Positions 1-64,000 of a stretch of 64,000 bases of DNA are shown piece after piece. The stretch is from the NCBI RefSeq assembly GCF_002224645.1, contig NZ_CP022121.1:930001-994000 (forward strand), in the 5' to 3' direction. The translations under genes were made by a program, and so were the position numbers. The DNA comes from Dehalobacterium formicoaceticum (GTDB taxonomy: Bacteria; Bacillota; Dehalobacteriia; Dehalobacteriales; Dehalobacteriaceae). Numbering within the stretch: the stretch's first letter is position 1; every line of letters begins with the position of its first letter. The notes under the pieces were generated by a model. It worked only from the letters and a program-made list of their open reading frames with translations. It was not told the origin of the DNA and searched no databases.

Positions 1-566
1 GGGACACCTTATGGAGTATCGCCCAAAGAAACAGCATTAATGTGGATGTGCTGGCCAAGCACAATCAGTTACCGGATCCCACTCATTTAAAAGCCGGTGA
101 TATGATTCGTATCCCTGATGAAAGTCAGGAAATCCGAGAGCCTGTCCGGTTGGCCGACGAAAAAAATCTTGTTAAAATCGCCTCCCGTTCCTTAAGCGAC
201 TTCCTGATGCCGGTAATCGGGGTAATCAGTTCTCCTTATGGGCCGCGGAAAAGCGGCAGTCATCATGGCACAGATATTGCTGCCGAAGCGGGAACGCCGA
301 TTCTGGCAATCAAATCCGGCGAGGTAACCTTTGCGGGATGGCGGCCCATTTACGGTTATGCTGTCACCATCGATCACGGAGATGAGGTAAAAAGTGTTTA
401 TGGCCATGCTTCAAAACTCTTTGTTAAAGAGGGTCAAAAAGTCAAGCAGGGGCAAATCATCGCCAAGGTAGGTAGTACGGGAAGATCCACCGGTCCCCAT
501 TTACATTTGGAAGTTCATGTGGGAAAAAAGACGGTAGATCCGATGCGTTATTTCGAAAAAATCTAG
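1..566 (+). CDS. LysM/M23 peptidase, 5' truncated by the window edge
   Basis: Cell-wall metallopeptidase of the M23 (LytM/NlpD/envelope-associated) type. The reading frame is open from base 3, and its first visible residues (GDTLWSIAQRNSINVDVLA) are a LysM peptidoglycan-binding repeat ending around AGDMIRIP, so the GTG at 42 is internal and the true start lies upstream. The catalytic domain follows, with HxxxD (HHGTD) and HLHLEVH zinc-site motifs, so it looks active. The protein ends in DPMRYFEKI at a TAG stop. Such proteins hydrolyse peptide cross-links or activate amidases outside the membrane. The signal peptide and any further LysM repeats are outside the window. Confidence 0.9.
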   Translation, partial: DTLWSIAQRNSINVDVLAKHNQLPDPTHLKAGDMIRIPDESQEIREPVRLADEKNLVKIASRSLSDFLMPVIGVISSPYGPRKSGSHHGTDIAAEAGTPILAIKSGEVTFAGWRPIYGYAVTIDHGDEVKSVYGHASKLFVKEGQKVKQGQIIAKVGSTGRSTGPHLHLEVHVGKKTVDPMRYFEKI

Positions 567-600
567 ATTAAACTTGACAGCTGGCTGAGCAGTAACTTAA

Positions 601-632
601 AGTAAAGGCGATAGGAAACTATCGCCTTTACT
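601..632 (+). terminator. 14-bp perfect hairpin with GAAA tetraloop
   Basis: Arms 601-614 and 619-632 are perfectly complementary around a GAAA (GNRA) loop. It lies between the peptidase stop and the ribosome site of the next gene. There is no U-run after it, so it may be a processing or stability element rather than a classic intrinsic terminator. Confidence 0.5.
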
Positions 633-647
633 AATTTGAGGAGCTGA

Positions 648-1922
648 TTGAGGGTGCCTGATTTGCTTTTTGCCCGTGCTAACGGTGAATTATTGGATTT
701 TCCCGGCTTAAAAATGGCGGGCCGGATGGGAGATTCTTTCGTTAAGCCCGCCAGAAAGGAATTAATTCCTCTGCCCGAGGGTGCTTCTTTGACAGCACTG
801 CCCGGTCGGGTTCCTGTGGGTGTAGATAAAAAGACCGGCGCATTTATCAAGCTGACACATAATCCCTATCGCCGGGGGAAAGAAAAGGTTTGGGCGGTAG
901 GGGCTCTGCTGCCTCAAGGCTTTACCCGCACTTTGATACCGGCATTTGGTACCTCCGGGGAACAAAAAAATCTGCCTCTTTTAGGATATACCGGGGTTGG
1001 GATCTATCAAGGACGCCTCATGGTGGCAGCCATCCAAACAGACGAGCATGAACCTTGGCATCCCAAGCATTATAATACCAGAGATTTAGCAGCCAGAATT
1101 CGCCGGAGACAGCAAAAATTCCCTCATAACCGTTTGCTGCAACAATTGGCAACCTGCTCTCTGGAATATGGCTGTTTTACCGCTCAAAACATTTTTTATG
1201 GCCGATGGGAAGGGGGCCTTCCTGTTTCTCCCCAATGTAATGCTGCTTGTATCGGCTGCATTTCTTCTCAGCCATCGGAATGCTGTCCTTCTCCGCAACG
1301 GAGATTAGATTTTGTACCCTCAGTCTCAGAGATTGAAGAAATTGGGGCAGACCATCTGAAAAAAGGGGAAAATGCCATCATCAGCTTTGGACAGGGGTGT
1401 GAGGGTGAGCCTTCTCTGCAAGGTGGACTGATTGCAGAAAGCATTAAACGAATCAGAACCAGGACAGACTGTGGAACCATCAATATTAATACCAACGCCG
1501 GAGATCATGGGAACATCAAAAAAATTATTAGCGCCGGTCTTGATTCTATGCGCGTAAGCTTGATCAGTCCAACCCCGGAGGTGTATGATGCATATCATCG
1601 GCCGGGAGATTACGGATTGGAGCAGGTTCGTTCCTCTCTAATCGCTGCAGCTGATGCCGGGGTCTATACTTCCTTGAACTTACTGACCTTCCCTGGTTTT
1701 ACAGATGATGCGAAGGAAGTGGCAAGCTTGATTTCCCTGATTAAAGCCACCGGGGTAAAAAAAGTACAGTTCCGTAACCTAAACATTGATCCGGATCAAT
1801 TTATGGCACTTCTTCCTGCAAAAAAATATCAACCGATGGGCATCCCCAGGATGATTGAGCATTTAAGAAAGGAAATTCCTCACCTGGCCATCGGCAATTT
1901 CTCCCGGTCGGTGGCGCGATAA
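648..1922 (+). CDS. Radical SAM protein
   Basis: Putative radical SAM enzyme of 424 residues. The cluster motif CxxxCxxC is visible as C197, C201 and C204 (CNAACIGC), which would bind a 4Fe-4S cluster and SAM. It is followed by a glycine-rich stretch (FGQGCEGEP), as in the SAM-binding part of the TIM barrel, and by NINTNAGD and SMRVSLISP strands. The N-terminal 190 residues have no recognisable fold. The start is TTG at 648, preceded by GAGGAG five bases upstream. It stands alone between two hairpins or promoters. The substrate is unknown. The family is certain, the function is not. Confidence 0.85.
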   Translation: MRVPDLLFARANGELLDFPGLKMAGRMGDSFVKPARKELIPLPEGASLTALPGRVPVGVDKKTGAFIKLTHNPYRRGKEKVWAVGALLPQGFTRTLIPAFGTSGEQKNLPLLGYTGVGIYQGRLMVAAIQTDEHEPWHPKHYNTRDLAARIRRRQQKFPHNRLLQQLATCSLEYGCFTAQNIFYGRWEGGLPVSPQCNAACIGCISSQPSECCPSPQRRLDFVPSVSEIEEIGADHLKKGENAIISFGQGCEGEPSLQGGLIAESIKRIRTRTDCGTININTNAGDHGNIKKIISAGLDSMRVSLISPTPEVYDAYHRPGDYGLEQVRSSLIAAADAGVYTSLNLLTFPGFTDDAKEVASLISLIKATGVKKVQFRNLNIDPDQFMALLPAKKYQPMGIPRMIEHLRKEIPHLAIGNFSRSVAR

Positions 1923-1941
1923 TTCGATAATTTCTTTTCTC

Positions 1942-1970
1942 TTTACAAATGAAAGGGTTCATGCTATAAT
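1942..1970 (+). promoter_or_regulatory. Sigma-A type promoter of rpmE
   Basis: TTTACA (1942-1947), 17-bp spacer, TATAAT (1965-1970). It is well placed about 50 bp before the rpmE start. Confidence 0.75.
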
Positions 1971-2023
1971 ATGGCACGTTGACAGTTTTGTGGTTAAGTT
2001 AGGTAAGAAAAGAGGTGACGGGC

Positions 2024-2227
2024 ATGAAAGAAGGTATTCATCCAAAATTCCAACAAGTGGAAGTTGTTTGTGCATGTGGAAATAAGTTTACTACCGGATC
2101 TATAAAAAATGGTATTAAGGTAGAAGTTTGCTCTCAATGTCACCCCTTCTACACAGGCAGCAAGAGATTGCTGGTGGAAGAAGGCGGGCGTGTTGATAAA
2201 TTTAAGAAAAAATATGGTATGAAATAA
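2024..2227 (+). CDS. rpmE: 50S ribosomal protein L31
   Basis: Ribosomal protein L31, 67 residues from the ATG at 2024. That start is preferred over the in-frame GTG at 2015 because AGAGGTGA (2011-2018) is its ribosome site. It is the zinc-binding (C+) form, with CAC near residue 17 and CSQC followed by HPFYTG, the family hallmark. It binds the large subunit near the central protuberance and contributes to bridges with the small subunit. It is monocistronic, with its own promoter and terminator, and is followed by prfA as in many Firmicutes. Confidence 0.97.
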
Positions 2228-2228
2228 G

Positions 2229-2260
2229 AAGCAGAGCCTAAATGCTCTGCTCTTTCTTTT
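2229..2260 (+). terminator. Intrinsic terminator after rpmE
   Basis: Stem GCAGAGC/GCTCTGC (2231-2237 with 2244-2250) followed by a T-rich tail (TCTTTCTTTT). Confidence 0.85.
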
Positions 2261-2312
2261 CCAGGATTAACAGGTTTCCTGGTATCTGGGGCAGTTAGGA
2301 TAAAGGATAAAC

Positions 2313-2341
2313 TTGCCTGCACCACCGTAGTTAGGTATAAT
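2313..2341 (+). promoter_or_regulatory. Promoter of prfA-prmC
   Basis: TTGCCT (2313-2318), 17-bp spacer, TATAAT (2336-2341), 41 bp before the prfA ATG. Confidence 0.65.
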
Positions 2342-2382
2342 AATTTTTGAATGAAAAATCGACTCGTCGATGAGGTGAAAAT

Positions 2383-3453
2383 ATGATAGAGAAGCTCCAG
2401 GCATTGGAAGATAAATATGAAGAACTGACCAAGTTAATCAGTGACCCGGAAGTAATCGCAGATCAATCGGAATGGAAGAATCTTGTCAAGGCGCATTCTG
2501 ATTTGGAAGATGTGGTAGCTGTTTTCCGGGAATACAAAAAGGCTCAATCAGGTTTGGACGATGTGCGGTCCATGCTCAATGAAAAAATCGAAGATGATCT
2601 GCGTGAGATGGCAGAGTTGGAAGAAGATGAGTTGAAGGAACAGATCGAAGAATTGGAAAAGAAGCTTAAGATGTTGCTCTTGCCCAAAGACCCCAATGAT
2701 GATAAGAATGTAATCGTAGAAGTGCGTGCAGGGACCGGTGGAGATGAAGCGGGACTTTTTGCCGGGGATTTGTTCAAAATGTATTCTCGTTATGCGGAAA
2801 AAAACCATTGGCGTTTGGAAATCCTGGATGCCCATTACACAGATCTGGGCGGGTTTAAGGAAGTCATTTTTTTGATTGAGGGTAAAGGGGCATATAGTAA
2901 GCTAAAGTATGAAAGCGGTGTGCACCGGGTACAGCGGGTTCCCGATACGGAAACCAGCGGCCGGGTTCATACCTCTGCCGCCACAGTAGCGGTGTTGCCG
3001 GAGGCAGAAGAAGTAGAGGTGGATATTAACCCCAATGATATCCGGGTGGATGTGTTTTGCTCCAGCGGGCCCGGGGGGCAGTCCGTCAATACAACCCAGT
3101 CTGCGGTGCGTATTACCCATCTACCCACCGGTCTGGTTGTCTCCTGCCAGGATGAAAAGTCCCAGATTAAGAATAAAGAAAAAGGGATGCGGGTTTTACG
3201 CGCCCGGCTATTGGAAAAATATCAGGAAGAACAGCAGGGTGAGATGGCCAGCACAAGAAAAACTATGGTTGGCTCCGGTGACCGTTCCGAACGGATTCGC
3301 ACCTATAATTATCAGCAAGGACGGGTTACCGATCACCGTATCGGACTAACCTTGCATAAATTGGACTGGATACTCCAAGGAGAGTTGGATGAGATTATTG
3401 AAGCTTTGAGCACCACGGATCAGGCCGAGAAACTGAAGCAGGTAGATGCGTGA
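2383..3453 (+). CDS. prfA: Peptide chain release factor 1
   Basis: Class I release factor that reads UAA and UAG and hydrolyses peptidyl-tRNA on the ribosome. It has 356 residues, the normal length. The GGQ catalytic motif is at residues 231-233 (SGPGGQSVN). The tripeptide decoding motif PxT appears as P187-D188-T189, marking RF1 rather than RF2. The N-terminal 100 residues form the usual helical domain. The ATG at 2383 follows GAGGTGA. The stop overlaps the prmC start (GTGA), so the two are translationally coupled, which fits PrmC methylating the Gln of GGQ. Confidence 0.97.
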
Positions 3454-4331
3454 TAGATAAACCTAGTTTAAAAATTGCGGAGTGGCTTTCTTGGGGAGAT
3501 AAAATGCTCCAGGAGGCGGGCTTGGAAAATTCCCGGCGTGAGGCCGAGCTTCTGTTGGCAGCTGTGCTGGAGATATCTTTTACTCTTCTTTTAACCCGAC
3601 TGCAGGAAGAAATCAATCCCTTACAGGGAAAAGCATTTCAAAAACTGATTTTGCAGCGTCAAAATCTGGAGCCCCTCCAATACCTGACCGGCGTGCAGAA
3701 TTTTATGTCTTTGGATTTTGAAGTCAATGAGGCGGTCTTAATTCCCCGATGGGATACGGAACGTCTGGTGGAGTTAGCCCTGGAACAGCTGAAAGACAAC
3801 AGCGCGCCCTTGGTGGCGGATGTGGGCACAGGAAGCGGGGCTATTATCGTCAGTCTGGCAAAATACTTACAACGGGGACATTTTTTTGCCATCGATATTT
3901 CACCGGAAGCCCTTCAGGTGGCGGAAAGGAATGCCAGGCGCCATGGCTTGGCGGAGGAAATTACTTTTTTGATCGGTGATCTATTAGAACCCTTATTAAC
4001 CCCGGCGGGGGATGGAAGGATGAAATTTGATCTGGTGGTTTCCAATCCGCCCTATATCCCCATAGCAGAGATCTATTCTTTGCCCTCTGATGTGCAAAAG
4101 GAGCCCCATCTGGCCCTGGCCGGAGGGGAGGACGGATTAAGCTATTACCGCAGGATCCTGCCTCAGGTAAAAGAGATCCTTAAACCGGGGGGGCAGGTTT
4201 TACTGGAAATAGGTTGGAATCAAGGGGAAGATGTGTGTGCTCTCTGTCGCAGCAACGGCTTCGTAAACATTTCTGTAACTCGTGATTTCGGAGGAAGAGA
4301 TCGGGTGGTTTCTGCTTCCTTCAGGGGGTGA
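3450..4331 (+). CDS. prmC: Release factor glutamine methyltransferase
   Basis: SAM-dependent N5-glutamine methyltransferase that modifies the GGQ glutamine of release factors. It has 293 residues. The Rossmann motif I is [16 protein letters not shown] (about residues 124-139), and the amide-methylation signature NPPY is at 199-202 (SNPPYIP). The N-terminal helical substrate domain precedes these. GTG start at 3450, overlapping the prfA stop by four bases; the pair is a conserved operon. Confidence 0.95.
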
Positions 4332-4335
4332 GAAT

Positions 4336-4899
4336 ATGCAAGAAGAAAAGATTAATGAACGACCCACTCCAGGTAAACGCTTGTGGTGGGACATTTTTTT
4401 AACCTTTTTTAAAATCGGCGCCTTTACCATCGGCGGCGGTTATGTGATGGTGCCTTTCATTGAGAAAGAGATTGTGGAAAAGAAAAAATGGATGAAATCG
4501 GAAGAATTTTTGGATATGCTGGCGATCGCCCAAAGCGCCCCCGGGGTTCTGGCTACTAATATCGCCGTCTCATCCTGTTATCAGATTGCCGGTATTCCCG
4601 GTGCTGTTTTTGGTGCTTTAGGAGCAGCCCTCCCTTCTTTCATGATTATTATTATCATTGCCATGTTTTTGTTAAATTTTCAGGATAACCGCTATGTGGC
4701 AGGCTTTTTTTATGGAGCTGCTCCGGCGGTAACCATGCTTTTATTCTTAGCCGCCATCAACATGGTAAAAGGAGTGGTGAAAGAGCGGGCCGGAATGTTT
4801 GTTCTGGTCTTGGGTTTACTGGGACTCATTGGATTTGGAGTGCATCCTATTTTAGCAATTTTAATCGCGGTAGTTTTTGGAGCTTTTTTCTATAAATAA
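4336..4899 (+). CDS. Chromate transporter family protein, first half-size subunit
   Basis: Membrane protein of the CHR (chromate ion transporter) family, short single-domain form of 187 residues. The family signature is seen as FFKIGAFTIGGGYVMVPFIEKE (shown in part: GAFTIGGGYVMVP) and in AQSAPGVLATNIA, followed by several hydrophobic helices. The ATG at 4336 is chosen over an upstream in-frame GTG-type extension because GGGGGTGAGA lies just before it. It is 23 bp from a second, homologous half-size gene; short CHR proteins usually act as heteromeric pairs with opposite topology. Chromate export is known for some members, but the physiological substrate here is unknown. Confidence 0.85.
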   Translation: MQEEKINERPTPGKRLWWDIFLTFFKIGAFTIGGGYVMVPFIEKEIVEKKKWMKSEEFLDMLAIAQSAPGVLATNIAVSSCYQIAGIPGAVFGALGAALPSFMIIIIIAMFLLNFQDNRYVAGFFYGAAPAVTMLLFLAAINMVKGVVKERAGMFVLVLGLLGLIGFGVHPILAILIAVVFGAFFYK

Positions 4900-4922
4900 G
4901 GAAATAATGAGGATAAAAGACG

Positions 4923-5444
4923 ATGGAAATCCTGGAATTATTTATAACCTTCTTTAAAATCGGCTTATTTTCCTTCGGAGGAGGCTATGCCATGATTCCT
5001 CTGATGGAAAAGGAAGTAATCAATATTCATCATTGGCTTTCTTTATCGGAGATGGTGGATGTGATTACCATTTCCCAGATGACCCCCGGTCCCATTGCCA
5101 TTAATTTGGCCACCTTTGTGGGCTTTAAAACCGCCGGTTTTGGAGGTGCCCTTTGCGCGACCCTGGGGGTGATGCTGCCATCCTTTGTTATTGTACTCTT
5201 TATTGCCCGGTCTTATGAGAAATTCAAGGAGCTGGATGTGGTGCGCCGCGTTTTCCAGGGGATTCGACCTATGGCTGTGGCCTTAGTGGGCAGTGCCACC
5301 TTTTTAGTTGCCCAGACGTCTTTGATCGATGTTAATACTATTTTGATTGCCCTGGGGTCATTATTGGTTTTAAAATTCACGAAAATTTCTCTCATGGGTG
5401 TCATTATTATCGCCGGGGTTTTCGGCATCATTTTATATCCTTAA
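4923..5444 (+). CDS. Chromate transporter family protein, second half-size subunit
   Basis: Second single-domain CHR protein, 173 residues, with the parallel signature FFKIGLFSFGGGYAMIPLME and SQMTPGPIAINLATF near residues 55-70. Predicted to form a heterodimer with the product of the gene immediately upstream. Start ATG at 4923, with GAGGA about 10 bp upstream. The two proteins are clearly paralogous but well diverged, as is usual for paired short CHR subunits. Substrate uncertain. Confidence 0.85.
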   Translation: MEILELFITFFKIGLFSFGGGYAMIPLMEKEVINIHHWLSLSEMVDVITISQMTPGPIAINLATFVGFKTAGFGGALCATLGVMLPSFVIVLFIARSYEKFKELDVVRRVFQGIRPMAVALVGSATFLVAQTSLIDVNTILIALGSLLVLKFTKISLMGVIIIAGVFGIILYP

Positions 5445-5460
5445 AAATGGAGATGACGGT

Positions 5461-6420
5461 GTGCAAACAGAATATATAAAACTTGATCCGGAGCATATGG
5501 ACAAGGCGGCTTTAAAAAAAGGTGCTTTGCTTTTGCGGCAGGGAGAGGTAGTGGCTTTCCCCACGGAAACAGTCTATGGTTTAGGAGCCAATGCATTGGA
5601 TCCTGCGGGGGTGGATAAAATATTTTTGGCTAAAGGACGACCCGGAGACAATCCTTTAATTGTCCATGTGGCTCATCCCGACCAATTAAAGCCTCTGGTG
5701 ACGGAAATTTCCTCTGGGGCATATGCTTTAATGGAGCGGTTTTGGCCGGGCCCCTTAACCTTAATATTTCCCAAGAGCACTTTGGTACCTTCTAATGTGA
5801 CGGGGGGGCTTAATACCGTGGCTCTGCGTATGCCCGGGCATCCTGTAGCCCTGGCTCTGCTTCAGGAAGCCGGGGTGCCTGTTGCGGCACCCAGTGCCAA
5901 TCTTTCCGGCAAGCCCAGCCCCACAGTGGGTGAACATGTTTGGAGCGATCTGATGGGGAAAATTCCTCTGATTCTGGATGGAGGAGAGACCCAATATGGT
6001 GTAGAATCTACTGTTTTGGATTTGACTACGACTCCTCCGATGATTTTAAGACCGGGGGGCGTCACCCTGGAAGAAATTCAGGAAGTTATCGGGGAGGTTC
6101 GTCAAGATCCGGCTCTTAAAGAAAACCAGCCTCCCCGGTCTCCGGGGATGAAATATACCCACTACGCACCGGAAGCGGAGGTTTTGATCATGGAGGGATC
6201 AGAGCAGGAAATAACCTCTCTCATCGTGAACCATTATCAAAGACTAGTAAAAACAGGGCAAAAAATCGCTCTTTTAGTATCTGAAGAAACTGCTCGGGAG
6301 TTGGAGCATCAGCTGGTGCCGGATTATTTGGAGATTTTAGGTCCAAGGAAAAATTTATCTCTTGTCGCCCATCGTCTTTTTCCGCCCTGCGTCACGCGGA
6401 TCTCCACAGTGTTGACTTGA
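5461..6420 (+). CDS. tsaC: L-threonylcarbamoyladenylate synthase, frameshifted at the C-terminus
   Basis: Sua5/YwlC-type enzyme that makes threonylcarbamoyl-AMP from Thr, bicarbonate and ATP for the t6A37 tRNA modification. The YrdC domain occupies about residues 10-205 (AFPTETVYGLGANA, PGPLTL, VAAPSANLSG, GVESTVLDL, LRPGGVT), then the Sua5 domain. GTG start at 5461 with GGAG before it; an upstream in-frame ATG at 5398 lies inside the previous gene and is not favoured. After codon 307 (TTT at 6379-6381) the frame slips: the last 12 residues are aberrant, while the other frame continues with a normal Sua5 tail (DLILIEAFSDQGLGAAVMN) to a TAA at 6510-6512. One extra base in the T5 run would restore a protein of 350 residues. 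Confidence 0.9.
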   Translation: MQTEYIKLDPEHMDKAALKKGALLLRQGEVVAFPTETVYGLGANALDPAGVDKIFLAKGRPGDNPLIVHVAHPDQLKPLVTEISSGAYALMERFWPGPLTLIFPKSTLVPSNVTGGLNTVALRMPGHPVALALLQEAGVPVAAPSANLSGKPSPTVGEHVWSDLMGKIPLILDGGETQYGVESTVLDLTTTPPMILRPGGVTLEEIQEVIGEVRQDPALKENQPPRSPGMKYTHYAPEAEVLIMEGSEQEITSLIVNHYQRLVKTGQKIALLVSEETARELEHQLVPDYLEILGPRKNLSLVAHRLFPPCVTRISTVLT

Positions 6421-6554
6421 TTTTAATCGAGGCCTTTTCGGATCAGGGCCTGGGGGCGGCGGTGATGAACCGCATGCGCAAAGCGGCGGGAAATAAAGTA
6501 CTAAAATCATAAAAATTGAATAATTTTGAAGTAAAATGCATTGGCGAGGGCAAT

Positions 6555-7283
6555 ATGGAGAAAATTATCATCTATAGCGGGTTGGCAGGATTGGCCACAT
6601 GTCTCGGCGGTCTGCTTGTCATCTGGGTGCGTAATCCGGGAGAACGTTTTTTGGCCTCGACCTTAGGTCTCGCGGCAGGGATCATGTTTGGCGTAACGAT
6701 CTTGGATTTGCTTCCCTCAGCCTGGATATTTGGCACACCCACTAAGTTTTTTGCCGGCCTTGGCAGCGGTATCCTATTCATGAGGCTTTTGGATGCCATC
6801 TTGACCCAAACCACGCCCCGGCTGCCCCGTACCCGGGACCCCATTCATTTCCTGCACATGGGATATCTGGTGGCAATCGGGATTGCCCTTCATGATTTGC
6901 CGGAAGGGATGGCCATTGCTGTGGGTTATGAAGCGACGGAAGAATTAGGTTTAATCATTGCTTTAGCCATTGCCTTACATAATATCCCGGAAGGGATGGC
7001 CATTGCGCTGCCCTTAAAAATTGGCGGCGCCAAGGCAAAAACCATAATTTTCATTGCCCTTTTGGCCAGTTTTTGCACTCCTTTGGGCACCTTGGCAGGG
7101 TTGGTTTTAATTTCTTTTTCCAGGCATTTTATTTCTTTTTTGTTGGCAGCAGCAGCGGGGGCGATGCTGTATATCGTTTTTGCCGAACTGGGACCTGAGT
7201 CCAAACGGAGACACCCAAATTTCGCCAAATTGGGTGCCGTCTTGGGCATGCTTTTGATTGGCTTGCTTTCACTCCCTGTTTAA
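6555..7283 (+). CDS. ZIP family metal transporter
   Basis: Divalent metal (Zn/Fe/Mn) permease of the ZIP family, 242 residues and about eight membrane helices. The two metal-site motifs are HDLPEGMA and HNIPEGMA, in neighbouring helices IV and V, as in ZupT-like bacterial ZIPs. The ATG at 6555 follows GCGAGGG; the in-frame TTG at 6516 lacks a ribosome site. It is followed by mntP, so two metal transporters of opposite expected direction lie together. The exact metal cannot be told from sequence. Confidence 0.88.
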   Translation: MEKIIIYSGLAGLATCLGGLLVIWVRNPGERFLASTLGLAAGIMFGVTILDLLPSAWIFGTPTKFFAGLGSGILFMRLLDAILTQTTPRLPRTRDPIHFLHMGYLVAIGIALHDLPEGMAIAVGYEATEELGLIIALAIALHNIPEGMAIALPLKIGGAKAKTIIFIALLASFCTPLGTLAGLVLISFSRHFISFLLAAAAGAMLYIVFAELGPESKRRHPNFAKLGAVLGMLLIGLLSLPV

Positions 7284-7343
7284 GGGGTGAAAGATATGAT
7301 CCCAATCATGATAATAATTTAAATTTTTGCGGAGGACAAGATC

Positions 7344-7928
7344 TTGGGTTTATGGACACTCCTTTTAGTAGCGCTGGCATTGGGAACAGATGCCTTTGCT
7401 TTAGCTATCGGTATTGGTGTGATCGGCATCAGCAGAAAAAAGATTATCATCGTTTCTCTGGTCATTTGTTTATTTCATATTTTTATGCCCTTAATCGGTT
7501 TGGGGATCGGGCAGCTTTTAGGTGGTTTAATTGGCAATCTGGCTGCGGTAATTGGGGCGGTCGTTTTAATTTTTATCGGTTTAAACATGCTTTGGGAGGT
7601 ATTTAAAAATCGCCGGCGCATTATTTCTTTTTCCCGGGGCAAGCAGGAACAGAATCTTAAAGGGAAAAAAAACAGATCTGTGGATTCCTTTTGGGGCTTG
7701 ATGATGCTGGCCGCCAGTGTGAGTATTGATGCCTTAAGTGTAGGTTTCGGATTAGGGGCTTTAAAAGCTCAGATCTTTCAAACCGTCATCGTCTTGGGTG
7801 TGGTGGCAGGTCTTATGACGGCCACTGGTTTTCATCTCGGACGAGGATTGGGGAGTCGCTTGGGAGAACGGGCAGAGATTATGGGAGGAATCATCTTAGT
7901 GGCAGTGGGCATTAAACTGCTTTTTTAA
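7344..7928 (+). CDS. mntP: Manganese efflux pump MntP
   Basis: MntP (DUF204, B. subtilis YwlD) family exporter of Mn(II), 194 residues and six predicted helices. The two repeat halves each carry the conserved aspartate motif: GTDAFALAIGIG near residue 15 and SIDALSVGFGLG near 130. The start is TTG at 7344, seven bases after GGAGGA. The place between tsaC and the ywlE/rpiB genes matches B. subtilis ywlD. No yybP-ykoY manganese riboswitch fits in the 60-bp gap upstream. Confidence 0.88.
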   Translation: MGLWTLLLVALALGTDAFALAIGIGVIGISRKKIIIVSLVICLFHIFMPLIGLGIGQLLGGLIGNLAAVIGAVVLIFIGLNMLWEVFKNRRRIISFSRGKQEQNLKGKKNRSVDSFWGLMMLAASVSIDALSVGFGLGALKAQIFQTVIVLGVVAGLMTATGFHLGRGLGSRLGERAEIMGGIILVAVGIKLLF

Positions 7929-7941
7929 GGGGGAATAAAAA

Positions 7942-8418
7942 ATGGACAAGCCGATCAGAATTATTTTTGTATGTACGGGAAATACTTGCCGGAGCAGTAT
8001 GGCAGCAGAGCTTGCCCGGGCTAAAATACGGGACGCGCAAATGGGCGAAAACGCTGTCATCATTGAGTCTGCGGGAACCGGTGCCTTTGATGGGAGCCCG
8101 GCTTCTCCCAAAGCAGTGGAAGCTTTAAAAGAAAAACAGTTAGATTTGTCCGGCCATCGTGCCCGGAGAGTCACTCTGGAAATGTTAAAAGAGGCGGATT
8201 ATATCTTTACCATGACGCTGCTGCAAAAACAGCAGATTTTGTACCTATATCCGGAAGGAGAGGGGAAAATTTTTGCTTTAAAGGAATTTGCCTTTGAAAT
8301 TTCCTTGGGCGACCTGAACATTGATGATCCCTATGGCTATGATCTGGATTATTATCGTCAATGTGCCCAACAATTGGAAGAGGCAATTTCTAGAATGCTG
8401 GCGAAAGTTCTTTGTTGA
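7942..8418 (+). CDS. ywlE: Low-molecular-weight phosphatase, probable protein arginine phosphatase
   Basis: LMW-PTP fold, 158 residues. The P-loop CTGNTCRS runs from nucleophile C11 to R17, and the general-acid DPYG motif is near residue 133. Thr15 in the loop is the residue that in B. subtilis YwlE selects phosphoarginine over phosphotyrosine, and the gene neighbourhood (mntP before, rpiB after) is that of ywlE, so arginine phosphatase is the preferred reading. It would oppose a McsB-type kinase, which is not in this window. Start ATG at 7942 after GGGGG. Confidence 0.88.
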   Translation: MDKPIRIIFVCTGNTCRSSMAAELARAKIRDAQMGENAVIIESAGTGAFDGSPASPKAVEALKEKQLDLSGHRARRVTLEMLKEADYIFTMTLLQKQQILYLYPEGEGKIFALKEFAFEISLGDLNIDDPYGYDLDYYRQCAQQLEEAISRMLAKVLC

Positions 8419-8490
8419 ACAATGAAGGAAAATGTATTATTTTGTTGAATTACACTAAGTTGAAATAATCAATGCATTGAGGTGAGAACA

Positions 8491-8976
8491 ATGAAAATTG
8501 CCCTGGGCAGTGACCATGGGGGTGTGAGGCTAAAAAACTGCGTAAAGGAATATTTGCAGCAGGAAAACATTGAATTTAAAGATTTCGGTACCTTTAGTGA
8601 AGATTCCATTGATTACCCGGATATCGCCCGAGAAGCGGCGGAGGCAGTAGCCGACCGATTATTCGATCGGGGTATTTTAATCTGCGGCACGGGAATCGGG
8701 ATTGGGATTGCAGCCAATAAGGTGCCTGGGATACGGGCGGCACTTTGTCACGACACTTTTTCCGCTCGAGCTTCCCGGGAACATAATAATGCCAATATTC
8801 TTACCATGGGAGAACGGGTGATTGGGCGGGGTTTGGCCTTGGAAATTGTGAAAGCCTGGCTGGCAGCGGAGTTTACCGGTGGTCGGCACAACTGTCGCAT
8901 CGAAAAGATTTCGGAGATTGAAAAAAAATACAGCCTGAACCGGGGGGATGATTCTCGCAGCTTGAAGAATGAATAA
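8491..8976 (+). CDS. rpiB: Ribose 5-phosphate isomerase B
   Basis: Interconverts ribose-5-phosphate and ribulose-5-phosphate in the pentose phosphate pathway. 161 residues from the ATG at 8491, which follows GAGGTGAG; the GTG at 8482 is part of that ribosome site. Family marks are GSDHGG (residues 6-11), catalytic Cys65 in CGTGIGIGIAANK, and REHNNANILTMG. The last 15 residues extend beyond the usual core. It lies upstream of glyA as in B. subtilis (ywlF). Confidence 0.95.
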   Translation: MKIALGSDHGGVRLKNCVKEYLQQENIEFKDFGTFSEDSIDYPDIAREAAEAVADRLFDRGILICGTGIGIGIAANKVPGIRAALCHDTFSARASREHNNANILTMGERVIGRGLALEIVKAWLAAEFTGGRHNCRIEKISEIEKKYSLNRGDDSRSLKNE

Positions 8977-8989
8977 ACCAGCAACCAAA

Positions 8990-9036
8990 AGAACCGTCCC
9001 CTCGGTGGGCGCCCCCCTTGGTTGGTTAATGCAGAC
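8990..9036. repeat. Imperfect inverted repeat with a GAACCGTCCC core
   Basis: Between rpiB and glyA, AACCAGCAACCAA and TTGGTTGGTT flank a GC-rich core that contains GAACCGTCCC. A similar core appears in the murA terminator, and its complement (GGGGACAGG type) recurs near 31.6, 32.1 and 34.8 kb. Confidence 0.4.
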
Positions 9037-9062
9037 ATAATAGAAAGGATGTAGCAAAGGGA

Positions 9063-10313
9063 ATGAATAATATTGCATGTGTAGAAAAAACTGATCCGGA
9101 AATTGCCCGGGTTTTACAATTAGAACTTAACAGGCAGCGGCGCAAAATCGAAATGATCGCTTCTGAAAATTTTGTCAGTGAAGCCGTCATGGCTGCTCAG
9201 GGTTCTGTTTTAACCAACAAGTATGCGGAAGGTTATCCCGGTAAAAGATATTACGGTGGCTGTGAATTTGTTGATATGGCAGAAGATTTAGCCCGGGAAA
9301 GGGCAAAAGCCTTGTTCGGAGCGGAACATGTGAATGTACAGCCTCATTCCGGTGCTCAGGCCAACACAGCCGTTTATTTTGCCATGTTGAATCCCGGAGA
9401 CGTGGTATTGGGCATGAACCTGGCCCATGGGGGTCATTTAACTCATGGCAGCCCTGTCAACCTTTCCGGCAAGTACTTTAAGTTTGCATCTTATGGTGTG
9501 GATGAGAAAACAGAGCAGATTGATTATGATCAGGTGCGTAAAATCGCTTTAGAAGCCCAACCCAAACTCCTTGTCGCCGGGGCCAGTGCTTATCCCAGAA
9601 TCATCGATTTTGCCCGGTTAGGGGAAATTGCCCGGGAGGTGGGCGCGAAATTCATGGTAGATATGGCTCATATTGCCGGTTTAGTAGCGGTAGGTCTTCA
9701 TCCCAGTCCCATACCCCATGCGGATTTTGTCACCACCACCACCCATAAAACCTTGCGCGGGCCTCGGGGAGGCATGATTCTTTGCCGCGAAGAGTATGCG
9801 GCCGCCATTGATAAAGCTGTTTTTCCCGGTATTCAGGGAGGACCTTTAATGCATGTGATTGCCGCCAAAGCGGTGGCTTTTAAAGAAGCTTTGGAGCCCG
9901 GTTTTCTGGACTATCAGCGTCAGGTATTAGCTAATGCCAAGCTTTTGGCCGCGGAACTGACTAAATATGATTTCAGAATTGTCTCCGGGGGCACGGATAA
10001 TCATTTGTTACTGGTGGATTTAAGAAATAAAGGATTGACCGGTAAAGAAGGGGAACATATTCTGGATGAAATCGGCATTACAGTGAACAAAAATTCTATT
10101 CCCAATGATCCCATGGGTCCTATGGTTACCAGCGGACTGCGTATCGGAACGCCGGCAATTACCACCCGGGGCATGAGAGAGGAAGCAGTGAAAACCATTG
10201 CTTACATTATTCATAAAGCCCTTTCTTTTAATCAGGATCCGGCTGAATTGGCAGCAGCAGCAGATCTGGTGCAAACCTTAACGGAGGAATGCCCCTTATA
10301 CGAGTCGATTTAG
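9063..10313 (+). CDS. glyA: Serine hydroxymethyltransferase
   Basis: PLP enzyme converting serine and tetrahydrofolate to glycine and methylene-THF. 416 residues, the normal bacterial length. The PLP lysine is K229 in [14 protein letters not shown]. The substrate-site stretch [15 protein letters not shown] is near residues 50-64. ATG at 9063 after a purine-rich site (AAAGG). Conserved neighbour of rpiB and upp. Confidence 0.97.
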
Positions 10314-10362
10314 ATCAGCTGAGGCAAGGGACCATTTCAGATCATGAAAAAGGGGGAGCAAA

Positions 10363-10995
10363 ATGGCGAAGGTTCAGGTTTTTAATCATCCATTGGTGCA
10401 GCACAAATTAAGCATCCTCAGGGATGAAAATACAGGGATTAAGTCTTTTCGGGAATTGGTGGAGGAGATCACTATGCTGATGACCTATGAAGTGACCCGA
10501 GACTTTCCCACCCAGGCAATTGATATTCAGACGCCTGTTGCCACCGCCCGCGCCCAGATCATTTTCGGGAAAAAGGTGGCGATTGTGCCGATTTTACGGG
10601 CAGGATTAGGGATGGTTAATGGAATTCTGAAATTAATTCCTGCTGCCCGGGTAGGCCACATCGGCTTGTATCGGGATGAGGAAACCTTGCGTCCGGTGGA
10701 GTATTTTTGTAAACTGCCCAACGATATTAATGAAAGAGAAGTCATTGTGGTGGATCCCATGTTGGCAACAGGAGGATCTGCCGCTGCAGCTATTGGCTTT
10801 TTAAAAGATCGGGGTATCCCGCATATCAAGTTTATGTGCCTCATCGCTGCCCCGGAAGGGATTGCTGCTGTTCATGAAGATCATCCTGATGTGGATATCT
10901 ATACGGCGGCAGTAGATTCCCATCTTGATGAAAAAGGATATATTATTCCCGGTCTGGGGGATGCAGGAGATCGGCTTTTTGGCACGAAGTATTAA
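10363..10995 (+). CDS. upp: Uracil phosphoribosyltransferase
   Basis: Salvages uracil with PRPP to UMP. 210 residues, the normal length. The PRPP loop is [12 protein letters not shown] (about residues 127-138), and the uracil-site tail is [19 protein letters not shown] at 10363 after GGGGGAGC. Together with glyA and the following dCMP deaminase it forms a one-carbon/pyrimidine group. Confidence 0.97.
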
Positions 10996-11003
10996 AGGAT
11001 GAC

Positions 11004-11489
11004 ATGATGAGAAAAAGTTGGGAACAATATTTTATGGAGATTGCCCATTTGGTGGCTTCCCGATCAACTTGTTTAAGACGTGCTGTAGGTGCGGTGGCGG
11101 TGAGCGGGGATAATCGCATTTTAGGGACAGGATATAATGGCGCTTTGCCGGGAGCACCTCATTGCGATGAGGTGGGCTGTATCAGAAATGAACTGAAGAT
11201 ACCTTCCGGCCAGCGGCAGGAAATCTGCCGGGCTCAGCATGCTGAGGCCAACGTTTGCAATTTTGCCGCGCGTCATGGGGTGGCTCTTGACGGAGCGACC
11301 GTTTATGTGACTACCCAACCGTGCACTACCTGTATTAAGGCCATGGCCACCAGTGGGGTGAAACGGGTAATCTTTGAAGGGGATTACCCGGATCCCTTTG
11401 CTCGCCAGCTTGCTCAGGAGGTTGGCCTGGAATTGATCAAAATGGAGGGTCATCATGGAAACGAAAACCATCAGTTTGCCGAAACTTAA
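11004..11489 (+). CDS. dCMP deaminase (ComEB-like)
   Basis: Zinc-dependent deoxycytidylate deaminase that supplies dUMP for thymidylate synthesis. 161 residues. Zinc and catalytic residues are H79-A80-E81 and PC107-TTC110 (QPCTTC). The first of two adjacent ATG codons is at 11004 and the second at 11007; either could be used. It overlaps the next gene by 35 bases. Confidence 0.93.
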   Translation: MMRKSWEQYFMEIAHLVASRSTCLRRAVGAVAVSGDNRILGTGYNGALPGAPHCDEVGCIRNELKIPSGQRQEICRAQHAEANVCNFAARHGVALDGATVYVTTQPCTTCIKAMATSGVKRVIFEGDYPDPFARQLAQEVGLELIKMEGHHGNENHQFAET

Positions 11490-11763
11490 TAATCTTGCAC
11501 CAACCATGGAATCGACTGCCCTGAAGCTGATGGAGGAAACAGGAGAGTTAGCTCAAGCCATCGGGAAATTTCGGGGCTTAAACGGAGAAGAAATTACTGT
11601 GGACGAAGGTGATGTGATCAAAATGATCGCCGATGAATTACTGGATGTAGCCCAAACAGCCGTTTCCATGATGTTTGTCATTGAAGAAAAATATCAGGTC
11701 GATATTGATGGGGTCGTGCAGGAGCATATTGAAAAGTTGATCAGAAAAGGATATATAAAATAA
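11455..11763 (+). CDS. MazG-like NTP pyrophosphohydrolase-type protein
   Basis: Small all-alpha protein of 102 residues with MazG-type acidic metal motifs: EETGELAQAIGKFR (EExxE-like, about residues 24-37) and DELLDVAQT (about 61-69). MazG relatives hydrolyse NTPs or dNTPs to NMP and pyrophosphate and often serve house-cleaning. The start overlaps the end of the dCMP deaminase gene and the stop overlaps the wecB start (TAATG), so the three are likely co-translated. The substrate is not predictable. Confidence 0.8.
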   Translation: METKTISLPKLNNLAPTMESTALKLMEETGELAQAIGKFRGLNGEEITVDEGDVIKMIADELLDVAQTAVSMMFVIEEKYQVDIDGVVQEHIEKLIRKGYIK

Positions 11764-12875
11764 TGTTAAAAGTTTTATCTGTTTTTGGTACGCGTCCGGA
11801 AGCCATAAAAATGGCCCCGGTGGTTCAGGAGTTACAAAAATTCCCGGAAAAAATTCAATCGAAAGTGGTAGTAACCGCTCAGCATCGGGAAATGCTGGAT
11901 CAGGTGCTGGAGCTTTTTCATATTCAGCCGGACTATGATTTGAATTTGATGCGCCATGGTCAAACCTTATACGATATTACCTCCCGGGTACTGTTAGGCT
12001 TAAGGGATATTCTAAGTCAAGAAAAGCCGGATCTGGTGCTGGTGCATGGAGACACCACCACTACTTTTGTGGCGGCTTTGGCTACTTTCTATCAGCAAAT
12101 CAAGGTGGGTCATGTAGAGGCAGGGTTAAGAACCGGTAATAAACTTTCTCCTTTTCCGGAGGAAATGAATCGTAAAATGACCGGAAGTCTGGCAGATTAC
12201 CATTTTGCGCCGACAGAAACTGCCAGGCAGAATTTGTTAAGGGAGAATGTACCGGGAGAAATGATCGTAGTTACCGGGAACACGGTGATTGACGCTCTGC
12301 TTGCTACGGTTCGTCAGCCTTATCAATTTACCGGTTTTGGCATGCATGAAGTAGATTGGACAAAAAAAATTATTCTTCTTACCTGCCATCGTCGGGAGAA
12401 CTGGGGAGTTCCCATGAGGGAAATTTTTACTGCAGTGCGCAGGGTTAAAGCTGCCCGGCCAGATACGGAAGTAATCTTTCCCGTCCACAAAAACCCGGGT
12501 GTGCGAGATTTGGCGCATCAAATTTTGGGCAAAACACCTGGCATTCATTTGGTGGAACCCATGGATTATCAGCCTTTTGCTCATTTAATGGCTAAAAGTT
12601 ATTTGGTGCTTACAGATTCCGGGGGGATGCAGGAAGAAGCCCCTTCCTTGGGAAAACCTGTTTTGGTGTTGAGAAATACCACAGAAAGACCTGAGGCGAT
12701 GGAAGCGGGAACGGTAAAATTGGTGGGGACGAATCAGGATATCATTTATCAGGAGACCATGAGACTCTTCGAAGATGAAAGATCATATCGGGCAATGGCA
12801 AATGCTGTAAACCCTTACGGAGACGGCACAGCTGCCCTGCGCATTGTTCAGTCCATCTTAGACTCTTGTGATTAG
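11763..12875 (+). CDS. wecB: UDP-N-acetylglucosamine 2-epimerase
   Basis: Non-hydrolysing epimerase giving UDP-ManNAc for secondary wall polymers or teichoic acid linkage units. 370 residues. Family marks: GTRPEAIKMAPV at the N-terminus, VHGDTTT near 96, GHVEAGLRTG near 117, and the C-terminal half-site DSGGMQEEAPSLGKPVLVLR. It starts one base into the preceding stop. It feeds the same pathway as the TagA-like transferase at 27.7 kb, which uses ManNAc. Confidence 0.95.
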   Translation: MLKVLSVFGTRPEAIKMAPVVQELQKFPEKIQSKVVVTAQHREMLDQVLELFHIQPDYDLNLMRHGQTLYDITSRVLLGLRDILSQEKPDLVLVHGDTTTTFVAALATFYQQIKVGHVEAGLRTGNKLSPFPEEMNRKMTGSLADYHFAPTETARQNLLRENVPGEMIVVTGNTVIDALLATVRQPYQFTGFGMHEVDWTKKIILLTCHRRENWGVPMREIFTAVRRVKAARPDTEVIFPVHKNPGVRDLAHQILGKTPGIHLVEPMDYQPFAHLMAKSYLVLTDSGGMQEEAPSLGKPVLVLRNTTERPEAMEAGTVKLVGTNQDIIYQETMRLFEDERSYRAMANAVNPYGDGTAALRIVQSILDSCD

Positions 12876-12947
12876 TAATTTTTCATCTTAAAAGCAGTAG
12901 GCAAAAAAACAAACGGATCGCATTAATTTTAACTTGTACATCTGCCC

Positions 12948-12977
12948 TTGAAAGCATAAGATTATACATGATATAAT
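12948..12977 (+). promoter_or_regulatory. Candidate promoter of the ATP synthase operon
   Basis: TTGAAA (12948-12953), 18-bp spacer, TATAAT (12972-12977) in the 206-bp AT-rich gap before the atp genes. Confidence 0.6.
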
Positions 12978-13081
12978 TAATTATTATGATTGTTTCGACA
13001 GTTTATTTCTATTTTTAGATGAATTTTTTTTCAATTGATGTATACTGATAATATTAAAATTAAATTAAATATTAATTTTAG

Positions 13082-13339
13082 GTGGCAAGATTATTGTCTA
13101 ATAATAACAAAGGTAATATTTTCAGATATATGCAGGTGGCGGTAACTTTTGGGATCACAACGGCACTGAGGATTTATCTGTTGGGTGTTTTAATCGGAGG
13201 TTGGCTGGATAAAAAATTCGATTCATCCCCCTGGTTCATGTTATTGGGGGTACTGCTTGCCATTTTTTTGTCCTTTAAGTTTCTTTTGGATCAGACGGCA
13301 GGGATGGAAAAGAACAAATCAAATACAAAGGAAAAGTGA
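13082..13339 (+). CDS. AtpZ/AtpI-type small membrane protein
   Basis: 85-residue membrane protein with two hydrophobic helices (about residues 20-40 and 50-68) separated by GGWLDKKFDSSPWF. This matches the small AtpZ-type (putative F0F1 subunit, Ca/Mg transporter) family found before atpI. GTG start at 13082; the ribosome site is weak because the stretch before it is AT-only apart from AGG. It probably helps assemble or regulate the c-ring or supply Mg. The family assignment rests on size, topology and position. Confidence 0.75.
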   Translation: MARLLSNNNKGNIFRYMQVAVTFGITTALRIYLLGVLIGGWLDKKFDSSPWFMLLGVLLAIFLSFKFLLDQTAGMEKNKSNTKEK

Positions 13340-13340
13340 T

Positions 13341-13640
13341 ATGTGGCAGGAGATATTGATTTCATTGTTGGTAGGCTTGGTATTTGGGTCTTTAATCGGG
13401 GCCCTCAATCATTGGTTGGTCTGGTCTGCCTTAAAAAAAGCCGGTGATGTCCCTTCCCCAGCGGCAAAGAATAAATTAATGGGACGTTATCTAATCCGCT
13501 TCATGTTGGATTTTCTGGCAATGGCAACCTTCTTTATCCATAAAGATCTCTATGTTTTGGTGGGCACGGCAGTGGGTCTGACCCTGATCGGAAAGGTTTT
13601 AGCCGTTAAATATTCTTTCGTAAAAAAGGAGGTGAAATAA
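13341..13640 (+). CDS. atpI: ATP synthase subunit I
   Basis: 99-residue membrane protein with four predicted helices, directly between the AtpZ-like gene and atpB, which is the place of atpI, the assembly factor for the c-ring. The ATG at 13341 follows AAAGGAAAAG; longer in-frame extension overlaps the previous gene and is not favoured. The sequence itself is poorly conserved, as is usual for AtpI, so position carries much of the weight. Confidence 0.75.
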   Translation: MWQEILISLLVGLVFGSLIGALNHWLVWSALKKAGDVPSPAAKNKLMGRYLIRFMLDFLAMATFFIHKDLYVLVGTAVGLTLIGKVLAVKYSFVKKEVK

Positions 13641-14318
13641 ATGGAAGGTCATGGTACGACGGCATTGTTTGAAATTTTTGGTTTGAGGGTGAGTAGTTAC
13701 GTAACCACCATGTGGCTTGTGATGGCGGTAATATTGATTTTTAGCTATTTTGCTACCAGAAATCTAAAAAAGGTTCCCAGCGGTGCTCAAAACGCCATGG
13801 AATATATTATCCAGGTGTTAACAGAGTTTTTTTCCGGGATCATGGGGCCAAAAAGGGCGAAACAGTATTTACCGATTCTGGTAACCTACTTTTTATTTAT
13901 CCTTTTCTCAAATTATAGCGGCCTTTTACCCCTGTCAGGTCATATACCCGGTTTAGCAGCACCTACCTCGACCATTAGTGTGACTGCCGGTTTAGCCATC
14001 GTTGTGTTTTTCTGTACCCACTTTTTTGGCATCAAAGAAAATGGCATAGGATATTTTAAACATTTTTTCCAACCGGTGGCTTTTTTATTTCCTCTGATGA
14101 TTATTGAGGAACTTGTTCGGCCACTTTCGCTCTCTCTTCGACTTTATGGTAATATATTTGGAGAAGAGATGGTGACAGCCCAGCTTTTTGCTATGGTTCC
14201 CTTTGGGGTGCCACTTATTATGCAGTTGATGAGTATCTTATTTGGTTTGATTCAGGCCTTTGTTTTTACCTTGCTGGCAGCAGTTTATTTCGGTGGTGCT
14301 ACCGCAGACCACCATTAA
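13641..14318 (+). CDS. atpB: F0F1 ATP synthase subunit a
   Basis: Stator channel subunit of F0 that carries the ion half-channels. 225 residues with five to six helices. The essential arginine is about R167 in RPLSLSLRLYGNIFG. The C-terminal helix (IQAFVFTLLAAVYFGGAT) is typical. ATG at 13641 directly after an AGGAGGTG site that overlaps the end of atpI. Confidence 0.96.
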   Translation: MEGHGTTALFEIFGLRVSSYVTTMWLVMAVILIFSYFATRNLKKVPSGAQNAMEYIIQVLTEFFSGIMGPKRAKQYLPILVTYFLFILFSNYSGLLPLSGHIPGLAAPTSTISVTAGLAIVVFFCTHFFGIKENGIGYFKHFFQPVAFLFPLMIIEELVRPLSLSLRLYGNIFGEEMVTAQLFAMVPFGVPLIMQLMSILFGLIQAFVFTLLAAVYFGGATADHH

Positions 14319-14339
14319 TATCGTTTATTGCCTGACTGA

Positions 14340-14600
<261 letters not shown>

Positions 14601-14615
14601 ACAGCCTTGAGCCTC

Positions 14616-14639
14616 CCGGGGAGAATTGATTCTCCCCGG
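14616..14639 (+). other. Intercistronic hairpin between atpE and atpF
   Basis: Perfect 10-bp GC-rich stem (14616-14625 with 14630-14639) with loop TTGA and no U-tract. Probably a stability or processing element that raises the level of the c-subunit message over its downstream partners. Confidence 0.6.
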
Positions 14640-14671
14640 ATTGGGCTTTAAGCAGAGGGGAGGTAAGCCAA

Positions 14672-15157
14672 TTGCAAATTGATTATCATGATTTAATATG
14701 GGCTATCATAAACTTTGTGATCTTGCTAGCCATTTTATATAAATTCCTGTATGGCCCCCTGGTAAAGATGATGGATTCTCGTGAAAACGAAATCAAGGAT
14801 AACATTAGTCAAGCGGAAGGGATGCGTGTAGAAGCAGACGCTGCTCGGACAGAAATGCAGGAGGTCTTGGCCAATTCCAGGAAAGAAGCTCAGGATATTA
14901 TTAATAATGCCGCCAAGATGGGGGAAGATACCAAAAATCAAATTATTGCTGAAGCCAAGGATGCAGCACAAAAGCTGACGCAAAGGGCTCAGGAAGAAAT
15001 TCAGCGGGAAAAAGAGCAGGCACTGGCTGAGATTCGTAATGAAGTGGCAGAATTAGCTGTTTTAGCAGCGGGGCAAATTATTGGTAAAACAATTACCGCG
15101 GATGAACAGAAAAAACTGGTTGACCAATACATCCAAGGGGTGGGCGGTATTCAATGA
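14672..15157 (+). CDS. atpF: F0F1 ATP synthase subunit b
   Basis: Peripheral stalk subunit, 161 residues: one N-terminal membrane helix (about residues 6-25) then a long charged coiled coil to the C-terminus that contacts delta and F1. TTG start at 14672 after GGGAGGT. Its stop overlaps the atpH start (ATGA). Confidence 0.95.
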   Translation: MQIDYHDLIWAIINFVILLAILYKFLYGPLVKMMDSRENEIKDNISQAEGMRVEADAARTEMQEVLANSRKEAQDIINNAAKMGEDTKNQIIAEAKDAAQKLTQRAQEEIQREKEQALAEIRNEVAELAVLAAGQIIGKTITADEQKKLVDQYIQGVGGIQ

Positions 15158-15720
15158 TTAATAAAACGATTGCACGAAGATATGCCCAGGCCATTTTTGC
15201 CATTGCCCAGGAAAAAAATTTAACAGAAGAGTATGCCCGGGATTTAAAAAAGGTTATTCAGCTTATTGAGGGCAATGAGGATCTTAAGATCCTATTCTAT
15301 GGGCGTTTTGTGCCCTCAGAAGCAAAAAAAGAAGCGGTCTCTAAAATCATCGCGGATGAGCTTGATCCCATGGTGGCTAATTTTATTTATCTGCTGCTGG
15401 ATAAATCACGGGAAAACTATTTAACCGGGATCGCAGAAGTGTTTAATGAATTAGTCGCGGAGAAAAATAGGATCATGCCGGCCCAAGTTCGGACTGCCAT
15501 TCCTTTGACAAAAAATCAGGTGCAGAGTCTGGAAAAAAAATTGTCCCAAATAACCGGCCGTAATATTCAGGCGGAGATTCAGGTAGAGCCGTCTTTGATA
15601 GGCGGCATGTCTGTGCGTATTGGGGACACTGTATACGACGGAAGTATTTTCAAGCAATTAAGTTTATTAAAAGAACACCTCCAACAAAATTCTGTTGGGA
15701 AGATAGGGGTGAGGCAATAA
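15154..15720 (+). CDS. atpH: F0F1 ATP synthase subunit delta
   Basis: Peripheral stalk subunit joining b to the alpha/beta ring, 188 residues. The N-terminal helical domain (ARRYAQAIFAIAQEKN) and C-terminal signature (IGGMSVRIGDTVYDGSIFKQL) are both present. It overlaps atpF by four bases, and its stop directly abuts atpA. Confidence 0.95.
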   Translation: MINKTIARRYAQAIFAIAQEKNLTEEYARDLKKVIQLIEGNEDLKILFYGRFVPSEAKKEAVSKIIADELDPMVANFIYLLLDKSRENYLTGIAEVFNELVAEKNRIMPAQVRTAIPLTKNQVQSLEKKLSQITGRNIQAEIQVEPSLIGGMSVRIGDTVYDGSIFKQLSLLKEHLQQNSVGKIGVRQ

Positions 15721-17226
<1,506 letters not shown>

Positions 17227-17284
17227 TTAATCAATTAAATAGTAATAGTTAACGCCAACTAACTGTATAAGGTGGTGAAACAGT

Positions 17285-18136
17285 ATGGCGAATGCACGGG
17301 ATATCAGACGGCGTATCCGCAGCGTCAAGAATATGCAGCAGATTACTAAGGCCATGAAGATGGTATCCGCTTCTAAATTAAGAAAAGCCCAGGAAAATGT
17401 TACAGCTGCCCGCCCTTATGCTTTAAAAATTAAAGAAGTATTAGAAGATCTGGCGGGTAGTGTTCAGGAATACTCACATCCTCTCATGGAAGAACGGGAA
17501 GTAAAAAAAATCGGTCTGGTGGTTTTTACCGGAGATCGGGGTCTTTGCGGGGGCTTTAACAGTAATTTGATTCGTATGACAGAACATTTTATTGCGGATC
17601 AAGGCAAAGAGGCAGCTCTGATTGCCGTGGGCAGCAAAGGCCGGGATTATTTCAAAAAACGTGGTGTCGAAATCACGGAAGAATATATTAGCATTGGAGA
17701 TAATCCAACCTTTATTCAGGGCAAAGAATTGGCAAAACGTTTGATCGCTTTGTATAGTGAGGCTGTTTTTGATGAGATTTACCTTATGTTTACAGAGTTT
17801 AAAACAGCCATGACCATGAGACCCATGACCTTGAAACTTCTTCCAATTCAACCGGGAGAAAAAGGAAAGGGAGAGATGGTTGAGTATCTCTATGAACCTT
17901 CAGAGGCAAGTGTTATGGAGCGCCTGCTGCCCTCTTATGTGGAAACCATTGTATACCGGGCTTTATTGGAATCAAAAGCAAGTGAGCACGGGGCCAGAAT
18001 GACTGCCATGAGTTCAGCCACAGATAATACTGAGGAGATTATTGCCAAGCTGACATTGAATCTTAACCGCGCCCGTCAGGCTGCTATTACGACGGAAATT
18101 TCAGAAATTGTCAGCGGCGCAGCTGCGCTGCAGTAA
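17285..18136 (+). CDS. atpG: F0F1 ATP synthase subunit gamma
   Basis: Central rotor shaft of F1, 283 residues. The N-terminal helix (RRIRSVKNMQQITKAMKMVS) and C-terminal helix (RQAAITTEISEIVSGAAAL) that form the coiled coil are both typical. ATG at 17285 after AAGGTGGTG. Confidence 0.96.
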   Translation: MANARDIRRRIRSVKNMQQITKAMKMVSASKLRKAQENVTAARPYALKIKEVLEDLAGSVQEYSHPLMEEREVKKIGLVVFTGDRGLCGGFNSNLIRMTEHFIADQGKEAALIAVGSKGRDYFKKRGVEITEEYISIGDNPTFIQGKELAKRLIALYSEAVFDEIYLMFTEFKTAMTMRPMTLKLLPIQPGEKGKGEMVEYLYEPSEASVMERLLPSYVETIVYRALLESKASEHGARMTAMSSATDNTEEIIAKLTLNLNRARQAAITTEISEIVSGAAALQ

Positions 18137-18162
18137 TCAACCCGTGGTCAAAGGATATGTAA

Positions 18163-19578
<1,416 letters not shown>

Positions 19579-19580
19579 AT

Positions 19581-19985
19581 ATGGCGGAGAAATCCATTTT
19601 ATTCGAGGTTGTCACCCCGGAAAAAAAGATCTGCTCCCAGGATGTGGATTCACTGGTGGTACCGGCCACCCAAGGTTATTTAGGGATTTTGCCGGATCAT
19701 GCCCCTTTAATCACTTCCTTGGACATTGGCGTCGTTAAATTTACCAAAGACGGTAAACCTAAAAAAATGGCTGTCAGCGGCGGTTTTCTGGAAGTAAAAG
19801 ATAACAAAGTTATTATTTTAGCGGATACGGCGGAATTAGGGGATCAGATCGATCTTGCCCGGGCGGAAGATGCCAAAGAACGAGCCCGGCGCCGTATGGA
19901 GGAACACGCTGCCAATTTGGATGTGCTGCGGGCGGAATTGGCCTTAAAGCGAGCCATCAGCAGAATCAATGCGGCACAAAAATAA
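19581..19985 (+). CDS. atpC: F0F1 ATP synthase subunit epsilon
   Basis: Rotor-foot and inhibitory subunit, 134 residues: N-terminal beta sandwich (VVPATQGYLGILPDHAPLIT) and C-terminal two-helix domain rich in Arg, Glu and Ala. It starts two bases after the atpD stop. Last gene of the operon. Confidence 0.96.
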   Translation: MAEKSILFEVVTPEKKICSQDVDSLVVPATQGYLGILPDHAPLITSLDIGVVKFTKDGKPKKMAVSGGFLEVKDNKVIILADTAELGDQIDLARAEDAKERARRRMEEHAANLDVLRAELALKRAISRINAAQK

Positions 19986-20015
19986 TATCGGTGATCAATT
20001 CAGAAAAAAAACATT

Positions 20016-20064
20016 TATCCCCCGTTACTTCGCCTCTTTGAAGCGGATAGCGGGGGATTTTTTA
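20016..20064 (+). terminator. Terminator of the ATP synthase operon
   Basis: ATCCCCCG (20017-20024) pairs with CGGGGGAT (20051-20058), the stem continuing inward imperfectly, followed by TTTTTT. Confidence 0.85.
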
Positions 20065-20140
20065 TACTTCATAGGTGTATATTCTTTTCCCCGAGTGGTA
20101 AGGATAGTGACAAATATCATTGGGGGAAAAGAGGGAAATC

Positions 20141-20908
20141 ATGAAGTTTAAACGGGGAATTTTTTTTACTTTTTTAATTGGGATCATTGCAATTAGCTCC
20201 TTTATCAACTATTATTACAATAGCGCAAAGCCGGCAGCGAAAATATCCTATCCATCCATGGAAGGGTCTTTTCAACAATCCCAGGCAACTTTCGCTGAAA
20301 CGAAGCTTCAGGGATGGGCAAAGATTAACGAAAAATATGCTGCCCAGGAAGAGCTTTCGGCTTTTGGTGGCCAAATCCAGGGGATTTTGGGTATCAAAAA
20401 CCCCATAACCAAAGAAGAGATTTCTGAAGACCGCTTTCGCAGCCTTAAGATTAAGGGACAAATTGAGAAAAATTTTGAGGCAGAAGTAGTTTTTCAGTCA
20501 TTAAAGGACACAAAAAACCAGGAGGAAACGTATTTAATTATAAGTATGGTGGATCGTCGAGGGACTGGAAACTTAAAGGAGATGGAAGAGAGCATCCATA
20601 CATCTTTCCGGTTGTTTGATCAGCAGCCCAAAATAAATCAATTGTTGATTGGTTTTTATGGGGGAAAATTATCGCCAAAATCCTGTCAAAACAGGATCAA
20701 TGAAATTTTCTCCGCCTTGGATGGAAAGATCATCGGTGAGGTCGAAGAAGAAAATTATCTGAGTAAAACCGGCTACGTGCCTTATTTTGAGGAAACATTG
20801 AAGGTGGATCAGCAGGATCTCAATTTGCAGGCAGCCATGTTTTATGATGAATTGGCTGATCGGACCTATCTTTATTTGGGTTCACCGTTGATATATGCGG
20901 ATTATTAA
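20141..20908 (+). CDS. ywmB: YwmB-family protein
   Basis: 255-residue membrane-anchored or secreted protein (hydrophobic segment about residues 5-22) of the YwmB family, annotated from structure as TATA-box-binding-protein-like fold. The C-terminal NLQAAMFYDELADRTYLYLG and LIYADY tail match the family. It lies immediately before murA and spoIID, the same order as B. subtilis ywmB-murAA-spoIID. Function unknown. The ATG at 20141 follows AGAGGGA. Confidence 0.82.
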   Translation: MKFKRGIFFTFLIGIIAISSFINYYYNSAKPAAKISYPSMEGSFQQSQATFAETKLQGWAKINEKYAAQEELSAFGGQIQGILGIKNPITKEEISEDRFRSLKIKGQIEKNFEAEVVFQSLKDTKNQEETYLIISMVDRRGTGNLKEMEESIHTSFRLFDQQPKINQLLIGFYGGKLSPKSCQNRINEIFSALDGKIIGEVEEENYLSKTGYVPYFEETLKVDQQDLNLQAAMFYDELADRTYLYLGSPLIYADY

Positions 20909-20932
20909 TGAAAGCCCCTGAGGGGAATGTTA

Positions 20933-21026
20933 TTACTTTCAGAAAGTATAAGTTTTTAAAGGTTGAAAGTATAAGTGCAACTAAGGCTTGCGCTAAGCCT
21001 TCGGCTTGGCGCAAGCCAGGTTTTCT
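20933..21026 (+). repeat. Intergenic repeat element, copy A
   Basis: Shares with copy B (24635-24729) the core GGTTGAAAGTATAAGTGCAA, followed by CTAAGGCTT and a hairpin region. In copy A the hairpin is near perfect: arms 20985-20999 and 21003-21017 (15 bp with one G-T pair, 3-nt loop). It lies directly upstream of the murA -10 box. Confidence 0.75.
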
Positions 21027-21036
21027 AATGAATTTA

Positions 21037-21045
21037 TGTTATAAT
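21037..21045 (+). promoter_or_regulatory. Extended -10 promoter of murA
   Basis: TG-T-TATAAT (21037-21045) 33 bp before the start codon. No good -35 box is seen, which fits an extended -10 type. Confidence 0.55.
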
Positions 21046-21077
21046 GCAGGGAATTGTAATCAGGAGGGAACGGGATT

Positions 21078-22325
21078 TTGGAGAGAATAATAATCGATGG
21101 TGGCATTCCTCTAAGAGGAACAGTTCAGATCAGTGGTGCAAAAAATGCTGTTTTGCCGGTTATTGCCGGGGCTATCCTGGCAGAGGAAAAGTGCCGGCTG
21201 CATGACATTCCGAATCTGGCGGATGTCTACACTATTTGTGAGGTACTCAGTTACTTGGGAGTGGAAACTAATTTGCGGGATCATCAGTTGATGGTGGATG
21301 CCTCGGAAATATTAGATTATAATGCGCCCCATGATTGCGTACGCCGCATGCGGGCCTCCTTTTTGGTTATGGGACCTTTGTTGGCTCGTCTGGGACGGGC
21401 AAGAATGTCTTTACCAGGCGGATGCGCCATTGGCAGCCGCCCGATTGATCTTCATTTAAAGGGTTTTGAAGCCCTTGGTGCTGATGTCACCATTGGTCAC
21501 GGTTATATTGAGGCTCGGGCCAAAAAATTAGTAGGTAATCGAATTTATTTGGATTTCCCCAGTGTGGGGGCTACAGAAAACATTATGATGGCAGCCACCT
21601 TGGCGGAAGGGATGACCACAATTGAAAATTCCGCTGAGGAACCGGAGATTGTAGATTTGGCGAACTTTTTGAATGCCATGGGGGCGAACGTAAAAGGTGC
21701 CGGAACTAAGGTGATCCGTATTGATGGGGTAAAGCATCTCCAGGGTGTTCAACACACGGTAATTCCTGATCGGGTGGAAGCAGGCAGTTTTATGGTTGCT
21801 GCTGCGGCCACGGGAGGCAATGTGCTGATTAACAATGTCATCGAGGATCATTTGAAATCAGTGGTGGCTAAGCTAAAGGAAGCAGGTGCGGAAGTATTTG
21901 AGGAAGGGGACGGACTAAGGGTAATCGGTACCCAGGACGTTATTCCCGTAGATATTAAAACACTGCCTTATCCAGGTTTTCCCACGGATATGCAGGCTCA
22001 GTTTATGACTTTGATGGCATGCTCTAAGGGAACCAGTGTAGTTACAGAGACTGTTTTTGAAAATCGTTTTATGCATGTGGCAGAATTAAACCGCATGTCG
22101 GCAAATATTAAAATTGAAGGACATAGTGCTGTGATCAAAGGGGTCGATAATTTAACGGGGGCTGACGTTAAGGCCACTGATCTCCGGGCCGGTGCTGCCT
22201 TAGTGATTGCCGGGTTGATCGCAGAGGGAAAAACATCCATCGGCTGCATTCATCATATCGACCGGGGATATGAAGATTTGGTAAGCAAGATGCAATCATT
22301 AGGGGCAAACATCACCCGGGGGTAG
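21078..22325 (+). CDS. murA: UDP-N-acetylglucosamine 1-carboxyvinyltransferase
   Basis: First committed step of peptidoglycan synthesis: transfers enolpyruvate from PEP to UDP-GlcNAc. 415 residues. Catalytic K22 ([10 protein letters not shown]) and the fosfomycin-target C116 ([10 protein letters not shown]) are present. TTG start at 21078 after AGGAGGG. Position before spoIID and mbl matches murAA of B. subtilis. Confidence 0.96.
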
Positions 22326-22338
22326 AAGCCGGAGAGGC

Positions 22339-22376
22339 CAGGGGGGCGGTTCAAAACCGTCCCCCTGATTTTTTTG
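22339..22376 (+). terminator. Intrinsic terminator after murA
   Basis: 13-bp stem (22339-22351 with 22355-22367, one G-T pair) followed by seven T. Its right arm contains the AACCGTCCCC repeat core. Confidence 0.9.
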
Positions 22377-22377
22377 T

Positions 22378-22404
22378 CATATCGCCGATCTTTTTTCATA
22401 GAGT
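22378..22404 (+). promoter_or_regulatory. Candidate sigma-E promoter of spoIID
   Basis: CATATC (22378-22383), 13-bp spacer, CATAGAGT (22397-22404), close to the sigma-E pattern ATATT / CATACANT. In B. subtilis spoIID is sigma-E dependent. Confidence 0.5.
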
Positions 22405-22434
22405 TATTTATAACAATTTTTTTGGAGATAAGAA

Positions 22435-23379
22435 ATGAAAAAGTTTTCTCTCTTTTTGCTTTTTGCTTTTGCTTTGGGGGTTTTTCTATTGTTGAAATAT
22501 TTTGGCCCCTGGGAATCAGGAAGTATTGGAGGACCACTGATTCACGTTTATCTGGTCGCGGAAAATAAAACCCTTCAGATGCCTTTGGAAGATTATTTGG
22601 TGGGAGTCTTGGCGGCAGAGGTCCCTGCTCGGTTTGAAGAAGAAGCACTGAAAGCCCAAGCCATTGCAGCCCGGACCTATGCTTTAAAAAAAACAGAAGC
22701 CTTTAAAGACGGTGGCAATCCGGTTCATCCCCAGGGTGAGGTTTGCACAAATCCCGGTCACTGCCAGGGCTGGTTATCAAGCAAAGAAATGAAAGAAAAA
22801 TGGGGTTGGCTAAAATATCGGGAATATGAAAGAAAGCTGCAGCATGCTCTACGGGAAACCCAGGGAGTGGTTGCAAAATTTCAAGGAAGACTGATTGATC
22901 CTGTCTATCATTCCACCTGCGGCGGGCGTACAGAAAATGGAGATCAGGTATGGACCCATTCGGTACCATACTTAACAAGTGTTTCCTGTCTGCTGGATCA
23001 GGAAGCTCCCAAATATCACGGAGAAATAGCCGTTCCCCTTAATGATTTTCTGGGAAGACTGGATTTAAATTCAAATGCCAAGAGTTTTAATGCTTCTTCT
23101 TTGCGTCTGCTCGCAAAAACTGAGACCGGCCGGGTTAAAAGTATCAGTGTTTTGGGCAAAACTTTTTCCGGGGGGGAAATACGAAGTAAATTTGGCTTAA
23201 ATTCCACAAACTTTACTTGGGAAGTGACCAAGGACGCAGTAGTTTTCCACACTACCGGATATGGCCATGGCGTAGGTTTATGTCAGTATGGTGCCAATGG
23301 CATGGCAAAAAACGGGGCCAAGGCGGAAGAAATCCTGCAGCATTATTATCAAGGCATCACCCTTGATAAAATGTACTAG
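22435..23379 (+). CDS. spoIID: Stage II sporulation protein D
   Basis: Peptidoglycan lytic transglycosylase of the engulfment (DMP) machinery in the mother cell. 314 residues with an N-terminal membrane anchor (about residues 4-21). SpoIID/LytB marks: VLAAEVPARFEEEALKAQ with the catalytic Glu region, AIAARTYAL, YHSTCGGRTE and TGYGHGVGLCQYGANGMA. ATG at 22435 after GGAG. Adjacent to spoIIQ as in B. subtilis. Confidence 0.95.
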   Translation: MKKFSLFLLFAFALGVFLLLKYFGPWESGSIGGPLIHVYLVAENKTLQMPLEDYLVGVLAAEVPARFEEEALKAQAIAARTYALKKTEAFKDGGNPVHPQGEVCTNPGHCQGWLSSKEMKEKWGWLKYREYERKLQHALRETQGVVAKFQGRLIDPVYHSTCGGRTENGDQVWTHSVPYLTSVSCLLDQEAPKYHGEIAVPLNDFLGRLDLNSNAKSFNASSLRLLAKTETGRVKSISVLGKTFSGGEIRSKFGLNSTNFTWEVTKDAVVFHTTGYGHGVGLCQYGANGMAKNGAKAEEILQHYYQGITLDKMY

Positions 23380-23402
23380 CAGGGAGATATCCTCTTTCTC
23401 AC

Positions 23403-23432
23403 GTATAATTTAGCCAAAATATGGTTAAATAG
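23403..23432 (+). promoter_or_regulatory. Sigma-F type promoter of spoIIQ
   Basis: GTATA (23403-23407), exactly 15 bp, then GGTTAAATAG (23423-23432), against a forespore consensus of about GYWTA-N15-GGnnAnAnT. It lies just upstream of spoIIQ, a sigma-F gene in B. subtilis. Confidence 0.65.
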
Positions 23433-23452
23433 TGGGAGAGAGGTGATTTTTT

Positions 23453-24133
23453 ATGGATGAGATGAAGAAATTGAAGCTGAAAGCTTTGATCGCCGGAATA
23501 AAGGAAAAGAAAACGGCGCGGAACTGGTTTGCCATTGGGGCCTTAGTGATTTTGACCCTGGGGGGAACTTTGTTTTTTTGGCCTGATCAGGATATTAATG
23601 AAGAAATTGTCTTCACAGAAGAAACATCTGTCGGAAAAATTCCGGATGCTCAGAATACACAGACAATTCCTGCCTTAGCCATAGAAGAAGAATTAACTGA
23701 AACTCAAATCCCGGATGATACAGTGGATATAATTGAGGACAGCAGAATGAAATGGCCGGGGCGGGGAGATGTTATTACGGCATACGGTTTTGGCTATTCG
23801 GAAACCTTTGATGATTATCGTTTTCACAGCGGCGTAGATATTGCACTTTCTTCAGGTGATGAGGTGCAGGCGGCTTTGCCGGGCACAGTGACAAGCATTA
23901 CAGAAAATCCCTGGTGGGGTTATGAAGTGGTGATCAAACATGGGGAAGATTTGGAAACGGTATATAAAGGGATCAAGCCTATTCAAGAGGCAGCCGGTTA
24001 CCAAGTAGCTAAGGGCGATGTAATCGGACAGGTCTTGCCTCGGATTGCATATGAAGGGATGATGAAACCTCATCTGCATTTTGAAATTCATGAATCCGGA
24101 ATAACAGTAAATCCCATGGAAAAATTAAATTAG
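23453..24133 (+). CDS. spoIIQ: Stage II sporulation protein Q (M23 peptidase)
   Basis: Forespore membrane protein that spans the gap to the mother cell with SpoIIIAH during engulfment. 226 residues: membrane helix about residues 24-43, acidic linker, then an M23 domain (120-226). Zinc ligands H125, D129 (HSGVD) and H207-L-H209 are all present, unlike B. subtilis SpoIIQ, which lacks an active site, so this one may be an active endopeptidase as suggested for clostridial forms. It lies directly between spoIID and spoIIID. Confidence 0.88.
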   Translation: MDEMKKLKLKALIAGIKEKKTARNWFAIGALVILTLGGTLFFWPDQDINEEIVFTEETSVGKIPDAQNTQTIPALAIEEELTETQIPDDTVDIIEDSRMKWPGRGDVITAYGFGYSETFDDYRFHSGVDIALSSGDEVQAALPGTVTSITENPWWGYEVVIKHGEDLETVYKGIKPIQEAAGYQVAKGDVIGQVLPRIAYEGMMKPHLHFEIHESGITVNPMEKLN

Positions 24134-24158
24134 GCAAATTTGCCTCTATGTACCCAAT

Positions 24159-24202
24159 GGAAAAGAACTGAGAAGCCTGACGGCTTTTTGGTTCTTTTTT
24201 TG
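24159..24202 (+). terminator. Terminator after spoIIQ
   Basis: AAAAGAAC (24161-24168) pairs with GTTCTTTT (24191-24198) around an inner GAAGCC/GGCTTT stem, ending in a T-run. Confidence 0.75.
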
Positions 24203-24250
24203 TCTTAGTGCCAATATATATTTAAAAAAGACAGTAGGGGAGGCTAGTTT

Positions 24251-24505
24251 ATGCAGGACTACATCCAGAAGCGGGTGCTGGAAATTAGCCAATATATTTT
24301 AGAGTCATCGGCGACGGTGAGGCAAACCGCAACGGTATTCGGTGTCAGTAAAAGCACCGTGCACAAGGATGTCACGGAGCGGCTGCCTTTAATAAACGAA
24401 ATGATTGCAGTCCGCGTCAGAGAAATTTTGGATACCAATAAAGCAGAACGTCACCTGCGAGGAGGCGAAGCAACAAAGAAGAAATACAGTACAAAAAAGA
24501 AATAA
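24251..24505 (+). CDS. spoIIID: Sporulation transcriptional regulator SpoIIID
   Basis: Small DNA-binding protein that tunes sigma-E genes in the mother cell. 84 residues. The helix-turn-helix is TVRQTATVFGVSKSTVHKDV (about residues 22-41), followed by ERLP. The C-terminus is basic (KKKYSTKKK), as in the family. ATG at 24251 after GGGGAGG. Confidence 0.95.
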   Translation: MQDYIQKRVLEISQYILESSATVRQTATVFGVSKSTVHKDVTERLPLINEMIAVRVREILDTNKAERHLRGGEATKKKYSTKKK

Positions 24506-24545
24506 ATCGAAAAATAGAGGATTTTCTTTGTAAAGGAAGAATATT

Positions 24546-24575
24546 TTGCAAAAGCCTATATCTTTGGTTTATAAT
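24546..24575 (+). promoter_or_regulatory. Candidate promoter between spoIIID and mbl
   Basis: TTGCAA (24546-24551), 18-bp spacer, TATAAT (24570-24575). An intrinsic terminator lies only about 35 bp downstream (24609-24630). Confidence 0.55.
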
Positions 24576-24608
24576 AGTAATGTCTGATAAGACAATAGTG
24601 GTTAAAAT

Positions 24609-24630
24609 CGAAGGCGCGGCCTTCGTTTTT
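24609..24630 (+). terminator. Terminator or attenuator upstream of mbl
   Basis: CGAAGGC/GCCTTCG (24609-24615 with 24619-24625), 3-nt loop, then TTTTT. Confidence 0.75.
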
Positions 24631-24634
24631 GCTT

Positions 24635-24729
24635 GCACTTTCAAAAAGCATAAAATTATTAAGGTTGAAAGTATAAGTGCAACTAAGGCTTCCGCCTGCA
24701 CCAGAGGCTTGGCACAAGCCAAGTTTTCT
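24635..24729 (+). repeat. Intergenic repeat element, copy B
   Basis: Second copy of the element at 20933-21026. About 95 bp, with an identical central block (AAGGTTGAAAGTATAAGTGC then AACTAAGGCTT) and a diverged hairpin ending GGCTTGGCACAAGCC-AAGTTTTCTT. Confidence 0.75.
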
Positions 24730-24779
24730 TAACATAAAAAGGGACAAGCTAACAAAGGCATGAAAGGAAGAAAAAACAC

Positions 24780-25811
24780 ATGTTTAGTCGGTTTAATTTT
24801 GGCAATGATATTGGAATCGATTTAGGAACTGCAACAATTTTAGTATATGTTAAAGGCCGGGGCATTGTCCTGAATGAACCATCGGTGGTAGCTATCGACA
24901 GAGAATCCGGACATATTTTTGCCGTAGGTGAAGAAGCCAGGCGGATGCTGGGGCGTACCCCGGGGAATATTGTGGCGGTGCGGCCTCTCCGGGAGGGTGT
25001 GATTGCAGATTATGATACGACAGAAAAAATGCTCAGGTATTTTATCACCAAAGCCTGCGGCAAAACTTGGCTCTTTAAACCCCGGGTGATGATTTGCATC
25101 CCTTCAGGCGTGACGGGAGTGGAGGAAAGAGCAGTTCGACAGGCGGCCGTATCAGCCGGTGCCAGACAAGCCTATTTGATCGAAGAACCCTTGGCCGCGG
25201 CTTTAGGTGCCGGATTGGATATTTCTCAGGCCAGCGGCAACATGATTATTGATATTGGCGGCGGCACCACAGATATTGCGGTGCTTTCCTTAGGCGGCAT
25301 TGTATGCAGCCAATCCCTGCGGGTTGGAGGGGATAAATTTGATGAGGCGATTGTCCGTTTTATTCGCCGGGAACATAACCTGATGATTGGGGAACGAACG
25401 GCGGAAGAATTAAAAATAGGAGTGGGCACAGCCTATCCCCAAGGTCTTGAGGAAAATAAGGTCATGGAAGTACGGGGGCGGGATTTAATTTCCGGCTTGC
25501 CGAAAACGATTGTGATCTCTTCCCGAGAATGTTATGAAGCCATAGCGGAAACGGTAGATGCGGTAGTGATGGCGGTCAAAGAGGTGCTGGAGAAAACGCC
25601 GCCTGAATTATCGGCAGATATCATTAATAAGGGCATTGTCATGACTGGTGGCGGGGCCTTGTTAAACGGACTGGATGTATTGCTGGCCAGAGAAACAGGA
25701 TTGCCGGTATATGTTGCCGATGACCCCGTTTCTTGTGTGGCTTCAGGAACCGGGAAAGCTTTATCACAGCTCCATGTGCTGCAGAGAACCGGAAGTTTTA
25801 AAAAAGAATAA
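24780..25811 (+). CDS. mbl: Rod shape-determining protein, MreB/Mbl family
   Basis: Actin-like filament protein guiding lateral wall synthesis. 343 residues. Actin-fold phosphate loops GIDLGTATILVYV near residue 12 and IDIGGGTTDIAVLS near 155, plus the adenosine loop VMTGGGALLNGL near 287. The order spoIIID-mbl is the B. subtilis order, so Mbl is preferred to MreB. ATG at 24780 after AAAGGAAG. Confidence 0.93.
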   Translation: MFSRFNFGNDIGIDLGTATILVYVKGRGIVLNEPSVVAIDRESGHIFAVGEEARRMLGRTPGNIVAVRPLREGVIADYDTTEKMLRYFITKACGKTWLFKPRVMICIPSGVTGVEERAVRQAAVSAGARQAYLIEEPLAAALGAGLDISQASGNMIIDIGGGTTDIAVLSLGGIVCSQSLRVGGDKFDEAIVRFIRREHNLMIGERTAEELKIGVGTAYPQGLEENKVMEVRGRDLISGLPKTIVISSRECYEAIAETVDAVVMAVKEVLEKTPPELSADIINKGIVMTGGGALLNGLDVLLARETGLPVYVADDPVSCVASGTGKALSQLHVLQRTGSFKKE

Positions 25812-25817
25812 ACATCG

Positions 25818-25846
25818 TTTCCCCCGCAGGTACGGGGGATTTTCTT
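25818..25846 (+). terminator. Terminator after mbl
   Basis: TTCCCCCG (25819-25826) pairs with CGGGGGAT (25833-25840), followed by TTTTCTTT. Confidence 0.8.
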
Positions 25847-25908
25847 TGCCTATTTTTCTATGTTTCCGGCGGCACCAACACGATTTTTTAGACAGGATGA
25901 CAGGAATA

Positions 25909-25917
25909 TGCTATTAT
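25909..25917 (+). promoter_or_regulatory. Extended -10 promoter
   Basis: TG-C-TATTAT (25909-25917), about 65 bp before the stalk-domain gene; no convincing -35 box. Confidence 0.4.
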
Positions 25918-25980
25918 ATGTAGAATATAAGAATGATATGACTAAAATTAGCTGGCATGTTGTTTTAAGGAGAATTAAGT

Positions 25981-26592
25981 ATGATTACGATCCGACGTTT
26001 ATCCTTTTTATTCCTCGCCATGTTTTTACTGGGGTTTTATTTTGGTCCTAAGGTGTCGGCAAATTTTTTATCTCCCGGCTCTGCAGAGGATCCTTTGGTG
26101 ACGCAGAAGTGGGTAGATCAATACGTTGCTGAAGCCTTTTCTCCTATTCGGGAGCGCATTGCATCCGCGAACTTGAAACTGGAAGGCCTGGGTGCCCTGA
26201 TCACGAAAATCGAAAACCGCTCCCGCCCGACCATCATATTAACGGTGGGATCTGTCAAAGGATTTGTTGATGATCTGGAATATACTTTAGATGCAGCACC
26301 TTTTATTGTATCCGGGCGTATCCTCTTGCCCTTGCGCTTTGTAGGGGAAGCTTTTGGGGTTGATTTCGCCTGGGATCATAATGCCAAAAGTGTTGCTTAT
26401 CAATCTCCGGAAGGAAAAGTTATCTTGACTATCGGTGAAAAAACTGCCCAGTTAGGAAAAAATCAGGTGGCATTAGATGTTTCGGGAACCATTGTTGCCG
26501 GGAGAACCTTTGTGCCTCTTCGTTTTATCGGGGAATCCTTGGGAGCCAAGGTCACCTGGTATGGGGAAAAGAAACAAGCAGTGCTTAAATAA
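25981..26592 (+). CDS. Secreted stalk-domain (copper amine oxidase N-terminal-like) protein
   Basis: 203-residue exported protein. Signal peptide about residues 1-27 (ending KVSA-N). Then a short segment SPGSAEDPLVTQKWVDQYV that resembles the N-terminus of the SH3b protein at 52.6 kb, and two copies of a beta repeat: RILLPLRFVGEAFGVDFAWD and RTFVPLRFIGESLGAKVTW. These are the hallmark of the copper-amine-oxidase N-terminal/stalk domain used in Firmicute surface proteins. No catalytic domain is present. Likely a wall-associated protein; function unknown. Confidence 0.8.
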   Translation: MITIRRLSFLFLAMFLLGFYFGPKVSANFLSPGSAEDPLVTQKWVDQYVAEAFSPIRERIASANLKLEGLGALITKIENRSRPTIILTVGSVKGFVDDLEYTLDAAPFIVSGRILLPLRFVGEAFGVDFAWDHNAKSVAYQSPEGKVILTIGEKTAQLGKNQVALDVSGTIVAGRTFVPLRFIGESLGAKVTWYGEKKQAVLK

Positions 26593-26663
26593 TCCGGATC
26601 CGATGAAAAGTTTGAGGGAAACTTCAATACATTTAGACAGAGATAGTTAGGAGAGGTTACTAA

Positions 26664-27677
26664 GTGGAAAAATTAGATGATGAGTTTTGGGGCAATAATG
26701 GAACATATGAAATCAATAAACATCCCAAAACCCCTGAGAAAAATGCCAAATTTTTTCTCATGATGCTTTTTTGCATGGCATTCTTTCTGTGGGGCGGTTT
26801 CCAATTGTCTTATCTCTATCCGTTAGAGATTACAGAAGCACGGCCGCAGCCGCCTGTTGGGGAGGAATCACCCCCGGCCGTTGTTCCTGATGAAGAAAGC
26901 AAAGGGAAAGAAATTATTTTGGTGGTGGGGAGTGATAGCCGGAATGGTGAGCCTGCCCGTTCTGATACTATCATTTTGGTATTTTTGGATAAAGAGCAAA
27001 AATCAGTAGGAGTATTAAGCATTCCCCGGGATACCTATGTTAATATTGTGGGTAAGAATCTTAAAACTAAAATTAATCATGCCCACGCCTATGGAGGCAT
27101 TGAAATGACCAAGGATACGGTGGAGGAGTTTTTGGATATTAAAATAGACCGTTACGTAGATATGAATTTTAAGGGTTTTGTCAAGCTCGTTGATGCTTTA
27201 GGGGGCATCGAGGTAGACGTGGAAAAGAGGATGTATAAACCGTCGGAAAATATTAACCTCAAAAAAGGCGAACAGAAATTAAACGGTGAACAAGCCTTGG
27301 CTTATGTGCGTTTTCGCGATGACGGCAAGGGTGATTTGGGCCGGGTTGAAAGGCAGCTTAAGTTTATTTCTATTTTAGCAGATCGTTTGACAAGTCTGAA
27401 TACCCTATGGAAGATCCCCCAACTGGTGGGTATTTTCCAGGATAATGTGGAAACAGATCTTGCGCTAAAGGAAATGCTGTCTCTGGCTAATACTTATAAA
27501 AATTTTGATGCTGCCCAGTTAAGAACAGACATGTTACCGGGCGAGGGGAAATATATTAATGATGTCAGCTACTTTATCCATTATCCCAACGAAACTGCCC
27601 AATTAGTAGACGAGTTCCAATCCGGGGATGTACCCGTAGAAAATAAACAGGAAGAAACACAAAAGGGGCTGGAATAA
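26664..27677 (+). CDS. LytR-CpsA-Psr (LCP) family ligase
   Basis: Membrane enzyme that attaches undecaprenyl-linked wall polymers to peptidoglycan. 337 residues: cytoplasmic tail, one membrane helix (about 30-51), Pro-rich linker, then the LCP domain. Conserved residues seen: ARSDTIILV, LSIPRDTYV, KINHAHAYGG, DALGGIEVDV and RFRDDGKGDLGRVERQ. GTG start at 26664, preceded by TTAGGAGAGG. Its stop overlaps the next gene's ATG. Confidence 0.92.
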   Translation: MEKLDDEFWGNNGTYEINKHPKTPEKNAKFFLMMLFCMAFFLWGGFQLSYLYPLEITEARPQPPVGEESPPAVVPDEESKGKEIILVVGSDSRNGEPARSDTIILVFLDKEQKSVGVLSIPRDTYVNIVGKNLKTKINHAHAYGGIEMTKDTVEEFLDIKIDRYVDMNFKGFVKLVDALGGIEVDVEKRMYKPSENINLKKGEQKLNGEQALAYVRFRDDGKGDLGRVERQLKFISILADRLTSLNTLWKIPQLVGIFQDNVETDLALKEMLSLANTYKNFDAAQLRTDMLPGEGKYINDVSYFIHYPNETAQLVDEFQSGDVPVENKQEETQKGLE

Positions 27678-28444
27678 TGGCTTCATTAAAGATCCTGGGC
27701 GTCCGGGTGGACAAGGTTGATATGCTGGAAGCCCTGTGTTTGGTGGATTCATACATTCAGGAAGGAAGCTTTCACCATGTAATCACCTTGAATGCAGAGA
27801 TTATTTATCAGGCACAATCTAATGAAGAGCTGAAGGATCTGATCAACGGAGCGGATCTGGTGACCCCTGATGGGTCCGGGATCGTATGGGCTGCCGGTTA
27901 TCTGGGAGAGCCGGTAGCAGAGCGGGTCACAGGCATTGATTTAATGCTGGAGATATGTAAACAAGCCCATCATAACGGCTGGCGCATCTTTTTGTTGGGA
28001 GGAGCACCCGGCGTGGCTGAGGAAGCGGCACAAGCCCTAAAGAAAGATCAGCCTAATATCAATATTGTCGGTACCCATCATGGCTATTTCCAGCAAAGGG
28101 AAGAGGAAGCTATGCTGGCACAGATTAGAAAAGCCGAGCCTGATTTGATCTTTGTCGCTCTAGGTGCCCCCCGGCAAGAATTTTGGATTCGTGCCCATCG
28201 GGAGCAATTACCTGTAAAGATTGCGATTGGAGTGGGAGGGAGTTTTGACGTGGTCTCAGGCCGGGTAAAAAGAGCCCCCCTATGGATGCAGAAGATGAAA
28301 TTGGAATGGCTGGCGCGGCTGCTTAAGGAGCCCTGGCGCTTTAAGAGAATGCTTTCTTTGCCCAAATTCGTGCTGATGGTGATTAAATCCAAGAGTGAGC
28401 TGGAAGCAAAGAAAAAATTAGAAAAGAAAAAAAAATTACCTTAA
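27677..28444 (+). CDS. tagA: WecG/TagA/CpsF family glycosyltransferase
   Basis: N-acetylmannosamine transferase type enzyme, probably adding ManNAc to GlcNAc-PP-undecaprenol for a wall polymer. 255 residues. Conserved stretches: NAEIIYQAQ, LVTPDGSGIVWAA, ERVTGIDLM, FLLGGAPGVAEEAA and GAPRQEFWI, with GVGGSFDVVSGRVKRAP. Translationally coupled to the LCP gene. It fits with wecB (11.8 kb) as donor maker and the TagO-like protein (51.5 kb) as initiator. The symbol tagA is by family. Confidence 0.88.
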   Translation: MASLKILGVRVDKVDMLEALCLVDSYIQEGSFHHVITLNAEIIYQAQSNEELKDLINGADLVTPDGSGIVWAAGYLGEPVAERVTGIDLMLEICKQAHHNGWRIFLLGGAPGVAEEAAQALKKDQPNINIVGTHHGYFQQREEEAMLAQIRKAEPDLIFVALGAPRQEFWIRAHREQLPVKIAIGVGGSFDVVSGRVKRAPLWMQKMKLEWLARLLKEPWRFKRMLSLPKFVLMVIKSKSELEAKKKLEKKKKLP

Positions 28445-28461
28445 ACATGATATAACAACCA

Positions 28462-28488
28462 ACAACCCATAGCCGGGTTGTTTTTTTA
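28462..28488 (+). terminator. Terminator after tagA
   Basis: ACAACCC (28462-28468) and GGGTTGT (28475-28481) with a T7 tail. Confidence 0.85.
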
Positions 28489-28576
28489 TTTCGGAAAGTA
28501 CGGACAGCTTTTGAGCTTTGGGGGCGTAATGATATGTAAAGGCATTTCCACGAGGATCCCTTTGGAAATTTAACCC

Positions 28577-28605
28577 TTGTATCCTGTTTCTTTTCCCGTT
28601 ATAAG
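28577..28605 (+). promoter_or_regulatory. Candidate promoter of the S-layer gene
   Basis: TTGTAT (28577-28582), 17-bp spacer, TATAAG (28600-28605). It would give a leader of almost 300 nt before the S-layer start. Confidence 0.4.
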
Positions 28606-28903
28606 AGAAAAGGTTTTTCCCTCCAGGGGAGTTTTTAAAGCAATTATTGAAGGTTGCTAAAGGGAAAAAATAAAACAAAAAAAGTTTTAAAAAAGATGCA
28701 AGAAAATATCAACTTCCGTTGTATTTATCTATGTAAGGTTAAAAACACCTTATAAGTGCAAGTGGTTACCAAGTTTCTAAAGGGGCTAGCCTTTAGACGT
28801 TTAGAAAAATTTAATGAAGGGAGTGGTCATGAAAACAACTGGGTAGCAGCTTTTGTTTTAGAAGTAAGGAGAAACCAAAAAAGAAAAAAAGGGGGATTTA
28901 CAC
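28606..28903 (+). other. Long structured leader region of the S-layer gene
   Basis: 416 bp without a convincing gene separate tagA and the S-layer gene. The segment TCTAAAGG (28776-28783) can pair with CCTTTAGA (28790-28797), or its left part with TTTAGAAA (28800-28807), so two mutually exclusive hairpins are possible. A five-codon reading frame (28829-28846) with GAAGGGAG before it lies near the end. No known riboswitch class is recognised. Confidence 0.4.
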
Positions 28904-31495
28904 TTGAATAAGAAGTTACTTACAGCTCTGCTTGTGCTGGCAATGTTATTTAGCTTCGGGACTGCAGCTTTTGCAGCAACCTTCAGCGATATAGCTGACC
29001 TGAGCAAAGACACGCAAGCAAGCATTGCCAAATTGAATGCACTGAACATAATTAATGGTTATCCCGATGGCACATTTAAACCTGCCAACAACATAACCAG
29101 AGCCGAATTTGCTAAAATTGCCTGCATCGCAGGGGGAATGGGTACCAGCGCTGAAATGCTGCAAGGCACCGCTTCCAGATTCAGTGATGTTGCTGCCAGC
29201 CAATGGTATACCGGATATATCAATCTGGCTAATTCCCAAAACTGGGTAAAAGGTTATCCCGATGGAACCTTCCGTCCCAACAACCAAATTTCCTATGCTG
29301 AAGTAATCACCGTTTTAGTCCGTATCCTGGGCTATAATGACAACCTGCCTGGTCCTTGGCCGGTAGATTACATTGCCAAAGCCGGTGCTCTTGACATTAC
29401 CAAGAATGTTTCCTTTAATGCCAATGCACCTGCCACCCGCGCTGATGTAGCTGTGATGGCTGATGAAACCTTGGATGCCACGATCGTGAAGTGGGATAAT
29501 GACACCCAAGACTTTGAAAAGAAAGAAGACCGCAAAGGCAACGAAATTACCTTGCTGGATGATGCTTTTGATACCGCTGTCAATGAAGACTACTGGGTCA
29601 CCGACTCCGAGTATGATAACGGCGTTTGGAGCATCAAAGTAAAAGCTACCGACGAAGATGAAGATGCTTTGGATGGTAAATGGTTAGACTTAAATGCAAA
29701 CTGGATGGCTTCCGATGCCTCCCTGGCTAACGGCTTAGGCGACAAGATCGTCGACATCCTTTATGATTCTGACGAAGAAGAAGTTCTTTACACTGAAGTA
29801 CTCTCCACCCGTGTAACTGTAGACGGTGAAGATTGGGAATACGACAAGAATAAAGAAGAATTCAAAATCGATGGCACCAAGTATGACAAAGCCGATTATT
29901 TTACAGGCAATGAATACGGTGAAACCGGCGCCACCGCTTATGATGATGACGGCTACTATCGCGCTTACGTAAACGAAGACAAAGAAGTTTATAAAGTTTC
30001 CAGAAGAAATGAAAAAACTCCGGCCATTGTTGAGGAATTTGACGGCGAACTGACCTTAAAAGACCCGGGTGATTTTGGCGACAATGATCAAGCCGAAAAA
30101 ATTGACTTCAAAGATGATACCGTATTGGTTGAAAAAGGCGGCGCTTTTGTTGAGCCTAAAGCCTTGGCCGAAAACGATGTTATCTATGTTACCGAAGACC
30201 TTTATGGCTACGACTACTACATCGAAGTAGCTGGATCCGTTAACAAAACCGGTAAATTAGATTCTTACAAAACGAACAACGGTAACGTTACTTCTGTAAG
30301 AATTGATGGTACCTCCTATGATGTAGCAGAGTATGACTTGCTTTCTGACAACGAAGGTAAAGATTTCAACAAAGCCATTACCGAGAAAAATATTGAAGAC
30401 TTTGACGGCAAAACCATCACCTATTTCTTAAACAAAGCAAATCAAGTTTGCATCATCATTACCGGTGAAGCAGGCGAAGGCAGCAACAGAATCTACGGTG
30501 TGATTACTGATCTGGGTTACAGATATGGCAATCCTGCCAAGATCAACGAAATTAAAGTTTTGAAGGCTGACGGCAAAGAAACTACTTATGATGTGGATAC
30601 TGATGAAGTAGAGATTTATGAAGACGAACTGAATATTGATGAATTCATCAAATTCGCAGTTAACGCAGATAATGACATCGACAGCTTAACCGTATTGGCT
30701 CAATTAAATGACGACGAAGTAATTGTTCCTACCACTGCAGGTAAGGATCCAGACTTTGACGATTACATTGATACCGATAATGATGAGTATGTTGGTGATT
30801 TAACTGATGGGAACAGCGACAATAACAGAATCAGATTTGAGGGCAAATGGCTCACCTTGGATGACAAGACTGTAGTCTTCAATGCCGGACGTTTCATTGA
30901 TGATGATGCTGAAGTGATCGACAATGATGATCTGGTTGATTGGGCTGAGGATCTTACTGGAGCAGTAACAGTTTATGTTGAATATTCCAACTCCAAAGTA
31001 GAGTATGTTTATCTCAATGATGATGTGACTTCCGCTACGGCCGTTGATTATGCCTTAGTTCTGGATAACTATAAGAAATCCGGGAAAGATTGGGTAGAAA
31101 TCGATGTCAAAGGCACAGCACAGAATTATGAAGTGAAAAATAATATTCCTGTAGAATATGCGATCTACGATTACTCCATTTCCAGCAATAAGTTCTCCGT
31201 GAAGAATACCGACATGGTATTTGATCCTGAGGATGTAACTGCAGGCTCCTACTATGAAGTAGAAGATGTTGACAGATCCGGCAATGCGATTAAGATGGAC
31301 GGCGAATGGTTCTATGGTGATGCAGATACTATCATCTATGACTACACCGACTACTATGATGATGGAGATGATCCCCTCTATGCTTCTTCTGTAAGAGCAA
31401 TCAGCAAGGGCGATCTCGTTTTCGCCATCATGGATGATAAGGATCCTGATGTTGTTAATCTGTTCGTAATTGTTACCGGAGTGGATGCAGAGTAA
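28904..31495 (+). CDS. S-layer protein with N-terminal SLH domains
   Basis: Probable main S-layer protein, 863 residues. Signal peptide about 1-25 (TAAFA-AT). Three SLH repeats follow to about residue 190, with motifs ITRAEFAK, ISYAEVIT and ATRADVAV; SLH domains bind pyruvylated secondary wall polymer, consistent with csaB at 48.3 kb. The remaining 670 residues are very rich in Asp, Glu, Asn and Tyr with no Cys-rich or catalytic motif, as in self-assembling S-layer proteins. TTG start at 28904 after GGGGGA. Codon use is strongly biased to GAC, GAA, AAA and TAC, as in highly expressed genes. Confidence 0.9.
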   Translation: MNKKLLTALLVLAMLFSFGTAAFAATFSDIADLSKDTQASIAKLNALNIINGYPDGTFKPANNITRAEFAKIACIAGGMGTSAEMLQGTASRFSDVAASQWYTGYINLANSQNWVKGYPDGTFRPNNQISYAEVITVLVRILGYNDNLPGPWPVDYIAKAGALDITKNVSFNANAPATRADVAVMADETLDATIVKWDNDTQDFEKKEDRKGNEITLLDDAFDTAVNEDYWVTDSEYDNGVWSIKVKATDEDEDALDGKWLDLNANWMASDASLANGLGDKIVDILYDSDEEEVLYTEVLSTRVTVDGEDWEYDKNKEEFKIDGTKYDKADYFTGNEYGETGATAYDDDGYYRAYVNEDKEVYKVSRRNEKTPAIVEEFDGELTLKDPGDFGDNDQAEKIDFKDDTVLVEKGGAFVEPKALAENDVIYVTEDLYGYDYYIEVAGSVNKTGKLDSYKTNNGNVTSVRIDGTSYDVAEYDLLSDNEGKDFNKAITEKNIEDFDGKTITYFLNKANQVCIIITGEAGEGSNRIYGVITDLGYRYGNPAKINEIKVLKADGKETTYDVDTDEVEIYEDELNIDEFIKFAVNADNDIDSLTVLAQLNDDEVIVPTTAGKDPDFDDYIDTDNDEYVGDLTDGNSDNNRIRFEGKWLTLDDKTVVFNAGRFIDDDAEVIDNDDLVDWAEDLTGAVTVYVEYSNSKVEYVYLNDDVTSATAVDYALVLDNYKKSGKDWVEIDVKGTAQNYEVKNNIPVEYAIYDYSISSNKFSVKNTDMVFDPEDVTAGSYYEVEDVDRSGNAIKMDGEWFYGDADTIIYDYTDYYDDGDDPLYASSVRAISKGDLVFAIMDDKDPDVVNLFVIVTGVDAE

Positions 31496-31551
31496 GCGAT
31501 GCTTCGCAAAGCTTGATGCTCTAACTTGTTCACTTGTAAAATGGTAAAACT

Positions 31552-31590
31552 AAAACCCTCATACTTAAACAGTATGGGGGTTTTTTTTAT
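31552..31590 (+). terminator. Terminator of the S-layer gene
   Basis: AAAACCCTCATAC (31552-31564) pairs with GTATGGGGGTTTT (31572-31584), with the T-run continuing to 31588. Confidence 0.9.
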
Positions 31591-31612
31591 TCCGGCGACA
31601 GGAGAATCAAAA

Positions 31613-31705
31613 GAGAATCAAGGGGACAGGTACATGGAGAATCAGGAGAATCAAGGGGACAGGTACATGGAGAATCAGGAGAATCAAGGGGACAGGTACA
31701 TTGAT
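31613..31705 (+). repeat. 33-bp tandem repeat, 2.8 copies
   Basis: Unit GAGAATCAAGGGGACAGGTA plus CATGGAGAATCAG, at 31613-31645, 31646-31678 and a partial third from 31679. The first two copies are identical. The 33-bp length keeps one frame open (repeat MENQENQGDRY), but no good start or context supports a gene. The GGGGACAGG core recurs elsewhere in the window. Confidence 0.85.
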
Positions 31706-31806
31706 TTATATATTTGGGGGACATAAGGGGGCGATTCTTTTGTGCTGTTTTGTCGTATTACATAAATATTATTATTGGAATCAATCGGTATGCAGATTAG
31801 ATTATC

Positions 31807-31836
31807 TTTACTGAAACACAAAAAATATGATACAAT
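31807..31836 (+). promoter_or_regulatory. Promoter of the type I toxin mRNA
   Basis: TTTACT (31807-31812), 18-bp spacer, TACAAT (31831-31836). The predicted start near 31842 is exactly where the AGGAGTTGCCG arm begins. Confidence 0.6.
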
Positions 31837-31865
31837 ATTTTAGGAGTTGCCGTTTGGCGGTTGGT

Positions 31866-31888
31866 CACTTCCCATGAAGGGAGGTGAT
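31866..31888 (+). promoter_or_regulatory. Ribosome site sequestered in a hairpin
   Basis: CACTTCCC (31866-31873) pairs with GGGAGGTG (31879-31886; one G-T) around loop ATGAA. The right arm is the Shine-Dalgarno sequence of the 27-residue toxin-like peptide. Confidence 0.65.
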
Positions 31889-31892
31889 GCCT

Positions 31893-31976
31893 ATGGTTAC
31901 ATGGATAGAAATATTTACGTTTTGTCTCGTGATCATAGGAGTTATTTCCCTGTGTTTATTGCACAAAAATAACTAA
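31893..31976 (+). CDS. Putative type I toxin, small membrane peptide
   Basis: 27-residue peptide MVTWIEIFTFCLVIIGVISL followed by CLLHKNN: one hydrophobic helix with a short polar, basic tail, resembling the holin-like/TxpA/Fst class of type I toxins (short peptide with E-I/L-F near the N-terminus). ATG at 31893, five bases after a strong but hairpinned ribosome site. It sits between its own promoter, a terminator hairpin (31977-31999) and a convergent antisense promoter. Family assignment is by pattern, not by alignment. Confidence 0.65.
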   Translation: MVTWIEIFTFCLVIIGVISLCLLHKNN

Positions 31977-32049
31977 AGACCGCCTGCATAAGGCGGTCTA
32001 TCCCATTTTAGGACTAGCCGCCTAGCCAAAAGCGGCAACTCCTTTTATT
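31964..32049 (-). ncRNA. Predicted antisense RNA antitoxin
   Basis: On the minus strand TTGACG (32084-32079), 17 bp, TATCAT (32061-32056) is a near-consensus promoter. The RNA would start near 32049, run through the 3' part of the toxin mRNA and stop at the shared hairpin 31977-31999, which on this strand is followed by TTTAGTTATTTTTG. It would overlap the toxin mRNA 3' end by about 70-80 nt, the BsrG/TxpA-type arrangement. Confidence 0.6.
31977..31999. terminator. Bidirectional hairpin terminator of the toxin-antitoxin locus
   Basis: AGACCGCC (31977-31984) pairs with GGCGGTCT (31992-31999). The T-rich side is best on the minus strand; on the plus strand the tail is ATCCCATTTTA. Confidence 0.7.
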
Positions 32050-32055
32050 AGTTTT

Positions 32056-32084
32056 ATGATAACACGCATAAAAATATTCGTCAA
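32056..32084 (-). promoter_or_regulatory. Promoter of the antisense RNA
   Basis: Minus-strand TTGACG / 17 bp / TATCAT (positions 32084-32056). Confidence 0.65.
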
Positions 32085-32216
32085 CTACCAAAGGAAAATC
32101 GAAGAAATCAAAAATCAAGGGGACAATGTTGACACGTTATTTCAACTTGGGATAGTTTCAGCTGTTGCTGACATAGTGCATTTGTATGTTGACAAAAATG
32201 TATTATCGCGGTAATG

Positions 32217-32222
32217 TATAAT
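32217..32222 (+). promoter_or_regulatory. -10 box upstream of the binding-protein gene
   Basis: TATAAT at 32217-32222, 58 bp before the ATG. A TTGACA (32189-32194) lies 22 bp upstream, too far for standard spacing, so the promoter may need an activator or use another -35. Confidence 0.4.
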
Positions 32223-32280
32223 GCGTATAGGAAACACAAGGCATTTGGAGCAAAATCATTATATTTTAAGGAGAGGAACT

Positions 32281-33165
32281 ATGAAAAAAAATATTAAATT
32301 ATCTATTATTCCGCTGCTTTTTATTTCTTTGCTTACCCTTGCAATTGCCGGTTGTGGTTCAAACGGCACCTCAGACAATGGAGCAAGCGGAGACAGCACT
32401 AAGGTTAAGGTTATTGACATCCCACTGACCCAAGAAGAATATGCTTTCGGTGTGGACAAAAGTCAACCGGAACTCCTTACGCAAGTAAACGAATTTATTC
32501 TTAGCATTAAATCAGACGGAACATTTGACGAAATTTTAAACAATTATTTTGGTGACGGTGAACCTAAAGCCATTACTTCTGCCAAATTAGATAGCAGCAA
32601 AGATCAGCTTATTGTAGCTACAAATGCCGCCTTCGAACCCTTTGAATATACTGCCGGTGATAAGTATCACGGGATTGATATGGAAATTGCCGCACTTCTG
32701 GCGGAACGTCTCGGCAAAGAGCTTGTAATCAGTAATATGGATTTTGATGCTGTCTGTCTCTCAGTAGGACAGGGTAAAGCTGATATTGCCATGTCCGGTC
32801 TTACTATTAAAGAAGATAGAAAAGAATATGTGGCGTTTTCGGATGCGTACTATAATGCCGCGCAGAAGGTTGTTGTTAAGGGAGAAGATACAAGCTTTGA
32901 TCAAAGCCAAACAGCAGCTGATGTGGAAGGGATTTTATCCGGATTCAGCAGTGATACTAAAATTGGTGTTCAGACAGGAACAACCGGACAATTCTATGTT
33001 GAAGGTGATAAAGATTGGGGCTTTAGCGGACTTAATGCAACCGCTGTAGGTTATAAAAACGGTTCTCTTGCTGTCCAGGATATGATTAACGGAAATATAG
33101 ATTATGTTATTATTGATGAAGCTCCTGCCCAGTTTATTTCACAAGCCATTAATAACTTAAACTAA
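32281..33165 (+). CDS. Amino acid ABC transporter binding lipoprotein, circularly permuted
   Basis: Extracellular solute-binding lipoprotein of 294 residues from the ATG at 32281, after GGAGAGG. Lipobox LAIAGC (Cys about residue 22). The order of the SBP_bac_3 fold is changed: residues about 40-95 (LTQEEYAFGVDKSQPELLTQ, SDGTFDEILNNYFGDG) match the usual C-terminal end of the family, and only then come the usual N-terminal strand (LIVATNAAFEPFEYT, GIDMEIA) and lobe 2 (GVQTGTTGQFYVEGD, VIIDEAP). The protein stops where the normal C-terminal segment would begin. The next two genes encode the permease and ATPase. Probably takes up a polar amino acid. Confidence 0.87.
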   Translation: MKKNIKLSIIPLLFISLLTLAIAGCGSNGTSDNGASGDSTKVKVIDIPLTQEEYAFGVDKSQPELLTQVNEFILSIKSDGTFDEILNNYFGDGEPKAITSAKLDSSKDQLIVATNAAFEPFEYTAGDKYHGIDMEIAALLAERLGKELVISNMDFDAVCLSVGQGKADIAMSGLTIKEDRKEYVAFSDAYYNAAQKVVVKGEDTSFDQSQTAADVEGILSGFSSDTKIGVQTGTTGQFYVEGDKDWGFSGLNATAVGYKNGSLAVQDMINGNIDYVIIDEAPAQFISQAINNLN

Positions 33166-33243
33166 AAAACTGATCTTAACTAAGTTAAATCAAGCAATAA
33201 AATATCCACATCTAATCAATTAATAATAATCAACAAAAATCAT

Positions 33244-33274
33244 ACAATACTCCGCAAAATGTGCGGAGTATTGT
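33244..33274 (+). other. Intercistronic hairpin between binding-protein and permease genes
   Basis: 13-bp perfect stem (33244-33256 with 33262-33274) with a 5-nt loop and a weak T tail. Typical position for partial termination or mRNA protection that favours the binding protein over the permease. Confidence 0.65.
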
Positions 33275-33291
33275 AGCTTTAGGTGGGTAAG

Positions 33292-34002
33292 ATGGAAAAT
33301 TTTGATAAGAAATTAGACGTGTTTTGGCAAATCTTTTATAACCAAAATGGCTATATAAAAGTTCTGACCGGTCTTCATAACACCCTCTATATTGCTATAG
33401 TAGGACTGGCAATAGGAATTGTCATCGGCACTCTCATCGCCATTGTCAGGGTAATTCCCAAGGACAAAAGATTGCCTAGAATATTAAACGGTTTTTGTAC
33501 TTTTTATGTAGGAATGTTCAGGGGAACACCTATGGTCGTGCAGCTGTTGGTAGGATATTATGTTATCCTGCCTATAATTGGTGTAAATATGCCGGCCTTG
33601 AATGTATGTGTTTTGGTATTTGGCTTTAACAGCGGCGCTTATGTTTCGGAAATTATGAGAGGCGGCATCCTTTCTGTAGACCCGGGCCAGATGGAAGCAG
33701 GTCGTGCCGTTGGACTAAGCTATGGTGTGACGATGTTAAAGATTGTTGTTCCTCAAGCGATCAAAAATATCCTTCCGACAATGGGCAACGAATTTATTAC
33801 TTTAATTAAGGAAACATCGGTTGTCAGCTTTGTCGGTGCAGCAGACCTTTACGTTGCATTTAACTATATCGGTTCTAACAGTTATGAGTTTATGGTTCCA
33901 TACCTTGTAATGGCGATAATCTATATTGTTCTGGTTGCTTTAGCATCAATGCTGATAAGACTAATGGAAAGGAGCCTAAGAAAAAGTGATAGACGTAATT
34001 GA
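33292..34002 (+). CDS. Amino acid ABC transporter permease
   Basis: Membrane subunit of a polar amino acid (HisM/GlnP-type) importer, 236 residues and about five helices. The family N-terminal stretch [20 protein letters not shown] and the ATPase-contact EAA loop [20 protein letters not shown] are visible. ATG at 33292 after AGGTGGG; the GTG at 33283 is part of the ribosome site. It overlaps the ATPase gene by 17 bases. Confidence 0.92.
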
Positions 34003-34810
34003 TCTCAAGAAAAATTACGGTAAGCTGGAAGTACTAAAGGGTATTTCGACTACCATTAAAAAAGGCGAAAAAATTGCGATCATAGGCCCTTCCGGAAGCG
34101 GAAAAAGCACCTTTCTACGCTGTCTTAACTGCATGGAAGATCCCACAAGCGGTGCAATAATATTTGACGGGGTTAATATTGCTGATAGGAAAGTTAATAT
34201 TAATATTCATCGCCGTCACATGGGAATGGTTTTTCAGCAATTTAATTTATTTAATAATAAGACTGTTATTGATAACATCATGCTTGCCCCTGTCTATCTT
34301 CACACTCAAGATCTGCGCATGAAAAAGCTTAAAAATTTCTTTATCAGAATCAGAAATATATTTACAAATAATAAGAAAACCTATTATGAAATCGATACAA
34401 CCGGTGCAAAAATAAAAGCTGAGGCCAAAGAAAATGCCCTGCGCTTGTTAAGAAGAATTGGACTTGAAGATAAAGCAGATGCTTATCCTTCAACTCTTTC
34501 CGGTGGTCAGAAACAAAGAATAGCAATAATTCGTGCCTTGGCCATGAACCCCAAGGTGATGCTATTTGATGAGCCTACCTCAGCACTTGATCCGGAAATG
34601 GTAGGCGAAGTTCTGGATTTAATTAAGCAACTTGTCGACGAGGGAATGACAATGGTGATTGTAACCCATGAAATGGGATTTGCCAAGGAGGTTGCCACCA
34701 GGGTTTTATTTATGGACGAAGGGAAGATTCGCGAGGAAAATACGCCGGAAGGAATCTTTTCCCACCCGCAAGATCCTAGAACCAAGGAATTTTTGTCAAA
34801 GGTATTGTAA
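33986..34810 (+). CDS. Amino acid ABC transporter ATP-binding protein with an inserted segment
   Basis: ATPase subunit of the polar amino acid importer, 274 residues from GTG at 33986. Walker [10 protein letters not shown] (34-42), Q-loop FQQFNLF, signature LSGGQ (about 171-175), Walker [15 protein letters not shown] and switch His in VTHEMGFA. It is about 30 residues longer than GlnQ-type proteins: a basic, aromatic insertion ([19 protein letters not shown] and flanks) lies between the Q-loop and the signature. All catalytic motifs are intact. Confidence 0.92.
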
Positions 34811-34823
34811 AAATGAGGAATTA

Positions 34824-34853
34824 CGGGGGACAGAGGGACAGGATCATTGTCCC
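34824..34853. repeat. GGGGACAG-type repeat with hairpin
   Basis: GGGGGACAGAGGGACAGGAT runs into TGTCCC; GGGACA (34835-34840) pairs with TGTCCC (34848-34853). Related to the repeats at 31.6 and 32.1 kb. Confidence 0.5.
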
Positions 34854-34880
34854 GTCAAATATTACCAAGACGAAGCAAAT

Positions 34881-34938
34881 AGAAAGGTCAGGGATTTGGT
34901 GTGCAATGTGGATTGACCGACCTTTCCGACTTTTTTGT
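34881..34938 (+). terminator. Terminator of the amino acid ABC operon
   Basis: GAAAGGTC near 34881 pairs with GACCTTTC near 34925, followed by CGACTTTTTTGTTTT. Confidence 0.55.
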
Positions 34939-34950
34939 TTTATGAAAGTA

Positions 34951-34985
34951 GCCAGGGACTTGTTGATAAATCAGTCCCTGGCCTT
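34951..34985 (-). terminator. Terminator of the MATE gene
   Basis: GCCAGGGACT and AGTCCCTGGC form a 10-bp stem immediately downstream of the minus-strand MATE gene; the tails are only weakly T-rich. Confidence 0.6.
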
Positions 34986-35010
34986 ATTGTAAGTTGAATC
35001 GTTTTCCGCC

Positions 35011-36468
35011 TTATTTTTCCGGCACCAATTGCTTTTCATTGATTATCTTGGGCAGCGCGCCCTTTTCTGGTTTCTTGTCGTCTTCAGTGCCCTTTGTCCC
35101 CTTGGAGCCTATGTTCATGTTGGACTGAATTTTTCTGTTCAGATCCTGGAGAGCAAAGGCCAGCCAAATCCCGGTGATAATGGTGGAGATAAGGTCTGCC
35201 ACCGGACCTGAGGCAATCACGCCGTTCAAGCCTAAAAATTTAGGGAGAATCAGCAGCATGGGGATAAAAACCAAAAGCTGCCGGGAAAGGCTTAAAATCA
35301 TAGCTGTCACAGGCTTCCCAATGGCTTGAAAGTATCCGGCACCGACGATCTGAAAGCCAACAATGGGCAGAAAAATCAGAAAGTTAACTAAGGCTTTGCT
35401 GCCAAAATCAATCAGTGCCTGGTCTTTGCTGCTAAAGATAGCAATCAGCTGCGTGGGAAACATTCTGATGAAGATAAAGCCGATAACAGCAATGACTGTA
35501 GCAGCGATAATGGAGTATTTAAGGAATTCCTTCACCCGATCAAATTTCCTGGCTCCATAATTATAACCGATCAAAGGCTGGGCTCCGGTGTTAATCCCCA
35601 TGATGGGCATCATGATCAAGGACATCAGGGCGACAACAATACCCATACCGGAAATCGCCATATCCCCGCCGTAAGTACGCAGGTTGGTGTTCATCACGGC
35701 ATTGAGCAGGCTTTGGGCTAACTGCATGGTAAATGGGGAGAGACCAAAATACATAATACTGGTACTTAGTTTTGGATCAATTCTCAGATATTTTTTGCGG
35801 ATTTTTAATTCTCCCTTGCCCCGGGCAAAATGAAGAAGGATCCAGGATGCAGAAATACCTTGGGAAATAACCGTTGCGATGCCTGCACCTTTCATCCCCC
35901 AGCCCAGAAGAGAGATAAAGATTGGGGAAAGGATAATATTAGAAACAGATCCCATGAGCATGGTAACCATAGCTTTTTTCGGATTTCCCTCAGCTCTGAT
36001 GAAATTATTCATACCGAAGCCCATTAGTCCCACCACAGTTCCTAAGAGCACAATGTGTAAATAATCCTTGGCGTAAGGAAGCACCTGTTCACTGGCTCCG
36101 AAAAGCCTGAGCATCGGTTCCAGGAAGTGGATACCAAAAACGGTGATGAGCAGAGAAACAAGTACTAACAAGAGAACAGTGGTACCGATGATCTTTTCCG
36201 CTTCATCTTTTTTATTCTGCCCCAGGCGGATGGAAACCAAGGTTGTGGCACCCATCCCGATCATAAAGCCAAAAGCCATTTGAATCATCATGGCGGGAAA
36301 AGCAACGGTGATGCCTGCGATACCCAAAGTACCGACGCTGTTGCCGATAAATATGCGGGAGATTACATTATACATTGCCTGGACCAACATACCTACCGTA
36401 GCCGGGATAGAGAAACTGATCAATAATTTTAGGGGCTGATCCGTACCCAATTTTCTCGTCGTAACCAT
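35011..36468 (-). CDS. MATE family efflux transporter
   Basis: Cation-coupled multidrug exporter of the MATE family, 485 residues with 12 predicted helices in two homologous halves (IPATVGMLVQAMYNVISRIF at the start of the first; GAQPLIGYNYGARKF in the loop before the second). The C-terminal 35 residues are a charged tail (KGTKGTEDDKKPEKG). ATG on the minus strand at 36468 with GGAGG 6-10 bases before it. Single gene, divergent from the RND operon. Substrate unknown. Confidence 0.9.
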   Translation of the reverse strand: MVTTRKLGTDQPLKLLISFSIPATVGMLVQAMYNVISRIFIGNSVGTLGIAGITVAFPAMMIQMAFGFMIGMGATTLVSIRLGQNKKDEAEKIIGTTVLLLVLVSLLITVFGIHFLEPMLRLFGASEQVLPYAKDYLHIVLLGTVVGLMGFGMNNFIRAEGNPKKAMVTMLMGSVSNIILSPIFISLLGWGMKGAGIATVISQGISASWILLHFARGKGELKIRKKYLRIDPKLSTSIMYFGLSPFTMQLAQSLLNAVMNTNLRTYGGDMAISGMGIVVALMSLIMMPIMGINTGAQPLIGYNYGARKFDRVKEFLKYSIIAATVIAVIGFIFIRMFPTQLIAIFSSKDQALIDFGSKALVNFLIFLPIVGFQIVGAGYFQAIGKPVTAMILSLSRQLLVFIPMLLILPKFLGLNGVIASGPVADLISTIITGIWLAFALQDLNRKIQSNMNIGSKGTKGTEDDKKPEKGALPKIINEKQLVPEK

Positions 36469-36530
36469 TTAAACCTCCAATTAATAAAAAAAATTCTTAT
36501 ACTGCACGTTTATTCACGAACAATCACTAA

Positions 36531-36553
36531 ACCCCCGCATTTTTAAGCGGGGG
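36531..36553. other. GC-rich hairpin in the MATE/RND divergent region
   Basis: ACCCCCGC (36531-36538) pairs with GCGGGGG (36547-36553) in an AT-rich region. It could be part of the MATE leader or a terminator-like element. Confidence 0.45.
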
Positions 36554-36677
36554 AAAAGGGTGTAAAAAGTAAATTGCATAATCAGTATACTAACTAATTA
36601 AAAAATAGACAAGAAAATATTATTATTATGGTTAGTTTAAATATTTCTTATTGGGGTGAGAATTAACAAGTTTTTAA

Positions 36678-36706
36678 TTGACACGGAAATGAGGATGCAA
36701 TAAAAT
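36678..36706 (+). promoter_or_regulatory. Promoter of the RND efflux operon
   Basis: TTGACA (36678-36683), 17-bp spacer, TAAAAT (36701-36706). Confidence 0.75.
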
Positions 36707-36719
36707 AAGCTTGTGATAA

Positions 36720-36735
36720 CCGACCCGCCGGTCGG
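36720..36735. promoter_or_regulatory. Candidate TetR operator
   Basis: CCGACC-CGCC-GGTCGG, a perfect inverted repeat just downstream of the -10 box of the efflux promoter. It is the likely binding site of the TetR regulator encoded as the last gene of this operon. Confidence 0.65.
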
Positions 36736-36800
36736 AAATACATATGGGTTGTTTCCGTGTTTCTTAGTAAAAATTTTGAGTGAAAGAGAGGACCACAGCA

Positions 36801-37889
36801 TTGGCAAGAGCGAATTCAAAAATATTTGCTTCCCTTCTTATCGGGATGAGCATCATGGTTTTTTCGGGATGCGGTGCCCAGGAAACCGGTACAGAGCAAC
36901 AGAATGAAGAAAAGGCCGTACTCGTGGAATCAGGAGCGGTTGTCACCGGAGATATTTCCAGTATTGCTACGGTTAATGGCAAAATTGCTGCCAATCTGGA
37001 AGTGAACATTGTTCCTAAAATGTCCGGCAAGGTTGCTCAAGTTAATTTTCAGGTAGGGGATCAGGTGCGTAAAGGAGCTGTGATTCTTCGTCTGGAAACG
37101 ACTGAACTTCAGGCACAGCTGAAACAAGCCCGAGCTGTTTTAGCAGCGGCCCAGGCGAATTACGAAAGTGCCGTAACCAATTTGGAAAGATCGAAGGTTC
37201 TTTTTGAACAGGGTGCTGTTTCTCAGCAGCAATTGGAGAATGCGCAAACCATGGTTGCTACAGGAAGCACGGACAGCGCCGCTGCTTCCGTTAAGCTGAT
37301 CGAAACTCAAATCGCCAATGCTGTAGTCACTGCTCCGGCAGGAGGCATCGTTTCCGCCCGCATGGTAGAAGTAGGGGAAATGGCCGCTATGGCACCGGTC
37401 ATGACCATTGTCAATATCAATCCGGTCCAGGTGGAAGCCAATGTGATTGAAGGAGACATCAATAAACTGAAAGCCGGTCAAAATGTTGATGTCTTTGTGA
37501 CAGCTGTGCAGGCTGAACCTTTTACCGGTACAATTGACACCATCAGCCCTGCTGCTGAGAGTCAGAGCAATACCTTTCCCATTACGATTAAGATTCCCAA
37601 TGACGGCAACAAATTAAAACCGGGGATGTTTGCCGAAATGAAGCTGATTTTAGAAACAAAAAAAGGTGTTTTATTGGTGCCGAAACAAGCCGTGACGGAA
37701 AGCGACGGCAAGAAGTATGTTTATGTGATCAAAGACCAGAAAGCCCTGCAAACGGAAATTACCACCGGGGTGGAAGATGAAGCTCAGATTCAGGTCCTGT
37801 CCGGTTTAGCAGAAGGGGACCAGATTGTGCTCAGCGGGCAGAACAAACTGCAAAATGGGTCACTGGTAACATCATCGGGGGGAATCTAA
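36801..37889 (+). CDS. RND efflux periplasmic-adaptor-type (MFP) lipoprotein
   Basis: HlyD/AcrA-type membrane fusion protein of 362 residues from TTG at 36801, which follows GAGAGGA at better spacing than the GTG at 36780. Lipobox VFSGC (Cys about residue 24) makes it a lipoprotein. Then a biotinyl-lipoyl half (VNGKIAANLEVNIVPKMSGK), a coiled-coil hairpin (about 95-165, with LKQARAVLAAAQANYESA), a lipoyl return half (VTAPAGGIVSARMVEVGE), a beta barrel and a C-terminal domain. It is the first gene of the pump operon. Confidence 0.92.
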   Translation: MARANSKIFASLLIGMSIMVFSGCGAQETGTEQQNEEKAVLVESGAVVTGDISSIATVNGKIAANLEVNIVPKMSGKVAQVNFQVGDQVRKGAVILRLETTELQAQLKQARAVLAAAQANYESAVTNLERSKVLFEQGAVSQQQLENAQTMVATGSTDSAAASVKLIETQIANAVVTAPAGGIVSARMVEVGEMAAMAPVMTIVNINPVQVEANVIEGDINKLKAGQNVDVFVTAVQAEPFTGTIDTISPAAESQSNTFPITIKIPNDGNKLKPGMFAEMKLILETKKGVLLVPKQAVTESDGKKYVYVIKDQKALQTEITTGVEDEAQIQVLSGLAEGDQIVLSGQNKLQNGSLVTSSGGI

Positions 37890-37892
37890 TCC

Positions 37893-40800
37893 ATGAAGAT
37901 TATCGAAACTTCCGTCAGACGTCCCGTTACCATTGCCATGGTGATCCTGGTCATCCTGTTGCTGGGTTTTGTTTCTTTAACCCGGTTATCCATCGATCTC
38001 TTTCCTAAAATGGATCTGCCTTATGCCGTGGCTGTTGCCGAATACTCGGGAGCTGGTCCGGAAGAAGTAGAGTCCACTGTGACTGAGCCTTTGGAGGACG
38101 TTTTGGGCACGGTAGAACATGTAAAAAATGTGACATCCACATCCTATGCCGGACAATCTCTCGTGATGGTAGAATTTAATTTCGGCACAGATATGAATTT
38201 CGCCACTTTGCAGATGCGGGAAAAGATCGATATGATCAAAGGAATGCTTCCCGATGATGTAAAAAATCCCATGGTGATGAAGGCTGATCCCTCTATGATG
38301 CCGGTGATCCAGTTAGGCTTGTCCGGAGGCAAAGATCTGAAAGATTTAAAAGATTTAGGGGAAAATGTGATAAAACCCCGCCTGGAGAGGCTTTCCGGTG
38401 TGGCCTCTGTTGCCGTTACGGGAGGGTATACCAGGGAAATTCAAATTTTGGCCGACCCGGTAAGAATGGATGCTTACGGAGTTGGTTTAGATCAAATCAG
38501 TCAGGCCTTGCGCGCTGAGAATATGAATGTGGCCAGCGGCAAGGTGACAGAAGGAAAGAAAGAACTGTTTGTGCGCACCCTGGGGCAGTTTGAAACTCTG
38601 GATGATATCAAGAATGTACGTATCGGTCTTGCCGGAGGAAAATCCATTACCCTGGCGGATCTTGCCACAGTAAAGGACGGGTTTGCTGAGCAGACGCAAG
38701 TCAGCCGTATGAACGGGGAACCCAGTGTCGCGATCAGTGTGCAAAAACAGAGTGAGGCCAATACGGTGCAGGTATCTGACCTGGTACAAAAAGAAATGGC
38801 TTTATTGTCCCAGGAGATTCCGGGAAATGTGCAAGCCAAGACTGTGTTTGATCAGGCCACCTTTATCCGGCAATCCATTAATAGTTTATCCTCCCATGCC
38901 ATCGAGGGCGGATTGCTGGCAGTGATTATTGTCTATTTATTTTTGCGCAGTATACGCAGTACCTTGATTATCGGTTTGGCACTGCCCATCTCTATTGTGG
39001 GGATTTTTACGGTATTATATGCCGGCGGACTGACACTGAATATGATGTCCCTGGGTGGTTTGGCCCTGGGGATCGGTCACTTGGTGGACTGCTCCATTGT
39101 CGTATTGGAAAGCATCTACCGTTACCGCCAGGACGGTTACTCCATGAAAGATGCTGCCGTCCAAGGCGCCAGTGAAGTGGGGATGCCTGTAGTGGCATCA
39201 ACCCTCACCGTTGCAGTGGTGTTTTTGCCCATTGTTTTCGTAGAAGGATTGGCCTCCATGCTATTCCGGGAATTGGCCTTAACGGTGGTTTCCTCCCAGG
39301 GTGTGGCCCTGTTGGTGGCTGTAACCCTTGTGCCCATGCTTTGTTCAAAATTTTTAGTGGTTCCTAAGCATCAGGATGAACGGAAAGCCGGTCTCTTTCA
39401 AAAAATCGAAAATGGCTACAGCAGAATCTTGGCTTGGTCCCTAAGCCATCGTAAAACAGTTCTGATCGGTGTAATTGCTGTCCTGGCAGCCAGCCTGGCT
39501 ATGATTCCAATTGTCGGTACGGAGTTTATGCCTAAATCGGATACAGGTGAACTGGCGATTACTGCGGAACTGGATAAGGGGACTGTTTTGGCAGAAACGG
39601 ACCGGGCGGCGGAAAAAATAGAAATGGCTATCAGTGAAATCCCTGAGGTTAAGACGGTGTTTGTCAATGTGGGCGGTGCAGATATGATGGGAACATCCGC
39701 CTCGGAAGTGGCTGACATGCAGGTGCAATTGGTTCCCAAAGCTGAGCGGCAGCGCAGTGCCGATCAGGTTGCCGACGATATTCGGGAACGTGTTCAGAAC
39801 ATTCCTGGGGCAGATATTTCTGTGACGATAAGCGACAGTATGTCGATGGGTGGCATGGCAGCTGCCCCCATCGCCATTACCTTAAAAGGGGATGATCTGG
39901 ATGTCTTAAAGGGAATGGCTGAGGAGATTCAGGAAATGGTTGCTGCCGTGCCGGGGACGCGGGAAGTGGAGTCCAGTATGACCGTTGGTCGGCCGGAACT
40001 GAAAATCGAGGTCGACCGGGACAGGGCAGTCAGCTACGGCATCAGTGTAGCTCAAGTGGCTTCTGCTGTGCGCACTGCTTTTGATGGCAATGTGGCGACC
40101 CAATATCGCACCGGGGGAGATGAATATGATATTCGTGTCATTTTGCCTGAGGAATATCGTCAGAGTATTCAGGATCTGAATAATGTGAAGATTATTACCC
40201 CCGCAGGTATCCGTGTCCCCTTAGTTAATTTGATTACCACAAATACTGATCTTGGTCCCACTCAAATTGATCGGGAGAACCGCAGCAGGGTTGCTGCCAT
40301 TAACAGTCAAATCAGCGGCCGTGATTTGGGCAGTGTCACCCGGGATATTGAAACGAAATTGCAGGACCTTCATTTACCCCAAGGGTATAGTATCGAAATC
40401 GGCGGAGAAAATGCTGATATGATTGAATCCTTTACCAGCCTGGGCTTGGCCCTGCTTTTAGGCATGATTCTCACCTACATGGTGATGGCGGCCCAATTTG
40501 AATCTTTTATTTATCCTTTTGTAATCATGTTTACGGTACCCACCATGTTTATCGGGGCTATCGCCGGATTAGTTATCACCGGCAGGAGCATCAGTGTGAT
40601 CGTGATCATTGGCTTGATTATGCTGGTAGGCATTGTGGTCAATAATGGGATCGTGCTGGTGGATTATATCAATGTGCTGCGTCGGCGCGGTCTGGATATG
40701 ACAGAAGCGATTAAAAAAGCCGGCCCGATTCGGCTGCGCCCCGTTTTAATGACGGCGTTGACCACTGCCATGGCCATGGTACCTTTAGCCCTGGGAATTG

Positions 40801-40988
40801 GTGAGGGAGCGGAAACTCAGGCACCGATGGCGACAGTTGTTGTGGGCGGGTTAACTACCTCTACCATATTTACCTTGGTTTTTGTGCCGGTTATGTATAC
40901 CTTGGTTGAAGACGCCGCCAATTGGGTAAAAAGAAAACTTAGCAGAAAACCTAAGAAAAAGCAAATATCGGAAGGAGAGGTTATGTAA
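37893..40988 (+). CDS. RND efflux transporter (HAE1/AcrB-like)
   Basis: Inner-membrane RND pump, 1031 residues, with 12 helices and two large extracytoplasmic loops, full length. The N-terminal helix FVSLTRLSIDLFPKMDLP is typical. In TM4 the AcrB Asp pair (D407/D408) corresponds to D399-C400 (GHLVDCSIVVLES), and the TM10 Lys (K940) is replaced in GIVVNNGIVLVDY, so the proton relay differs from AcrB. Start ATG at 37893, three bases after the MFP stop. Likely exports hydrophobic drugs or lipids. Confidence 0.94.
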   Translation: MKIIETSVRRPVTIAMVILVILLLGFVSLTRLSIDLFPKMDLPYAVAVAEYSGAGPEEVESTVTEPLEDVLGTVEHVKNVTSTSYAGQSLVMVEFNFGTDMNFATLQMREKIDMIKGMLPDDVKNPMVMKADPSMMPVIQLGLSGGKDLKDLKDLGENVIKPRLERLSGVASVAVTGGYTREIQILADPVRMDAYGVGLDQISQALRAENMNVASGKVTEGKKELFVRTLGQFETLDDIKNVRIGLAGGKSITLADLATVKDGFAEQTQVSRMNGEPSVAISVQKQSEANTVQVSDLVQKEMALLSQEIPGNVQAKTVFDQATFIRQSINSLSSHAIEGGLLAVIIVYLFLRSIRSTLIIGLALPISIVGIFTVLYAGGLTLNMMSLGGLALGIGHLVDCSIVVLESIYRYRQDGYSMKDAAVQGASEVGMPVVASTLTVAVVFLPIVFVEGLASMLFRELALTVVSSQGVALLVAVTLVPMLCSKFLVVPKHQDERKAGLFQKIENGYSRILAWSLSHRKTVLIGVIAVLAASLAMIPIVGTEFMPKSDTGELAITAELDKGTVLAETDRAAEKIEMAISEIPEVKTVFVNVGGADMMGTSASEVADMQVQLVPKAERQRSADQVADDIRERVQNIPGADISVTISDSMSMGGMAAAPIAITLKGDDLDVLKGMAEEIQEMVAAVPGTREVESSMTVGRPELKIEVDRDRAVSYGISVAQVASAVRTAFDGNVATQYRTGGDEYDIRVILPEEYRQSIQDLNNVKIITPAGIRVPLVNLITTNTDLGPTQIDRENRSRVAAINSQISGRDLGSVTRDIETKLQDLHLPQGYSIEIGGENADMIESFTSLGLALLLGMILTYMVMAAQFESFIYPFVIMFTVPTMFIGAIAGLVITGRSISVIVIIGLIMLVGIVVNNGIVLVDYINVLRRRGLDMTEAIKKAGPIRLRPVLMTALTTAMAMVPLALGIGEGAETQAPMATVVVGGLTTSTIFTLVFVPVMYTLVEDAANWVKRKLSRKPKKKQISEGEVM

Positions 40989-42128
40989 ATGAAAAAGAAC
41001 TGGCTTTGGGTGATGATAATAGTCCTGGTCTTGGCCGTGGCTACAGCAGGGGTTACCCTGGGAGATGAAGCTGCACCGGAGGTAAAGAAGCTCAGCTTGA
41101 ATCAGGCCATCGAAATGGCTATGAAGGATAATCACCAGGTGGAATTAGCAGCCATTGATGTGGAGAAAGCGGAATTAACATTGGAACAGGCGGAATTTGC
41201 CAGAGATAAGATGATCAATAGCAGTGCGCTGCCCGATAAAGACCGCAGGGATCAAAATCAAGCCATGGTAATCGATGTTGTACCGGTGAACGCAGCAGCG
41301 GGGAAGACAATCGCCGATACCAAGAAAACCTATACGGAAAACAGCATTAAGTTTGGCGTGGAATCCGCTTATTACGGGTTGCTCCAAGGGGAACGAAAGT
41401 TGGCGGTTTCTCAATCTGCTTTGGCCAGGGCCCAGGAGCAATTAAAGGTAGCCCAGGCGAAGCTGAAGGCAGGGACAGTGGCCAAAATTGAAGTGATTGC
41501 GGCAGAAGCCCAGTTAAAATCTGCGGAAGCAGAGGTAAATCAAAGTAAAGCCGATATGGAGAAAGCCCGCATGGCTTTGAATAAAACATTGGGCTTGAAC
41601 CTGGATACTCCCATCGTTTTAACGGATCAATTTAATTTCAACCCGGCTGGAACCATTGACCCGCAAAAGGTTTTCCAGGAAATGCAATCGAAGGATTTGT
41701 CCTTAGTTTCAGCCCAGGAAAGCTATAAGATGAATGAAGCTAATTGGGATTATCACCAAACCTATTTTACGGCAAATACCTTTGTTTATCGGGATGCAAA
41801 ATTCAAAGTGAAGGAAGCAGAGGTTAACCTGAATCAGGAGAAAGCTGCGCTGGAAATGAACATAAAAAATGCTTATCTGGATCTGAAAACAGCGGAGGAA
41901 AACTATCAGGTGCTTACCAAAAGCCTGGAACAGGCCAAAGAGGCTTTGCGCCTAACCAAGCTCCGCTATGATGTAGGTATGGCCACCGGCTATGATGTCC
42001 TCAGCTCCGATGGGGCAATTCAGCAAGCCGATTTGGGATTGTTAAGCGCCTTATACAATTACAATTTAGCCAAGGCTAAGTTCACCTACGGTATTTTTAC
42101 CGGATCTTCGGCTTCCGGCGGCATTTAA
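40989..42128 (+). CDS. TolC-like coiled-coil protein lacking clear barrel strands
   Basis: 379-residue exported protein of the outer membrane efflux (TolC) family: signal peptide about residues 1-25, then two OEP repeats, each with long Ala/Gln/Glu helices (LSLNQAIEMAMKDNHQVELA; ALARAQEQLKVAQAKLKAG; second repeat KSLEQAKEALRLTKLRYDVG). The segments that in TolC form four barrel strands are short and not amphipathic-beta here, so it may be a periplasmic or wall-located alpha tunnel. ATG at 40989 directly abuts the pump stop. Confidence 0.85.
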   Translation: MKKNWLWVMIIVLVLAVATAGVTLGDEAAPEVKKLSLNQAIEMAMKDNHQVELAAIDVEKAELTLEQAEFARDKMINSSALPDKDRRDQNQAMVIDVVPVNAAAGKTIADTKKTYTENSIKFGVESAYYGLLQGERKLAVSQSALARAQEQLKVAQAKLKAGTVAKIEVIAAEAQLKSAEAEVNQSKADMEKARMALNKTLGLNLDTPIVLTDQFNFNPAGTIDPQKVFQEMQSKDLSLVSAQESYKMNEANWDYHQTYFTANTFVYRDAKFKVKEAEVNLNQEKAALEMNIKNAYLDLKTAEENYQVLTKSLEQAKEALRLTKLRYDVGMATGYDVLSSDGAIQQADLGLLSALYNYNLAKAKFTYGIFTGSSASGGI

Positions 42129-42145
42129 TAAGGTGGTGGAGCCAG

Positions 42146-42739
42146 GTGCGCTTTGAAGTGAACCCCCAGGATAAAAGGTTACGTATTATGCAGGCGGCAG
42201 TTCGGGTTTTTGCACAAAAGGGTTTTCATCGGGCTAAAATGGAGGAAATTGCCCGCACAGCAGATGTGGGCAAAGGAACGGTCTATGAATATTTTCCCAG
42301 CAAGGAACGGCTTTTCATTGAAATGATCAAAATAGGCAAAAAATATTATCAGGACCGGCTGATGGCTCAAATCAAAGGGGTCGAGGGATTCTCGGAAAAA
42401 CTAAAGGAAGTGGCTTATCTGCACATGATTTTTTTTCATGAGCATCGGGACATGACGCAGGTGATGATGCAGGAATATCTGCAACTGGGTGCTGAGGTCC
42501 ATGAAGAGTTTGCCCAGTTTCATGAACAGGAAATCCGGGTGATCCGGGAAATCATCGCCCAAGGAACAGATGAAGGTTCATTCAGACCACAGGAAACCGA
42601 AAGGACATCTTTGTTTTTTTATGGTGCGGTTCATGCTGTCAGCTGCAGGAGCATTAGTGCTCTAGGAAAAAATGATCTGGAAAAACTGGCGGAAGAAGTC
42701 ACAGATCTTTTCTTAAGGGGTATTGCCCTTAAAAGCTAA
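42146..42739 (+). CDS. TetR family transcriptional regulator
   Basis: 197 residues. N-terminal HTH about residues 10-55 (IMQAAVRVFAQKGFHRAKME, TADVGKGTVYEYFPSKERLF), then an all-helical ligand domain. GTG start at 42146 after AAGGTGGTGGAG. As the last gene of the efflux operon it probably represses the operon through the palindrome at 36720-36735 and is relieved by pump substrates. Confidence 0.92.
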   Translation: MRFEVNPQDKRLRIMQAAVRVFAQKGFHRAKMEEIARTADVGKGTVYEYFPSKERLFIEMIKIGKKYYQDRLMAQIKGVEGFSEKLKEVAYLHMIFFHEHRDMTQVMMQEYLQLGAEVHEEFAQFHEQEIRVIREIIAQGTDEGSFRPQETERTSLFFYGAVHAVSCRSISALGKNDLEKLAEEVTDLFLRGIALKS

Positions 42740-42764
42740 AGGATCCCGGGATTCCTGAATGCAG

Positions 42765-42792
42765 AGCAGGCTAATACGCCTGCTTTTTTTCT
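42765..42792 (+). terminator. Terminator of the RND operon
   Basis: AGCAGG (42765-42770) and CCTGCT (42779-42784) with a T7 tail. Confidence 0.8.
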
Positions 42793-42836
42793 GCTCGTAT
42801 CTTCTTGTACTTGTGCCTTTTTGTCTCCGGGTTAAA

Positions 42837-42865
42837 TTGAAAAGCGAAGGCCGGAATGATATAAT
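42837..42865 (+). promoter_or_regulatory. Promoter of the C-terminal SLH protein gene
   Basis: TTGAAA (42837-42842), 17-bp spacer, TATAAT (42860-42865). Confidence 0.7.
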
Positions 42866-42914
42866 CTAATCAATATGGGGAAAATCGGTATCAATCGAAA
42901 AGGGGAGGAATTAT

Positions 42915-44165
42915 ATGAAAAGTATGGTAAAATGGCTGATGCCAATCATCCTGGGGATGATGATCCTGTTCAGTGTGCTGCCTGTGTCGGGGGCGGAAGA
43001 TGAGGAAACCTTAAGGTTGAATCGGGAATACATTGAAAACAATCTTCAGGATAATCGTGCTGCCTTTAAAATGATGCATACAGAACGCAATGTAAAGAAA
43101 CTGGAAATCACTGATGAGGCTCTAAAATATATAGAAGAAAAGGGGATCCAAATCACTTTGGAAACTAACCATATGACCCTGGACTTCACACCGGCGATAT
43201 TTAAAACCAAGGAATGGCAGACAGCCTTAAAATCCGGGGAGCCTTTAAGCGTACAATTAATTATCAAAAGAGGCAGCGGCATCAAAGTTACTGAGAACTT
43301 TGATCAGTGGTATTATCAACAACTAGGCATAGACCGGTTAGGCACTTCCTCCTGGGAACTATCGGGGGAAATTCTCGTAGCCGGCGTGAAACAGTATGAG
43401 ATCCATGAATTTGCTTCTAATCTGGCCATCCGGTTAAAATATCCCAGTGAAGCCCTGATTAGTGTTGCGGATGAAAATAAACTGACCATGTTTTTGTTCA
43501 ATGAAACCCAGAGCAAATGGGATGATTTGGGGGGGAACATTGATCGGGTAAACAAAACTATCCGTTTCCAGATAAAAACCCCGGGTTTGTTTATGATTGT
43601 TGTCAATCAAAAGCCGCAGCAATTTACGGATATTAAGGGACACTGGGCAGAGAGTGATATTTTGGCCATGACAGGGAAAAAAGTGGTCATTTTATCGGGA
43701 GATAGAAAGTTTTATCCTAATCGGGAAATAACCCGTGCTGAATTTGCCTCCTTTGTCGTCAGGACCTTGGGCTTAATTCATGAGACCGGAACACAAAAGT
43801 TCCAGGATGTGGGGGTAGGCCATCCCTATTATCAGGATATTATGACAGCTGCCCATCATGGCATTGTGACTGGGGTAGGGTCAGGCCGTTTTGCCCCCAA
43901 TGCCAGGATTACCCGGCAGGAAATAGCTGCCATGATGGTAAGGGCAGAGAAACTTAAGGGCAAATCATTACCTGCCGATCAAAGCGTACTTAATAGGTAT
44001 CAAGATCAGAGAGATATTGCTCTTTGGGCCCGGGAGAGCTGTGCCCAGGTTGTCCAATCCGGGATCATGGTGGGAAAAAGCGACCGCCTTTTTGCTCCTA
44101 AATCCACTGTCACTCGGGCAGAGGCTATTGTGTTGCTCCACAGATTGGCAAAAAATTTGGATTAA
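42915..44165 (+). CDS. Secreted protein with three C-terminal SLH domains
   Basis: 416 residues. Signal peptide about 1-26 (PVSGA-E). Residues 30-230 are an unrecognised, mostly beta domain that includes EITDEALKYIEEKGIQITLE and a WDDLGGNIDRVNKTIRFQI stretch like those that precede SLH repeats in other Firmicute proteins. Three SLH repeats (about 235-416) carry ITRAEFAS, ITRQEIAA and VTRAEAIV. Anchored to the wall polymer from outside. ATG at 42915 after GGGGAGG. Function of the N-terminal domain unknown. Confidence 0.85.
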   Translation: MKSMVKWLMPIILGMMILFSVLPVSGAEDEETLRLNREYIENNLQDNRAAFKMMHTERNVKKLEITDEALKYIEEKGIQITLETNHMTLDFTPAIFKTKEWQTALKSGEPLSVQLIIKRGSGIKVTENFDQWYYQQLGIDRLGTSSWELSGEILVAGVKQYEIHEFASNLAIRLKYPSEALISVADENKLTMFLFNETQSKWDDLGGNIDRVNKTIRFQIKTPGLFMIVVNQKPQQFTDIKGHWAESDILAMTGKKVVILSGDRKFYPNREITRAEFASFVVRTLGLIHETGTQKFQDVGVGHPYYQDIMTAAHHGIVTGVGSGRFAPNARITRQEIAAMMVRAEKLKGKSLPADQSVLNRYQDQRDIALWARESCAQVVQSGIMVGKSDRLFAPKSTVTRAEAIVLLHRLAKNLD

Positions 44166-44259
44166 TTACAAGAAACAGGCAGGGTTTCCTCATGTTTTGT
44201 AGAAGTCTCTAAAATGACAAATTTTACATACATTTATATTTTTAAGGGGGAAGAAAAAC

Positions 44260-46077
44260 TTGAATGTAAAGAAAAAATCTATGGCTATTGCTATGATCCT
44301 GTGCTTGTTTTTTGTTTTTGGCACCATGGCCTTAGCGGCAGAAACATCCTTAACGGATGTCTCCGGTCATTGGGCAGAAGATTTCGTCGTTGAATGGAAT
44401 CAGGAAGGCGTTGTGGGAGGTTATCCCGATGGTTCCTTTCAGCCCAATCGTGAAATTACCAGAGCCGAATTTATTACCATCATTAATCAGGCTTTAGGCT
44501 GTATTGCAACAGAAAATTTCAATTTTTCTGATGTTCAGCAGGGAAACTGGTTCTATGGAGAAGTTGCCAAGGCGATGAAAAGCGGCTATATGACCGGCTA
44601 TCCTAATGGAACTTTTCAGCCGAACAGCCCGATCAGCCGCCAGGAGGCTGCCATTGTTTTTTCCCGGATTATGGCCTTAGAGAATGATGAGCAGGGGGCG
44701 TCGGATTTTACCGATGTGAACAAAATCCCAGCCTGGAGCAAAGGTTTGGTAGGAGCAGTTGCCGAAGCCGGTTATATGGGGGGTTATCCTGACGGAACGT
44801 TTCAGCCGACCAAATCCATCACCAGGGCGGAGTCGGTAGCCACATTGGATCGGATAATCGGGGAATTTTATAATGAGGCCGGGGCCTATGGATCGGAAAC
44901 AGCATCCATGACGGTAGAAGGCAATGTCACTGTTACTGCCGCCGATGTCACCCTGGAAAACATGGTCATTAAAGGGAACCTGTATTTGGCGGAAGGTATC
45001 GGCAGCGGCACAGTTCATCTTAATAATGTCACCGTTGAAGGTGATACCATTATTCGCGGCGGCGGGAAACAAAGTGTCATCATGTATAATTTTAACGGTC
45101 AGACTGTAATTGTGGATGTACCGGAAGGTGCCGATGTGCGTATTCTTGTCCAGGGAACCAGCACCATGACAGAAGTCATCATGGAATCAGACGGGATCTT
45201 GGAAGAGGGGGATCTCACGGGAAGCGGATTTATTGATGTGATCATTCCGGAAGATGCGGAAGTTGTTCTGATCGGAACCTTTAATAACGTGGAAATCACC
45301 GGGCCAAACGTGGTTCTCGAACTGGAGGAAGGAACCATTCAAAGGTTAACCATTCAAGAGGATGCTGATGATGCTCAGGTGGTCTTAGGAACAGGAACCT
45401 CGGTGACTCAACTGACAGTACAAGCTCCTGCAACCGTCACGGGAGAGGGATCCGTTGGGAACGCTCGCATTGAGAGTTCTAACGTCACCATTGAACAAGC
45501 GCCCACTAAAGTGGAATTAGCAGACGGTGTGAAAAATGTAAATGTGGACGGTAAGGAAATAGGAGATACTGAAGACACACCTGGAGGTAACATCGGTGGT
45601 GGTGGAGGCGGCGGCGATGGTGACAGTGAGCCGACCATTTCCATTAATGAGATTAAATTGCAGCTAAAGGATCAAACCGGAAAAGTCCTGGCAAAAGAGG
45701 GAACCGATTCCTTTGAATTCAGTCTTGCTGCTGAAGATGATCTCACCTACTTTACAGGAATTGAAATCAACGGCAAATATGTAAACAAAGGCACCTTAGT
45801 GATGCAGGAAGTAGAGATTGATGGCGTCCGTATGGATTCGATCCCTGGATTCCCCGGGATCTCACTGCTCAGTAAGAATAAAGCCACCATTGATGAGCAG
45901 GGCTATGTTTCCACAAACAGTATCATCAATGAGGCCATCCGGATCTTGGATCCAAATGGTGATGGCGTTAGTCTGAAGATGCTGAGAACACTGGGATCGG
46001 AGTTTGTCTTTAAAGGTTATGTTGAACGATCCGGTAATAGTAACAGTAAGGCTATTTCAGTGACTTTAGTAATCTAA
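44260..46077 (+). CDS. SLH protein with beta-solenoid-like region
   Basis: 605 residues. Signal peptide about 1-27 (TMALA-AE). Three N-terminal SLH repeats (to about 205) with ITRAEFIT, ISRQEAAI and ITRAESVA, each with the GYPDGTFQP-type turn. Then about 210 residues of short Val/Thr-rich repeats (VTVTAADVTLENMVIKGNLY, VHLNNVTVEGDTII) suggesting a right-handed beta-helix, a Gly-rich hinge (GGGGGGGDGD) and an unknown C-terminal domain. TTG start at 44260 after AAGGGGG. Probably a wall-anchored accessory surface protein. Confidence 0.85.
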   Translation: MNVKKKSMAIAMILCLFFVFGTMALAAETSLTDVSGHWAEDFVVEWNQEGVVGGYPDGSFQPNREITRAEFITIINQALGCIATENFNFSDVQQGNWFYGEVAKAMKSGYMTGYPNGTFQPNSPISRQEAAIVFSRIMALENDEQGASDFTDVNKIPAWSKGLVGAVAEAGYMGGYPDGTFQPTKSITRAESVATLDRIIGEFYNEAGAYGSETASMTVEGNVTVTAADVTLENMVIKGNLYLAEGIGSGTVHLNNVTVEGDTIIRGGGKQSVIMYNFNGQTVIVDVPEGADVRILVQGTSTMTEVIMESDGILEEGDLTGSGFIDVIIPEDAEVVLIGTFNNVEITGPNVVLELEEGTIQRLTIQEDADDAQVVLGTGTSVTQLTVQAPATVTGEGSVGNARIESSNVTIEQAPTKVELADGVKNVNVDGKEIGDTEDTPGGNIGGGGGGGDGDSEPTISINEIKLQLKDQTGKVLAKEGTDSFEFSLAAEDDLTYFTGIEINGKYVNKGTLVMQEVEIDGVRMDSIPGFPGISLLSKNKATIDEQGYVSTNSIINEAIRILDPNGDGVSLKMLRTLGSEFVFKGYVERSGNSNSKAISVTLVI

Positions 46078-46113
46078 TCCGGCTTTCTTCGGAACTTAAT
46101 CTCAGCTAAAGAG

Positions 46114-46145
46114 AGAGTACGACGCGAATGTCGTACTCTTTTTAT
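46114..46145 (+). terminator. Terminator after the SLH/beta-solenoid gene
   Basis: AGAGTACGAC (46114-46123) pairs with GTCGTACTCT (46130-46139), followed by TTTTTATTTTT. Confidence 0.9.
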
Positions 46146-46186
46146 TTTTGAGATAAACTTTCCATGTTTTTAATTTGAAAAATTTA

Positions 46187-46195
46187 TGGTAGAAT
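46187..46195 (+). promoter_or_regulatory. Extended -10 promoter of the csaB cluster
   Basis: TG-G-TAGAAT (46187-46195), 33 bp before the DUF5693 gene. Confidence 0.45.
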
Positions 46196-46227
46196 ATAGG
46201 CGTTATTTGAATAAAGGAAGGCTTTTT

Positions 46228-48240
46228 ATGGAGGTCGGGCAGAGCGTGATGAATAAAGGATGGAAATGGGTATTAATAGGCGCAATTTTGGCAGGGATGT
46301 TGATGGCCGGATATGTAGCATGGGCGCGAAATGGTGTGGAGCAGGCAAACAAAGAAATTACAGCCGTTTTAGATTGGAAACAAGTCAAAGAACTGGCAGC
46401 ACGGGAAAATATCCCGGAGCAAGAGGTCTTGGAAGAATTCCGGGGAAAAATCACAGGGGTGCTCTTTAAGGAAACCACCTTGAATGATCTGAAGGCCAAA
46501 GGGGACCTGCTTTTTAAAACAGGGATTGAAATGAAGTGGGATTTGAGAACAGGAGCCAGTCAAGGACTTAAGCTGAAAGAGAATGACCAGGAGGAAGAGA
46601 TTCAAGAGGATTGGACCTATTTGGTCTTTGCGGATGAAGAGAGCATGGAACGGGTACAAAGGAACCTATCCCTAAAGCTGGCTGATCAAAATCCTCAGCT
46701 CCTCAGCTGCTATCTTCAGACACCTCAGGGAGTAATGCCGGTTTTGGGAACATCCTTGTCTTTAAATGATATCATCCTTTTAGGGGTAGGGTTTGAAGAA
46801 GAGGATTTGTCTCTGGTGCGCTCTGTGGGTTTACAGATCATTCCGCAGATCCGTTTTTGGCGAAATGTGACGGAGGAAAGCCTGGAGGTAGTCTTCGGCC
46901 AGTTTCAGGATATGCCGGTTTCCGCTGTATTTTTTAATGATCGGGAGGTACCGGGGATAGGTCTGCCGATCCATCGGCAAAAAGAAGCATTGAAAGCCAT
47001 TGCTCATCAAATTGAAGGGTTGCATGTTCCTTTGGGGATGATCGAATTTTTACCGCAAAAAGGAATCAGTATGGTAGGCCAATATTTGGAAAAGAATATG
47101 GTGCGCATGCATTCCATCGGTGAAGCGGAGATGCTGACCACAACCCAAAGCCAGGCGGTGGAACGGTATACCTTAGCGGCTGCAGAGCGGGATATCCGGG
47201 TGCTTTTAGTGCGTCTCATTCCTGGTATGGGCATCAAAGATCTGAACAACTATTTGGCGGAATTAAAGACTTCGTTAGAAGATAAAGGTTACCAATTGGG
47301 CTATGCCCAAGGCTTTGGATCATTGCCATTTTCCCGTCTTTATCTGGCGCTGATCGGACTAGGTGTAACCGCCGGCGGGATGCTCTTGCTGGAACAATTA
47401 AAATTGAGAAGATTAGGTTTGCTTTTAGGCGCTTTGGGCTTTATCGCCTTTCTGGGATTGCTGTTTATAGGTGAGATTAGCATCGCGCGAAAGGCGATGG
47501 CCTTGATGTCCGTAATCATTTTCCCCACTTTGTCCGTCACCCTTTGCTTAGGTGAAAAATCCTCCGGCTTAGGGAATACGATCCTTCAATTTATAAAAAT
47601 GGCTTTGATATCCTGGATTGGTGCTTTGCTCATGGTGGGATTGTTAGGAGATAAAACCTTCATGTATACTTTGGATCAATTCATGGGGGTAAAACTGGCA
47701 CATGTAGTGCCCCTTTTCCTCATTGTCCTGATCTTTTATGTCTTTAAGAGTTCCACCATGCATCCTTTGAAAAAGGCGGGGCAGGTTTTAGACTATCCCA
47801 TCGCGGTGAAGCATGTAATACTTTTGGGTATATTAGGTATTGTACTGCTGATATATTTGATGCGTACCGGTAATGACAGTGGAACTGTCTCTGCCTGGGA
47901 ATTGGCCTTGCGTTCGGGACTGGGTGATTTATTGGCAGTCCGGCCTCGGACAAAGGAGTTCCTTATTGGTCACCCCCTGATGTTTTTATTGATCTATTTA
48001 GGTTATCGGGATAAATATCTGCCAATTTTAGTAGTGGGGATGATCGGACAGGTTTCTCTGGTCAATACCTTTGCCCATATTCATACCCCTATAGTCATTT
48101 CCCTGCTCCGCGCCTTCAATGGTCTTTGGCTGGGGATCCTCGTGGGCCTGTTGTTAATTGGTTTGATCAAAGTGGGGCAAAAGCTGATGGTTAAGATTCA
48201 AACCGCTATTGAAGCCATGGATCAAGAGGAAGTCCGCTAG
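46228..48240 (+). CDS. DUF5693 family membrane protein
   Basis: 670 residues from the ATG at 46228 after AAAGGAAGG; another in-frame ATG at 46249 is possible. One N-terminal membrane helix, an extracytoplasmic domain of about 350 residues (VSAVFFNDREVPGIGLP, and a conserved ERYTLAAAERDIRVLLVRL), then eight or more C-terminal helices. Matches the DUF5693 family that sits next to csaB in many Firmicutes, so a role in making or exporting the pyruvylated wall polymer is inferred. No enzymatic motif recognised. Confidence 0.8.
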   Translation: MEVGQSVMNKGWKWVLIGAILAGMLMAGYVAWARNGVEQANKEITAVLDWKQVKELAARENIPEQEVLEEFRGKITGVLFKETTLNDLKAKGDLLFKTGIEMKWDLRTGASQGLKLKENDQEEEIQEDWTYLVFADEESMERVQRNLSLKLADQNPQLLSCYLQTPQGVMPVLGTSLSLNDIILLGVGFEEEDLSLVRSVGLQIIPQIRFWRNVTEESLEVVFGQFQDMPVSAVFFNDREVPGIGLPIHRQKEALKAIAHQIEGLHVPLGMIEFLPQKGISMVGQYLEKNMVRMHSIGEAEMLTTTQSQAVERYTLAAAERDIRVLLVRLIPGMGIKDLNNYLAELKTSLEDKGYQLGYAQGFGSLPFSRLYLALIGLGVTAGGMLLLEQLKLRRLGLLLGALGFIAFLGLLFIGEISIARKAMALMSVIIFPTLSVTLCLGEKSSGLGNTILQFIKMALISWIGALLMVGLLGDKTFMYTLDQFMGVKLAHVVPLFLIVLIFYVFKSSTMHPLKKAGQVLDYPIAVKHVILLGILGIVLLIYLMRTGNDSGTVSAWELALRSGLGDLLAVRPRTKEFLIGHPLMFLLIYLGYRDKYLPILVVGMIGQVSLVNTFAHIHTPIVISLLRAFNGLWLGILVGLLLIGLIKVGQKLMVKIQTAIEAMDQEEVR

Positions 48241-48288
48241 AAAAAGTATCCCGGAGAAAGATTACTAAATGAAAAAGGTTGGCATCAA

Positions 48289-49389
48289 ATGAAGAGAATT
48301 GTTTTATCAGGGTATTATGGCTTTAATAATATTGGGGACGAAGCAGTTTTGATTGCGATTATCCAGGCCTTAAAAAAAGAAATATCGGACGTGGAGATTA
48401 TCGTGCTCTCTCAGGATCCCCCTAAAACAGAAAAGCAAATGAATGTTCAAGCGGTTAATCGCTGGTGCCTGCCTCAAATCATTGGAGCCATCAAAGAATG
48501 CGACTTATTGATTAGCGGCGGCGGAAGTTTGCTCCAGGATGTCACGGGTAAAAAAAGCATTCTCTATTATTTAGGCATCATTACCATCGCCCGTTGGTGG
48601 AAAAAACCTGCGATGATTTATGCCCAAGGCATTGGTCCGGTGCAAAGTTCCTGGGCCCGAAAAATGGTCAGGAACGTCTTAAATAAGATGGATCTGATTA
48701 CTGTAAGGGATGAGGCATCTGGGGCAGATTTATCTTCTATGGGCGTGACCCGGCCGCCGATGCACGTCACGGTGGATCCGGTAATGGGGATGGAACGGCC
48801 GGAGGAAATTCAGATTTTGGACAAATTCCCTTATCTTAATGAAGAAGAGGGTAAATTGGTTGGCTTCAGTCTCCGCCAATGGCCGGGCTTAGCCCTGGAG
48901 GAATTGGGCGCCCTGGGAGATGATTTGGCTGAACGGGGCTTTAAGGTAGTTTTTTTGCCCTTTCATTTTCCCGAGGACATTTCCGTATGCCGGGATGTGG
49001 CAAAGCTCATGAAGCAGGAAAATCATCTGATCAAAGATAATTTATCACCCATGGAGATGATGGGTGTGGTGGGGAAGATGGATTTAGTAATCGGCATGCG
49101 TCTTCATGCTTTAATTATGGCCGGAGCCCAAGGAATACCCTTTGTTGCGATTGAATATGATCCCAAGGTGGGGAGATATGCCAATTTAATGGGGCAAGAA
49201 ACAGCCTGTTCCGTAGAAACCATGTCTTGCGAAAATTTGAGAAATAAAGTGGAACAAATTATGGCCGAATACAGTCTAATTAAGGAAGGTTTGGAGCAAA
49301 AGGCTGCATCTTACCGTTTGGAAGCACAAAAATCAGCTCAATGGGCAGCAGAAATGCTTAAAGATTCCAATTTGAAAAAAAGGAAGTAA
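48289..49389 (+). CDS. csaB: Polysaccharide pyruvyl transferase CsaB
   Basis: Adds ketal-linked pyruvate from PEP to the secondary wall polymer, creating the ligand for SLH domains. 366 residues with a GT-B-like fold: SGYYGFNNIGDEAVL at the N-terminus, LISGGGSLLQDVTG near residue 65, YAQGIGPV near 105, and MRLHALIMAGAQGIPFVAIEYD near 265. ATG at 48289. Its presence explains the three SLH proteins in this window. Confidence 0.94.
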   Translation: MKRIVLSGYYGFNNIGDEAVLIAIIQALKKEISDVEIIVLSQDPPKTEKQMNVQAVNRWCLPQIIGAIKECDLLISGGGSLLQDVTGKKSILYYLGIITIARWWKKPAMIYAQGIGPVQSSWARKMVRNVLNKMDLITVRDEASGADLSSMGVTRPPMHVTVDPVMGMERPEEIQILDKFPYLNEEEGKLVGFSLRQWPGLALEELGALGDDLAERGFKVVFLPFHFPEDISVCRDVAKLMKQENHLIKDNLSPMEMMGVVGKMDLVIGMRLHALIMAGAQGIPFVAIEYDPKVGRYANLMGQETACSVETMSCENLRNKVEQIMAEYSLIKEGLEQKAASYRLEAQKSAQWAAEMLKDSNLKKRK

Positions 49390-49392
49390 AAT

Positions 49393-50958
49393 ATGAAAAA
49401 CAGCATTGGTAAAGCGGTAAGTGTGGTTCTGGTTATGAATTTGGCGACAAAAATTTTGGGTTTCGTCAGGGAAACTGTAATTGCCTATGGTTTTGGTGCC
49501 AGTTTTATGACAGATGCTTATCTTATTGCCTATACCATCCCTTATTTTTTACAGGCTATTTTAGGATTTGCTCTGGTCAGTGCCGTAGTACCGGTGTTAA
49601 CGAAGTATCTGGTGGATGAAAATTATGATGAAACCTGGCATGTGGCCAGTACCATTTTAAACTTAACGGCTTTGGTCTTAGTGCTTGTGACTATTCTGGG
49701 CATGGCCGGGGCTGGATTGCTGGTAAAAATCACGGCACCGGGCGCAAGCCTTGAATTGGCCCGTTTAGCCACATATTTAACCCGCATTATGTTCCCTTCC
49801 GTGGTTTTTATGGGGGTCGGCATGGTGATTTCCGGAATTTTGAATGCCTTTTATAAATTTGCTGCACCCGCCTTTGCCCCGGGATTTTCCAACATCATTA
49901 TTATTGCTTCCGTACTCCTGTTTTCATCCCGTTATGGGATCACCGGGTTAGCTGTGGGCACCTTAATCAGTTTTTTCGGTTTTTTGGTGATTCAGATTCC
50001 CGTATTAAAAAGGGTAAAATTCAAATATCATTTGGTGCTGGATCTGAAGCACCCGGCGGTACGCAATTTGATGTTTACCCTGCTGCCGATTATTCTGGGG
50101 GTGGCAGTAAACCAGATCAATCTGGCGCTCAATCGGGTTTTTGCATCCTGGTTGGCGGAAGGAAGCATCTCGGCTTTGAATTATGCCATGAAGCTGATGA
50201 GTCTGCCTCAGGGAATTTTTGTGGCCGCAGTGGTGGCCGCCGTCTATCCCACAATGGCATCCTTCGCAATTAAGGGAGAGAAAAAAGCTTTAACAGATAC
50301 TTTGTTTCGTGGACTGGGCATGGTCAGTTTAATTGCTATCCCAGCCGCCGCCGGCCTGATGATACTGAGGGTACCGATTGTGCAGCTGCTTTTTGAAAGG
50401 GGTGCTTTTGATCATCAAGCTACTTTAGCTACAGCTTCCGCTTTATTGTATTATTCTTTGGGACTCTTCCCCGGATCGGCCAATATGGTGCTGACCAGGG
50501 CTTATTATGCCATTGGTGATGTAAAAACCCCCCTTTATGCAGGTTTTTTTTCTATTGTGGCGAATGTACTCTTAAGCGTGATCTTAATGAACCCGATGAC
50601 TCATTCCGGTTTAGCTTTGGCTCATTCCTTGGCTACGGGTGCCAACACTTTATTCCTGTATTATGGTTTAAAAAAACATCTTCCTTACTTAAAAGGAAAA
50701 AGCCTGATTATATCTTTGGGTAAGATCTGCCTTGCTTCCGGTATTATGGCTTTGGTTACTTGGCTGGGGGCGGTTTTCCTGGGTACCAGGATGGATTTGA
50801 CCATGGGGAGAAATCTGGCGCTGTTGGTTTTGAGCACCATAACCTTGGGGGCCTTGACATACGTTATTGCCGTGATTCTGCTCAAAGTTGATGATGTGAA
50901 GATGATGCAAGATGCTCTGTTAAAGAAATTCAAAAAGCAAGCAGACAGAACAAAATAA
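49393..50958 (+). CDS. murJ: Lipid II flippase MurJ
   Basis: MOP-superfamily flippase moving lipid II across the membrane. 521 residues with about 14 helices. Family marks: KILGFVRETVIAYGFG at the N-terminus and the typical RAYYAIGDVKTPL after helix 9. ATG at 49393, four bases after the csaB stop. The clustering with csaB could instead suggest a polymer-lipid flippase, but MurJ is the best fit. Confidence 0.9.
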   Translation: MKNSIGKAVSVVLVMNLATKILGFVRETVIAYGFGASFMTDAYLIAYTIPYFLQAILGFALVSAVVPVLTKYLVDENYDETWHVASTILNLTALVLVLVTILGMAGAGLLVKITAPGASLELARLATYLTRIMFPSVVFMGVGMVISGILNAFYKFAAPAFAPGFSNIIIIASVLLFSSRYGITGLAVGTLISFFGFLVIQIPVLKRVKFKYHLVLDLKHPAVRNLMFTLLPIILGVAVNQINLALNRVFASWLAEGSISALNYAMKLMSLPQGIFVAAVVAAVYPTMASFAIKGEKKALTDTLFRGLGMVSLIAIPAAAGLMILRVPIVQLLFERGAFDHQATLATASALLYYSLGLFPGSANMVLTRAYYAIGDVKTPLYAGFFSIVANVLLSVILMNPMTHSGLALAHSLATGANTLFLYYGLKKHLPYLKGKSLIISLGKICLASGIMALVTWLGAVFLGTRMDLTMGRNLALLVLSTITLGALTYVIAVILLKVDDVKMMQDALLKKFKKQADRTK

Positions 50959-50974
50959 TTCATTGAGGTGAAAT

Positions 50975-51403
50975 ATGTTAGATATTAAAGAAATTCAACA
51001 AATACTACCCCATCGCTATCCTTTTTTGCTGGTGGATAGAGTTTTAGAAATTGAAGAAGATCAGCGCATTGTGGGACAAAAAAATGTTACTGTGAACGAA
51101 CCTTTTTTCCAAGGGCATTTTCCTGGCTACCCGGTGATGCCGGGGGTTTTAATCGTGGAAGCTTTAGCTCAATTAGGGGCAGTCATGGTGCTGCGCAAAC
51201 CTGAATTTGCGGGGAAAATTGCTTTTTTTGCCGGTATCGATAAGCTGCGTTTTCGCCGTCAGGTAGTCCCGGGGGATGTGCTGCGCTTAGAGGTAGAGGT
51301 ACTGAACTTTCGGGGTTCCATCGGGAAAGCCAAGGGGCGGGCAACTGTAGACGGAGAATTAGCCTGTGAAGGGGAAATAATGTTTGCCATCCAAAAAAGT
51401 TAA
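50975..51403 (+). CDS. fabZ: 3-hydroxyacyl-ACP dehydratase FabZ
   Basis: Fatty acid synthesis dehydratase with a hot-dog fold, 142 residues. Catalytic His and Glu are in [20 protein letters not shown] (about residues 48-67). N-terminal [14 protein letters not shown] is typical. ATG at 50975 after TGAGGTG. Its place inside an envelope cluster, away from fab genes, is common in Firmicutes. Confidence 0.95.
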
Positions 51404-51539
51404 GCTAGAGAGGATATATTGCCTGATAAGAGTGTATTTTCCTGAAAATTGTACAAATTCAATCTTGTCTTTTAGAGTTATACGTATTAAACTAGATTTG
51501 GTTTAAATTTTATGACGGTGAGATTAGGGAGAGGGAAAA

Positions 51540-52604
51540 ATGCCAAAATTGGTCTTGTGTATATTGATTGCTTTTATGGTATCGTTTTTGTTGACACCTG
51601 TTGTGATGAAGATTGGCATCCGTATTGGAGCGGTGGATAAACCTAATGAACGAAAGGTGCATACGAGGATCATTACCCGCATTGGAGGCGTGGCTATCTT
51701 TGGTGGTTTTATGGTCGCTTCCCTTTTGATGCAGGAACTGAGCCATCAGGCATGGGGTCTATTGCTAAGCGGAACGATGATTATGATTTTAGGCTTGGTA
51801 GATGACCTTAAGGGGATTTCTCCCAAAATAAAACTGCTGGGACAAATCATTGCTGCTTTGGTGTTGGTATCATTTGGGGTCCAAGTGGATTTTATTACCA
51901 ATCCCTTTAATGGGGGGATTATCTCTTTAGGATTTTTAAGTATCCCTGTAACTGTTTTCTGGGTAATTGGCATGAGCAATGCAGTAAATCTCATTGACGG
52001 TTTGGACGGCTTGGCGGCAGGAGTATCTGCCATTGCTGCGGTGACCTTGGCCGTTATTGCCTGGACTCAGGGTCAATTTACTACGGTTTATCTGGCTTTG
52101 TTTTTAGCCGCCGCCGCCTTGGGTTTCCTGCGGTATAATTTCAATCCGGCTAAGCTTTTTATGGGAGATTGCGGTTCCCTGTTTTTGGGTTATATCTTAG
52201 GCGCTCTGGCGGTGATGGGTTTATCCAAAGGAGCCACGGTGATTTCCTTGTTTATTCCGGTCATTATTTTGGGCATTCCTATTTTGGATACATTTTTTGC
52301 TATTATTCGGCGTTTTACAAATAAAAAACCTATTTTCCAAGCAGATAAAGGTCATTTACATCATCGACTCTTAGAGATGGGCTTGTCTCATAAACAAACG
52401 GTAGTGGTCATTTATGCGATCACCTTATTATTGGGAAGCAGCGCCGTCTTGTTAACCATGTTGACAACGGCACAAAGTGTTTTGATTATGATTGGAATTT
52501 CCGTCGTAATTTTGTTGGGGGCAGACCGGATTGGCATTATCACAGGGAAATCGGTTTACCGTCGGCTTCAGGGCAACAAGGTGAAACACTCCATCGGCAA
52601 TTAA
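51540..52604 (+). CDS. tagO: Undecaprenyl-phosphate GlcNAc-1-phosphate transferase (TagO/WecA-like)
   Basis: Polytopic MraY/WecA-family enzyme that starts lipid-linked wall-polymer synthesis. 354 residues, about 11 helices. Catalytic acidic motifs: LVDDLKGISP (about residue 85), NLIDGLDGLAAG (about 150), FNPAKLFMGDCGSLFLGYIL (about 205), and the His-rich loop DKGHLHHRLLEMG (about 277). ATG at 51540. It would start the pathway completed by wecB, tagA and csaB products. Confidence 0.92.
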   Translation: MPKLVLCILIAFMVSFLLTPVVMKIGIRIGAVDKPNERKVHTRIITRIGGVAIFGGFMVASLLMQELSHQAWGLLLSGTMIMILGLVDDLKGISPKIKLLGQIIAALVLVSFGVQVDFITNPFNGGIISLGFLSIPVTVFWVIGMSNAVNLIDGLDGLAAGVSAIAAVTLAVIAWTQGQFTTVYLALFLAAAALGFLRYNFNPAKLFMGDCGSLFLGYILGALAVMGLSKGATVISLFIPVIILGIPILDTFFAIIRRFTNKKPIFQADKGHLHHRLLEMGLSHKQTVVVIYAITLLLGSSAVLLTMLTTAQSVLIMIGISVVILLGADRIGIITGKSVYRRLQGNKVKHSIGN

Positions 52605-52635
52605 AGGATTCGGGTTAAAAGGGAGGATTTATAGG

Positions 52636-53163
52636 ATGACAAAGGGGAGAATAGCGCTGTTGGTTATGGCAGCGGTGGTATTTTTATCTGTGGGATTTGT
52701 TTTGGGTCAAATTGTACAAGCTTCGGGAACGATACCGGGTACTTCCGGTGACCCCTTGGTGGCACAAAGTTATGTCGAGAAAGTAGTAAATGAAACAGTG
52801 GCAGATATGGAAAAGAAACTTGCGGATATGGAGTCCCAGGTGACATCTCTCCAGAAAAAGGTGGAGGATTTATCCGCTGATGACAATAAGTCCGCTTCTC
52901 AGCAGGTTTCCGCAAAGCCTGCTGCCGACACCACTCCAAAGAAGCAGACACCACCGGCCGCTGCCAGTAAGAAAACGGTGGTTGTTAAGGGTAACTCATC
53001 AGTCATGGTTCGCACAGGCCCCGATACTACTTATAATAAAGTTGCATCACTGCTGAAGGGTGATGAAGCCACAGTCATCTATGAAGAAAATAATTGGTAT
53101 AAGGTGATACTGCGGGATGGCCAAGAAGGATGGGTTGCCAACTGGGTGGTCAGCGTGAAATAA
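52636..53163 (+). CDS. Exported SH3b-domain protein
   Basis: 175 residues. Membrane anchor or signal peptide about 7-29, then PGTSGDPLVAQSYVEKVV, which resembles the segment after the signal peptide of the stalk-domain protein at 26 kb. A coiled coil (about 55-82: MEKKLADMESQVTSLQKKVE), a Lys/Pro/Ala-rich linker, and a C-terminal bacterial SH3 domain (VMVRTGPDTTYNKVASLLKG to WVANWVVSVK). SH3b domains usually bind wall peptides. Function unknown. Confidence 0.82.
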   Translation: MTKGRIALLVMAAVVFLSVGFVLGQIVQASGTIPGTSGDPLVAQSYVEKVVNETVADMEKKLADMESQVTSLQKKVEDLSADDNKSASQQVSAKPAADTTPKKQTPPAAASKKTVVVKGNSSVMVRTGPDTTYNKVASLLKGDEATVIYEENNWYKVILRDGQEGWVANWVVSVK

Positions 53164-53180
53164 CAAAGCAGCATCAAAAA

Positions 53181-53208
53181 AATGTGGTCACAGGGCCACA
53201 TTTTTTTT
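53181..53208 (+). terminator. Terminator after the SH3b gene
   Basis: AATGTGG (53181-53187) and CCACATT (53196-53202) with a T8 tail. Confidence 0.88.
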
Positions 53209-53300
53209 AAATAGGGGCCACAGCATCCCTATGAATTGCGTCATGAATCAGCGTCCATCTGTTAACGAAATCAAGGGTAAATCTACCAGGAGGTGAGAGT

Positions 53301-53978
53301 ATGACTGATCTGGAACGGCTTTCCAGAGCTGATTTCAAGGAAGCTCTGGCGTTGCTTCCCAAAATTGAAGAATCGGGGCAGAATGTTCCGGGCAGCAGTC
53401 TTGGACTGATATCTTTTTTGCATCATTCAGATTACCTGATCCGTTCCCGGGTTTTTATTGCCTTAGGCAGGATGAAAGACAAGGAGATGGTTGAGCCTTT
53501 GATTGATTATATCAATGGAGCTGAGGAGGAATGGCAGTTGCGTGCCTTGGAATGCCTTTATCTTTTGAAGGATACCCAAGTTGCACCTCAGATTGCCCCT
53601 TTTCTGCTTTGGCATCATAGGCCCTTGCTTGCCCGGGGAACCTATTGGTTGTTAGGCTTTTTGGGCGGAGAGGAAGCATTGGAGCTGATGATCCAATTTG
53701 CGATCAGTCCAGAGGGGCGTTTGGTAAAAAGTGATATCATTTATGAAGGTCTGTCCATGGCTTTACAATCCTTGGGGCAAGGGGAAAGTTACTGGCGGAA
53801 GATGCTTAATGAAAATCCGGCTGCAGCGCGTTATTTTCATTATAGCCGTTTGCCGGAGGTCGAGCATCCCCGATTCCATGTTTATCCTTATCCGGATTAT
53901 TTATTGGACCAGGCATTGAGTCATGGTATCAAAGCTAAGGTTTTCAAAAGGCTCTATTATCGTCAACAAGTTTCGTGA
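53301..53978 (+). CDS. HEAT-repeat-containing protein
   Basis: 225-residue cytoplasmic protein with HEAT-like helical repeats: YLIRSRVFIALGRMKDKEMV (about 48-67), WQLRALECLYLLKDTQ (about 79-94) and LLARGTYWLLGFLGGEEALE (about 110-130). These form a scaffold for protein or nucleic acid contacts. The last 60 residues are unlike HEAT. ATG at 53301 after GGAGGTGAG. Partner unknown; single gene. Confidence 0.7.
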   Translation: MTDLERLSRADFKEALALLPKIEESGQNVPGSSLGLISFLHHSDYLIRSRVFIALGRMKDKEMVEPLIDYINGAEEEWQLRALECLYLLKDTQVAPQIAPFLLWHHRPLLARGTYWLLGFLGGEEALELMIQFAISPEGRLVKSDIIYEGLSMALQSLGQGESYWRKMLNENPAAARYFHYSRLPEVEHPRFHVYPYPDYLLDQALSHGIKAKVFKRLYYRQQVS

Positions 53979-54003
53979 AATTTTCGACAGGAGGCGGCCT
54001 TTC

Positions 54004-54066
54004 TTGACGTCAATTTTAGAAGACTGCCTGGTGCCGGGAACTCTCTTGATGAATATTACGCTTTAA
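54004..54066 (+). CDS. Possible 20-residue peptide
   Basis: TTG at 54004 after AGGAGGCGG encodes MTSILEDCLVPGTLLMNITL, ending just before a terminator. The strong ribosome site is the main support. It may equally be non-coding. Confidence 0.25.
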   Translation: MTSILEDCLVPGTLLMNITL

Positions 54067-54068
54067 AA

Positions 54069-54099
54069 ACCAGGTGATCCCGGATCACCCGGTTTTTTT
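54069..54099 (+). terminator. Terminator upstream of the signal peptidase gene
   Basis: ACCAGGTGAT (54069-54078) and ATCACCCGGT (54084-54093; one mismatch) with a T7 tail. Confidence 0.8.
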
Positions 54100-54222
54100 G
54101 TCTAAAGAACAATCTTTTATGGTGAAAGAAATAAAACTTTCTCGACAGAGATTTCCCGATTTTTAAATCTGGTTTTGTTATACTGTTGGGCATAAGATTG
54201 TTATAGACAAGCAGGGGATCAC

Positions 54223-54786
54223 TTGATTGGAATAAGAAAGCTCATAAAATTGGGCCACAGCTTCATATTTTTGATCTTGCTGGGGTTCTTTGTCTTCTTG
54301 CTTTGCCTGGTGATGCTTCAGGAGAAAAACGGCTGGGAGACCCCTCATTTTGGTGATTATAAGCTGATGATTGTCATGTCAGGCAGCATGAAACCTGCTT
54401 TTGATACGGGATCCATCATTGTGGTAAAAAAAGTGAATCCGGCCGGTATCTCAAAAGGAAAGATTATTACTTTTCGGGATCTGGGTAATGAGCACCGTTA
54501 CATCACTCATCGGGTGATGGAAGTGGTACGGGAAAATGAAAAAGTCTTTTTCATTACCAAAGGAGATCATAACGAATTGAGGGATTTTTACAAGCTGCCG
54601 GCTGAAAATGTCATCGGTCAAGTGACTGGGGATATTCCTTATCTTGGCTATCTGATGATTTTTCATAAGAAGCCCTTTGGGATCTTTCTCCTATTGCTGA
54701 TACCCATACTGTGGGCAACTATTGAAGGATGCCGGTCAATTGATCAAATTTGGGGCAGAAAAAAAGAACTCAAGGTGGAGAAATAA
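54223..54786 (+). CDS. Signal peptidase I, SipW/ER type
   Basis: 187-residue membrane protease that removes signal peptides. The catalytic Ser is S55 in VMSGSMKPAF, and the general base is His (H96 in YITHRV) rather than Lys, which marks the ER/archaeal/SipW class; TKGDHNELRD follows. One N-terminal helix (about 12-32) and one C-terminal helix (about 150-170). TTG start at 54223. SipW-type enzymes often serve special secreted substrates; none is adjacent here. Confidence 0.9.
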   Translation: MIGIRKLIKLGHSFIFLILLGFFVFLLCLVMLQEKNGWETPHFGDYKLMIVMSGSMKPAFDTGSIIVVKKVNPAGISKGKIITFRDLGNEHRYITHRVMEVVRENEKVFFITKGDHNELRDFYKLPAENVIGQVTGDIPYLGYLMIFHKKPFGIFLLLLIPILWATIEGCRSIDQIWGRKKELKVEK

Positions 54787-54807
54787 TTTTAAGAAGGGGA
54801 TGATTAT

Positions 54808-54990
54808 TTGCCTTACAAGTTATGCCCAAATTGCAGTCAGTCTTCCTATTCAGCAAGTTCCCGGGGGGTGTGGCAATGCCCATATTGTAATCGGGATATT
54901 ACCTTTGTTCCTGCTACCCCAGAGGAAAAAAGTAATCTCAAATTGAAGCTGACGAAAAGGGACAAGATTCATCATCTGCGCTTATTATAA
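54808..54990 (+). CDS. Small zinc-ribbon protein
   Basis: 60 residues from TTG at 54808, after AAGAAGGGG. Two CxxC knuckles (CPNC at about 6-9 and CPYC at about 24-27) form a zinc ribbon, followed by a basic tail (KLKLTKRDKIHHLRLL). Downstream of the signal peptidase gene by 21 bp and likely co-transcribed. Function unknown. Confidence 0.7.
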   Translation: MPYKLCPNCSQSSYSASSRGVWQCPYCNRDITFVPATPEEKSNLKLKLTKRDKIHHLRLL

Positions 54991-55071
54991 ACGGCAGGGG
55001 TATTGGCAGCAGGGAAGCAGATGCACTGCCCTTGCTTCAAAGATGCCCTCAATGCATATATTGGAAAATGC

Positions 55072-55100
55072 TTGTAAATTATAGCTATTCTTGATAAAAT
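55072..55100 (+). promoter_or_regulatory. Promoter of the phosphohexomutase gene
   Basis: TTGTAA (55072-55077), 17-bp spacer, TAAAAT (55095-55100). Confidence 0.65.
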
Positions 55101-55133
55101 AAATAGAGTACCCCAAAATTAGAGGAGGGCACA

Positions 55134-56555
55134 ATGAGAAATATTAAGTTTGGAACAGATGGCTGGCGAGGGGTGATGGCAAAAGATTTTACATTTGAAA
55201 ACGTAAAATTTGTTGTACAAGCAATTGCCTCCTTTCTGCAGGATCATCCTTTAAAAGAAAATGGAATTATTATTGGCTATGATAACCGATTTTTATCGGA
55301 GCACTTTGCTCAGGAAGCAGTAAAGGTTCTAGCAGGTAACGGAATTAAATCACTGCTTGTTAATAGAGCAACACCAACTCCGGTAACGGCTTTTGCCATC
55401 ACAAGCCACAATGCAGCCGGGGCTGTGATGATCACGGCCAGTCATAATCCTCCGGAATATAACGGCATTAAGTTTATTCCCGACTATGCCGGGCCGGCGC
55501 TTCCGGATATTACAGATGAAATCGAAAAGGAATTAAATCATACTCTTGCCACAGGCCGGGTCAATGAAATGACCATCAAAGCGGCTCAGGAGCAAGGTTT
55601 CTATAAGGAATTCGATCCCATGCCGGAGTATAAAAAACATATCAAACAACTGATCAACCTGGATGCCATTTCCAAAGCAAATCTTAAAATTGTTGTAGAT
55701 CCCATGTTTGGTGCTGGAATTGATTATCTGGATCAGATTTTTGAAGAGGCCGGATGTCGGGTGCTTACCATTAATAATTATCGGGATCCTCTTTTTGGCG
55801 GGAGTATGCCGGAACCTTCAGCGAAGGTACTGACAAAATTGAAATCCCGGGTATTGGCGGAAGGAGCGGATTTGGGACTGGCCTTGGACGGTGATGCGGA
55901 CCGATTTGGCATCATTGATTCCAACGGGGAATATATCAATGCCAACCGGGTTTTATATATGCTTTATTATCATCTTTTAGACGTGCGCAAATGCCGAGGG
56001 CCGGTGGCTCGTTCGGTTGCTACCACTCATATGCTGGACCGCATGGCGGAAAAGTATGGTTATCAGGCGGAAGAGACTCCCGTGGGCTTTAAATATATTG
56101 GCGAGGCCATGCGCATTCGGGGCAGTGTTTTAGGCGGGGAAGAAAGCGGCGGCTTATCCATCCATGGGCATATTCCAGAAAAGGACGGCATTTTGGCTGC
56201 TTTATTGATGGCAGAAATTCGAGCCATTCACGGCAAAACCCTGATGGGTATTATTAAACAAATTATGGATGAATATGGCTATATCACCAATGAACGGTTA
56301 GATGTTTGTGTAGACGAACAGGAAAAGGAACGTATCATCAAAGAATTGAAGGAATTTAAGCCGTCCTCATTTAATGGACAGGAAGTGGTGCGTTTGAATC
56401 AGATGGATGGAACCAAAATAGTCATGGCAGATGGTTCCTGGACTTTAATTCGACCTTCAGGTACAGAACCTTTATTCCGCATTTATGTAGAAGCCAATTC
56501 TGATGAACAGCTGAAGGAAATTCAAAAAGCGGTTCTAGAAACCTTTGGCATGTAA
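55134..56555 (+). CDS. Phosphoglucomutase/phosphomannomutase family protein
   Basis: Alpha-D-phosphohexomutase, 473 residues, four domains. Catalytic serine loop TASHNPPEYNG (about 102-112), metal loop DGDADRFG (about 248-255), sugar loop GEESGG (about 338-343) and phosphate loop RPSGTEPLFR (about 444-453). Interconverts hexose 1- and 6-phosphates for glycogen or surface sugars. It is unlike GlmM in motif detail. Substrate cannot be fixed. ATG at 55134 after GAGGAGGG. Confidence 0.92.
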   Translation: MRNIKFGTDGWRGVMAKDFTFENVKFVVQAIASFLQDHPLKENGIIIGYDNRFLSEHFAQEAVKVLAGNGIKSLLVNRATPTPVTAFAITSHNAAGAVMITASHNPPEYNGIKFIPDYAGPALPDITDEIEKELNHTLATGRVNEMTIKAAQEQGFYKEFDPMPEYKKHIKQLINLDAISKANLKIVVDPMFGAGIDYLDQIFEEAGCRVLTINNYRDPLFGGSMPEPSAKVLTKLKSRVLAEGADLGLALDGDADRFGIIDSNGEYINANRVLYMLYYHLLDVRKCRGPVARSVATTHMLDRMAEKYGYQAEETPVGFKYIGEAMRIRGSVLGGEESGGLSIHGHIPEKDGILAALLMAEIRAIHGKTLMGIIKQIMDEYGYITNERLDVCVDEQEKERIIKELKEFKPSSFNGQEVVRLNQMDGTKIVMADGSWTLIRPSGTEPLFRIYVEANSDEQLKEIQKAVLETFGM

Positions 56556-56579
56556 AAATTTAAAACATGATAGAAAAAG

Positions 56580-56618
56580 AATCGTGACTGGGACTGATCC
56601 CGGTCACGATTTTTTTTA
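56580..56618. terminator. Terminator of the phosphohexomutase gene
   Basis: Stem of 13-14 bp (56580-56593 with 56598-56611, one G-T pair) with loop CTGA and a T8 tail. It also lies just past the end of the convergent small gene. Confidence 0.9.
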
Positions 56619-56631
56619 ACGAACTTCCTGC

Positions 56632-56781
56632 CTATTCAGTCTCCTGATCTATTAAATTTTGATAACAGGAGGAGCATAATTCTTTACCCTTTTCTAAGGA
56701 AACCGGGTTATCATTTTCCAAAGGATCATAATCCCGCAAAGACTTACCGCATAGCTGGCATTTATCTACTTCAAAATCCAT
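56632..56781 (-). CDS. Small zinc-finger-like protein on the minus strand
   Basis: 49 residues, MDFEVDKCQLCGKSLRDYDP then a middle NDNPVSLEKGKELCSSCYQN. Two CxxC pairs (C8/C11 and about C37/C40) about 25 residues apart fit a treble-clef or zinc-ribbon knuckle. The ATG at 56781 is preceded by AGGGAGTGA. It is convergent with the phosphohexomutase gene and too short for many gene finders. Function unknown. Confidence 0.7.
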   Translation of the reverse strand: MDFEVDKCQLCGKSLRDYDPLENDNPVSLEKGKELCSSCYQNLIDQETE

Positions 56782-56897
56782 TAAACTTCACTCCCTGAGC
56801 TCAATATCCTGCCTTTAAACTAGTATGTGTCATGGTCAAGGAAGTATACATAAGATATAGTAAAGAATCGCTGCTATGACGAAGGGCGGGTAGGAAT

Positions 56898-57353
56898 ATG
56901 TGGGAAATCAATGCACTGCTGCTGTTTATTGCCCTCTACTTTTTCGTCTCCCTGGGCCGGGTCTGGCGTGCCTGGAAAGTAACTCAATCAGGAGAGAAAC
57001 GGGTCTTGATTTTGCTTTTTCATAACTGCGGAAGATCGGCGGAAAGAGTTATGTGGGATATGTTGCGGCTAAAAAGTTGGTACGATCATGATTTGAGTTT
57101 TTTAGTAATAGATGATCATTCTCAGGATGATACTTTATTGGTACTTACCACTGTGCGCAAAAAGGTGCCCTTCACATTACTTCCTACCCGATTAGGGAAA
57201 AAAATAGCCGCGATTCTTTTGTGGCAGGGGAAAAATGTACATTTTTTGCTTATCGGGCCGGAGGAATCTCCTAAAACAGTACGCAGAAAAATTCTCGCTT
57301 TGTTAAATCAGGATCAGAAGAGGAGAAAATCATATAAAAGATTATTGCTGTGA
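56898..57353 (+). CDS. Membrane-anchored protein, weakly glycosyltransferase-like
   Basis: 151 residues: N-terminal helix (about 5-21), then a basic alpha/beta domain. SFLVIDDHSQDDTLLVLTTV resembles the strand and DD-containing turn of family 2 glycosyltransferases (IDDxSxDDT), but the rest of that fold, including the acceptor and base motifs, is absent. The C-terminus is very basic (QKRRKSYKRLLL). I do not recognise the family. ATG at 56898 after GGGCGGG. Confidence 0.6.
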   Translation: MWEINALLLFIALYFFVSLGRVWRAWKVTQSGEKRVLILLFHNCGRSAERVMWDMLRLKSWYDHDLSFLVIDDHSQDDTLLVLTTVRKKVPFTLLPTRLGKKIAAILLWQGKNVHFLLIGPEESPKTVRRKILALLNQDQKRRKSYKRLLL

Positions 57354-57427
57354 TTATTGTTGTCACCATGAGGATATTGGGGGCAAAAAGAGGAATTACC
57401 CTTTAAAGATAGAAATGAATACAATGA

Positions 57428-57450
57428 TGGCGTAAGCCAAGTTTTTTTAG
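57428..57450 (+). repeat. Possible 3' remnant of the intergenic repeat element (copy C)
   Basis: GGCGTAAGCCAAGTTTTTTTAG matches the right end of copies A and B (GGCGCAAGCCAGGTTTTCTA and GGCACAAGCCAAGTTTTCTT). Confidence 0.4.
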
Positions 57451-57492
57451 ATAAAATGAGATTTTGGAGCATGAAAGAGAAAGGAATTTGCT

Positions 57493-58233
57493 GTGAGTAA
57501 GCTTATGGGGGATTGGTGGCAGGCTTTACTGAATTTAATTTTTCCCCATTGTCGATGTATAGCTTGTGGGGAAGAGGTGAAACTGGATAATACCGGCTTA
57601 TGCGGTAACTGTCGAAGGATCATACAAGATGAGACTATGATTTTTCACTCATGTGCCTCCTGTCCCACATTTATTCCCCTTGAAGCAAGATATTGCCTCA
57701 ATTGTTTGCGGGAACCTCCATGGTTTTTTGATGCCGGGATTGCAGTTTTTCCCTATCAGGATGATATTCGTCAAGTGTTACAGGATTTTAAATATCGGGG
57801 TACCGTGAAATGGGCCAAACCATTAGGTACGCTTATGGCGGAGGCAGTGCTTCATAAGTTGCCTTTTCACAATATAACCACGGTGATTCCTGTACCCTTG
57901 CACCCCAATCGAGAGCGGACCAGGGGTTATAATCAAAGTGAGTTATTAGCACGGGAAATTGGCAGAAGGCTTGACGTTCGGGTAGAAGTAAGCATTTTAC
58001 TGCGGATCAGGGATACTCCTTCTCAAACAGGATTGAGTAAAGAAGGTCGTCGGGGGAATATGCATGAAGCTTTTCAGATCGGAGAATCCGGGGATTTAAC
58101 CGGGAAGACCGTGCTTTTGGTTGATGATATTTATACCACCGGCACCACTGTCAATACATGTTCACGAATCTTAAAAGAGGCTGGTGCAAAAGCAATCTTT
58201 GTGGCAACCTGTGCTGCAGGAAAACGCTATTAA
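57493..58233 (+). CDS. comFC: ComF family protein
   Basis: Phosphoribosyltransferase-fold protein linked to DNA uptake. 246 residues. N-terminal zinc-binding region with CRCIACGEE, CGNC, CASC and CLNC (about residues 18-75). PRPP-loop VLLVDDIYTTGTTVNTC near 205-222. GTG start at 57493. No comFA is seen upstream; the upstream gene is the unknown membrane protein. Confidence 0.9.
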   Translation: MSKLMGDWWQALLNLIFPHCRCIACGEEVKLDNTGLCGNCRRIIQDETMIFHSCASCPTFIPLEARYCLNCLREPPWFFDAGIAVFPYQDDIRQVLQDFKYRGTVKWAKPLGTLMAEAVLHKLPFHNITTVIPVPLHPNRERTRGYNQSELLAREIGRRLDVRVEVSILLRIRDTPSQTGLSKEGRRGNMHEAFQIGESGDLTGKTVLLVDDIYTTGTTVNTCSRILKEAGAKAIFVATCAAGKRY

Positions 58234-58314
58234 ATATGATTTTCCGACAGATTTTTTATCTTCCACAAGGAAATACACAGGGCAAGAACTAATTTTAGCT
58301 GGTTATTAACAGAG

Positions 58315-58347
58315 TTATCCACATTATCCACAGGAAATGCATCCACA
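58315..58347 (+). promoter_or_regulatory. Cluster of DnaA-box-like sites
   Basis: Two perfect TTATCCACA boxes stand head to tail with no gap (58315-58323 and 58324-58332), followed by ATCCACA (58341-58347). They lie in the 293-bp gap before hpf. The gap otherwise holds only AT-rich sequence and the hpf promoter. Confidence 0.6.
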
Positions 58348-58526
58348 GAGAACTTTGGAGAAAGCATGTTTCGACAAAAGAATAACGGGTTCATAAAATA
58401 TTAGTTTAAACTTAGGATAGTTTGAAAGAAATTTAAAAAACATGAAAAGAATTTGAAATTTTTTGCAGGGTTTTTTGCTAATTAAGGGAATAGTAATAGT
58501 ATTACAACGGTGAAGGAGATGAAGAT

Positions 58527-59054
58527 ATGAAAATCATTCTTAAAGGCCGTAATACTGAGGTTACTCCAGCTCTCCGCGATTATGCAGAAAAAAGATTAGG
58601 CAAGTTAAGCAAGTATATTGAAGGATTAGGCGAGGTTTATGTAACATTATTGGTGGAAAAGGATCGCCACCGCGTCGAAGTTACCATTCCTCTGAATGGT
58701 CTGATTCTGAGAGGTGAGGAAGAAACTTCAGATATGTATAGTTCCATAGATCTGGTCGAAGAAAAATTGGAAAAACAAATTGAAAAATATAAGACACGGA
58801 TCAACAAGAAAACAAAAACCAAAACCAAAACCATCCGGGAGATGGCAATTGCCTACGAGTATGAGCAGGATGAACCCAGGGTGGTTCGAAATAAGAAATT
58901 CCCGTTAAAACCGATGCCCATGGAAGAGGCAATTCTGCAGATGAACTTATTAGGACACAATTTCTTCGTTTTTTCCAATGGTGAGACGGAAGAGGTAAAC
59001 GTGATTTATCGGAGAAAAGATGGTAACTATGGTTTGATCGAGCCGGAAGTTTAA
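58527..59054 (+). CDS. hpf: Ribosome hibernation promoting factor, long form
   Basis: 175 residues. N-terminal ribosome-binding domain (1-100: GRNTEVTPALRDYAEKRLGK, YSSIDLVEEKLEKQIEKYK), basic linker (KKTKTKTKT) and C-terminal dimerisation domain (KFPLKPMPMEEAILQMNLLG, VIYRRKDGNYGLIEPE). Dimerises 70S into 100S ribosomes in stationary phase. ATG at 58527 after GAAGGAGATG. A GTTT-N12-GGGAAT sequence about 35 bp upstream resembles a stress-sigma promoter, but this is weak. Confidence 0.95.
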   Translation: MKIILKGRNTEVTPALRDYAEKRLGKLSKYIEGLGEVYVTLLVEKDRHRVEVTIPLNGLILRGEEETSDMYSSIDLVEEKLEKQIEKYKTRINKKTKTKTKTIREMAIAYEYEQDEPRVVRNKKFPLKPMPMEEAILQMNLLGHNFFVFSNGETEEVNVIYRRKDGNYGLIEPEV

Positions 59055-59076
59055 TAAGTTAAGATGTGAATGTTAA

Positions 59077-59099
59077 GCCGAGCAATCGCTCGGCGTTTT
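59077..59099 (+). terminator. Terminator after hpf
   Basis: GCCGAGC (59077-59083) and GCTCGGC (59088-59094) with tail GTTTTC. Confidence 0.75.
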
Positions 59100-59359
59100 C
59101 ATTTAAAGTGCGGGACAATATTTTCGTAAGAGAGCTTGGATTTAACAAGGAATCAATAATTTTAAAAAGGGAATTTGCATATTTAGTCGAATTAAATGAT
59201 GATGTATCTTTTAATCAGCCTGCGTTTTGTTTGTTTGGATAAAATAGAATTGGGCCGACGCTAGCCGGAAGGCAAGATTAATTTTTTTCCTGAGCGAAGG
59301 GGTATGAAATGGATAATTAGCGGAAGTTCAGAATAAGGCGCAAAGGGGGGATATCGGGA
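59100..59359. other. Gap between hpf and the HD-GYP gene
   Basis: AT-rich with a GC-rich island (GGGCCGACGCTAGCCGGAAG, about 59251-59270). No gene, riboswitch class or tRNA is recognised here. Confidence 0.3.
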
Positions 59360-59437
59360 GTGAAGTTTACTCTATTAAAGATCTTAGTAACCTTATCCAC
59401 ATTGGTTTTAGCCGGTGGCGCCAAAATGAGATGGTAA
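59360..59437 (+). CDS. Possible 25-residue membrane peptide
   Basis: GTG at 59360 encodes MKFTLLKILVTLSTLVLAGG then AKMRW. Purine-rich GGGGGGATATCGGGAG precedes it. One hydrophobic helix with a basic end. It lies 44 bp before the HD-GYP gene. It may be a leader or a small membrane protein; evidence is the ribosome site and composition only. Confidence 0.4.
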   Translation: MKFTLLKILVTLSTLVLAGGAKMRW

Positions 59438-59481
59438 AAGCATAAATTAGCAGTCGGCCCTTAATTTTTTGGAGTGGGTAA

Positions 59482-60735
59482 ATGAACAAATTGTCCGCGC
59501 AAGTGAAAATTTATATCTCCTTGGTAACCATGTTGGCAGCTGCCTTGGTTTTAAGGTATGTTCCTCATTTTTATGTTGCCCAGGAAGATATTTTGGTGAT
59601 AATTCTTTTCGTACTGATAAGTGTGTTTTCAGAATATATGGCAGTGACCATGCCTTTTGTCGGGATGATTTCCGTATCCTTTGCCATTGATCTTGCCGCA
59701 ATCATGATCTTTGGTATTCCGGGGGCGATCATGATCACATCCCTGGGATATATCGGTTCTTTTATTTTAAATATTCATTCTGATGAACGTTCCCTGGATA
59801 AATTCGTTTTTAATCTCTCCCTCTTTATTATCACGGTTACCGTCAGCGGTCTGGCCTATCAAGATGCTATAAATTTTTTTGGAGATAAAGATCATTGGCA
59901 CTTAATCGCTGCCCTTTTGGCAGCAGTCGTTTTTTATTTAATCAATGCTACCTTGCTGGCAATTTTATTTTCTTTTTTGAAAAAAAAGTCTTTAGGAACA
60001 ATTTGGATCATGAATATGCGCTGGGCGGTACCTAATTTAGGTGTATTGGCGCCCATTGGTTATATGCTGGCTTATATTTATCCCCATGTGGGTGCTTTAG
60101 GTATTTTGTTTTTTTTCCTGCCGCTATTGTTGGCCCGGCACACTTTTAAGCTTTATATGGATATGCGCAATATGTATTTAAACTCCATCAAAAGCATGGC
60201 AGCCATTATTGATGCCAAGGACCATTATACCGCGGGTCATTCGGAACGAGTAACAAAATATGTCCTGATGATTTGTTATGAAATGGGTTTGGATGAGGAA
60301 TATATCGAAAATCTGAAGGATATGGCCTTGCTCCATGATATTGGCAAGATTGGCATCCCGGAGCAGATTTTAAACAAACCGGGACGTTTAAATGAAGCGG
60401 AATACAGTAAAATGAAAACTCATCCTGTGAGCGGATATGATATTGTGAAAAACATTACCTTTCTAAAAAACCCTGAGGTATGCAAGTATCATCACGAACG
60501 CATCGACGGTAAAGGCTATCCTGAAGGTTTAACAGGAGAGCTGATTCCTTTGGGAGCGCGTATCATTGCAGTGGCAGATGCATTTGATGCCATGACGACC
60601 AATCGCCCTTACCGAAAAGGCATGGATCCCGCGGCAGCTTTAAAAGAATTAGAAAGATGTCAGGGAACCCAATTTGATCAGAAAGTTGTGACTGCTCTGA
60701 CACGGGCAATGGAGGGAATGGAAACTCCGGAATAG
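59482..60735 (+). CDS. Membrane-anchored HD-GYP domain protein
   Basis: Putative cyclic-di-GMP phosphodiesterase, 417 residues. Six to seven helices in residues 10-215 form an input domain, then an HD-GYP domain (about 230-410). Motifs: HSERVTKYV, HD at 285-286 (LLHDIGKIGIP), HHE at 337-339, and the GYP triplet at 345-347 (GKGYPEG), all intact. ATG at 59482. Co-directional with the DUF5317 gene 22 bp downstream, with a shared terminator. Confidence 0.9.
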   Translation: MNKLSAQVKIYISLVTMLAAALVLRYVPHFYVAQEDILVIILFVLISVFSEYMAVTMPFVGMISVSFAIDLAAIMIFGIPGAIMITSLGYIGSFILNIHSDERSLDKFVFNLSLFIITVTVSGLAYQDAINFFGDKDHWHLIAALLAAVVFYLINATLLAILFSFLKKKSLGTIWIMNMRWAVPNLGVLAPIGYMLAYIYPHVGALGILFFFLPLLLARHTFKLYMDMRNMYLNSIKSMAAIIDAKDHYTAGHSERVTKYVLMICYEMGLDEEYIENLKDMALLHDIGKIGIPEQILNKPGRLNEAEYSKMKTHPVSGYDIVKNITFLKNPEVCKYHHERIDGKGYPEGLTGELIPLGARIIAVADAFDAMTTNRPYRKGMDPAAALKELERCQGTQFDQKVVTALTRAMEGMETPE

Positions 60736-60757
60736 GTAACGCCCTGGAGGTGAAGGA

Positions 60758-61327
60758 ATGCTTTATGAAGCCATATTTTTAGCCATCATTGCCGGTTGGA
60801 TAGCCAAAGGGAAAATCTTAAATTTGACACATCTCAAGCTTTATCATATCTGGCTTGTCTTTGCCGCTTTTATTATGCAAACCGGTATGGAATACCTGGG
60901 GAGCAGAGGGATTCAGTATGTTTACGATTATCGGATGGTGCTTTATGGCTTTTCGTATCTTCTCTTGTTTATTTTTCTCTGGATCAATAGACATCTGCCG
61001 GGCAATATCCTTTTAGCCCTGGGCTTTGTGCTTAATTTTTTGGTAATTATGTTTAATGGCGGGGCCATGCCGGTTCAATTAGAAGGATTAGACCCTGCTT
61101 ATGTGACGATGCTGCAGAACAATGAGTTACCTACCTACCGTATTTTAGAAAGCAGTACAACACTGCCTTGGCTGGCTGACGTGCTGATTAATCCATGGCC
61201 GATTGGCAAAGCCTTTAGTATCGGAGATGTCTTCATTTCCATCGGCATCTTTTGGTTGGTATTTAAAACCATGCGGCAACCGTCCCTGTCTGCCAAAGTG
61301 ATTTCGGTGCGGCGTTTGAAACTATAA
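60758..61327 (+). CDS. DUF5317 family membrane protein
   Basis: 189 residues, about five helices. Contains NFLVIMFNGGAMPVQLEGLD and SIGDVFISIGIFWLVF, which are typical of the DUF5317 proteins of Clostridia. ATG at 60758 after CTGGAGGTGAAGG. Follows the HD-GYP gene in an apparent operon. Function unknown. Confidence 0.75.
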   Translation: MLYEAIFLAIIAGWIAKGKILNLTHLKLYHIWLVFAAFIMQTGMEYLGSRGIQYVYDYRMVLYGFSYLLLFIFLWINRHLPGNILLALGFVLNFLVIMFNGGAMPVQLEGLDPAYVTMLQNNELPTYRILESSTTLPWLADVLINPWPIGKAFSIGDVFISIGIFWLVFKTMRQPSLSAKVISVRRLKL

Positions 61328-61385
61328 CCAGCATCTTGAACATCATTCCTTAAGATGATAAAATATATCGATACCATAGCTAATT

Positions 61386-61411
61386 AAGGAACCCCATGGT
61401 TCCTTTCTTTT
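61386..61411 (+). terminator. Terminator of the HD-GYP/DUF5317 operon
   Basis: AAGGAACC (61386-61393) and GGTTCCTT (61398-61405), loop CCAT, tail TCTTTTC. Confidence 0.8.
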
Positions 61412-61475
61412 CATTAAGAATATAATCAAGCTTTTCTCACCAGGGGAAGAAATTGGATAGGCGAGGTGGATTAGT

Positions 61476-64000
61476 ATGCTTAAATTCATCAAAAATCTCT
61501 TTGATGATAATGCCAAGGATATTAAGAAATACAGTAAGGTAGTTGAAAGCATCAATGATCTGGAAGGGGAAATGGAAAATCTCTCCCAGGCGGATCTCCA
61601 GGGAAAAACCGAGGAATTCAAAAAACGACTGCAGGAAGGAGCAACTCTGCAGGATATTTTGCCAGAAGCATTTGCCGTAGCCCGTGAGGCTTCGCGCCGG
61701 GTTTTAGGAATGCGTCACTTTGATGTCCAGCTCATTGGGGGTATGGTACTGCACGACGGGCGCATTGCGGAAATGAAAACCGGGGAAGGTAAAACCTTAG
61801 TAGCCACGTTACCTGTTTATTTGAATGCTTTGGCAGGTAAAGGAGTCCATGTGATCACGGTGAATGATTATCTGGCAACCCGTGATAGTGAGTGGATGGG
61901 GCAAATCTATCGCTATTTAGGTTTGTCCGTGGGTCTGGTGGTGCATGGGATGGACGGTGATGAAAAAAAAGCAGCTTACGGGGCTGATGTTACCTACGGT
62001 ACCAATAATGAATTCGGTTTCGATTATTTGAGAGACAACATGGCGATTCGAGCAGATAATATGGTGCAAAGGAATTTGAATTTTGCCATAGTGGATGAGG
62101 TAGACAGCATTCTGATTGATGAGGCTCGTACGCCTTTGATCATATCCGGTCAGGCTGATAAGCCCACCCAATTATATATGACTGTGGCAAAGGTGATCCC
62201 GCGCTTAAAAAACGAAGAAGATTATACCATTGATGAGAAAGCGCGCACGTCAGTTCTTACAGAGCAAGGGGTCAGCCGTGTCGAGCAGTTGCTGGGAGTG
62301 GAAAATCTCTATGATGATCATAATGTAGAGATCAGTCATCACGTCAATCAGGCCCTGAAAGCCCATACCTTATTTAAAAGGGATCGGGATTATGTGGTAA
62401 AAGAAGGGGAAGTCATCATTGTGGATGAATTTACCGGTCGCCTGATGTTCGGACGACGGTATAGCGAAGGACTGCACCAAGCTATTGAAGCCAAGGAAGG
62501 TGTGAAAATTGAACGGGAGTCTCAGACCTTAGCAACCATCACCTTCCAAAATTATTTCCGCATGTATGATAAACTTGCGGGGATGACGGGGACTGCTCAA
62601 ACTGAAGAAGATGAATTTCGTAAAATCTATGGCATGGATGTGGTGGTCATACCCACCAATCGGCCGATGGTGCGCAAGGATTTACCTGATGTTATCTATC
62701 GTACGGAAAAGGGCAAGATGGACGCTGTGGTGGAGGAGATTGCCACCCATCATGGGACAGGACAGCCAGTATTAGTAGGGACGATCTCCATTGAAAAATC
62801 TGAACAATTTAGTGCAGCATTAAAAAGACGAGGAATTCCCCACCAGGTTTTAAATGCGAAATACCATGAAATGGAGGCCGAAATCGTTGCCCAAGCCGGC
62901 CGCTTAGGAACGGTTACCATTGCTACCAACATGGCCGGACGTGGAACAGACATAATTTTAGGAGGAAACCCGGAATTTCTGGCTCAAGCGGAAATTAAGA
63001 AATCCGGGGGGGAGAAAGCGGATCAGGCTTTAGAAGAGCTCGCCGGCCGCTACAAAGAGCAAACAGTTCAGGAAGGACTTCAGGTGGTAGATCTGGGCGG
63101 ACTGCATATCATTGGTACGGAAAGACATGAAAGCAGACGCATTGATAACCAGCTGCGTGGTCGTTCCGGACGTCAGGGGGATCCGGGTTCCAGCAAGTTT
63201 TTTATTTCCATGGAGGACGATTTAATGCGCCTTTTTGGGGCGGATAATGTAACCGGCATGATGGATAAAATAGGTATGGATGATACGATGCCCATTGATC
63301 ATCCTCTTATTTCCAAATCTATTGAAACAGCGCAGAAACGTGTGGAAGCAAAGAACTTTGATCTCAGAAAGAATGTGCTGGAATACGATGATGTGATGAA
63401 TCAGCAGCGGGAAGTGATTTATCACCAGCGGCGTCAAGTTCTTACAGGAGAGAATCTCAAGGATACCATTTTAGGCATGATTCACGATGTAGTGGGACGC
63501 ACTGTATCATCTTTCAGCGGAGGGAGCAATTATCCTGAAGAATGGGATTTAAAGGGATTGTTGGAGGGGATAGAACTCTTCCTGCCTCAGCATCAATTGT
63601 CTGAAGAAGACTTGAAAATACTCAGCAAGGATGAAATTTTGGCAAAGCTTGAAAAGCTTGCCCTGGCTTATTATGATGAACGGGAAGAGACCCTCACCCC
63701 TGAGACGATGCGGGAATTGGAACGCTTAGTCATTCTTAAGGTGGTAGATGGTAAATGGATGGATCATTTAGATGCCATGGATCAATTGCGCCAAGGCATT
63801 GGACTTCGGGCCTATGGGCAGAAGGACCCCTTGGTGGAATATAAATTCGAGGCTTATGATATGTTCCAAGTCATGATTGATGAAATTCAATCGGAAGTGA
63901 TCCGTTATCTGATGCGGGTCAATGTGATGGAAGCTCCTCAAGAACGGGATCAGGTCACGGAAAACCGAAGCGACGACGGTGAGGAAAAAGTGAAGCAGCC
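61476..64000 (+). CDS. secA: Preprotein translocase ATPase SecA, 3' truncated by the window end
   Basis: Motor of the Sec export pathway. The frame is open from the ATG at 61476 (after GCGAGGTGGA) to base 64000, about 841 codons. Motifs: Walker A MKTGEGKT (100-107), [15 protein letters not shown], the PPXD region, [33 protein letters not shown], and the helical scaffold with [20 protein letters not shown]. The visible end ([13 protein letters not shown]) is the variable linker before the usual zinc-binding tail, so little is missing. hpf upstream and prfB often downstream is the usual Firmicute order. Confidence 0.97.

Follow-up and report, generated by a model that had tools for sequence, protein, structure and literature searches.

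A circularly permuted amino-acid-binding lipoprotein in Dehalobacterium formicoaceticum, very probably one of several such permutations in Bacillota

The protein that we describe here, encoded by the ORF 32281-33165 of the window (the whole stretch of 64,000 nucleotides that was analysed), is very probably the circularly permuted amino-acid-binding component, a lipoprotein, of an ABC importer. It very probably represents one of several permutations that arose independently in Bacillota, with a tandem duplication as the probable origin. In the explanation we propose, a short conserved linker would now connect the old C- and N-termini, both located in lobe 1, and the new termini would lie in lobe 2, just ahead of its last strand. 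The permuted chain would adopt the two-lobed clamp typical of such proteins, with a polar L-amino acid, perhaps arginine-like, as the ligand that it hands to the adjacent permease and ATPase. The main physical change would be the displacement of the lipid anchor from lobe 1 to lobe 2.

Segment order and integrity of the window protein

The description of the fold adopted here divides lobe 1 into the segments N and C and lobe 2 into the segments A and B, the canonical family-3 order being N-A-B-C; segment C takes in the final lobe-2 strand as well as hinge 2 and what remains of lobe 1. The product of the ORF is a lipoprotein of 294 aa with the lipobox LAIAGC, and its gene is preceded by a good ribosome-binding site, AAGGAGAGG. 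Its residues ~41-92 (KVKVIDIPLTQEEYAFGVDK...DGTFDEILNNYFGDG) correspond to the C-terminal segment and its residues ~107-290 to the remainder, so that the canonical chain order is not the one found. The departure is one of topology and not of homology, and the protein is therefore a topological variant of SBP_bac_3; it scores 109.2 bits against PF00497, for a curated cut-off of 26.4. The features of the gene and of its operon are collected in Table 1.

Table 1. Features of the permuted gene and of its operon, in positions of the window
Feature	Position	Strand	Basis or remark
Circularly permuted family-3 substrate-binding lipoprotein, order C-N-A-B	32281..33165	+	Sequence and profile alignments, PF00497 matches, AlphaFold
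Predicted signal peptide and lipobox, putative lipidated Cys25	32281..32355	+	Motif LAIAGC
Segment C (last lobe-2 strand, hinge 2, C-terminal part of lobe 1), placed first	32401..32556	+	phmmer and profile alignments, PF00497 97-131
Linker, former C-terminus to former N-terminus	32557..32598	+	Conserved in 56 relatives
Segment N (N-terminal part of lobe 1 up to hinge 1)	32599..32886	+	Sequence and profile alignments, segment HMMs
Segments A+B (lobe 2); chain stops where canonical segment C follows	32887..33162	+	Sequence and profile alignments, segment HMMs
SBP-permease intergenic inverted repeat, 14 bp, perfect	33243..33275	.	Fold z-score -5.8
Amino-acid ABC permease, single copy (BPD_transp_1, HEQRo 3-TM type)	33283..34002	+	Adjoins nearly all permuted relatives
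ABC ATPase, GlnQ/TcyN type	33986..34810	+	Domain searches, operon survey
ATPase insertion of ~34 aa, Walker A to LSGGQ; accompanies main CNAB clade	34298..34405	+	Distance 137 vs 103

The initial annotation had proposed that the segment normally closing the fold comes first and that the chain ends before its usual site. The genome search agrees with it: PF00497 positions 97-131 are matched at nt 962293-962553 (32293-32553 of the window, E 3.6e-6), and positions 1-110 only downstream of them, at nt 962608-963090 (E 1e-23), which are the two matches in swapped order that it had anticipated from a comparison with the family HMM. A family profile built from 56 members aligned residues 10-174 of the chain of PDB 4zv1 with query positions 99-277 (i-E 8.5e-26) and residues 178-233 with query positions 28-83 (i-E 8e-8), and with phmmer AncQR (4zv1), AncCDT-1 (5t0w) and a glutamine-binding protein (4f3p) each gave two collinear blocks in exchanged order. 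The possibility of a chance similarity was discarded on the basis of the profile E-values and of conservation.

The protein contains one N, one A, one B and one C, none of them missing or doubled, which sustains the earlier claim of a permutation with all parts present once. The partial main match reported by the domain search (1-102 of 132) could also suggest a truncated binding protein with foreign sequence added at its N-terminus, or else a tandem SBP that has degenerated. Both readings are extremely improbable and already refuted by the second, swapped-order match: the N-terminal segment is homologous to the C-terminal part that would be missing and is among the best conserved regions, and the single copy of each part and the selection acting on the gene also speak against them. 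The gene is indeed intact and under purifying selection: its comparison with locus L005 gives a dN of 0.17 and a dS of 1.5 (dN/dS ~0.11), which excludes decay, and an assembly artefact is excluded by the existence of 253 relatives, isolates included.

The AlphaFold model of the window protein, computed with 56 relatives, has a mean pLDDT of 92.4 and a pTM of 0.83, its disorder being confined to the first ~12 mature residues. The structure prediction that had been put forward as a check thus yielded a compact, high-confidence model in which the moved N-terminal segment is well ordered (pLDDT mostly 95-98). One detail of the annotation had to be corrected, namely that this segment follows "directly" on the lipobox: a linker of ~16 residues lies between them, mostly disordered (pLDDT 46 and 77 in the first two ten-residue mature blocks). 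When the model was compared with the PDB by Foldseek, family-3 proteins came out on top, aligned with the unpermuted part (for example 8eyz, 3.1 Å over 185 columns); the top matches cover ~171-214 columns with a TM of 0.4-0.53 by query length, as would be expected of an aligner that works in sequence order if roughly one quarter of the chain is displaced.

Model confidence, secondary structure and homology together suggest that the moved segment sits in lobe 1. It could do so in an obligate domain-swapped dimer, the N-terminal segment of each chain completing lobe 1 of its partner, and such an arrangement has a precedent in the ArgBP of T. maritima, the nearest solved relative of the canonical sister, which dimerises through the swap of its homologous C-terminal helix. 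An obligate swap nevertheless appears very unlikely in the window protein, given that the linker of ~14 residues between C and N is conserved and that the monomer model is confident throughout; a clamp completed within a single chain is the reading that we retain.

Operon, binding pocket and lipid anchor

The window SBP gene heads an SBP-permease-ATPase operon, in which the adjacent 3-TM-type permease and GlnQ-type ATPase are those of a polar amino-acid importer, and both genes lie downstream in 102 of the 108 ORFs classed CNAB or CNB. Almost every canonical, ABCN or BCNA operon shows a distance of 103 from Walker A to LSGGQ; the ATPases of the main CNAB clade carry an insertion of ~9-39 residues, which brings this distance to 112-142. 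The one CNAB operon with the full context and a distance of 103 fits L167, an independent lineage with an ATPase of 247 aa against 274; since a CNAB operon can thus lack the insertion, the latter is a mark of the clade rather than of the rotation. The hairpin formed by the inverted repeat between the SBP and permease genes is strong and has no T run on the coding strand; it may set the SBP/permease ratio. Upstream of the operon, and after the gene of an S-layer-like protein (28904-31495), a 33-bp unit coding for ENQGDRYMENQ is repeated perfectly, in 2.7 copies, at positions 31613-31701.

As a pocket reference we used the sequence of E. coli GlnH with ten positions that we take to line its ligand (D10, F13, F50, G68, T70, R75, K115, G119, H156 and D157). 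At these positions the window protein reads NFFGTRQTID, which retains R75, D157, T70 and two aromatics (GlnH numbering), and hence the R, D and T that accommodate an L-amino acid at its amino and carboxyl groups. Most CNAB and ABCN proteins, like canonical sisters, have the same ten residues, and the ABCN protein L100 shares EYWATRQTAD with its canonical twin L189; the pocket residues being identical in permuted and canonical proteins, the rotation has left the pocket alone. Among solved structures, the canonical sister comes nearest to the Thermotoga arginine-binding proteins (T. maritima ArgBP, 4prs/4psh), and our guess, to which the pocket residues also contribute, would therefore be an arginine-like or other polar L-amino acid as the ligand.

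The activity of the window protein would be the ordinary lipid-anchored capture of an amino acid. It has the same segments, the same pocket residues for the alpha-amino and alpha-carboxyl groups and the same type of operon as the SBP_bac_3 proteins AncQR (4zv1), T. maritima ArgBP (4prs/4psh) and E. coli GlnH (1wdn), and differs from them by its rotated order, which places both termini in lobe 2. The lipid anchor would accordingly be carried by lobe 2 in the window type, where canonical lipoproteins carry it on lobe 1. In the ABCN proteins, the breakpoints suggest a chain that ends at hinge 1 and would keep one covalent hinge. Could permutation recur under selection in tethered Gram-positive transporters, docking or clamp dynamics being altered when lobe 2 instead of lobe 1 bears the anchor or the site of fusion to the permease? 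We put this forward as a tentative idea, of rather low probability.

Distribution and origins of the permuted orders

Besides NABC, all three non-canonical orders were recognised in Clostridia by means of segment HMMs: CNAB, which is the window type, ABCN and BCNA. The search of genome contigs for CNAB relatives gave 253 confirmed candidates, of which 80 were retained, so that Clostridia contain at least 80 full-length relatives; among the relatives are the isolates Acetivibrio mesophilus, A. straminisolvens and Thermoclostridium caenicola. The annotation had pointed to similar proteins in gut Clostridia, and it is there too that the genome searches located relatives. CNAB occurs in 20 of 291 genomes sampled from the class of genome G255, but a search at E 1e-40 of 40 genomes related to that of the window found none; this absence suggests that the window genome gained its CNAB gene by horizontal transfer.

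The family designated f86, probably Lachnospiraceae because the named CNAB loci of the same subclade are Lachnospiraceae, was surveyed in 250 genomes with a C-N junction probe, the matches then being read; at least 24 of them had CNAB and no fewer than 48 had ABCN, the probe requiring an intact junction and permutations broken inside N or C escaping it. Across a phylum sample of 299 genomes, the full junction within a single-domain ORF was met in only seven, with a weak eighth match in genome G221. BCNA was met in one family (f73): the full junction was found in 10 of 20 genomes of its order, and all eight of these that were read have BCNA. An apparent avoidance of lobe 1 by the breakpoints was dropped as evidence, since the junction probe would miss such cases, and three single-piece plasmid matches considered as Proteobacterial permuted forms (Phaeobacter, Rhizobium K84 and Shinella) read as canonical. 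The model of an ABCN protein has a pLDDT of 92.5.

The trees were built from sequences rotated back to N-A-B-C. On the careful tree of 64 rows, which is unrooted and omits the divergent, long-branched ABCN group L002, L163 and L183, the four orders need at least five changes. The window-type CNAB proteins form one clade (100/100), the sister of which is the canonical L087, 42% identical; the CNAB protein L167 is nested in a clade whose other members are canonical (100/99), and shares 64% identity with the canonical L211. The ABCN protein L100 is sister to the canonical L189 of the same family, with 78% identity after rotation. The BCNA proteins form one clade (100/99), and the large ABCN group of f86 (79/90) may represent one origin. 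A single origin is rejected by AU tests for CNAB (p 0.012), for ABCN (p 1e-9) and for all permuted proteins (p ~1e-99). The trees of back-rotated sequences therefore indicate that the permuted orders arose independently, the CNAB rotation itself more than once. The canonical order would be the ancestral one, judging from its ubiquity in the family, the unrooted tree giving no direction.

The most likely route to CNAB, ABCN and BCNA would be the in-frame tandem duplication of the binding domain followed by the trimming of both ends. Such a duplication, with the loss of the outer parts, would explain all three rotations alike, and its plausibility comes from a possible intermediate form in family f86, the home of many permuted proteins: locus L148:1410-4313 encodes three near-identical NABC units and a permease in one chain of 967 aa, and the spacing from C to N between its units (16-17 aa) is close to that of the permuted proteins (~20 aa). 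For this step of origin, gene fission and re-fusion in the opposite order is an alternative that we consider unlikely but worth weighing, as in the window genome itself one canonical SBP is divided at hinge 1, leaving an N and an ABC ORF (G000:C1:1320504-1321246). That split, however, resembles recent decay by a short internal duplication, its second half has no signal peptide, and whole-domain tandem repeats do exist in the relevant family, as L148 illustrates. Tandem duplication remains the route that we favour.

Relation to known binding proteins and other arrangements

Natural circular permutations are usually isolated, ancient cases. The present family, from anaerobic bacteria of the gut and elsewhere, combines three non-canonical rotations with at least five order changes, and one of its permuted proteins shares 78% identity and the pocket with a canonical counterpart; the effect of chain order alone on folding, export, hinge dynamics and docking thereby becomes testable. 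For biosensors, whose scaffolds are at present permuted artificially, the family is a source of scaffolds already permuted in nature, and it calls attention to the fact that annotation by domain matches reports permuted SBPs as partial.

The only natural SBP permutation found in the literature concerns another SBP class. TpMglB-2 (Tp0684) of Treponema pallidum is a circularly permuted sugar-binding lipoprotein for which the name "Type Ic" was proposed, with homologues in treponemes and Gram-positives, and its authors suggest tethering as the reason for the permutation (PMC4990184). It belongs to Type I/cluster B, is broken in the N lobe after three strands and has an extra hinge crossing, one lineage being described (PMC4990184). 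TpMglB-2 and the window protein have in common the natural circular permutation of a membrane-tethered binding protein, but the PDB sequence search and the top Foldseek matches assign the latter to family 3, of Type II, and not to the Type I/cluster B sugar fold. Since the present proteins are Type II and TpMglB-2 is Type I, the family-3 permutation is a separate case, recurrent within one family and apparently undescribed: no permuted family-3 SBP was found in literature searches that reached few subscription journals, and no permuted family-3 chain was found in the PDB by sequence or among the top fold matches of a sequential aligner.

In the tandem SBD1-SBD2 of the Lactococcus GlnPQ (6h30), the passage from SBD1 to SBD2 reads in the order of the permuted proteins, but GlnPQ consists of two complete canonical domains where the window protein has one copy of each part. 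The isolated domain 1 of T. maritima ArgBP (6gpc, 6y16 and 7a99), which is no natural permutation, is according to the entry titles a single lobe with ligand, and suggests that lobe 1 can fold as one piece.

Permuted domains also occur in other arrangements. ABCN domains are fused to permeases in at least 13 cases, in chains of ~500-530 aa, and L183 carries the ABCN domain twice in tandem ahead of the permease. The locus L149:1037-3157 encodes a predicted Ser/Thr protein kinase with a transmembrane segment and, at its C-terminal, presumably extracellular end, a CNAB-ordered SBP that is likely to be the sensor domain of the kinase. The window genome has a second SBP of permuted order, an ABCN protein of 245 aa (G000:C1:2358040-2358621; L002:1252-1989), with no obvious signal peptide and not adjoining a permease, which groups with the permease-fused ABCN proteins L163 and L183 and is perhaps a remnant. 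In the split canonical SBP of the same genome (L220, L224), the N and ABC ORFs overlap and the junction peptide MIDKNVIVVPVNSS is repeated, forming a short internal duplication.

Follow-up and report, generated by a model that had tools for sequence, protein, structure and literature searches.

A TolC-family protein without barrel hairpins in the RND pump operon of Dehalobacterium formicoaceticum, a bacterium without detected outer-membrane genes

Our computational analysis of a 64,000-nucleotide stretch of the Dehalobacterium formicoaceticum genome (hereafter, the window) identified a TolC-family protein without either hairpin of the outer-membrane barrel. It is encoded in an RND pump operon, the genome gave no match to outer-membrane genes, and docking motifs are conserved on both the tube side and the adaptor side. 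At a probability of about 0.7, we interpret this locus as a TetR-controlled RND pump whose barrel-less, alpha-helical TolC tube would be docked on a lipoprotein adaptor, without an outer membrane. Specifically, both barrel hairpins would have disappeared from the TolC-family subunit, or would never have been part of it, leaving an alpha-helical tube whose proximal tip would dock on the hairpin tip of the adaptor as in AcrA-TolC. Given docking of this kind, substrate leaving the pump would enter a tube that rests on the cytoplasmic membrane and projects into the zone of the cell wall. We infer a trimeric, docked tube that may reach into or through the wall.

The window belongs to a complete, single-contig genome of 3,766,545 bases. 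The operon runs from the adaptor gene through the RND permease and the TolC-family (OEP) gene to a TetR-family regulator, all on the forward strand with gaps of 3, 0, and 17 bases, which bears out a sequence-only reading of the locus as an RND operon with a TolC relative. The adaptor (36780–37889; 369 aa) matched TIGR01730 at 247.5 bits (cut-off 94.9) as well as PF16576. It is probably a lipoprotein, as had been proposed: a lipobox, FSGC, was recognised by eye (36861–36872), and the hairpin carries the RLS docking motif RSKVLFEQGAVS (37188–37223), with the spacing of MexA R119/L123/S130 (PMC4446572). The permease (37893–40988; 1031 aa; PF00873, 905.5 bits), the adaptor, and the RLS motif of an RND tripartite pump are thus all present in the operon. 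The OEP gene (40989–42128; 379 aa, ATG start) was delimited and classified from its open reading frame, Pfam OEP match, anchor distances, AlphaFold2 model, and superposition on TolC, and is followed by the regulator (42146–42739; PF00440). A perfect inverted repeat, CCGACC-N4-GGTCGG (36720–36735, unstranded; 6-base arms, 4-base spacer), lies 44 bases upstream of the adaptor gene and is a probable TetR operator. Relatives have similar repeats ahead of the adaptor gene: some form of upstream inverted repeat accompanied 23/33 RND-linked adaptors (a raw count without a chance rate), and many were of the ACCGAC...GTCGGT type.

Two SLH-domain wall proteins (PF00395) follow the operon on the forward strand, at 42915–44165 and 44260–46077, the former being a neighbour kept in two relatives. 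The two SLH genes are succeeded by genes for a DUF5693 protein and a PF04230 polysaccharide pyruvyl transferase that we take to be CsaB-like (region 44260–49386); these downstream genes probably serve SLH wall anchoring. Copies of the window protein that are 60 and 65% identical occur in two related genera with the same downstream neighbours, SLH proteins included. The closest relative carrying an organism name was Candidatus Formimonas warabiya DCMF (L074; 59% identical). A weak relative (23% identity) was seen on a contig labelled Deltaproteobacteria (L086).

The membership of the 379-aa protein in the TolC family, and its lack of evident barrel strands, had both been suggested from the letters alone and were upheld by profile searches and modelling. 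Pfam OEP (PF02321) matched it at 98.4 bits (cut-off 22) in two stretches, the two OEP repeats of the family. Both genome-level matches begin mid-profile (positions 94 and 84 of 187), so the part of the profile before the second helix pair was unmatched. Between conserved anchors, the window protein has 79 residues in half 1 and 59 in half 2, compared with 94–136 and 96–136 in 30 OEP proteins of Omp85-bearing Bacillota. The AlphaFold2 single chain (14 aligned sequences; mean pLDDT 86.2, pTM 0.77) is all-helical. Its only strands are at residues 33–35 and 209–211, with none at either barrel-hairpin site, in line with the claim that the parts between the helices are short and not beta-like. At the first site, the helices are joined through residues 79–88 and a short helix (89–96), and at the second through residues 260–264. 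The corresponding distal tips are residues 79–97 (tip 1; 41223–41279, forward strand) and residues 260–267, FTANTFVY (tip 2; 41766–41789, forward strand), in which Y267 recurs in 31/40 short proteins of Omp85-lacking genomes. The model superposes on E. coli TolC (1ek9; Z 24.2, 3.7 A, 321 residues) and has the TolC alpha-barrel fold; the protein is predicted to be alpha-barrel only, as had been suggested. The two barrel hairpins per subunit that make up the 12-strand barrel of a trimer were absent by both the single-chain model and the anchor distances. The alignment named A2 took 13 of 14 related loci, L086 being excluded.

The same genome contains a second OEP of 467 aa (L040 3222–7589; genome about 1011–1016 kb), whose operon also encodes ABC-2 permeases and a lipoprotein adaptor. 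It has 136/59 residues between anchors; its second hairpin is absent and the first tip bears a long insert.

With regard to the host, Omp85, LpxC, and LptD had no match in the complete single-contig genome, and the same searches found them in 7, 4, and 2 of 14 control genomes, respectively. With gene absence as a proxy, the host is predicted to be without an outer membrane. Neither a predicted barrel nor outer-membrane genes, the two results that the sequence-only reading had named beforehand as counting against it, turned up. To place the protein in a wider setting, an even draw of 398 Bacillota genomes was surveyed. Among the matches listed, OEP was present in 286/398 genomes and Omp85 in 100/398; both families occurred together in 98/398, and OEP occurred without Omp85 in 188/398. 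OEPs were measured in a sample of 60 of these 188 genomes, from which 40 loci were fetched, and an OEP was called short when its half-2 anchor distance was <75. Half 2 spanned 51–61 residues in 32/34 of the first-measured proteins of Omp85-lacking genomes (among the matches listed), and 37/41 OEP ORFs in the 40 loci, which represent 40 genomes, were short, i.e., the second hairpin was absent. Of 36 short-OEP loci that were fetched, 16 had adaptor, RND permease, and short OEP in one row, and 17 had a TetR gene immediately 3'. The barrel-less OEP type is widespread in Bacillota.

The second half was long in the other 4/41 OEPs of Omp85-lacking genomes (L092, L115, L124, and L125). The OEPs of L124 (6229-) and L125 (5609-), in the Omp85-lacking genomes G088 and G207, are unusually long (665 and 720 aa), and both genomes are devoid of SLH and CWB2 domains. 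L115 (272-) encodes a full-barrel OEP (106/104) in a 450-contig genome (G081) with no Omp85 match; contamination or an incomplete assembly is a possible explanation.

The pump-facing end of the tube is conserved. The proximal tip glycines G162, in the adaptor-facing turn (41472–41474, forward strand), and G330 (41976–41978, forward strand) were glycine in 40/40 short proteins of Omp85-lacking genomes. The R-x3-L-x6-S motif, whose docking role in adaptors has been described (PMC4446572), occurred in 20/25 RND adaptors of short-OEP loci (counting adaptors of 250–560 aa from RND-containing loci), against 1.7 expected from shuffled letters. With both the RLS motif and the tip glycines retained, conservation at this end of the system resembles that of true TolC pumps. 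The counted adaptors all came from OEP loci, and adaptors in general may conserve the RLS motif.

The sequence-only reading had also tied the barrel-less form to a single membrane. This held for the host, which has no detected outer-membrane genes, but not for the form at large, as Omp85-bearing Bacillota also have short OEPs beside barrelled ones; the earlier interpretation is, as a whole, partly supported. The notion that a barrel-less OEP is a sign of a missing outer membrane had been based on best matches only, and it was rejected once more OEP matches were examined in 36 of the 98 genomes that have OEP as well as Omp85. From 28 of these 36, 40 loci were fetched, chosen among the matches listed, and 33 short OEP genes were found, spread over at least 22/36 Omp85-bearing genomes. 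The total of 33 excludes ORF 5128 of L152, which runs off its contig and has a full-profile match. The second OEP of L177, typed full by distance, groups with the short ones in both trees and was left outside the 22-genome count. A second OEP was nearby for 32/33 short genes: 25/33 lay directly upstream of it (24 of these partners were typed full, and the contig end cuts the other), 1/33 lay directly downstream, and 6/33 were on the same strand 0.9–3.8 kb from a full one. The last short gene had no second OEP within the fetched stretch.

The diderm short proteins also differ in their first tip. The half-1 distance was 57–61 residues in all 33 by an independent alignment (a first alignment gave 80–124 for some), compared with 67–202 (median 77.5) in the short proteins of Omp85-lacking genomes. 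Judging from these distances, distal tip 1 is minimal and hardly varies in the presence of a barrelled partner, and is larger and variable elsewhere. One example is a MAG contig (L084) on which RND, short, full, and TetR genes follow in order with overlapping reading frames. The genome of L084 itself had no Omp85 match, and Omp85 is present in the genomes of its two close sisters, L082 and L083. The diderm-type short protein of L084 was predicted by AlphaFold2 to be all-helical with minimal tips (pLDDT 82.6). A suspicion that the diderm RND adaptors beside short OEPs have no hairpin was dismissed: the short lengths in L152, L158, L160, and L171 reflect start-codon choice or stretch edges, and the motif is present in these adaptors as R-L-S or R-L-T (by eye). 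Four ABC-type loci with a short OEP in Omp85-bearing genomes (L163, L165, L179, and L180) have an adaptor coiled-coil hairpin of ~35 residues, which looks reduced by eye.

A quick tree of 141 proteins (L124, L125, the truncated L152 ORF, and three duplicate rows were omitted) grouped the majority of short proteins from monoderms and diderms together (54 rows, SH-aLRT 86; 45 rows, 91), and a second, ABC-linked diderm short group stood apart. A careful tree of 84 rows (16 rows, mostly long branches, were left out and 20 full rows retained) gathered 25 short proteins of monoderms, the window protein among them, in one clade with 100/100 support. It did not place this clade relative to the diderm short groups, and the short form may have had one origin or several. 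A recent tandem duplication as the source of the pairs was rejected: same-locus short and full proteins were not sisters in the quick tree, with the exception of L154, a flagged long-branch join, and no same-locus pair formed sisters in the careful tree with its 20 full rows.

A reasonably possible, if tentative, alternative to the docked tube is an S-layer location, in which a small hydrophilic structure would take the place of the barrel, as Stubenrauch 2022 (PMC8809574) proposed for the C. difficile protein. Those authors described how monoderm Firmicutes have TolC-like proteins encoded in pump operons, with S-layer genes and without Bam, reported an omission in the homology-modelled C. difficile barrel, and remarked that such proteins were seen in monoderms only together with S-layer genes. 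SLH genes follow the operon studied here, and SLH was present in 16/40 fetched loci (counted by hand, a raw count without a background rate). At the genome level, SLH was found in 182/188 OEP-only genomes compared with 64/110 genomes with neither OEP nor Omp85 (Fisher p 3e-17, uncorrected for kinship), and SLH or CWB2 in 184/188 compared with 79/110 (Fisher p 2e-11, likewise uncorrected); SLH-positive genomes numbered 345 of 398, and the SLH-negative set (53 genomes) was compiled by hand. The longer distal tip 1 of Omp85-lacking genomes would also suit a replacement structure. However, four OEP-only genomes (G088, G092, G207, and G330) have neither SLH nor CWB2, the association with OEP was counted without correction for kinship, and short proteins also occur in diderms alongside a barrelled partner. 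These counts agree with the S-layer-gene remark of PMC8809574, yet slightly weaken it. It is improbable, in our estimate, that the short protein is a heterotrimer partner of barrelled TolC in diderms and a ductless leftover in monoderms. The short and barrelled genes do abut, but a mixed trimer would be expected to break the 12-strand barrel, the tip glycines and RLS motif are conserved even where the barrelled partner is absent, and 188/398 genomes (among the matches listed) retain OEP without Omp85. Least credible, and very improbable, is a recently acquired Gram-negative pump in decay whose barrel was lost by drift. The missing barrel, and nothing further, speaks for it, and it is contradicted by conservation across relatives: the 60 and 65% identical copies with the same neighbours, the single clade (100/100) of 25 short proteins from Omp85-lacking genomes, and the similar inverted repeats upstream of the adaptor gene.

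The docked, barrel-less tube can be extended to the diderm pairs. There, a short tube of this kind probably works together with a full-length TolC; the short protein would form the proximal segment of a longer duct and the barrelled TolC its distal segment. Stacking would be the simplest arrangement for using both tubes with a single adaptor, although diderms may instead form heterotrimers or use short and full subunits alternately. A more doubtful step is that some efflux pumps of diderm Bacillota have four parts (pump, adaptor, barrel-less tube, and barrelled TolC tip to tip, doubling the reach), with the barrel-less end offering six helical hairpins in a ring, the geometry of six adaptor hairpins, and that monoderm Bacillota kept the pump and lower tube after losing the outer membrane and upper tube, and enlarged the freed tip. 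If this were true, the persistence of TolC-like genes in monoderms without Bam would follow from the retained lower tube.

TolC-like proteins in monoderm Firmicutes, the C. difficile barrel omission, and the S-layer idea are already known (PMC8809574). Judged by the literature searched, three points are new: neither hairpin is present, the docking motifs are retained, and diderms carry short-plus-full pairs. That literature, with subscription journals and preprints mostly outside it, contained no report of short and full TolC genes in pairs, and section 8 of PMC8809574 makes no mention of such pairs in diderms. The question posed in PMC8809574 of how TolC-like proteins assemble without Bam receives a concrete answer here, because the window protein has no barrel to assemble. 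The diderm pairs offer a longer-duct architecture that can be put to the test, together with a marker of pump rebuilding upon outer-membrane loss in Bacillota.

Like the monoderm proteins of Stubenrauch 2022, the window protein is an OEP in an adaptor and pump operon, with S-layer-type genes, no BamA, and a barrel omission; the C. difficile model, however, has a barrel domain with a hydrophilic surface (PMC8809574), whereas both hairpins are gone here. It shares two OEP repeats, the alpha-barrel, and the equatorial domain with E. coli TolC (1ek9), but has no barrel strands, is 379 aa long, and belongs to a host predicted to be without an outer membrane. With MexAB-OprM and AcrAB-TolC the system has in common an RND permease and an RLS-motif adaptor, and differs in its barrel-less exit duct and in a cell without an outer membrane. 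YknX-type adaptors provide a precedent for a hairpin adaptor in a Gram-positive, in a MacAB-like system (PMC4446572), whereas the operon described here combines such an adaptor with a TolC relative and an RND pump.
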